Virus record (IMG/VR): IMGVR_UViG_3300031569_000508
Span: 1 to 23,611 of that record
Reading direction: 5' to 3' (one strand)
DNA from: a virus
Length of the DNA: 23,611 nucleotides
The first letter of the stretch is position 1, and each line of letters begins with the position of its first letter. The notes beneath the pieces are model-generated. The model was given only the letters and a program-made list of their open reading frames with translations. It did not search any database and was not told the origin of the DNA. The translations under genes were made by a program, and so were the position numbers. Shown piece by piece: positions 1 through 23,611 of the stretch.

Positions 1-1
1 T

Positions 2-577
2 AATAACGCTTATAATTGGTGTTTAGATAATGGTTTAACTCCTTCTGCTATGGTCATGGTAGATGCAAGAAAGTTTAATGCGAGGTTTACAAAACCTGTA
101 GTAGAGGAATGTAAATACTTTATAGCTTCACAATGTAACCCTAGTGTATTTGAGGGATTGCCAAAAGATAGAACTTATCTGTGGCATACGCAAGCAGACT
201 TATTAAAAGATATACTAGATGAGCAATATAAAACATGGTGGTCAGTTCCAGGAGGATCGACTGTATTGTTAAGAGCTATACCATTGTTTAGAATGTTAGG
301 ATTTAAAAGATTTCATTTATTTGGGTGTGACTCCTGTTTAAGTGAAGATGATATGCATCACGCATACGAACAAGAAGAAAATGATGGACAGTTAGTTATG
401 CCCGTAAACGTGAGCGGAAAAGTATTTAACTGTAACCCTTGGATGGTATCGCAAGCCCAAGAGTTTATTGACCTAATTAAAATGTTAGGTGATGAAATTG
501 AGTTAGCAATCTATGGTGGGTTATTACATCATATTTTAGAATCCGGCGCGTCATACGCCGATATTAAGGAGATTTAA
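2..577 (+). CDS. DUF115 / MptE-like protein, 5'-partial
   Basis: The frame is open from the left edge of the window, so the N-terminus is missing and the first in-frame Met (base 50) is probably internal. The visible part shows a VDARKFN stretch, a YFIASQCNP stretch and a GGSTVLLRAIPLFRMLGFKR helix followed by FHLFGCD and HHAYEQEEN. This order (Gly-rich loop, helix, strand ending in G-x-D, then H-x-A-Y) matches phage members of the DUF115 / 6-hydroxymethylpterin pyrophosphokinase MptE-like superfamily, which also includes flagellin-glycosylation MAF proteins. The reaction in phages is not established; a nucleotide-sugar or glycosyl-transfer role on virion or host surface is an inference from the superfamily. 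It lies directly upstream of the fibre array, one base before the next gene, so it is part of the late operon. A small GC-rich hairpin (544-560) lies in its 3' end. Confidence 0.55.
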   Translation, partial: NNAYNWCLDNGLTPSAMVMVDARKFNARFTKPVVEECKYFIASQCNPSVFEGLPKDRTYLWHTQADLLKDILDEQYKTWWSVPGGSTVLLRAIPLFRMLGFKRFHLFGCDSCLSEDDMHHAYEQEENDGQLVMPVNVSGKVFNCNPWMVSQAQEFIDLIKMLGDEIELAIYGGLLHHILESGASYADIKEI

Positions 578-578
578 C

Positions 579-1037
579 ATGGCAGCAACAGCATGGCAAC
601 TATACAACAGTGCCAAAAAATATATAGGCAATGGTACCATAACGTTAGGTGCCGGCGTGTTTAAAATGGTTTTAGCTCAAACAGCTAGTAATGCTTCTAC
701 ATTTACTTTGAGTACATACGCATCTGTGACAAATGAAGTTGCAGCCGCAGGTGGATATACTACCGGTGGTAGAGACTTAGTACCCGCTACAGCTCAATGG
801 ACAGTAGGTGCATCGGCTAAACAGCAGAAGTTTTCTATGTCTGCAGTGGGTTTAGCGTTTACAGCTTCGGGAGCTAGTCTAGTAAATATTAGATATGCGA
901 TTTTACGTAACTCTACAGGAGCAACTGCAGGTAAACTTTTATGTTTCTGTCAGCTATCTAGCTCACAATTTACTGTAACAAGCCCTAACACATTAACTGT
1001 TTTACCTGCTGCTACTGGCATATTTACCTTAACATAA
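579..1037 (+). CDS. Small virion structural protein (fibre region)
   Basis: A 152-residue, Ala/Thr/Ser-rich beta protein. The core pattern, F-K-M-V-L-A then S-V-T-N-E-V then G-Y-T-T-G-G, then a hydrophobic R-Y-A-I-L-R-N strand, resembles a widespread family of small phage virion proteins (roughly V-K-V-M-L ... V-S-N-E-V-x-G-x-G-Y-T-x-G-G ... A-R-Y-A-V-I) usually found next to tail or fibre genes. The exact role is unknown to me; a decoration, adaptor or tail-tip component is likely. The start is supported by AAGGAG at 566-571, seven bases before the ATG. It is the first gene of the fibre block and is followed after ten bases by the repeat protein at 1048. Confidence 0.55.
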   Translation: MAATAWQLYNSAKKYIGNGTITLGAGVFKMVLAQTASNASTFTLSTYASVTNEVAAAGGYTTGGRDLVPATAQWTVGASAKQQKFSMSAVGLAFTASGASLVNIRYAILRNSTGATAGKLLCFCQLSSSQFTVTSPNTLTVLPAATGIFTLT

Positions 1038-1047
1038 GGAGCTAGTA

Positions 1048-1860
1048 ATGGCTACCGGCTGGGGACGAAATACCTGGAGCTCTGGCCCATGGGGCGAAGG
1101 GGATGTAATATCGTTAATTACAGGATCTGTCGCTATATCCGGTGTAGCACCTAGTGTAGTTCAAGGTAAAGTAATAACTCCGGGTGTAAAAGATTTAGTA
1201 TTAGCTGGATTTGCACCAACAGTATTAACTGGAGCAGTAATAACTCCAGGTGTAAAAGATTTAGTATTAGCTGGAATAGCACCAAGTATATTTGAAAGTA
1301 GCGTAATAACCCCTAGTGTAGGGGCAGCGGTGTTAAACGGATTAACACCCGGTGTAGTCCAAGGTAAAGTAATAACACCTAGTGTAGGCGCAGTAACACT
1401 AGCTGGATTAGCACCAAGTTTAGTTTATGGAGATGTAGCAGCGGCACCAGCAGGAGCACTTGTATTACAAGGAATAGCTCCTCAAGTTGTACAGCAACTG
1501 AATGTATTTAAAACTCCACTGGTTGGAGCAGTAAGTATAGCAAGTGAAGCACCACACGTATTTGGTAGCACCGTTATAACGCCTAGTGTAGGCGCATTAA
1601 CTATAACAGGAATAATTCCTGGTAGAACTGAAGGCAGAGTTATTACTCCAAATGTAGGTGCATTAGCATTACAAGGGTTTGCCCCTTCGGAAGTAATAGG
1701 AAGAATTATAACCCCTAGTGGGACTAGTTTAAATTTACAGGGATTTGCACCTTTAATTAACAGTCCTGATTGGGTTATAATAGATACTACTCAAGACCCA
1801 GAATGGGTTATAATAGATACTACTCAAGTTCCTGATTGGACAGAGATAGTTACAGGATAA
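1048..1860 (+). CDS. Beta-repeat tail/fibre protein with 22-residue repeats
   Basis: A 270-residue protein in three parts. Residues 1-19 form an aromatic-glycine cap (GWGRNTWSSGPWGEG). Residues 20-241 are about ten tandem repeats, nine of 22 residues and one of 24, with consensus V-I-T-P-x-V-G-A-L-x-L-x-G-hydrophobic-A-P-x-V-x-x-G-x. Residues 242-270 contain 11-residue units, P-D/E-W-V-I-I-D-T-T-Q. A repeated strand-turn with regular Gly and Pro suggests an elongated beta-solenoid or fibrous shaft. No catalytic motif is visible. It shares its architecture with the protein at 7799-8515. The neighbours are fibre proteins, so a virion adhesin or structural shaft is the best inference. An ATG with GGAG four to eight bases upstream marks the start. 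Confidence 0.6.
   Translation: MATGWGRNTWSSGPWGEGDVISLITGSVAISGVAPSVVQGKVITPGVKDLVLAGFAPTVLTGAVITPGVKDLVLAGIAPSIFESSVITPSVGAAVLNGLTPGVVQGKVITPSVGAVTLAGLAPSLVYGDVAAAPAGALVLQGIAPQVVQQLNVFKTPLVGAVSIASEAPHVFGSTVITPSVGALTITGIIPGRTEGRVITPNVGALALQGFAPSEVIGRIITPSGTSLNLQGFAPLINSPDWVIIDTTQDPEWVIIDTTQVPDWTEIVTG
1105..1770 (+). repeat. Coding tandem repeats, 66-bp unit
   Basis: Ten in-frame units, mostly 66 bp, encode the 22-residue repeats of the protein at 1048. Adjacent units beginning near 1171 and 1237 are almost identical in DNA over about 40 bases, whereas others are diverged, which indicates stepwise duplication with some recent copies. Confidence 0.85.
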
Positions 1861-1869
1861 GGAAATAAT

Positions 1870-2889
1870 ATGTCAACGTATTCAAATTTATCGGTAGAGT
1901 TAATAGGAACCGGAGAACAGTCGGGCACATGGGGAACAACGACTAATACCAATTTAGGTACAGCAATGGAAGAAGCCATTGTTGGTACAGTCGATCAAGC
2001 TGTTGGTACAGGGGATACTACATTACCTTGGGCTACTGCTTCAAATGCTACTCAAGTAGCCCGTCACTTACGCCTTAACCTTACAGGAAGTGCAGGCGGA
2101 TCAGGAAATTTAATTATACCTACTGCCGCTGCAGGTGGTGCTGGCACTTTCCAAAAACAATTCTTAATTAAAAATAGCTCTGATACAGCTATAACAGTTA
2201 AAACTGCTTCAGGTTCAGGGGTGTTAGTTCCAGCAGGTAAAGCATCTTTTGTATATGCAGACGGTACCAATGTTGTTGCTTCTATTGATTATATTAGTGG
2301 GTCAATTGTTTCAGGCGATGTAACTATCACTGGCGGCACTATTAATAATACTCAGATAGGTAATACTACTCCAAATACAGGCGCTTTTACAACACTCGCA
2401 GCTTCAAGCACAGTTTCAGGCGCAGGCTTTACAGCGCGCTTTGCTACACCAGGACCTATTGGTAACACTGTTGCTAGCACAGGTAATTTTACAACTCTAG
2501 GGGCAACAGGTAATGTAACTCTAGGTGATGCGGTTGGAGATGAAGTCACTCATAATGCAGGGACAGTAAATATCCCTAATAACCTTATATACTCTGGTAC
2601 AGGAACAGTTACACTACCTAATGGTACTACAGGACAACGACCCACTCCCGCGGCAGGAATGATTAGATATAATTCAACTGAAGCTGAGTTTGAAGGGTAT
2701 GCAGATGGAGAATGGGGATCAATTGGCGGAGGTGCTTCGGCAGGTGGTGCTATCTATGAGAACGTTGACAATGTTTCAGAAAATTATACAATAACAGCAG
2801 GATCGAATGGTATGTCAGTAGGACCTATGACAATAGACTCAGGATTTACTGTTACTATTCCTGCGGGACAACGATGGGTGATATTATAA
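1870..2889 (+). CDS. Tail fibre protein
   Basis: A 339-residue fibre. The N-terminal signature (ELIGTGEQSGTWGTTTNTNL, residues 10-29) is the virion-attachment start seen in many phage fibres of this type. The middle consists of T/N/G-rich beta-repeats (G-x-I-x-N-T-x-I-G-x-x-T-P-x-x-G-A-F-T-T-L at about 155-175 and a related copy at about 190-205), typical of triple-helical shafts. Near the C-terminus, R-P-T-P-A-A-G-M-I-R-Y-N precedes a final block (E-N-V-D-N-V-S-E-N-Y-T-I-T-A-G-S-N-G-M-S-V-G-P) of about 45 residues. That last block resembles the entire free-standing protein at 4248-4412. Expected role: trimeric fibre in host recognition. The next gene starts two bases after the stop. Confidence 0.8.
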   Translation: MSTYSNLSVELIGTGEQSGTWGTTTNTNLGTAMEEAIVGTVDQAVGTGDTTLPWATASNATQVARHLRLNLTGSAGGSGNLIIPTAAAGGAGTFQKQFLIKNSSDTAITVKTASGSGVLVPAGKASFVYADGTNVVASIDYISGSIVSGDVTITGGTINNTQIGNTTPNTGAFTTLAASSTVSGAGFTARFATPGPIGNTVASTGNFTTLGATGNVTLGDAVGDEVTHNAGTVNIPNNLIYSGTGTVTLPNGTTGQRPTPAAGMIRYNSTEAEFEGYADGEWGSIGGGASAGGAIYENVDNVSENYTITAGSNGMSVGPMTIDSGFTVTIPAGQRWVIL

Positions 2890-2890
2890 T

Positions 2891-4075
2891 ATGAGTACAA
2901 TAATTAATGCAGACACAAGTAACGGACTAAAGCTAACCTCTGATACAAGTGGTGAGATAGAGCTACAATCAGCAGGGACAACTCAAGCTAAAATTACTTC
3001 TAGCGGATTACAAAATGCAAGTGGTAGTGCTATTACTTCACAAGCAGGTAGAAACCTTATCATCAATGGCAATATGGCTATTGACCAAAGAGGGGGCACA
3101 GCTACTATTAATGCAACGGGAGTTACTTATAATGTTGATAGATGGTTAGGTAGAGGGGTTGCTTCTGCTGGAGTATTTACATTAGCACAAGATACAACTT
3201 CACCAGCCAATTTTACAAATTCATTAAAAGCTACTGTTACAACAGCAGATAGTTCTATTGCTAGTGGGTCTTCTTATAGAGTTCAACAAATGGTTGAAGG
3301 TTATAATATAGCAAACCTTAATTGGGGTACTTCAGATGCACAGTCAGTATCTTTATCATTTTGGGTTCGTTCAAGTCAAACAGGAACATTTGGTGGTTCA
3401 GTTGGTAATGGCGATTATAATAGATTTAATGTATTTTCTTATACTATATCAGTAGCCAACACATGGGAATACAAAACAGTTACCATTGCAGGTGATACAT
3501 CAGGAACATGGGCAACAAATCAAAATTTAGGCTTAAGATTAAACTTTAGTTTAGGTGCAGGAAGTTCTATTTTAACATCTGCTGGTTCATGGGGGTCTGC
3601 GGTAAAAGAAGGTGTAACAGGACAAACAAATGTAATTGCTACAAGCGGTGCAACTTTTTATGTAACTGGAGTACAACTAGAAACAACTACTGCAACACCT
3701 TTTGAACACTTACAATATGGGCAACAATTAGCTTTGTGTCAGAGGTATTATCAGTTTATAACTGGAGCAGGTTCTAGTTATGCTTTTTTTGCTACGGGTA
3801 CTTATATATCTAGCACTCAATGTAGAGGTGTCCTTGTAAGTTCAAAAGTTAATTTCAGAGCTATTCCCACAATAACTTTTCAAGGAACTGCAAGTAATTA
3901 TAGAATATTGTCTAGTGCTACCAGAGCTTGTACTTCAATATCAGGAGTAATGTCTGATAAAAATGGACAACTATATTTTAATGCAACTAGTTCGGCTAGT
4001 ACGATTGGTAATTCAGGCTATTTGAGTTCAAATGGTACTTCTGCCACAGCTATTAACTTTTCAGCGGAGCTATAA
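2891..4075 (+). CDS. Tail fibre protein, copy A of duplicated cassette
   Basis: A 394-residue fibre. Residues 1-50 are a short shaft with a D-T-S-G-E-I-E-L unit; residues 55-68 carry NLIINGNMAIDQRG, a strong marker of a phage fibre jelly-roll domain; the body to about residue 275 is a beta-sandwich of carbohydrate-binding-module style; LQYGQQLALCQRYYQ at about 274-288 closes the domain. The remaining 105 or so residues form a tip. It aligns along most of its body with the protein at 6570-7634 (for example EGYN-hydrophobic-A-x-LNWGTSDAQ, SFWVRS, TGTFGG, TSGAT, EHLQYGQQL-x-LCQRYY), but the tips differ. The likely role is receptor binding. Its 3' end contains the ribosome binding site of the small gene at 4078. 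Confidence 0.85.
   Translation: MSTIINADTSNGLKLTSDTSGEIELQSAGTTQAKITSSGLQNASGSAITSQAGRNLIINGNMAIDQRGGTATINATGVTYNVDRWLGRGVASAGVFTLAQDTTSPANFTNSLKATVTTADSSIASGSSYRVQQMVEGYNIANLNWGTSDAQSVSLSFWVRSSQTGTFGGSVGNGDYNRFNVFSYTISVANTWEYKTVTIAGDTSGTWATNQNLGLRLNFSLGAGSSILTSAGSWGSAVKEGVTGQTNVIATSGATFYVTGVQLETTTATPFEHLQYGQQLALCQRYYQFITGAGSSYAFFATGTYISSTQCRGVLVSSKVNFRAIPTITFQGTASNYRILSSATRACTSISGVMSDKNGQLYFNATSSASTIGNSGYLSSNGTSATAINFSAEL
3732..3751 (+). repeat. 20-base direct repeat A at fibre domain/tip border
   Basis: The sequence ctttgtgtcagaggtattat is identical to 7390-7409 in the paralogous fibre gene. It encodes the end of the conserved L-C-Q-R-Y-Y block, immediately before the two proteins diverge. 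Confidence 0.9.
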
Positions 4076-4084
4076 TTATGACAT
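4065..4084 (+). repeat. 20-base direct repeat A at fibre stop / small-gene start
   Basis: The sequence cggagctataattatgacat is identical to 7624-7643. It spans the last codons and stop of the fibre gene, a GGAG ribosome binding site and the start codon of the following small gene, so it is both a translation junction and a possible recombination anchor. Confidence 0.9.
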
Positions 4085-4251
4085 TCAAATTAATAAATGA
4101 TGAAGATAATATAGCTGTAGCAGTTTTAAAAACAACAAATGATGCTATGGCTACAATTCCATTTGACCCAGCTAATACAGACTATCAAGAATACCTAGAA
4201 TGGTTAGAAGAAGGTAACGAACCAGAAGAAGCAGATGAGGAGACAGAATGA
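4078..4251 (+). CDS. Small acidic fibre-associated protein, copy A
   Basis: A 57-residue protein with a variable N-terminal half and an acidic C-terminal half, I-P-F-D-P-A-N-T-D-Y-Q-E-Y-L-E-W-L-E-E-G-N-x-P-E-E-A-D. The N-T-D-Y-Q-x-Y-L-x-W-x-x-E-G-N-x-P signature is common in small proteins directly after phage fibre genes. The function is unproven; a fibre assembly or chaperone role is often suspected from position. It is paralogous to the gene at 7637-7798, which follows the paralogous fibre. The start is set by GGAG at 4067-4070, and the stop overlaps the next start as ATGA. Confidence 0.7.
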   Translation: MTFKLINDEDNIAVAVLKTTNDAMATIPFDPANTDYQEYLEWLEEGNEPEEADEETE

Positions 4252-4412
4252 GCGTAACAATAAACGGCATAGGCTTTGTAGAAAACAGCACAACACTAGA
4301 TGAAAACTACACATTAGTAGACAATCGTAATGCGATGACTGCTGGTCCTGTTACAGTAGCCGATGGCATAACAATAACAGTAGGTGATGGCTCTACATGG
4401 AGTGTGGTCTAA
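4248..4412 (+). CDS. Free-standing fibre-tip-like module, 54 residues
   Basis: The ATG overlaps the previous stop by four bases (ATGA) and the stop overlaps the next start as TAATG, so this short frame is translationally coupled on both sides. The protein reads E-N-S-T-T-L-D-E-N-Y-T-L-V-D-N-R-N-A-M-T-A-G-P-V-T-V-A-D-G-I-T-I-T-V-G, then ends T-W-S-V-V. It matches the C-terminal block of the fibre at 1870-2889 (E-N-Y-T-I-T-A-G-S-N-G-M-S-V-G-P, ending R-W-V-I-L) in order and spacing. It is therefore the same beta-module existing as a separate polypeptide. Its role is unknown; a trimer cap, attachment adaptor or remnant of a larger fibre are all possible. Confidence 0.65.
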   Translation: MSVTINGIGFVENSTTLDENYTLVDNRNAMTAGPVTVADGITITVGDGSTWSVV

Positions 4413-4918
4413 TGGTAACTAAAGTAAACGGAAATAGCACCAGTACATTTGGTGGAGCTATATCTGCCAGTAATGTAGGTTCTGGAATACTACAAGTAGT
4501 TAACTATAATACTACTACAACATTTTCAACAACTGTTCGGTCATTGACGAATGTAACAGACTTTAATGTCACTCTTACTCCAGCTTCAAGCACTTCAAAA
4601 ATTTTGGTATTTGTTGATTTTAGGTATGGGAACAGTAGTTCGGGAAGTGTTAAAGCCTCCTTGTTAAGAGATGCAGTTTCAATATCGCTTGGGGGTGATA
4701 ACAATTTATCAAATGTTTATGTAGGTCATGGAAGTACAACTCAAGGATTTGGAAGTTTTAGCTTTTCATACCTAGACTCACCAAGTACAACATCGGCAGT
4801 CACTTATCAACTTCAAGCGTTTTCTAGTGCTGGAACACTTTACATAAACAACAGAAATAATGGCAATACTAGTGCTAATGTTATGGGTTCAATGACAGCA
4901 ATGGAGGTGGCAGCGTGA
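4412..4918 (+). CDS. Fibre-like virion protein
   Basis: A 168-residue beta protein. I place the start at the ATG of the TAATG overlap (4412); an upstream in-frame ATG (4397) would overlap the previous gene further and is less likely. After a short N-terminal shaft (F-G-G-A-I-S-A-S-N-V-G-S-G) it has G-I-L-Q-V-V-N-Y followed by V-T-L-T-P-A-S-S-T-S-K-I-L-V-F-V-D-F and a L-L-R-D strand. This is a pattern common in marine phage fibre modules that fold as a compact beta-sandwich. Likely a receptor-binding or fibre accessory protein. It ends in a GTGA overlap with the next gene. Confidence 0.65.
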   Translation: MVTKVNGNSTSTFGGAISASNVGSGILQVVNYNTTTTFSTTVRSLTNVTDFNVTLTPASSTSKILVFVDFRYGNSSSGSVKASLLRDAVSISLGGDNNLSNVYVGHGSTTQGFGSFSFSYLDSPSTTSAVTYQLQAFSSAGTLYINNRNNGNTSANVMGSMTAMEVAA

Positions 4919-5400
4919 GCACAGTAAAAAGTAAAAATCTACAGGTAGGTACAGATGCGACAGCTACTAACAACTTTACTATCTATCAACCATCTACACC
5001 TGATGGCACATTAAGGATTGGTGTCGGTAATGCTGATAGTCCTACAGAGGTAGCACAGTTTACATCAGCAGGAATGGTTAGCGGAGCTACATCTCTTACA
5101 ACAGCATCTGGTTCAGCTCCAAGTTACTCTGCAAGAGCATGGGTAAACTTTGATGGAACTCTAGCAGCAGCAAGTATGATTAGAGGTAGTGGAAATGTGA
5201 GTAGTATGACAGACACTGGAACAGGAAACTATAGGGTTAATTATGCCACTGTAATGTCTGACAGTAATTACGCTGCTGTCGCTGGAACATCAAATGATAG
5301 CACTATTAGACTTGATTTACATGCAACAACCAACGTAAGAGTAGTAACTAATGCCACTGCTGCCAATGCGGCTATTATTTCTGTAGCAATTTTTAGATAG
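4915..5400 (+). CDS. Fibre-like virion protein (GTG start)
   Basis: A 161-residue protein starting at GTG 4915, in a GTGA overlap with the previous stop; GGAGG at 4903-4907 lies seven bases upstream and supports the start. The N-terminal half has a short strand repeat (N-F-T-I-Y-Q-P-S-T-P-D-G-T-L-R-I-G-V-G) and ends with F-T-S-A-G-M. The C-terminal half begins A-R-A-W-V-N-F-D-G-T, and then S-M-T-D-T-G-T-G-N-Y-R-V-N-Y, a module repeatedly found at tips of phage fibres. Probably an adhesin or tip module. Confidence 0.7.
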   Translation: MSTVKSKNLQVGTDATATNNFTIYQPSTPDGTLRIGVGNADSPTEVAQFTSAGMVSGATSLTTASGSAPSYSARAWVNFDGTLAAASMIRGSGNVSSMTDTGTGNYRVNYATVMSDSNYAAVAGTSNDSTIRLDLHATTNVRVVTNATAANAAIISVAIFR

Positions 5401-5408
5401 GACAAATT

Positions 5409-5603
5409 ATGAATAAAGTAATAGTATATACACAAGACGATGAAACAGTTGCAGTAGTTATTCCTACCCCAGAAGGATTAGAGACAATGACAGTAGAAGA
5501 AATTGCAGATAAAGATGTACCGACAGGCAAAGAGTATCACATTGTAGAAGATTCAGAAATACCAACTGACAGAACTTTTAGGGATGCGTGGATATGGGAA
5601 TAA
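5409..5603 (+). CDS. Small fibre-region protein, 64 residues
   Basis: A short acidic protein, with a V-A-V-V-I-P-T-P strand, D-V-P-T-G-K-E-Y-H-I-V, then I-P-T-D-R-T-F-R-D-A-W-I-W-E at the C-terminus. The D-x-P-x-G-x-x-Y-x-I-V and R-x-F-R-x-A-W motifs recur in small proteins located among fibre genes of marine phages. Function unknown. It sits nine bases after the preceding fibre and its end overlaps the start of the gene at 5594, so the two are probably made together. Confidence 0.6.
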   Translation: MNKVIVYTQDDETVAVVIPTPEGLETMTVEEIADKDVPTGKEYHIVEDSEIPTDRTFRDAWIWE

Positions 5604-5818
5604 CAGTCAACATAGACAAAGCTAAAGACATCACAAAGGATAGACTTCGTGAAGAGCGTAAGCCATTGCTTGAAGCACAAGATGTATTGTTCCAACGAGC
5701 ATTAGAATCAAGTGCAGATACAACAGCTATCGTAAAAGAAAAAAAAAGACTACGAGACATAACTAAACAAGTAGACAGCCTGACAACTGTTGAGGAATTA
5801 AAAAAGGCAACTGTATAA
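5594..5818 (+). CDS. Small helical protein, 74 residues
   Basis: I choose ATG 5594 (MGITVNIDKAKDITKD); a GTG at 5588 would add two residues. The protein is highly charged and helical: K-A-K-D-I-T-K-D-R-L-R-E-E-R-K-P-L-L-E-A-Q-D-V, then residues compatible with a coiled coil, ending T-V-E-E-L-K-K-A-T. It matches a family of small phage proteins that follow the R-x-F-R-x-A-W type gene, as here. The role is unknown; a fibre assembly cofactor is an inference from gene order. It overlaps the previous gene by ten bases and its TAA forms TAATG with the next start. Confidence 0.6.
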   Translation: MGITVNIDKAKDITKDRLREERKPLLEAQDVLFQRALESSADTTAIVKEKKRLRDITKQVDSLTTVEELKKATV

Positions 5819-6393
5819 TGACTATAACACTCAAACCCACAGCATCAGAAACTACCATACAAAACAATGGCAGTGATATATTTACTGTAGATAGTACGGG
5901 TATAGCAATGGCTAGTGGTAAAACAATACAAAATGCTAGCGGAGATGTTGTAACTAACACACCAGCATTTAGTGCAAAAATAGCAAGTTCACAAAGTTTA
6001 TCTGAAACTACTAATACAAAACTTGCATTTGACACTGAAGATTTTGATACTGATAGTGCTTTTGATACATCTACCAATAGGTTTACTGTGCCTGCAGGAA
6101 AAGCAGGTCTATATTCTATTAGTGGTCTTGCGAGAATAGACTCACAGGTAAATACTAATTTAGTAATATCTATATTTTCTATTCTCAAAAATGGTTCTAA
6201 CCATAAACGCAGCTATCAATATTATAGTGCTAATTATATTAGGTCAGCTGGTATCTGTATAACATCAATAATGGATTTAGCAGTAGGCGACTATATAGAA
6301 CTGTATGGCTATATAAATGCAGCTGATAATACTGGTGGTCAAGTACTTCAAGGGGCTGATTCAACTTTTTGTGGACATAGACTAATAACATAG
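5818..6393 (+). CDS. Fibre protein with C1q/TNF-like C-terminal domain
   Basis: A 191-residue protein. Residues 1-48 are a short beta shaft (D-I-F-T-V-D-S-T-G-I-A-M-A-S-G-K-T-I-Q-N). From A-F-S-A-K (about residue 50) to the end it has the strand pattern of a C1q/TNF-like jelly roll: F-D-T at mid-domain, R-F-T-V-P-A-G-K-A-G-L-Y-S-I-S-G, then I-F-S-I-L-K-N-G, M-D-L-A-V-G-D-Y-I-E-L-Y-G-Y and terminal F-C-G-H-R-L-I. In phages such domains form trimeric fibre tips. Start is the ATG in a TAATG overlap at 5816-5820. The C1q assignment rests on pattern only. Confidence 0.7.
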   Translation: MTITLKPTASETTIQNNGSDIFTVDSTGIAMASGKTIQNASGDVVTNTPAFSAKIASSQSLSETTNTKLAFDTEDFDTDSAFDTSTNRFTVPAGKAGLYSISGLARIDSQVNTNLVISIFSILKNGSNHKRSYQYYSANYIRSAGICITSIMDLAVGDYIELYGYINAADNTGGQVLQGADSTFCGHRLIT

Positions 6394-6402
6394 GTAAAAA
6401 TA

Positions 6403-6570
6403 ATGACACTATATCAAAAAATAATAACACTATACCCAGAGCTAACAGATGAAGCATTTTTACCAGAAGGTACAATTGCATTACAAAACGATAATGATGA
6501 CAGAGGTGACTACATCAAAGAATGGAATCATCCTACATTAGCTAAACCAACAGACGAGGAATTAGCATAA
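6403..6570 (+). CDS. XkdW-like small tail protein
   Basis: A 55-residue protein beginning M-T-L-Y-Q-K-I-I-T-L-Y-P-E-L-T and continuing with I-A-L-Q-N-D-N-D-D-R-G-D-Y-I-K-E-W-N-H-P-T-L-A-K-P-T. The L-Q-N-D-x-D-x-x-G-D-Y-I-x-x-W-x-H-P motif is the hallmark of the XkdW family, named after the Bacillus PBSX prophage tail-region protein. The biochemical role of XkdW is not established; it is usually found near tail fibre genes. It stops in a TAATG with the following fibre gene, which suggests coupled synthesis. Confidence 0.75.
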   Translation: MTLYQKIITLYPELTDEAFLPEGTIALQNDNDDRGDYIKEWNHPTLAKPTDEELA

Positions 6571-7634
6571 TGGCTAGTATTAAACTAAAAGGCGATACCT
6601 CTGGTGAGATTACCATATCGTCTCCTAGTGTTGCAGGGACTAATACATTAGAGCTACAGGCAACTAGCGGTACATTAGCAACAACAGCCCAAGCTAGTAT
6701 CGGTATGAAGAACAGAATTATCAATGGTAATATGGCTATTAACCAAAGAGGTAGTGCTAGTTATGATATAACTGGTGCGGTGTATACATTAGACCGATAC
6801 AGAGGAGGTGCAAGCATAGCAAGCAAATTCAGTATAGCACCAGGAACAACAACTCCTCCAGCAGGGTTTACTAACTATTTACAAGTTACTTCATCAGCAG
6901 CAACTACTCCTGGTTCAACAGATAACTATAGTTTTTTTCAAAGAGTTGAAGGCTACAATGTAGCAGATTTAAACTGGGGGACTTCAGATGCTCAAACAGT
7001 AACTATGTCTTTCTGGGTACGCAGTACATTAACTGGTACGTTTGGTGGTAAACTTCAAAATTCAGCACAGAACAGAATCTATATATTTAGCTACACTATT
7101 TCTTCTGCTAACACATGGGAAAAGAAAACCATAACTATTACAGGTGATACTACGGGTACTTGGCTTACAACTACTGGTGTAGGACTTGCTATAAACTTTA
7201 GTGTAGGTGCAGGTACAGGTGCAGAGGCAACAGCAGGTTCATGGGGAACTGATAATGTTCCTATGCAACCAACAGGCTCAACAAATGTAGTAGCAACATC
7301 AGGAGCAACATGGCAAATAACAGGGCTACAACTAGAAGCAGGCACAGTTGCAACTCCATTTGAACACCTACAATATGGACAACAGTTATCTTTGTGTCAG
7401 AGGTATTATGAGACTGGTTTAGCGTGGGGTGGAAGTAGACATTCAGATAATTTTGCAATTATGCAAGCAGCTTTTAAAGTAACAAAAAGAGCCAATCCAA
7501 CAATGACATATACAGCTGTTTCTGGTGGTACACCAGCAGCCAATGGAGTTACCATAGATAGTTCAACCTTTTATAACATCACTACAATAAACTCGGTAGG
7601 TTCGGCTACTTGGGTTGCAGTTTCGGAGCTATAA
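6570..7634 (+). CDS. Tail fibre protein, copy B of duplicated cassette
   Basis: A 354-residue paralogue of the fibre at 2891-4075. It has a D-T-S-G-E-I-T-I shaft unit (residues 9-16), NRIINGNMAINQRG at 48-61, the long beta-sandwich with V-E-G-Y-N-V-A-D-L-N-W-G-T-S-D-A-Q and S-F-W-V-R-S, then E-H-L-Q-Y-G-Q-Q-L-S-L-C-Q-R-Y-Y at about 264-279. After that point the roughly 75-residue tip is different from copy A. The body is conserved while the tip is not, as expected for receptor-binding proteins diversifying after duplication. Translation starts in a TAATG overlap with the XkdW-like gene. Confidence 0.85.
   Translation: MASIKLKGDTSGEITISSPSVAGTNTLELQATSGTLATTAQASIGMKNRIINGNMAINQRGSASYDITGAVYTLDRYRGGASIASKFSIAPGTTTPPAGFTNYLQVTSSAATTPGSTDNYSFFQRVEGYNVADLNWGTSDAQTVTMSFWVRSTLTGTFGGKLQNSAQNRIYIFSYTISSANTWEKKTITITGDTTGTWLTTTGVGLAINFSVGAGTGAEATAGSWGTDNVPMQPTGSTNVVATSGATWQITGLQLEAGTVATPFEHLQYGQQLSLCQRYYETGLAWGGSRHSDNFAIMQAAFKVTKRANPTMTYTAVSGGTPAANGVTIDSSTFYNITTINSVGSATWVAVSEL
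7390..7409 (+). repeat. 20-base direct repeat B at fibre domain/tip border
   Basis: Identical to 3732-3751 of copy A. It lies at the junction between the conserved body and the divergent tip of the copy B fibre. Confidence 0.9.
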
Positions 7635-7643
7635 TTATGACAT
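7624..7643 (+). repeat. 20-base direct repeat B at fibre stop / small-gene start
   Basis: Identical to 4065-4084 of copy A. It includes the fibre stop codon, the GGAG of the next gene and its ATG. Confidence 0.9.
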
Positions 7644-7798
7644 ATAAATTAACAAAAAATATAGATGGAATTATAAATACAACACAAGTGCAACGAATAA
7701 GTGATGGGGCATTTATCCCACTAGAGCCTGACAACACAGACTACCAAAAGTATTTAGAATGGTTAGAAGAAGGTAATACACCAGAAGAAGCAGAGTAA
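7637..7798 (+). CDS. Small acidic fibre-associated protein, copy B
   Basis: A 53-residue paralogue of the gene at 4078-4251: the shared part is I-P-L-E-P-D-N-T-D-Y-Q-K-Y-L-E-W-L-E-E-G-N-T-P-E-E-A, while the N-terminal half (M-T-Y-K-L-T-K-N-I-D-G) is diverged. I place the start at ATG 7637, inside the conserved junction repeat and seven bases after GGAG (7626-7629); a longer in-frame TTG start at 7610 lacks support because it lies inside the fibre gene. It is probably a fibre assembly or accessory protein, by position. It is followed directly by the ATG of the next gene (TAAATG). Confidence 0.7.
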   Translation: MTYKLTKNIDGIINTTQVQRISDGAFIPLEPDNTDYQKYLEWLEEGNTPEEAE

Positions 7799-8515
7799 AT
7801 GTACGGATTTTCTGCATTTTCACAGAGTCCATACTCTACACTAGGCACTATAGTAAAAACAGGTGCTGCACAGATAGAGGGTATAGGAACTCTTACAGCG
7901 AGTGCATTAAGAGAAAGAACTTCTGCTGCATCTATCAGTGCAACTGCAACACTAACAGCAGATGGAATATTAGTTAGATTTGGTAGTGCAAGTGTTACAG
8001 GGACAGCCACATTAACAGCATTAGGTGGTCTTGTTAATAATGCAACAGGTTCTATTACAGGTGCTGCTACTGTTACAGCTGATGGTATTTATGTCGCATT
8101 TGGTAGTGGTGATATTAGTGGTCGTGCAACACTAACAGTCGCTTTATCAGGTTCTATTATTTATGCTGATGCTAGTATTAGTGGCACAGCAACATTAACT
8201 GCTGATGGTTTAAGAATAACATTTGGTGATGCAAGTATTACTGGCACTGCTACTTTAACTGCTCTAGGTGGATTATTAATAGCTGGTCAGGCAAATGTAG
8301 AAGGTGTTGCTACATTAGAAATACTTTCAACAGTAGTTAGACACGCAAATGCTTCTGTAACAGGTGTAGGAACATTAACAGCATTAGGAACAATACTTGG
8401 TGAAGAATGGACTGATGTACCAGTAGAAACAAACACATGGTCAGCAGTATCAGCAGGTAGTGACATATGGACAGACTCAACAGCAGGAACTAACGATTGG
8501 AAACGACAAGGATAA
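7799..8515 (+). CDS. Beta-repeat tail/fibre protein with 20-residue repeats
   Basis: A 238-residue protein in three parts. Residues 1-22 are an aromatic/Gly/Ser cap (MYGFSAFSQSPYSTLG). Residues 23-203 are nine tandem repeats of about 20 residues, consensus A-S-I-T-G-T-A-T-L-T-A-x-G-x-x-x-x-x-G-x. Residues 204-238 carry four tryptophans at an exact ten-residue spacing (W204, W214, W224, W234). The cap, hydrophobic short repeats and tryptophan ladder repeat the layout of the protein at 1048-1860, although the repeat sequence differs. An elongated virion shaft or adhesin is the likely role. Its start directly abuts the previous stop. Confidence 0.6.
   Translation: MYGFSAFSQSPYSTLGTIVKTGAAQIEGIGTLTASALRERTSAASISATATLTADGILVRFGSASVTGTATLTALGGLVNNATGSITGAATVTADGIYVAFGSGDISGRATLTVALSGSIIYADASISGTATLTADGLRITFGDASITGTATLTALGGLLIAGQANVEGVATLEILSTVVRHANASVTGVGTLTALGTILGEEWTDVPVETNTWSAVSAGSDIWTDSTAGTNDWKRQG
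7865..8407 (+). repeat. Coding tandem repeats, about 60-bp unit
   Basis: Nine in-frame units of mainly 60 bp encode the 20-residue beta repeats. At the DNA level they are more diverged than the repeats at 1105-1770, so the array looks older or under stronger selection. Confidence 0.8.
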
Positions 8516-8518
8516 AAC

Positions 8519-9310
8519 ATGGCAAAAATTAAAGTATCGCAGTGGGATAGTGTTGCAGCTAATAACACTGACATTAACTCTATTAACATAAATGAGGGGT
8601 GTCCCCCTAGCACAATCAACAATGCTATTCGTGAAACAATGGCACAAATTAAAGATTGGCAAGATGGGTCTAGTGGAGATGGTTGGACTAGTAATGGGAC
8701 AATTACATCAGCAGGTACATTAGATGTTACTGGAAGCCTTACATTAGATGGTTCAACAGGAACATTTGGACAAGTTTTAGTTTCTACTGGTACATCATCT
8801 ACGCCTACATGGGGCAGTGGCTTTCCTACAGGTGGTATTATTTTATGGTCAGGCTCTACAGGTTCTATACCTAGTGGTTGGGCATTATGTAATGGTGGTT
8901 CTGGTACTCCTAACTTAACAAGTAGATTTATTGTTGGAGCAGGAGGCACTTATGCAGTAAATGCAACAGGTGGTAGTGCTAATGCTACCTTACCAGCACA
9001 CAACCACACAGCATCTACAAGTGTGGCTACTAAATCAGGATTAAACGGCACATTAACTTTACTCAATAGAGGAGGTAGTTCTGGGGCATCATCATTAATG
9101 GCAGCTAGTTCAGGTAGTATTGTTAGAAACAACAGCACAGGTAGTTTTGGTGCTGGATGGCAAGGAGAGGGAGGAAGTAATTCTTCTCGTGCAACATTCA
9201 CATTAAACCACAATCACTCTGCTTCTACCTCTGTTAATTCTTCAGGAACAAGTGCAACCAATGCTAACTTACCTCCTTACTATGCACTTGCATACATAAT
9301 GAAACTATAA
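8519..9310 (+). CDS. Tail fibre with phage collar domain
   Basis: A 263-residue fibre. Residues 1-50 (MAKIKVSQWDSVAANNTDIN, then N-E-G-C-P-P-S-T-I-N-N-A-I-R-E-T-M-A-Q-I-K-D-W) are the conserved N-terminal attachment region of many marine phage fibres. A short shaft is followed by a phage tail collar domain at about 105-140: G-G-I-I-L-W-S-G, P-S-G-W-A-L-C-N-G, and P-N-L-T-S-R-F-I-V-G-A-G. Two H-N-H triplets (161-163 and 231-233) lie in S/T/N-rich loops, recalling the metal-binding H-x-H motifs of T4 gp12 and gp37 tips. The protein ends L-P-P-Y-Y-A-L-A-Y-I-M-K-L, typical of this family. It should form a trimeric host-recognition fibre. Confidence 0.85.
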   Translation: MAKIKVSQWDSVAANNTDINSININEGCPPSTINNAIRETMAQIKDWQDGSSGDGWTSNGTITSAGTLDVTGSLTLDGSTGTFGQVLVSTGTSSTPTWGSGFPTGGIILWSGSTGSIPSGWALCNGGSGTPNLTSRFIVGAGGTYAVNATGGSANATLPAHNHTASTSVATKSGLNGTLTLLNRGGSSGASSLMAASSGSIVRNNSTGSFGAGWQGEGGSNSSRATFTLNHNHSASTSVNSSGTSATNANLPPYYALAYIMKL

Positions 9311-9311
9311 T

Positions 9312-10748
9312 ATGACAACAAAAAGAATACAATTTACAGATTGGTTGCCAGACCAACCAGCAAACGCAGGTAGTTTAAACGATGCTAAAAATGTATTTCC
9401 TGTCGGTATTGGTTATGGAGCTTTTCCTAGTGCAGAAGAGTTTTCTAACACTGCCAGTGAAAACATTAACAATATATTTGTAGCAAAGTTTGGAGCTAAT
9501 GTAGAAGTATTTGCAGGAGGTGCTACAAAATTATTTAAATTAGACATTGCAACACTTAACCTAAATGATGTATCTAAAGCAGGTGGTTATGGTGGTAATG
9601 GCACATGGAGATTTGAGCAGTTTGGTAATGTCGTGTTAGCTTGTAACGATACGCAAAAAATACAAGCATGGACTATAGGTGTATCTGCTACATTTGCAGA
9701 TGTAGCAGCCGCAGCTCCTATAGCTAAAGATATTGCTGTAGTTCGTGACTTTGTTTTTTCAGGAAATTTATTAGGTGGTTCAGAACCAGATAAGGTGCAG
9801 TGGTCAGATATTAATGACGAGACCGATTGGGTTTCTGGTGCTACAAGCCAAAGTGATTATCAAATTATTGCTGATGGTGGTAATGTACAAGCAATAACAG
9901 GTGGTGAGTTTGGTGTTATATTTTTAGAAAAATCTGTGGTTAGAGCTTCATATGTTGGTTCGCCATTGTTCTTTCAATTTGATACCATCTCTAGTGGATT
10001 AGGTTGTTTAGAGGGTAACTCTGTTGCTAGGTACGGAAACATTAGTTTCTTCCTGTCAGATGATGGGTGGTATTCTACAGATGGACAAACAGTAACAAAC
10101 ATAGGATTAGAAAAAATAGATAGATGGTTTTTTGGTAGAGTTGATTTAACTCAAATTAATACAATAAGTGCTGCTGTAGACCCAGTTAAAAACCTAGTGG
10201 TTTGGAACTATGCGGATGTAGATGGCAACAGAAGAATACTTATTTACAACTGGCAATTACAAAAATGGTCAAGAGCTGAAACATTATCTGATGTCGTAGG
10301 CACTATTGCTACATTAGGCGAGACATTAGAAACTTTAGACTCTTCATTAGGTTACACAGATATAGACACTATGCCTGCATCACTAGATTCAAGATTGTTT
10401 ATTGGGGGTAAGTTTTTATTTGCAGGAGCAAAATTAGGCAAAATTGTTACCTTTACAGGAGCATCTATAACTCCCCAATTAATTACAACAGATGTGGAGG
10501 TTGGTTTTAACTCTGTCGCAACACTAGCAAGACCACAAATAGATAACGGAACAGCACAAGTCTCTGTGGCTAGTCGTAAAGAATTAGATGACAACATTGA
10601 TTTTAGTGCATTTGTACCAGCAACTACAGAGGGTAGGTGCAGTTTAAGAAGTGCAGGTAGGTATCATCGGTTTAATGTACAACCCACAGGAAGTTGGACA
10701 ACAGCAATGGCTGTAGATGTAGACTTAAAACCGCAAGGCAATAGATAA
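9312..10748 (+). CDS. Beta-propeller-like tail hub / nozzle candidate
   Basis: A 478-residue protein. The N-terminus has D-W-L-P-D-Q-P-A-N-A-G-S-L-N-D-A-K-N-V-F-P, typical of a conserved marine phage virion family. The rest consists of repeated short strands with aromatic turns (F-V-F-S-G-N-L, K-V-Q-W-S-D-I-N-D-E-T-D-W, F-L-S-D-D-G-W-Y-S-T-D-G, L-I-Y-N-W-Q-L-Q-K-W-S-R), the pattern of a beta-propeller. P22 gp10 (packaged DNA stabilisation protein) and T7 gp12 (nozzle) are propeller tail proteins of podoviruses, and the position between fibres and ejection proteins fits such a role. No direct homology can be claimed by eye. Confidence 0.55.
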   Translation: MTTKRIQFTDWLPDQPANAGSLNDAKNVFPVGIGYGAFPSAEEFSNTASENINNIFVAKFGANVEVFAGGATKLFKLDIATLNLNDVSKAGGYGGNGTWRFEQFGNVVLACNDTQKIQAWTIGVSATFADVAAAAPIAKDIAVVRDFVFSGNLLGGSEPDKVQWSDINDETDWVSGATSQSDYQIIADGGNVQAITGGEFGVIFLEKSVVRASYVGSPLFFQFDTISSGLGCLEGNSVARYGNISFFLSDDGWYSTDGQTVTNIGLEKIDRWFFGRVDLTQINTISAAVDPVKNLVVWNYADVDGNRRILIYNWQLQKWSRAETLSDVVGTIATLGETLETLDSSLGYTDIDTMPASLDSRLFIGGKFLFAGAKLGKIVTFTGASITPQLITTDVEVGFNSVATLARPQIDNGTAQVSVASRKELDDNIDFSAFVPATTEGRCSLRSAGRYHRFNVQPTGSWTTAMAVDVDLKPQGNR

Positions 10749-11062
10749 TGCCTAGAATGTATCGTACACTTCCGTATCAAGGTGGTGACCCTAGAGCAGT
10801 TGCAGAAGTAGTTAATAACGCTATGAATGGCAAGACGAATAACAGTGGTACTTTTACTTTAGCAACATCAGTAACAGAAACTACAGTTAGTAATGAAAGA
10901 GCAGGTTTTGATTCAATTATTGTATTATCACCAAGAACAGAAAATGCAGCAACAGAGTCAGACCATACATACATTAAAACAAAAGCCAAAGGTAGTTTTA
11001 TTATAGGGCATAGAAATACATCTCATACTGATGTAACATATGATTATATCATTGTTGGATAA
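10748..11062 (+). CDS. Small virion-region beta protein
   Basis: A 104-residue protein starting in a TAATG overlap with the preceding gene. It begins M-P-R-M-Y-R-T-L-P-Y-Q-G-G-D-P-R-A-V-A-E-V-V-N-N-A-M-N-G-K-T-N-N, then short strands (T-F-T-L-A; I-V-L-S-P-R-T-x-x-A; F-I-I-G-H-R-N-T; Y-D-Y-I-I-V-G). This order, a basic start, a helix and then a compact beta domain, is seen in small proteins of marine podoviruses next to the tail hub gene. The function is unknown; a structural virion role is inferred from position. Confidence 0.5.
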   Translation: MPRMYRTLPYQGGDPRAVAEVVNNAMNGKTNNSGTFTLATSVTETTVSNERAGFDSIIVLSPRTENAATESDHTYIKTKAKGSFIIGHRNTSHTDVTYDYIIVG

Positions 11063-11067
11063 ATTTT

Positions 11068-11478
11068 ATGAAACTATATGTAGTGCCTACGAATCAAGTG
11101 CAAAGATTTTGGTATCTTGCAGAGCCTTTATTACAAAAAGCTTTAGACAAAGGTAACAACGAATTTACAGCAGGGCAGTTAAAACTGCTAGTAACGCAAG
11201 GTCAGCAACAGTTACTATTAGCAATGAAAGAAGATAAGTGTTATGTAGCTGTTACTGTTCAATGGATTAACTATCCTAACGACAGGGTTGCTTACATAAC
11301 TTATTTAGGTGGCAAAGATATTAAAAAAGTTGCTAATGAGTTTAAAGAATGGGTTAAACAAAATGGTGGTACTTCAATTCAATGTTCTACTAAACACGAA
11401 AGTATTGCTAGGTTGTTAGTTAAGTTACATGGTTATCAAAAAAAATATCAATTGCTAGAATTAAAAGTAAATGAATAA
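11068..11478 (+). CDS. GNAT-fold-like protein, T7 gp13-like candidate
   Basis: A 136-residue protein with a layout compatible with a GNAT acetyltransferase fold: an N-terminal helix (V-Q-R-F-W-Y-L-A-E-P-L-L-Q-K-A-L), central strands (Q-Q-Q-L-L-L-A; C-Y-V-A-V-T-V-Q), R-V-A-Y-I-T-Y-L-G-G, a long helix (K-K-V-A-N-E-F-K-E-W-V-K-Q-N-G-G) and a final strand pair around G-Y-Q-K-K-Y-Q-L-L-E-L. The canonical acetyl-CoA loop (Q/R-x-x-G-x-G/A) is not evident, so catalysis is doubtful. In T7-like phages gp13, an assembly protein just before the internal virion proteins, has a similar position and reported GNAT-like relatives. Overlaps the oxygenase gene by eight bases. Confidence 0.45.
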   Translation: MKLYVVPTNQVQRFWYLAEPLLQKALDKGNNEFTAGQLKLLVTQGQQQLLLAMKEDKCYVAVTVQWINYPNDRVAYITYLGGKDIKKVANEFKEWVKQNGGTSIQCSTKHESIARLLVKLHGYQKKYQLLELKVNE

Positions 11479-12064
11479 AGAAAATTTTTATTTTGAAATA
11501 CCTTTTTTATCTCAAATTGCAAAAGATATGTATCATCGTGCTATTAATGCTCCTGAAAATGAGTGGATTGATTATTATAATTTTAAAGCATTAGCAGCAA
11601 AAAGTGATTGGGTTGTAGATACTTGGTGGGAACATCTTTATAAGTTGCATCCATTTAAAGCAGGTATATTAAAAATGGAAGAAAATTCTTATTACGATTG
11701 GCACGTTGATACTAACAGGGTTGCAGGGTTAAATCTTTTATTAAACAATTGGAAATCAAGTTATTGTTTATTTGATGGCAACCCAAACACCAGAAACAAA
11801 AAACAATTAAGTAAGGATGCAATAGCAGAACATGATTCGTTAGATGAGTTTCGTGTTACAAGCAAATTTAGTGAATTAAAATATAAGCCTAACACTTATT
11901 ACTTATTTAATGTACAAGAAGCTCATTCAGTGTATAACTTTTCAGGAGTAAGGTATTTGCTAACGCTAGAATTTTTAGAAGATATAACTAAACTTAATTA
12001 CCAACAGCTTTTAAAAGAAATAAAACAATTAATCAAAAGGACTAACAATGATATTAAAACTTAA
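11471..12064 (+). CDS. 2-oxoglutarate/Fe(II)-dependent oxygenase
   Basis: A 197-residue protein with the full set of iron and 2OG ligands expected of the double-stranded beta-helix oxygenase fold: H78-x-D80 (Y-D-W-H-V-D-T-N-R), the distal H152 (V-Q-E-A-H-S-V-Y-N), and R161 nine residues later (G-V-R-Y-L-L-T-L-E-F). The core strand G-L-N-L-L-L-N-N and W-W-E-H-L near residue 52 fit aspartyl/asparaginyl-hydroxylase style enzymes. The substrate is unknown; it could hydroxylate a protein, nucleic acid or small metabolite. It lies between the gp13-like gene and the ejection protein genes and overlaps both, so it is expressed with late virion genes. The C-terminus is a lysine-rich helix. Confidence 0.75.
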   Translation: MNKENFYFEIPFLSQIAKDMYHRAINAPENEWIDYYNFKALAAKSDWVVDTWWEHLYKLHPFKAGILKMEENSYYDWHVDTNRVAGLNLLLNNWKSSYCLFDGNPNTRNKKQLSKDAIAEHDSLDEFRVTSKFSELKYKPNTYYLFNVQEAHSVYNFSGVRYLLTLEFLEDITKLNYQQLLKEIKQLIKRTNNDIKT

Positions 12065-12962
12065 AGTATGGCTACTTAAAAAGCTATTAAAAAATGTAGC
12101 AGGATATGGGGTTGAAGGAGACACCAGACTTGCTCACATTAATAAATTTGAAGATAAGCTTCTTAAAGCTGTAGGAGCAGAAGGCTCTATTAATATCAAA
12201 ACAGGGTTGATACAGTATAAAGGTGGTGGTGGTGGTGGTCAAACACAAACTACTACACAATCTATTGACCCTGCTATTTTGCCATACATAACCTATGGTT
12301 TAGATAAAGCAAAAAGTTTGTATGGAGCTGATGGTCCAGAATATTACCCTGATGCAACTTATGTGCCAGCATCAGCAACAACGACAGAAGCATTAGGTTT
12401 AGCAGGTGACAGAGCAAGGGCTGGTAATCCATTAGTACCAGCAGCTCAAGCACAACAGTTAAGCACAATTAGTGGAGATAGACTATCAGCAGGTAATCCA
12501 TATTTTTCTGCAATGATGGCAAGTGCAGCTAAACCAGCAGTAAATGAATTTAATACAGCTATTAGAGATATAGGCTCACGAACAGCAGCTTCTGGAAGAT
12601 ATGGTTCAGGTGCTATGGGTGAGTTAGAAGGCACAGCATCAGAAAACCTAGCAAACTCTTTAACTAACAGGGCAGCAGAATTAGCTTACAGTAACTTTGG
12701 TGCAGAAAGAACAAGACAAGATGCCGCTATTGCACAAGCTCCACAAATGGCTATGGCAGATTATACAGACATACAACAGCTTATGAATATAGGACAACAA
12801 CAAGAAGATTATTCAAGACAAGAGTTACAGTCTGATATTAGTAGATTTGAGTTTGAACAAAATAAACCTTACAGTAAACTAGAGTCTTACTTATCAGCTG
12901 CTTATGGTGCTCCTACTCCTATGAACTCTACTACTCAAAGTTCAGGCGGAGGAGGTAAATAA
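12048..12962 (+). CDS. DNA ejection / internal virion protein (gp14-like)
   Basis: A 304-residue protein. It starts with a cationic amphipathic helix (MILKLKVWLLKKLLKN), has a hexaglycine linker at 59-64, then T-T-Q-S-I-D-P-A-I-L-P-Y-I-T-Y-G-L, Y-V-P-A-S-A-T-T, two copies of an A-G-N-P-hydrophobic motif, and a Gly/Ala-rich helix (S-R-T-A-A-S-G-R-Y-G-S-G-A-M-G-E). Late helices carry Q-L-M-N-I-G-Q-Q-Q and F-E-F-E-Q-N. This domain string is recurrent in podovirus-like marine phages as a tail or ejection protein; the T7 gp14 equivalence is by position and composition. It should be packaged in the virion and help build the DNA translocation channel through the envelope. Confidence 0.65.
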   Translation: MILKLKVWLLKKLLKNVAGYGVEGDTRLAHINKFEDKLLKAVGAEGSINIKTGLIQYKGGGGGGQTQTTTQSIDPAILPYITYGLDKAKSLYGADGPEYYPDATYVPASATTTEALGLAGDRARAGNPLVPAAQAQQLSTISGDRLSAGNPYFSAMMASAAKPAVNEFNTAIRDIGSRTAASGRYGSGAMGELEGTASENLANSLTNRAAELAYSNFGAERTRQDAAIAQAPQMAMADYTDIQQLMNIGQQQEDYSRQELQSDISRFEFEQNKPYSKLESYLSAAYGAPTPMNSTTQSSGGGGK

Positions 12963-13711
12963 TGGGTGCAATGATACCTTACATGGCAGCAGGTTATGTT
13001 GCTGACAGGGCAATGGGTGGTAATGGAATGACAGGATTAGCTGTAGGTACTGGTGTAGGTGGCTTTGGAACAGGTGCTTTTTCAGGAGCGTTAGGTACTG
13101 GAGCAGCTGGTACAGGAGCAGCAGCAGGGTCTACTTCTATGATGCAAACTTTAGCGACACCTACCCTTACCACAGGAGCAACAGGTATTGGTGGAGCAGG
13201 TATGACCTCTATAGGTGCAAATACCCCTATGGGTTTATCTAATGCCACTCAATTTGGCTCTGTTAATCCCTTAACCACAGGTGGATTTAGTGAAAGCATA
13301 TCTCCATTTACACCATTAGGTGGAGCAGGTGTTGGAGGTAATGTAGGATTTTTAGGTCAACCTATATCTAATCAAGTTAGGAACTCTGCACTTACAGGTG
13401 AGAAAGGACTACTTGGCTATGGTTTAGAAAATACTATGATTGGAGATGGATTTAATTCTCTGACAGGAACTATTAATGATGGCTATGAAAATATGTCGTT
13501 TATGGATAAAGTAGGTACAGCTCAAATGGGTGGTCAAGTTATAGATGCAACTAACCCACCCCCACCACAATTATTACAAGTCCGTGAACCACAAGTTAAA
13601 CCTAGTAGTGAACCTACAATTGGTTCACCTGTAAAAATAACAATGTCAGAACCAAACACAACTTTTGTAGACCCAAGAAAATTATACGAGGAAAGATATG
13701 GCTACGCTTAA
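12962..13711 (+). CDS. Gly/Ala-rich internal virion protein
   Basis: A 249-residue protein. The first 100 residues are dominated by Gly, Ala and Thr with small hydrophobic patches (G-T-G-V-G-G-F-G-T-G-A-F-S-G-A-L-G-T-G), compatible with a membrane-interacting or flexible segment. The second half is more polar and Pro-rich (N-P-P-P-P-Q-L-L-Q; then a short helix K-L-Y-E-E-R-Y-G-Y-A at the end). No catalytic motif is seen. TAATG coupling to the ejection gene upstream and overlap with the gene downstream suggest it belongs to the same virion complex. Low-complexity proteins of this kind commonly lie between gp14-like and gp15/gp16-like genes in marine phages. Confidence 0.5.
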   Translation: MGAMIPYMAAGYVADRAMGGNGMTGLAVGTGVGGFGTGAFSGALGTGAAGTGAAAGSTSMMQTLATPTLTTGATGIGGAGMTSIGANTPMGLSNATQFGSVNPLTTGGFSESISPFTPLGGAGVGGNVGFLGQPISNQVRNSALTGEKGLLGYGLENTMIGDGFNSLTGTINDGYENMSFMDKVGTAQMGGQVIDATNPPPPQLLQVREPQVKPSSEPTIGSPVKITMSEPNTTFVDPRKLYEERYGYA

Positions 13712-15017
13712 TTTAGATGAAATATTAAACTATATAAATCCAGAACCTAGATATGCAGGAAAATTAGAAGATTTAGGATTGCTTGGAGAAGGTGATTTAA
13801 AAGCTGCTAGAAAACAATCTATTTTTCAAGGTCTGTTAGGTGCAGGTCTAGGCTATCTAGCTCAACCAAAGAATCAAGGGTATGGTTCAATAGCTCCTTA
13901 TTTAGCAAAAGCTGGTATGCAAGGATTACAGGCTAGTAAAGCTCCTTATGAACAATTAACACAAGATGCTTTGATGAATCAAAAATTAAAAGAAGTTGAG
14001 TATCAAAGAGGAGAAAGAAAATATCAAGATGACCAAAGAGTATTAGCTGCTGAAAAATTAGCAATAGAAAATGAAATATCAAAAATGCCTTTATTTAAAA
14101 CTACATTAACTAACAGACCCAATCTACCTATAGGACCAAAACAACTTACATTACCTAGCGGAGAACAATCTGTTAGACCTATGTTTGGAACAACGCCTCA
14201 ATCTCCTACAGTATCACAAGAAATAAATATAGATAAATTAAATAGATTGGCAGGTAACCAATCTTACAATGCTCTTACAGCAAATTTAGGATTAGCAGAA
14301 AGTATAAATAAGTTACAAAATCCTGAAAGGACCAGTACAACTATAGATGGAAAACATTTAATTTTAGATGAAAATAAAAATATTTTAAGTGTAAAACAAA
14401 TAGCTGACCCAAAAATAAAAGACCCACAATCACCATCATTTCAAAATGTATATAATGAAGTTACTAAAAAAACGCAAAAATACCAAGTCCCTAGAGGGGC
14501 TCTTGGAGCTGATGAAAATGGTGATGGTATTCCTGACAATTGGAAACCAGTAGGTGACCCATATAGTTCTACAGATACAAGAGACATTGGCTCTGCATCT
14601 ATGACTAATATTAGAGCTGTTGTAGGTAGGATAGAAAATAAAGAATTAGGATTTATTCCCGAAGGTACTATAAATAAATTTAATATAGCAAATGATATTG
14701 CATCCGTTGCAGAAGAAATAGGAAGAATTAATCAGCTTAAAGGAACTCCAATAAACGACGCTGCAAAAACAAATCAAGCAATAGAATTATTTAAAAAGAG
14801 CGGAGCTTTAATTGAAGGTAGCTTTATGGGTAATAATGAATCATATGATAGTAATAAATTTACAAGTTATGTTAATGGTCAATTAACAGGGGAAACAAAA
14901 GAAAGTACAGGAATAACTACTTTACCTAATGGAAATGTATCAATAAGAGGTAAAGGTGATAGGGATGGTGAGTATCAAATACTTCCTAATGGAACTTATA
15001 AAAAGGTTAGAAACTAA
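13698..15017 (+). CDS. Internal virion protein with putative Ca-binding loop
   Basis: A 439-residue protein. The N-terminal 130 residues are helical: F-Q-G-L-L-G-A-G-L-G-Y-L-A-Q-P at 43-57 is a hydrophobic Gly-rich helix, followed by a long charged coiled region (K-L-K-E-V-E-Y-Q-R-G-E-R-K-Y-Q-D-D-Q-R). Near residues 272-280 the sequence D-E-N-G-D-G-I-P-D-N-W matches a calcium-binding loop of thrombospondin type 3 or dockerin style. The C-terminus is Gly-rich beta (G-N-V-S-I-R-G-K-G-D-R-D-G-E-Y). Position and size suggest a gp15-like ejection protein; this is inference. The start ATG lies 14 bases inside the previous gene with GAGG upstream. Confidence 0.5.
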   Translation: MATLNLDEILNYINPEPRYAGKLEDLGLLGEGDLKAARKQSIFQGLLGAGLGYLAQPKNQGYGSIAPYLAKAGMQGLQASKAPYEQLTQDALMNQKLKEVEYQRGERKYQDDQRVLAAEKLAIENEISKMPLFKTTLTNRPNLPIGPKQLTLPSGEQSVRPMFGTTPQSPTVSQEINIDKLNRLAGNQSYNALTANLGLAESINKLQNPERTSTTIDGKHLILDENKNILSVKQIADPKIKDPQSPSFQNVYNEVTKKTQKYQVPRGALGADENGDGIPDNWKPVGDPYSSTDTRDIGSASMTNIRAVVGRIENKELGFIPEGTINKFNIANDIASVAEEIGRINQLKGTPINDAAKTNQAIELFKKSGALIEGSFMGNNESYDSNKFTSYVNGQLTGETKESTGITTLPNGNVSIRGKGDRDGEYQILPNGTYKKVRN

Positions 15018-15019
15018 AT

Positions 15020-18000
15020 ATGGCATTACCTGAAGAAGATATTTTTACTGCTGAAGAGTTAGGCATTGTTCCGCCTATCCAATCACCTAAAGCTCAAGCT
15101 AATTCAAATCAAGATATTTTTACTGCTGAAGAGTTAGGTATAAATTCTACAAATGCTCCTATGACTGGAAAATATGAAGGATGGAAGTCTGATGCTTTAG
15201 GATATGGTGCAAAAGTTGGAACATCTGATTTAGGCTATTTAGCAAATATGGCAAAAGCAAAATTCCCTAATGTTATTGGTAAATCAAAATATAAACAAGT
15301 AAATAAATTAGGAAAAAAAGTTTGGACAGATGGGCTAACAACTGTTCCAGAAGAAACTGCTTTAAAACATAATCAAGAAATAGATGATTTTAAAAATCTT
15401 CCAACCTATGATTTAAGACGAGAGTATTTAAAAAATAAAAATATTACAGATGCAGAAGAAGCTTATCCTAATTTAACTCCAGAAATGAAAGATAGCGGCT
15501 ATGCTTTAACTGGTGAAATAGGAGGAAGTTTATTAAGTCCTACTACATTGTTAGCTGGTCCAGCAGCTTTATATACAAAAGGAGATAAGTTATTTAAAGC
15601 AGCAACAAAATTTGGTTTATATTCTGGACTATGGGGAGCTGAATATTCTACTGCAAAACAACTAGCAGAAGAGGGAGAGATTGACCCAAAACAATTAGCA
15701 ACAGATACAGCTTTAGCAGCTGGTGGAGGGTTTGTATTAAGAGGTGGAGCTCCTATTGTTTATAAGGGAGTAAAAGCTACTGCTAATAAAACATCTCAAG
15801 AAGTAAATAAATTAATATTAAAAAATAAAACAGAAGCAACTGCTGATGATTTTATAAAAGAATTAAATCTTCAAGCTGCTGAAATTATCCGTAACAATGG
15901 TGCTACAAAATATTTAAACAACACTAAAGAATACGGAAATCTTTTTACTAAATCTGGTGCTTTAAATGAACAAAAATTAACTAAAGTTATTAAAGAAGAT
16001 TTGATTAAAAAATCAGGACTAACAAAAAAACAACTTAATGATATAGAAAAAAACTCACCAACTAAATTTAATTTACCAAAAAATCAAACTGAAGCTAGTG
16101 AATATATTGCTAAAAAAACTTACAGTAAATATACTAATGAAGAAACAAATCCTTTTAAGTATAAAGTTTTACAAAATATTTCTAGTGGGTTAGTTAAAAC
16201 TCAAAGAGGAATTGATAGTTACATTCGCCCAGCAGCAAAGTTATTAGAAGATTCAGCCCCTGAAATAGCAAGTAGATTAGAAAAAATGGACTACAATATT
16301 TTAACAAAAAATAATAGAAATGCTAATGACATTAAAAGTTTTTTTGAAAAATGGAATACCCTAAACAAACAAGATAAAATTAAAGCTAAAGAATTTTTAT
16401 CTGATGGAAAGTTTGAACAATTTTCTAATAAAGGAATGTTTCCTCAATTTGAAATTCCTTTAGTTGGTGTTAGAAAAACATTAGAAAGATTAAGGCTTGA
16501 ATCTGCTGATGCTGGAATTAAAATAAATAAAATAGAAAATTATTTCCCAAGATTTATTAAAGATTACAACAAATATAATGAAAAATTAACAGCAAAAATT
16601 GAAAGACAAGGTGGAACTTATGAAGTTACACAGTTAAGCAAGGTTAAAGATAAATTAACAAAACAAACACAAAAGGATTATGGAAGAGACCCTGATGCAG
16701 AAGAGATAGCAGATGCGTATAATAAATTTTTATCAGGTGGTTTAAAAGATGCAAGTGGAGGAGGGTTATATCCATCAAGAATTATGAAACAAATTGATAA
16801 AGATATGATAGATGAATATTTAGACCCATTAGAATCTTTAGAAAAATATATAATAAATAGTGTAAGTAAAGCAGAAAAGTCAAAATTTATGGGGAAATAT
16901 GCAAGACTAGGTAAAAATAAAGATGATGTAAAAATATTTGATACTGGGAATAAACGCATACTAGAAGATTCTATAGGTAATATGGGCAACATTGCTGGAT
17001 TAAGTGATTCTAGGTTAGCTGCTGTTCAAAAAGTATTAAGAGCTAGATTGATTGATGGAGAACAAGGGTCTGGAATAGCACAACCTTTAAAAAATATATC
17101 TTATCTTACTCTTTTAGGTAATCCTTCTTCTGCTATTGTTCAAGCAGGAGACATAGGATTTTCTGCTGTACAAAATGGTATGTTTTCTTCTACTAAAAAT
17201 TTATTAAAACAAATGACTCGTCAAAAATTTGGAGATAAATTAAAATATAATATAGAAGAAATAGGTCTTGGTAAAACTGTGTCAGCAGAAATAGCAAACA
17301 CAGGAAAGGGATTAGATAAAGCTGTAGAAAAAGTATTTGACCTTTCTCAATTTACAAGGGTTGATAGAGTAGGTAAGACTACAACTATTAATTCTGCTTT
17401 AGATAAGGCTACCAGAGTTGTTAAACTTAATAACAAAGGTGGGTTAGCTAACCCTAAAGAATTTCAGCAATTTAAAAATAAATGGGAAGGTGTATTAGGA
17501 AAAGATAATTTTGTTAATATGGTAGCGGCTATAAGAACAGGTAGAAAAACTGATGATGTAGGATATTATCTATTTAGTGAGCTATCTGAAGTTCAACCAA
17601 TTAGTCTATCTCAAATGCCTGTCAAATATTTAACATCTAAAAATGGTAAGATTTTTTATACTTTAAAATCCTTTGCATTAAAACAGTTTGATTTTGCAAG
17701 AAGAAAAATATTAAGAGAAATTGGTAGGGGAGAATTTAAGTCAGCATTTAAAAATACACTTGTGTTGTCAGCGTATTTAGGTGGAGCACAAACAACAACA
17801 AAACAATTGCAAAAATTATTAGTTGGCTCTCCAGAAGAAATAGTACTAGAAGATATGCCAGATGAATTTACTGAAAACTTAATGAAAATAATCTTTATGA
17901 ATAAATATAGTATGAATAAATTAGCAGAAGAGAAAAATATAGAAGACTTTATTTATGATACTATTGCCCCACCTATTGGACCTATTTCTAATATACTTCA

Positions 18001-18196
18001 AGATACTGCCAACTATTTTGATAAGCCTGAAACTATAGATGAGATTATGAATGAAGCTATTAATCCTAAAATTCCATTTGAAAAAAGTAGGCAATACATA
18101 CCCATTGGAGGAAGAGTTTATAGCGAACAAACAGTTAAAAAACCAAAAAGACGAAAAAAAGAATTTCAAGAATTAATGAAGGAGTTAAGTTTATAA
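15020..18196 (+). CDS. Large internal virion protein (gp16-like position)
   Basis: At 1058 residues this is the largest protein in the window. The N-terminus carries D-I-F-T-A-E-E-L-G-I twice (7-16 and 32-41). Residues about 155-265 alternate Gly/Ala-rich hydrophobic stretches (S-L-L-S-P-T-T-L-L-A-G-P-A-A-L-Y; A-L-A-A-G-G-G-F-V-L-R-G-G-A), possible membrane-inserting helices. Further on come long charged helices, an N-Y-F-P-R-F-I-K-D-Y-N motif at about 508-518, and L-L-G-N-P-S-S-A-I-V-Q-A-G-D-I-G at about 695-710, recurring in internal core proteins of podoviruses. No lytic transglycosylase catalytic motif is visible, unlike T7 gp16. It should be part of the ejected DNA-translocation apparatus. 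It overlaps the next gene by one base (TAATG). Confidence 0.6.
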   Translation: MALPEEDIFTAEELGIVPPIQSPKAQANSNQDIFTAEELGINSTNAPMTGKYEGWKSDALGYGAKVGTSDLGYLANMAKAKFPNVIGKSKYKQVNKLGKKVWTDGLTTVPEETALKHNQEIDDFKNLPTYDLRREYLKNKNITDAEEAYPNLTPEMKDSGYALTGEIGGSLLSPTTLLAGPAALYTKGDKLFKAATKFGLYSGLWGAEYSTAKQLAEEGEIDPKQLATDTALAAGGGFVLRGGAPIVYKGVKATANKTSQEVNKLILKNKTEATADDFIKELNLQAAEIIRNNGATKYLNNTKEYGNLFTKSGALNEQKLTKVIKEDLIKKSGLTKKQLNDIEKNSPTKFNLPKNQTEASEYIAKKTYSKYTNEETNPFKYKVLQNISSGLVKTQRGIDSYIRPAAKLLEDSAPEIASRLEKMDYNILTKNNRNANDIKSFFEKWNTLNKQDKIKAKEFLSDGKFEQFSNKGMFPQFEIPLVGVRKTLERLRLESADAGIKINKIENYFPRFIKDYNKYNEKLTAKIERQGGTYEVTQLSKVKDKLTKQTQKDYGRDPDAEEIADAYNKFLSGGLKDASGGGLYPSRIMKQIDKDMIDEYLDPLESLEKYIINSVSKAEKSKFMGKYARLGKNKDDVKIFDTGNKRILEDSIGNMGNIAGLSDSRLAAVQKVLRARLIDGEQGSGIAQPLKNISYLTLLGNPSSAIVQAGDIGFSAVQNGMFSSTKNLLKQMTRQKFGDKLKYNIEEIGLGKTVSAEIANTGKGLDKAVEKVFDLSQFTRVDRVGKTTTINSALDKATRVVKLNNKGGLANPKEFQQFKNKWEGVLGKDNFVNMVAAIRTGRKTDDVGYYLFSELSEVQPISLSQMPVKYLTSKNGKIFYTLKSFALKQFDFARRKILREIGRGEFKSAFKNTLVLSAYLGGAQTTTKQLQKLLVGSPEEIVLEDMPDEFTENLMKIIFMNKYSMNKLAEEKNIEDFIYDTIAPPIGPISNILQDTANYFDKPETIDEIMNEAINPKIPFEKSRQYIPIGGRVYSEQTVKKPKRRKKEFQELMKELSL
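15038..15138 (+). repeat. Duplicated 26-base coding motif
   Basis: The same 26 bases occur at 15038-15063 and 15113-15138, 75 bases apart and in frame. They encode the repeated D-I-F-T-A-E-E-L-G motif at the N-terminus of the large internal protein. Confidence 0.9.
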
Positions 18197-18399
18197 TGCC
18201 TGATATTAATCCTGAAGAGTTTGGAAGAATGAAAGAACAAATAGAGCATCTACAAAAAAGCCAAGATGAACTTGCTAAAGATATGAAGGCAATGCTTGCT
18301 CTAGCAAACCAAAGTAAAGGTGGATTCTGGGCAGGTATGGCTATTGCTGCCTTTGTATCTTCATTAGTCACTATATTTATAAAGCAATGGATAAGTTAA
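18196..18399 (+). CDS. XhlA-like coiled-coil membrane protein, lysis region
   Basis: A 67-residue protein: a charged coiled-coil helix (M-K-E-Q-I-E-H-L-Q-K-S-Q-D-E-L-A-K-D-M) at residues 12-38, then one transmembrane segment at about 43-62 (F-W-A-G-M-A-I-A-A-F-V-S-S-L-V-T-I-F-I). This coiled coil plus C-terminal anchor arrangement is the one found in the haemolysin XhlA family, which works with holins in phage lysis. It starts in a TAATG overlap with the large internal protein, has AAGGAG upstream (18179-18184), and opens the lysis cassette. The assignment rests on architecture, not on clear homology. Confidence 0.6.
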   Translation: MPDINPEEFGRMKEQIEHLQKSQDELAKDMKAMLALANQSKGGFWAGMAIAAFVSSLVTIFIKQWIS

Positions 18400-18500
18400 A
18401 AAATGTACTGTTTAAACCACTTGTTATTGTGGTAAGTTTAATAGCTGTATTACCTGTTACACCAGTAGCACTTTGTTTATTATATGGATGGGTTGAATAA
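18387..18500 (+). CDS. 37-residue membrane protein of the lysis cassette
   Basis: The ATG lies 13 bases inside the preceding gene and the TAA forms TAATG with the holin start. The protein is M-D-K-L-K-N-V-L-F-K followed by one strongly hydrophobic stretch (P-L-V-I-V-V-S-L-I-A-V-L-P-V-T-P-V-A-L-C-L-L-Y) and a G-W-V-E end. A lysine-rich start before a transmembrane segment suggests an N-in orientation. It may be a second small holin, an antiholin or a pinholin-like component; the sequence cannot decide. Its tight nesting between two lysis genes supports that it is translated. Confidence 0.55.
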   Translation: MDKLKNVLFKPLVIVVSLIAVLPVTPVALCLLYGWVE

Positions 18501-18892
18501 TGTTACAAGCACTGTTACCACTAATTGGAAATGTTATAGATAGAGTTGTTCCTGACAAGAACGCTAACGCTAAAGCAAAAAGAGAAATAGAAAAGTCTCT
18601 TGTTGAAAATGCTAATGAATTACTACTAGCACAAACGGAAATTAATAAAGTAGAAGCTGGACATAGGTCATTGTTTGTTGCTGGATGGCGACCCATGATA
18701 GGTTGGTCATGTGCCTTTGGTGTGTTTTGGCTTTTTGTAGGGCATCCTTTTGCAGTTTATATAGATGGACTAGATGGTGTAACAACTCCTATCCCTACTA
18801 TTGACAATGAGATTTTATTAGAATTAACTTTCGCACTTTTAGGAATGTCTGGATTGCGTACCTTTGAAAAACTAAAAGGTATAGCTACTTAA
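18500..18892 (+). CDS. Holin, 3-TM GTA-type family
   Basis: A 130-residue protein. The N-terminus has an amphipathic helix I-G-N-V-I-D-R-V-V-P-D-K (9-20), an A-K-A-K-R-E-I-E-K helix, and then the family signature E-I-N-K-V-E-A-G-H-R-S-L-F-V-A-G-W-R-P-M-I-G-W (47-69) leading into transmembrane segments at about 66-88 and 104-120. The V-E-A-x-x-x-S-x-F-V-A-G-W-R-P-x-I-G-W motif is diagnostic for the three-TM holin family first described for gene-transfer-agent release in Rhodobacter-like bacteria. It would permeabilise the inner membrane to let the endolysin reach the cell wall. Coupled by TAATG on both sides. Confidence 0.85.
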   Translation: MLQALLPLIGNVIDRVVPDKNANAKAKREIEKSLVENANELLLAQTEINKVEAGHRSLFVAGWRPMIGWSCAFGVFWLFVGHPFAVYIDGLDGVTTPIPTIDNEILLELTFALLGMSGLRTFEKLKGIAT

Positions 18893-19332
18893 TGAAAGCA
18901 TCACCTCATTTTACTATAGATGAATTAACCTTTAGCGAGACAGCAACAAGAAAGGGAATAGATAACACACCATCTGACGAGGTGTTAGATAACCTATACA
19001 TAACAGCAATGGAGATGGAAAATGTTAGAGAACTATTGGATAATAACCCTATACTTATTAGCAGTGGCTATCGTTGTCTGGAGCTTAATACATTACTCGG
19101 TAGTAAGCCAACTTCGGCACACACTAGAGGACTGGCTTGCGACTTTACTTGCCCAAAGTATGGTGACCCTCATGACATTGTGGATGCTATTTTTAGGTCT
19201 GATATTCTTTATGACCAGATTATTTTGGAATTTGATAAATGGGTTCATATTGCTTTTCCAGCGGATGGAGAAAGTGCTAGGAAAAAAGCGTTAATCATTA
19301 ATAAAAAAGGAACAATGATTTATTCACAATGA
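18892..19332 (+). CDS. Endolysin, zinc peptidase M15 family
   Basis: A 146-residue peptidase M15-like protein. The zinc ligands are visible as H77 (S-A-H-T-R-G-L-A-C-D-F, with D84) and H119 (W-V-H-I-A-F); R61 lies in S-S-G-Y-R-C. This H-x(6)-D ... W-x-H arrangement is the signature of D-Ala-D-Ala carboxypeptidase-type M15 enzymes, including many phage endolysins that cut peptidoglycan stem peptides. The N-terminal F-T-I-D-E-L-T-F-S-E-T-A also matches the M15_3 subfamily. There is no signal peptide, so it depends on the holin. TAATG coupling with the holin gene. A second hydrophobic reading frame lies inside it (19022-19294). Confidence 0.9.
   Translation: MKASPHFTIDELTFSETATRKGIDNTPSDEVLDNLYITAMEMENVRELLDNNPILISSGYRCLELNTLLGSKPTSAHTRGLACDFTCPKYGDPHDIVDAIFRSDILYDQIILEFDKWVHIAFPADGESARKKALIINKKGTMIYSQ
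19022..19294 (+). CDS. Possible embedded hydrophobic gene in the endolysin
   Basis: A 90-residue frame lies wholly inside the endolysin gene in the +1 frame. Its ATG is preceded by GGAG (19011-19014) at an ideal seven-base spacing. The product would have a hydrophobic stretch at about 5-22 (Y-W-I-I-T-L-Y-L-L-A-V-A-I-V-V-W-S-L), a second long hydrophobic region at about 46-78, and a basic tail ending K-V-L-G-K-K-R. Overlapping lysis genes (spanins, antiholins) are well known in phages, but hydrophobic shadow frames also occur by chance in AT-rich DNA; another one is present at 6239-6481 on the - strand. No lipobox or signal peptidase site is obvious. Treat as a candidate only. Confidence 0.25.
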   Translation: MLENYWIITLYLLAVAIVVWSLIHYSVVSQLRHTLEDWLATLLAQSMVTLMTLWMLFLGLIFFMTRLFWNLINGFILLFQRMEKVLGKKR

Positions 19333-19493
19333 TGGATATACTGCTTATAGCTGAACACATGATGGACAAAACGATAGATGATGTTGATATTGTTTATGGT
19401 GAAAATACAATGACTATATTTTTAAGTGATGGCTCTAGTGTTGAAATGATTGTAGACTCTATACATCTCAATCCTACCCAATATGATGCTTAA
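19329..19493 (+). CDS. Small protein of unknown function, last late gene
   Basis: A 54-residue frame beginning ATGATG at 19329-19334; the first ATG overlaps the endolysin stop (ATGA), and 19332 is an alternative that would remove one residue. The protein is acidic with helical M-M-D-K-T-I-D-D-V-D and two strands (I-V-Y-G-E-N-T-M-T-I-F-L-S-D-G-S-S-V-E-M-I-V-D-S-I). I recognise no family. It ends 20 bases inside the 3' end of the convergent nuclease gene (19474-19950), so it marks the end of the rightward transcription unit. Confidence 0.5.
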   Translation: MMDILLIAEHMMDKTIDDVDIVYGENTMTIFLSDGSSVEMIVDSIHLNPTQYDA

Positions 19494-19950
19494 ATTCTTT
19501 CATTAAAGATTGGCTAAACACATAATCTTTTCTATTCCCTCTTTTAACAACATCACACAAATCTTTTTCTTTCATTTCAGTTATATCTTTTTTAGATAGC
19601 CACCCTATTACTGCCATCTGTGTTTCATTTTTATTTATTTGAGCGTATATATAAGTATCAAATTTCTCATCTTGAATCCACATACTATCACTAAAGGTAG
19701 TTTTTAAATCTACCTCCTTACCTTTAATTATAAAGTCAGGACTATCCCATCCCTTTTTTGTAAAACATATCCACTCATACTCTATACCAATAGCCTTTAA
19801 GTATTCATTAAAAATTAATTCTCCAAGATACCCTATATAATTTGTTTTACATTTAAATTTATTGTGAGTTTTTTGTAAATCAAACTTTTCTTGTTCACGC
19901 TTTGCAATATCAACTTGTTCAGGATTAATTCTTAATACAACATTAGGCAT
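19474..19950 (-). CDS. PD-(D/E)XK nuclease-like protein
   Basis: A 158-residue protein with an intact nuclease motif set: E44 in a helix (Y-L-G-E-L-I-F-N-E-Y-L), then P71-D72 (S-P-D-F-I-I-K-G), and D81-L-K83 (E-V-D-L-K-T-T). The spacing PD-x(8)-D-x-K is classic for the PD-(D/E)XK superfamily, which includes restriction enzymes, resolvases and phage endonucleases. The substrate is unknown; degradation of host DNA, junction resolution or DNA processing are all possible. It is the last gene of the leftward operon and overlaps the previous gene by eight bases. Its 3' end overlaps the last rightward gene, so transcription across this point is convergent. Confidence 0.7.
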   Translation of the reverse strand: MPNVVLRINPEQVDIAKREQEKFDLQKTHNKFKCKTNYIGYLGELIFNEYLKAIGIEYEWICFTKKGWDSPDFIIKGKEVDLKTTFSDSMWIQDEKFDTYIYAQINKNETQMAVIGWLSKKDITEMKEKDLCDVVKRGNRKDYVFSQSLMKEFKHHIG

Positions 19951-20269
19951 ATATCCTTCTCCCTACAATAGTTAATAAGTTATCTATTGCTAATCCTAAA
20001 TCTCTTTCATAATACATAGGCTTCTTACCACCAAGAAACCGATAGTTAATAGCAATCTTTTGTGGATTGGATAATCCATCTATAACTGCATCAACAATCT
20101 TAATATTTTCCATATCAGATTTAGATACCATATCTTCAAACACTTCTGAAGTAGACTCACCTCCCGTTGAGAAGTAAGATGTTTTGCTAGGGTAACCAAG
20201 CCTGTGACTATCTTGCTTCATCCACCTTGCCCAATCATCTAGTATGTCCATGAGCCTAGCTATCCTCAT
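19943..20269 (-). CDS. Q-like antiterminator / DNA-binding regulator candidate
   Basis: A 108-residue protein. An N-terminal helix with I-L-D-D-W-A-R-W-M and R-L-G-Y-P-S-K-T (7-30) is followed by a helical domain with V-D-A-V-I-D-G-L-S-N-P-Q-K-I-A-I-N-Y-R-F-L (58-79) and a C-terminal L-G-L-A-I-D-N-L-L-T-I-V-G-R-R-I-Y-A. The W-A-x-W ... L-G-Y-P-S ... V-D-A-x-I-x-x-L ... Y-R-x-L pattern is typical of phage Q-type antitermination or late-regulator proteins (also ArpU-like). If correct it would control late transcription. The assignment is by pattern. It overlaps the HTH gene upstream as ATGA. Confidence 0.45.
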   Translation of the reverse strand: MRIARLMDILDDWARWMKQDSHRLGYPSKTSYFSTGGESTSEVFEDMVSKSDMENIKIVDAVIDGLSNPQKIAINYRFLGGKKPMYYERDLGLAIDNLLTIVGRRIYA

Positions 20270-20502
20270 TTCTTACTTAATCCACCCAGTATTGTTCCCC
20301 AGTTACTTGCTCTCCTTGTTTGTTGTGGTGTCATAGCTTTTGGCATTGCAAATCCATAATCTTTACTTAATCTATCTAGTGCTCCTGCATGAACTCCTGC
20401 ATAATCTGCTATTCTTTTTCTACTAGCATCAGGATTTTTTTCTATAAACTCTTTAGCTCTTGTTGCAAATTCTAAATATCTTTCGGCTGTGTATTTACTC
20501 AT
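20266..20502 (-). CDS. Small helix-turn-helix protein
   Basis: A 78-residue protein. The N-terminal helix (Y-T-A-E-R-Y-L-E-F-A-T-R-A-K-E-F-I-E) precedes a helix-turn-helix, S-R-K-R-I-A-D-Y-A-G-V-H-A-G-A-L-D-R-L (27-45), with the expected Gly at the turn. The tail is basic (Q-T-R-R-A-S-N-W-G; ending S-K-K). Proteins of this form are common phage regulators or recombination directionality-like factors. Operators cannot be seen in this window. It sits between the nuclease-like protein and the antiterminator candidate, each joined by a four-base ATGA overlap. GGAGG is upstream at an eleven-base spacing. Confidence 0.6.
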   Translation of the reverse strand: MSKYTAERYLEFATRAKEFIEKNPDASRKRIADYAGVHAGALDRLSKDYGFAMPKAMTPQQTRRASNWGTILGGLSKK

Positions 20503-20822
20503 GATATATCTACCTCCCTACATACCCATTTGTTATTCTTCTTATGCCACCCTTGAACAAGTAGCACCCAATTTGCATCTCTTAAATGTTTAATAGCATC
20601 ACTATCTTCCATCTTCTTTAGCCTAGCAGAAACATTACTATAACTCGTGACTTGGATTCCAACTGTGTTGCCTTTAATATCTATTGCTAGTAAATCTATT
20701 ATCCCAAATAAGTCTTGTCGTATCTTGGCAAATGCGTTCCACCTTTCTACAATAGCAACTAAAGGGTAATCACCACTATCCCGTAGCTTCTTCAGAGTCC
20801 TTTGTGTTGGGCTTATTGCCAT
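20499..20822 (-). CDS. PD-(D/E)XK-like protein with altered active site
   Basis: I start it at 20822 (MAISPTQRTLKKLRDSG) because AGGAGG lies nine bases upstream; an in-frame ATG at 20849 would place that site inside the gene. The 107-residue protein has E26 (A-I-V-E-R-W-N), R35-Q-D-L-F-G-I-I-D43, and G-I-Q57-V-T59-S-Y-S-N, then R67. This is the layout of a PD-(D/E)XK / Holliday-junction-resolvase-like fold, but the E-x-K pair is replaced by Q-x-T. The ending W-V-C-R-E-V-D-I-S is also family-typical. It may bind DNA without cutting, or use altered chemistry. The same protein form is common in phages of alphaproteobacteria. Confidence 0.55.
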   Translation of the reverse strand: MAISPTQRTLKKLRDSGDYPLVAIVERWNAFAKIRQDLFGIIDLLAIDIKGNTVGIQVTSYSNVSARLKKMEDSDAIKHLRDANWVLLVQGWHKKNNKWVCREVDIS

Positions 20823-20931
20823 CTTTTTTATCCTCCTCTCTGACCACATTGCCTTTAAATATTCTATTCCATGCTTCTTCTAATTCTTCTTCACTGATGT
20901 CTTGCTTTCTACGACCTGACCCTTTACTCAT
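20776..20931 (-). CDS. Small MSKGS-type phage protein
   Basis: I start it at ATG 20931, preceded by AGGAG at eight bases; the longer frame to 20970 lacks such a site. The 51-residue protein reads M-S-K-G-S-G-R-R-K-Q-D-I-S-E-E-E-L-E-E-A-W-N-R-I-F-K followed by a charged tail. The M-x-K-G-S-x-x-R-P/K ... W/Y-x-x-I-F signature is found in tiny proteins of very many phages, often next to DNA metabolism genes; the function is unknown. It overlaps the next gene by 47 bases, and the two frames share the region containing the AGGAGG of the downstream gene. Confidence 0.65.
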   Translation of the reverse strand: MSKGSGRRKQDISEEELEEAWNRIFKGNVVREEDKKDGNKPNTKDSEEATG

Positions 20932-21205
20932 TACAGTCTCTCCTTGCTTTACAAGCCTTATGTTTATCATAATATCTAATGCTATTGGTTTTCATGTCTA
21001 TGTTTTTAATTTGTATATCTTTTGGTAATGCAATATATTCTTTTGGCAAACATCTATATGCCATTTCAACTTTATTTGGGTCTGGATAATGTAGGCTTAA
21101 AAAGATAGAGCCTTCTTGGCAACTGCGAAAGTTTCCAATATACTCCCAATCTTGCAAAGGGTCTGGTGCTAAATTAATTACCATTACAAATGCAAACTCA
21201 ATCAT
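20924..21205 (-). CDS. Small conserved unknown protein
   Basis: A 93-residue protein. The start has a short hydrophobic stretch (M-I-E-F-A-F-V-M-V-I-N-L-A), too polar at the N-terminus for a convincing signal peptide. It is followed by D-P-L-Q-D-W-E-Y-I-G-N-F-R-S-C-Q-E-G and an R-C-L-P-K-E-Y-I-A-L-P-K motif. The D-W-x-Y-x-G-N-F-x-S-C ... C-L-x-x-E-Y-I-x-L-P pattern looks like a phage family of unknown function with two conserved cysteines. Two more Cys lie near the C-terminus. AAGGAG lies six bases before the start and overlaps the preceding stop. Confidence 0.5.
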   Translation of the reverse strand: MIEFAFVMVINLAPDPLQDWEYIGNFRSCQEGSIFLSLHYPDPNKVEMAYRCLPKEYIALPKDIQIKNIDMKTNSIRYYDKHKACKARRDCNE

Positions 21206-21208
21206 GAT

Positions 21209-21373
21209 TTACTCCTTAAAGTTTCCTTTAGTTATAATCTTTCCTGTTAGTTCGTGTGCAATATTAAAATCTTTTTTGTTGTATGTCATTACATACTTAT
21301 ATCCATCATATATAAACTGATGTTCTTTCCATTCATCTTTATTCTTTTTTAGTGCTTCCTTGCCCTTTGCCAT
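21209..21373 (-). CDS. Small basic unknown protein, 54 residues
   Basis: I start it at ATG 21373, eight bases after GGAG; a longer frame to 21394 exists. The protein M-A-K-G-K-E-A-L-K-K-N-K-D-E-W-K-E-H-Q-F-I-Y-D-G-Y-K-Y-V-M-T-Y is lysine-rich and then continues with I-A-H-E-L-T-G-K-I-I-T-K-G-N-F-K-E. I recognise no family. High charge and small size fit an early host-interaction or DNA-binding protein, but this is a guess. It overlaps the zinc-ribbon gene upstream by 35 bases. Confidence 0.5.
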   Translation of the reverse strand: MAKGKEALKKNKDEWKEHQFIYDGYKYVMTYNKKDFNIAHELTGKIITKGNFKE

Positions 21374-21524
21374 TATTCTCACTCCAATATACATTTAGTA
21401 TTGTTTCACATTTTGGGCAACTATACTGACTCCATATTAAATATTGACTATCCATGTCATCATCATTATCCCAATCATTTCCCCATATCATTTCTACATC
21501 TTTACATTTAGGACAATTAATCAT
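21339..21524 (-). CDS. Zinc-ribbon protein, C-x2-C x2
   Basis: A 61-residue protein with two identical C-P-K-C knuckles (C4/C7 and C36/C39) separated by an acidic loop (D-W-D-N-D-D-D-M-D-S), the arrangement of a treble-clef or zinc-ribbon fold. It is probably a nucleic-acid or protein-binding adapter. A four-base ATGA overlap joins it to the next upstream zinc protein, and AAGGAG precedes the start. First of three Cys-rich small genes in a row. Confidence 0.65.
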   Translation of the reverse strand: MINCPKCKDVEMIWGNDWDNDDDMDSQYLIWSQYSCPKCETILNVYWSENNGKGQGSTKKE

Positions 21525-21673
21525 TTCTTCTCCTTACAAAATCCTGATGAATTAAACTCTCCTATCTCTACACTAACGCTGCACCACCACTTGCCATCAG
21601 AATATATCTTGGCTGGTTTTTTACAAACATTACAAATAGGATTATTTATTTTTATCGTTTTTGCAGATGCCAT
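21521..21673 (-). CDS. Small Cys-rich putative zinc protein A
   Basis: A 50-residue frame: M-A-S-A-K-T-I-K-I-N-N-P-I-C14-N-V-C17, then K-W-W-C31, then G-F-C46-K-E-K-K. The spacing C-x2-C-x13-C-x14-C resembles a four-cysteine zinc site. The ATG is preceded by AAGGA at five bases. It overlaps the gene upstream by 32 bases and the gene downstream by four (ATGA). It is related to the neighbour at 21642-21800. Confidence 0.6.
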   Translation of the reverse strand: MASAKTIKINNPICNVCKKPAKIYSDGKWWCSVSVEIGEFNSSGFCKEKK

Positions 21674-21800
21674 GATGTTCCTTTAAATCAAACATATTGA
21701 AAGAGCAATACCATTTCTTATCGCTATCCATAAACATAGCATCATGACCACAACTATGACAAACAAATTTTTCTCCGTAAACTTCTTTAATCTTCGTCAT
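21642..21800 (-). CDS. Small Cys-rich putative zinc protein B
   Basis: A 52-residue frame: C14-H-S-C17-G-H-D, then K-K-W-Y-C32-S-F-N, then H-H-G-I-C46-K. The spacing C-x2-C-x14-C-x13-C and the D-x-K-W-[WY]-C-S core make it a paralogue of the protein at 21521-21673. It begins 14 bases inside the DUF3310 gene; no strong ribosome binding site is visible, so coupling to DUF3310 translation is likely. Function unknown; zinc-stabilised nucleic-acid or protein binding is inferred. Confidence 0.6.
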   Translation of the reverse strand: MTKIKEVYGEKFVCHSCGHDAMFMDSDKKWYCSFNMFDLKEHHGICKNDKNK

Positions 21801-22083
21801 GTAATTCATCATCTATCCATTTGTCTTGCTTCACTTGAGCTTCTAATACAGCTATATCTTTCTGATGAACTGTAATCATTTGTTCAAGATACCATATTGC
21901 TTTTTTACAGTCATCTATTTTGTCAGTAAGTTTGTCTGATTTCAAACCCTCTCTGCTAATATACTTGAGAGCATTACCTTTTATGTAGCCATAGAACTCT
22001 TCTTTACTCATCTTGGCTTCCATATACTCTATTGTTTCTATCCCACCTTTTTTGTAATGGTCAGGATTTATTGTGTCACTCAT
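21787..22083 (-). CDS. DUF3310 protein
   Basis: A 98-residue protein with the DUF3310 signature: N-P-D-H-Y-K-K-G-G-I-E-T-I-E-Y-M-E-A-K at residues 6-24, then G-Y-I-K-G-N-A-L-K-Y-I-S-R (32-44), and K-A-I-W-Y-L-E-Q-M (61-69). This small helical family is very common in phages (sometimes annotated as a nucleotide kinase, without firm evidence). The likely context is phage DNA metabolism. AAGGAG lies five bases before the start. It is the first gene after the hairpin at 22113-22137. Confidence 0.9.
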   Translation of the reverse strand: MSDTINPDHYKKGGIETIEYMEAKMSKEEFYGYIKGNALKYISREGLKSDKLTDKIDDCKKAIWYLEQMITVHQKDIAVLEAQVKQDKWIDDELHDED

Positions 22084-22112
22084 TCTAACTCCTTATAATA
22101 ATTAGTGATAAA

Positions 22113-22137
22113 GATAAGGGGAGTTTCCTCCCCTATC
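22113..22137 (-). terminator. GC-rich hairpin, possible partial terminator or processing site
   Basis: A ten-base-pair stem (GAT + AGGGGAG paired with CTCCCCT + ATC) with one bulged A and a four-base loop lies in the 66-base gap between the secreted-protein gene and DUF3310. Read on the - strand, it is followed by TTATCTTTATC, a weak U-rich tract. It may be an attenuator, a terminator of the recombination genes, or a transcript-processing or stability element. It is the only stable hairpin in a clear intergenic gap that I found. Confidence 0.5.
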
Positions 22138-22149
22138 TCTCCCCCCTAG

Positions 22150-22386
22150 TTAATAGCATATAGAGCCTTGTCCTGTTGGCTGACAAACTGTTAATTCATC
22201 ACTGCCATAAACAAATGTTGGCTCATCACTTGAGACTTGTGTTTCTACTTGAACATCTCCTGAACTATCAATAAATAGATAAGAGGGTTCTGATGATTCA
22301 ATAATAGTTAATGAACCATCGCTCTCCCACACACTATCTGCTAGAACAGGTAAGTTAAACATCATTCCTAGCAATAAATATTTCAT
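22150..22386 (-). CDS. Small secreted protein with signal peptide
   Basis: I start it at ATG 22386 (MKYLLLGMMFNLPVLA|DS), one base after the upstream stop; an upstream in-frame ATG (22401) would spoil the signal peptide. Residues 1-16 form a Sec signal peptide with a V-L-A cleavage site. The mature 62-residue protein is acidic and beta-like (S-L-T-I-I-E; S-Y-L-F-I-D), with two cysteines at C68 and C77 near the C-terminus (L-T-V-C-Q-P-T-G-Q-G-S-I-C-Y) that could form a disulfide. The likely location is the periplasm. A role in superinfection exclusion or envelope modification is only a hypothesis. Confidence 0.6.
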   Translation of the reverse strand: MKYLLLGMMFNLPVLADSVWESDGSLTIIESSEPSYLFIDSSGDVQVETQVSSDEPTFVYGSDELTVCQPTGQGSICY

Positions 22387-22387
22387 G

Positions 22388-22654
22388 CTAGAAAGGAACA
22401 TCTGAAGCTATTTCGTCAAAACTTTTAGGTGCTACTGTTTCTTTAGGTGCGTTACTATTATCAGGCACATATGGTTCTTGCATTTGTCCACTCATATATG
22501 TTGCCCCTGCTTTAGATTCTCTTACCCATGCACTTAATGACATTTCTTTACCGCCTTCTAAAGTAATTGTCCCTGTGTAATCAGGTTGTGAATCTTTAGT
22601 TTTGTTATTTTTAAATAACGCAAACCTGTTAGTGTTATCATATTGTTCAGCCAT
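22388..22654 (-). CDS. SSB-like protein with acidic C-terminal tip
   Basis: An 88-residue protein. The first 60 residues (N-R-F-A-L-F-K-N; Q-P-D-Y-T-G-T-I-T-L; K-E-M-S-L-S-A-W-V-R-E-S; Y-M-S-G-Q-M) have the strand pattern of a small OB-like fold seen in phage proteins annotated as single-strand DNA binding. The C-terminal part is a Pro/Asn-rich linker and an acidic tip D-E-I-A-S-D-V-P-F, close to the D-D-D-I-P-F tail by which bacterial SSB recruits partner proteins. It sits directly next to the exonuclease and annealase, overlapping the exonuclease gene by eight bases. AAGGAG lies seven bases before the start. Confidence 0.55.
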   Translation of the reverse strand: MAEQYDNTNRFALFKNNKTKDSQPDYTGTITLEGGKEMSLSAWVRESKAGATYMSGQMQEPYVPDNSNAPKETVAPKSFDEIASDVPF

Positions 22655-23279
22655 GTTGATTCTCCTTTATGGTTTTAATTTTATATTCTACTTCTTGCAC
22701 GAATGTGCTTACTTCTTCTTCCAAACGAGCTATCAGCTCATTATCTCTTGGCACTCTCTTGATGAATAATTTTAGGTCATCAGGAAAATCTGGGTGGTAA
22801 GATACAAAGTCACACCACTTAATATGTTCTCCCACACAAGCCATTTGCCACATCATCTGGTGCATATATCTCTTATGTATCTCTCCTGTTTCTAATGTTG
22901 TGGTATGTGTCATAGGTTGTGGGCATTTAATTTCTATTAACCCATCATCTCCTACCAATCCATCAGGACTTGCACCACACATATCTATGCTAGGGTGGTC
23001 TATCATGCCAACATCTCTTACATCAGTACCTACTAGCAACTTCCTATGATTAGCATAACAAGTCTTGGCTTCATCTTCATACTCTACACCATGAGCCATA
23101 GCGTTATTCATAAATATAGGTACAACTTTACCTGTTAATCTTTCTGTCACTAACTGCATACGATACTTTGTTTTATAGGTAGACTCTCCTACTTTAGTCT
23201 TAATCATAATGTCATGTATCTTACTAGCAGTGACCTTACCTAAACGAGCTTTGAACCATTCATCTGTCCGTTGTTCCAT
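22647..23279 (-). CDS. YqaJ / lambda-type exonuclease
   Basis: A 210-residue protein of the YqaJ viral recombinase family. The N-terminus has R-T-D-E-W-F-K-A-R-L-G-K-V-T-A-S-K (4-20); the active site shows P105-D106-G-L in A-S-P-D-G-L-V-G and E116-I-K118 in L-I-E-I-K-C-P; and H-Q-M-M-W-Q-M-A near 138-146 is the expected Q-x-x-x-Q helix. The enzyme should degrade one strand of double-stranded DNA ends to give 3' single strands for annealing, as lambda Red alpha does. Its start is in a TAATG overlap with the annealase gene. Confidence 0.85.
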   Translation of the reverse strand: MEQRTDEWFKARLGKVTASKIHDIMIKTKVGESTYKTKYRMQLVTERLTGKVVPIFMNNAMAHGVEYEDEAKTCYANHRKLLVGTDVRDVGMIDHPSIDMCGASPDGLVGDDGLIEIKCPQPMTHTTTLETGEIHKRYMHQMMWQMACVGEHIKWCDFVSYHPDFPDDLKLFIKRVPRDNELIARLEEEVSTFVQEVEYKIKTIKENQHG

Positions 23280-23611
23280 TATTTAGTCTCCTGTAACTTC
23301 TGTATAAATGGAGTGCATAACTTTCTATCAGCTTCATCTAGTCCGTTGAAGTATTGTCTAGCTTTATTAATTCCTTGCTCTTTATGAATGTTCTCTATAT
23401 GTTCTAAAACATCATGTGGGGGGAGGTCTTCTCCATAATACAGGTGAAGCGAAATTCCAAAAAGGGCAATGCCTTTTGCTAAACATCTTTGCATAGCCGT
23501 ATTTAATTGCATTGTATTAGGATTCTTAATGGCTTGATTCTTAAAATCTAATACAGGTAATTGTGCAGTCATCTCTTTACCAAATGCTTTGACTGTGCAA
23601 AATACCATCAT
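23279..23611 (-). CDS. Sak-family single-strand annealing protein (DUF1071), 5'-partial
   Basis: The gene runs off the right edge, so the N-terminus is missing; the apparent Met at the edge is probably internal. The visible part has L-P-V-L-D-F-K-N-Q-A-I-K-N-P-N and N-T-A-M-Q-R-C-L-A-K-G-I-A-L-F-G-I-S-L-H-L-Y-Y-G-E-D-L-P, the core signature of DUF1071 / Sak-like annealases, a Rad52-like group first known from lactococcal phage ul36. A linker and short C-terminal helices follow. It should coat single strands made by the neighbouring exonuclease and anneal them. TAATG coupling with the exonuclease. Confidence 0.75.
   Translation of the reverse strand: MMVFCTVKAFGKEMTAQLPVLDFKNQAIKNPNTMQLNTAMQRCLAKGIALFGISLHLYYGEDLPPHDVLEHIENIHKEQGINKARQYFNGLDEADRKLCTPFIQKLQETK

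Follow-up and report, generated by a model that had tools for sequence, protein, structure and literature searches.

Comparative evidence for exchange of variable fibre tips at a conserved joint among relatives of a duplicated phage fibre cassette

Motif-flanked swapping of phage adhesins is already known, and the joints described here sharpen its mechanism. At the T-even distal tail-fibre locus, said to be the subject of a 1998 study by Tetart, Desplats and Krisch, the adhesins are reportedly glycine-rich (gp37/gp38), whereas at the present locus the C-terminal tip domain of a CBM-bodied fibre appears to move together with the head of the small protein encoded downstream. For lytic phages of E. 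coli, conserved blocks upstream (44 or 95 nt) and downstream (20 nt) of an exchangeable receptor-binding domain have been proposed as cross-genus recombination hotspots (Pas et al. 2023, PMC10408124). According to the portions of that report considered here, their first block lies at the end of the anchor domain, while their third does not code for protein and resembles a terminator (Pas et al. 2023); in our cassettes, in contrast, both blocks are coding, the second provides a ribosome-binding site (RBS), and alignment ends were counted over the whole gene.

In the tail fibre and chaperone modules of Pam3 (gp24/gp25), TfaMu and Alteromonas A5/V22, a two-part chaperone combines a variable N-terminal beta part, which binds the fibre, with a conserved C-terminal helical part, and distant phages have fibre and chaperone in common (PMC9608196 and PMC10579305, in the excerpts considered). 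As in TfaMu and Pam3 gp25, the small gene of our cassettes lies directly downstream of the fibre and has a variable N-terminal part matched to the tip and a conserved helical C-terminal part. Compared with Tfa-like systems as presented in those excerpts, the small protein is mostly 50-60 aa long with one helix and no Pfam family, and the joint falls inside its gene. Marine phage metaviromic islands have variable tail-fibre C-termini and carbohydrate-binding genes but, unlike here, no joints or conserved flanks described in the parts of the paper considered (PMC3909814). Our literature search, limited in coverage, found no description of this joint.

The window, that is, the whole stretch of DNA analysed (23,611 nt, IMG/VR record IMGVR_UViG_3300031569_000508), contains both of the fibre ORFs originally predicted, arranged as follows.

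2891..4075, + strand: fibre A, ORF of 394 aa with N-terminal part, CBM-like body and 107-aa tip
3059..3091, + strand: N-terminal joint of fibre A (IINGNMAIDQR), end of L094/L095 homology
3691..3751, + strand: left joint of cassette A (body end), with anchor 1 within it at 3732-3751
3752..4072, + strand: variable tip of fibre A, 107 aa, unlike the tips of near-identical bodies
4065..4084, + strand: anchor 2A, comprising AEL and stop (last tip codons), GGAG Shine-Dalgarno and start of small ORF A
4078..4251, + strand: small ORF A, 57 aa, putative tip-specific chaperone (PHROG 20370, E 1.7e-9)
4156..4235, + strand: right joint A, conserved C-terminal helix block (NTDYQEYLEWLEEGN), 80% identity to 7715-7794
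6570..7634, + strand: fibre B, ORF of 354 aa, same body family as fibre A, 74-aa tip
7349..7409, + strand: left joint of cassette B, with anchor 1 within it at 7390-7409
7410..7631, + strand: variable tip of fibre B, 74 aa
7624..7643, + strand: anchor 2B, comprising tip end, stop, GGAG Shine-Dalgarno and start of small ORF B
7637..7798, + strand: small ORF B, 53 aa, putative tip-specific chaperone (PHROG 20370, E 1.7e-12)
7715..7794, + strand: right joint B, conserved C-terminal helix block, 80% identity to 4156-4235

Fibre A belongs to PHROG 4492, tail fiber (E 2.3e-51), and its body has 80-86% amino acid identity to Venkman gp57 and the relative L034, with unlike tips. The body of fibre B matches CBM4 structures, and its AlphaFold model (mean pLDDT 81.4) has a beta-sandwich body, a helix at 269-277 and a beta tip from residue 280; small ORF B is modelled (pLDDT 90.6) as three strands followed by a helix at 34-44. 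The two bodies are indeed shared (57% identity), but to call the tips completely different was slightly strong: the 107-aa and 74-aa tips, which stand in direct orientation, are 36% identical with free end gaps, slightly above the usual value for unlike tips. Across 76 fibres the tip keeps an invariant Arg (R307), a nearly invariant Pro and a C-terminal EL, and tips are therefore best seen as one very divergent family.

Reading the sequence bore out the identity of CTTTGTGTCAGAGGTATTAT at 3732-3751 and 7390-7409 and of CGGAGCTATAATTATGACAT at 4065-4084 and 7624-7643. Anchor 1 (TTGTGTCAGAGGTATTAT) lies directly before the tip, whereas anchor 2, thought to lie exactly after it, spans its last three codons, the stop, the Shine-Dalgarno sequence and the start of the next ORF. 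Each anchor lies in a longer homologous block (3691-3754 / 7349-7412, 89% over 64 nt; 4065-4107 / 7624-7666, 84% over 43 nt), and a third block, absent from the original prediction, lies in the small ORFs (4156-4235 / 7715-7794, 80% over 80 nt). The double anchor is not due to chance: the exact pair, equally spaced, was found again in at least 119 viral stretches. L094/L095 are 90% identical to the window over 1-3091, where homology ends at the N-terminal joint of fibre A. In cassette A, homology to L084/L085 and Venkman ends at 3751, and that to L085 is back at 4191, within right joint A; in cassette B, homology to L091 and Venkman ends at 7409-7411 in the left joint and is back at 7617, near anchor 2B (L091), or in right joint B at 7730 (Venkman) and 7769 (L085).

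Comparison of 224 distinct fibres, retained from 266, showed body and tip to be largely decoupled. Over 6328 fibre pairs, body identity and tip identity were correlated with r = 0.14. Bodies were identical at 0.7 or above in 106 pairs, 84 of which had tip identity below 0.4, and 19 pairs had tip identity of at least 0.6 yet body identity below 0.65. Two or more tip types occur in 9 of the 12 multi-member body clusters, and 13 of the 20 multi-member tip clusters are found on two or more bodies. Tips of 95-100% identity occur on bodies of 26-60% identity. As had been anticipated, tips thus swap between bodies among related genomes and left breaks cluster at anchor 1; the same tip on different bodies, with breaks at this point, supports tip exchange there. 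With regard to diversity-generating retroelements, which have a reverse transcriptase, a template repeat and adenine-directed variation, the tip differences seen in L027/L031 are whole-domain replacements (this comparison and the same-tip break examples are pairs hand-picked from identity comparisons, not all pairs); with regard to invertible tail-fibre segments of the Mu G / P1 C kind, which have inverted repeats and an invertase, the window's two tips lie in direct orientation. No anchored tip was found on a foreign body among the matches listed: 84 of 86 anchor-1 matches (80 loci) had the same body family, and the other two were too short to test. Most relatives are metagenome contigs, and the evidence for recombination is comparative and indirect.

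An individual case is contig L089, which by comparison is a triple mosaic of the Venkman cassette-1 body, the cassette-2 tip with the small-protein head, and the cassette-1 small-protein tail; it changes parent twice and shows both joints. Swapping between cassette positions, as originally proposed, is therefore seen in L089 against Venkman but not between the window's own two cassettes. For these, exchange would follow indirectly from body-tip discordance, because neither the fibre A tip nor the fibre B tip has a relative among the viral contigs searched. Cultured Synechococcus phages also carry the same tip on different bodies: S-N03 and MA01 fibre 2 have body identity 0.49 and tip identity 1.00, and S-H34 and MA01 fibre 3 have 0.26 and 0.95, while S-N03 and S-H34 fibre 1 have 0.87 and 0.07. 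Most loci being metagenome contigs, with anchors repeated within genomes, short-read assemblers might have misjoined tips at shared 20-mers; we consider this extremely improbable, as the complete genomes of cultured phages show the same pattern and usual assembly k-mers are far longer than the shared exact words.

Conserved sequence borders the variable domain on the left, as anchor 1 and a joint of 60-90 nt. Strong body alignments whose right end is free number 125. Counted from the first base of anchor 1, 73 of them terminate at +12..+30 nt, none at +30..+420 (none inside the tip), none at -600..-100 and 18 at +420..+600; another 18 terminate at the N-terminal joint, which lies 600-900 nt ahead of anchor 1. 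In nine same-tip/different-body events the break falls between 29 codons before anchor 1 and its first base; an alignment end marks the end of homology, and the crossover itself may sit upstream in the shared block, by up to 29 codons in these events. In 5 of 32 same-body pairs and in several same-tip pairs the change lies elsewhere in the body. Such a pattern could also arise if illegitimate recombination were random and selection kept joints at domain boundaries, the anchors being merely sites that give a working protein. The model does place anchor 1 at a helix-to-strand boundary of body and tip, and joints lie between folded units, in the small protein between its strands and its helix; nevertheless, the same-tip breaks lie in a conserved stretch of 30 codons that is clearly identical at the nucleotide level, annealing functions are encoded by the phage, and we regard this account as unlikely. 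It and homologous exchange are not exclusive, and the crossover rate before selection is beyond these data.

At the DNA level, the anchor 1 codons are themselves unusual. Among 113 of 133 distinct motif matches (complete ORF, tip of 60-130 aa, at least 80 aa upstream), CAG is used in 78 and AGG in 67, compared with 27% and 14% elsewhere, a bias present in all four GC3 quartiles. The synonymous CAA-AGA double anchor, used as a control, occurs in 81 stretches (complete scan); for CAG-AGG the figure is at least 119, a lower bound from which no ratio can be derived. This conservation, as distinct from tip movement, might, though with fairly low probability, reflect a translational signal and not recombination, such as a rare-codon or Shine-Dalgarno-like pause at the domain boundary, a reading favoured by the codon bias and by its peak at the anchor codons, with uneven values over the rest of the joint block. 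However, CGG often replaces AGG in GC-rich phages, which weakens the Shine-Dalgarno match, other body columns deviate too (TTC, CTA, AAG, ATC, GAC), and no in-frame internal start is enriched (a translation start after anchor 1 was rejected, ATG not being enriched in the first 12 tip codons). Rather doubtful, in turn, is the idea that anchor 1 is a 15-18 bp DNA-level 'socket' which phages infecting Methylophilales, Synechococcus and many uncultured hosts would maintain for recombination more strictly than the protein requires, whereby distant relatives would draw tip plus chaperone head from one aquatic pool, also between the cassette positions of one genome. Synonymous-site homogenisation rising toward the joint was considered and rejected: the pairwise same-codon measure shows no general rise, and only the anchor codons stand out in codon usage.

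On the right the border is conserved as well, though mostly not at anchor 2. Where a small ORF is present, the joint is usually its NTDYQxYLxW helix, downstream of anchor 2; in cyanophages S-N03/S-H34, which have no small ORF, it is the tip end. In the near-identical L027/L031, for example, homology breaks off at 6706 (anchor 6691-6708) and returns at 7137, within the small ORF (7026-7187). Homology returns downstream in 14 of 73 same-body pairs (non-independent, being drawn from 43 fibres), and in four of the 14 it does so at anchor 2 and not in the small ORF. The expectation that breaks cluster at both anchors therefore holds on the left, and on the right without a small ORF and in a minority of other cases. 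Comparison indicates that anchor 2 is mainly a coding and ribosome-binding-site element: its GGAG tracks the start codon, occurring in 80 of 89 cases with ATG at 0 to +3, 4 of 5 at -1, 5 of 15 at -4 (all five with a second ATG near +2) and none of three with a more distant ATG. This tracking, together with the near-invariance of CQRYY in the protein, would fit paralogous fibres whose anchors reflect only coding and RBS constraint and whose tips evolve fast under host selection, without exchange. Such an account is largely right for anchor 2 but contradicted for anchor 1 by the same-tip/different-body pairs, some in cultured phages; near-identical genomes also lose identity abruptly at one point and L089 changes parent twice, and as a general explanation we find it very improbable.

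The small gene is linked to the tip. After 221 of 224 fibres, an ORF of 25 aa or more begins where the fibre stops. A small ORF was identified for 112 fibres, and in the 91 of these where it is complete and fits a motif pattern, the N-terminal half of its product follows the tip, with mean identity of 0.86 in same-tip pairs and 0.32 in same-body/different-tip pairs. No Pfam match was obtained for 62 small-protein members, searching the PDB by sequence yielded no convincing chain (E 0.27 at best), and PDB fold matches (Z 3.6 at best) were weak, uninformative and left unused. The small protein is most likely a tip-specific assembly chaperone.

The explanation we consider very likely is a modular, putatively receptor-binding fibre whose tips arrive, with the head of the small gene, by homologous recombination over short conserved joints. 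The fibre gene would consist of an N-terminal attachment part, a carbohydrate-binding-like body and an exchangeable tip, followed by the small partner gene. The left joint would be the last 60-90 nt of the body, closing in anchor 1, and the right joint the conserved stretch of the small gene that codes for the helix or, without that gene, the tip end (anchor 2). With joints at these positions, the exchanged unit would be tip, RBS and chaperone head, so that the interacting pair would travel jointly with reading frame and RBS intact. Donors would be another type of cassette or relatives infecting the same cell. The annealase/exonuclease pair of the original prediction is present in the window, next to a further ORF:

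22388..22654, - strand: single-strand DNA-binding protein-like ORF (PHROG 18154, E 8.1e-13)
22647..23279, - strand: YqaJ-type exonuclease (PF09588, E 4.2e-23)
23279..23611, - strand: Sak-type single-strand annealing protein (PF06378, E 3.3e-18), reaching the contig end

The phage's Sak annealase and YqaJ exonuclease may be used in tip exchange.

These results provide a concrete, countable joint for the exchange of putative host-range modules in aquatic phages, including those of OM43 methylotrophs and Synechococcus, and with the anchors as markers tip repertoires can be read straight from metagenomes. Half a partner gene in the exchanged unit would explain how tip and helper stay matched.

In this study, we related the fibre genes of the window to those of other phages and mapped where their tips are joined to the rest of the cassette. 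The tail-fibre region of this virus record (23,611 bases) is similar to that of the Methylophilales phage Venkman, fibre A being 76% identical to tail fibre gp57 over 329 aligned amino acids, and Venkman likewise carries two cassettes of a fibre gene and a small ORF (gp57+gp56 and gp53+gp52). The features concerned are:

2891-4075, fibre A (394 aa), tip at 3752-4072
4078-4251, small ORF A, a putative tip-specific chaperone
6570-7634, fibre B (354 aa), tip at 7410-7631
7637-7798, small ORF B, a putative tip-specific chaperone
3732-3751 and 7390-7409, anchor 1, a 20-mer ending the body
4065-4084 and 7624-7643, anchor 2, a 20-mer at the tip end

The original prediction was that these two 20-mers bracket exchangeable tips, and the positions it gave for both are exactly those read in the window sequence. 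Each is part of a longer block shared between the cassettes: anchor 1 lies in a 64-nt block (89% identical) that ends the body, and anchor 2 in a 43-nt block (84% identical). A third block (80 nt, 80% identical) lies within the small ORFs.

Relatives were collected using degenerate back-translated peptides, which favour no particular codons, giving 113 distinct complete fibres with the window and Venkman included; loci with the exact double anchor enlarged this set to 224 distinct fibres. Body identity hardly predicted tip identity (r = 0.14, 6328 pairs): of the 106 pairs whose body identity reached 0.7 or more, 84 had tips below 0.4, and in 19 of the 6328 pairs tips at 0.6 or above were combined with bodies below 0.65. 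When clusters were defined at 80% nucleotide identity, 9/12 body clusters with at least two fibres carried at least two tip types, and 13/20 such tip clusters sat on at least two body clusters, a minimum of 19 replacements. These comparisons indicate that body and tip are largely decoupled.

In an ungapped comparison of 32 same-body/different-tip pairs, the change-point lay 16-25 nt from the first base of anchor 1 in 27. An all-against-all count with no selection for similar bodies gave 125 body alignments whose right end was free; 73 of them stopped at +12 to +30 of the anchor start, none at +30 to +420 or at -600 to -100, 18 at -900 to -600, 18 at +420 to +600 and the remaining 16 elsewhere, these pairs being non-independent (43 fibres). 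Nine same-tip/different-body events, chosen for low body identity, break between codons -29 and 0; among all listed same-tip pairs with body identity below 0.93, several break elsewhere in the body. Together, the same-tip breaks and the alignment ends place the probable left joint in the final 60-90 nt of the body, anchor 1 forming the distal end of this joint. A third joint is suggested at the body's N-terminal end (3059-3091, IINGNMAIDQR), where 90% homology with L094/L095, two related loci, over 1-3091 ends; 18 of the 125 alignments end in the matching zone.

Anchor 1 also stands out in codon usage. Its Leu is TTG in 56/81 fibres (14% elsewhere in the same genes), its Gln CAG in 78/113 (27% elsewhere) and its Arg AGG in 67/113 (14% elsewhere), ranking 1, 12 and 2, respectively, among 146 testable columns by deviation from codon usage; several other columns also deviate, often to C-ending codons. 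The bias is present in all four GC3 quartiles, CGG partly substituting for AGG in the most GC-rich, and persists when each body cluster at 60% is represented by a single fibre (AGG 22/35). Among diverged pairs, an excess of shared codons is found at the anchor Leu, Arg and Tyr but not Gln, and other columns are higher still. At least 119 viral stretches contain the exact double anchor and 81 its CAA-AGA version; the prokaryote genome collection holds only 2 stretches with the double anchor. Conservation of the anchor 1 DNA exceeds what the protein requires and may reflect either a recombination core or a translation signal.

At the other end, the N-half of the small protein goes with the tip: its mean identity is 0.86 in 40 same-tip pairs versus 0.32 in 48 same-body/different-tip pairs, while the C-half tracks the tip less strictly (0.77 versus 0.55). 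Homology is regained in 14 of 73 same-body pairs, 4 at the tip end and 10 at least 63 nt beyond the stop. In L027/L031, a pair of related loci, it is lost at 6706 and returns at 7137, within the small ORF (7026-7187), a pattern repeated in L061/L113, L108/L115, L119/L122, L052/L060 and L003/L096; in L052/L053 the return is at the extreme end of the small ORF, and in L047/L059 at the tip end. The window itself offers both outcomes, homology with L085 in cassette A ending at 3751 and returning at 4191 within small ORF A, and homology with L091 in cassette B returning at 7617, the tip end. Between MEP401 and MEP402 the entire fibre differs and homology returns inside the small ORF. The cyanophages S-N03 and S-H34 have four fibres with anchor 1, after which no small ORF of this kind is annotated, and their homology returns 15-27 nt upstream of each fibre stop. 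Synechococcus phages (L264, L265, L268-L271) have a cluster of four fibre genes, each of which contains anchor 1 together with a repeated block at the tip end, in most cases GACGCYGAACTYTGATAC.

Anchor 2 is for the most part the small ORF's Shine-Dalgarno, encoded within the tip's last codons. When the next ATG starts 0 to +3 nt from the stop, GGAG is present in 80/89 cases; with the ATG at -1 it is present in 4/5, at -4 in 5/15 (all five with a second ATG near +2) and further off in 0/3.

A double switch is seen in the related locus L089, whose fibre (22-732) resembles Venkman cassette 1 to ~420, with a cassette 2-like tip and small-ORF N-half from ~481 and cassette 1-like sequence again from ~871; tip and small-protein head would thus have moved as one piece between cassette types. 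Most relatives are metagenome contigs, and such mosaics might be put down to assembly error. As a general cause this is argued against by cultured phages, which also combine unlike tips with similar bodies (fibre 1, S-N03 versus S-H34: body 0.87, tip 0.07) and the same tips with unlike bodies (fibre 2, S-N03 versus MA01: 0.49 and 1.00; fibre 3, S-H34 versus MA01: 0.26 and 0.95). MA01, MA10, ME01 and MC09 show no mutual difference in these fibre genes at the 95% level.

Structurally, fibre B was modelled with AlphaFold from an alignment of 76 fibres, with a mean pLDDT of 81.4 and lower values in the tip and at the N-terminus. The model has a beta-sandwich body that resembles carbohydrate-binding modules of the CBM4 type (top Foldseek match E 1.3e-6, TM 0.67 by target), followed by a helix (269-277) and, from residue 280, a beta tip, so anchor 1 is predicted to encode the helix-to-strand junction of body and tip. 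In the model of the small protein (pLDDT 90.6) there are three strands and a single helix, at 34-44.

Elsewhere in the window, fibre B opens with 42 residues (6570-6695) that are 79% identical to the start of a fibre of OM43 phage MEP301; the remainder of that fibre is different. Between the cassettes (4237-6568), the small tail genes match L014, L003, L109 and L092 in short blocks, often at 82-92% and in changed order, as if each gene had a conserved start and a variable end; a 191-aa protein (5818-6393) weakly matches the C1q domain (PF00386, E 1.1e-4), narrowly missing the curated cut-off. Five imperfect direct repeats of 66 nt each lie at 1136-1669, within ORF 1048-1860, and a 27-nt inverted repeat (8413-8439/8771-8797, 89% complementary, spacing 331 nt) spans the 8515/8519 gene border.

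The phage encodes a Sak-type annealing protein, which we take to be Rad52-like, a YqaJ exonuclease and an SSB-like ORF, and we infer that these would act in tip exchange. De Paepe et al. (PMC3945230) describe Rad52-like phage recombinases as outdoing RecA when the sequences are diverged, and they cite 23-27 bp as the shortest segment that Red-beta can pair. The 20-bp anchor is slightly below this; the 64-nt block around anchor 1 would be a more likely recombination substrate than the anchor alone.

Adhesins are already known to exchange their specificity between conserved motifs, and two-part fibre chaperones are known as well. The exchange was reportedly described by Tetart et al. in 1998. 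For E. coli phages, Pas et al. (PMC10408124) propose conserved DNA motifs flanking receptor-binding domains as hotspots, and the chaperones of Pam3 and Mu are presented in PMC9608196 as having an N-part that binds the fibre and a C-part that is helical and conserved. What our sequence comparisons add is this fibre family, its mapped joints and the finding that the joint cuts through the small gene, whose head alone moves with the tip.
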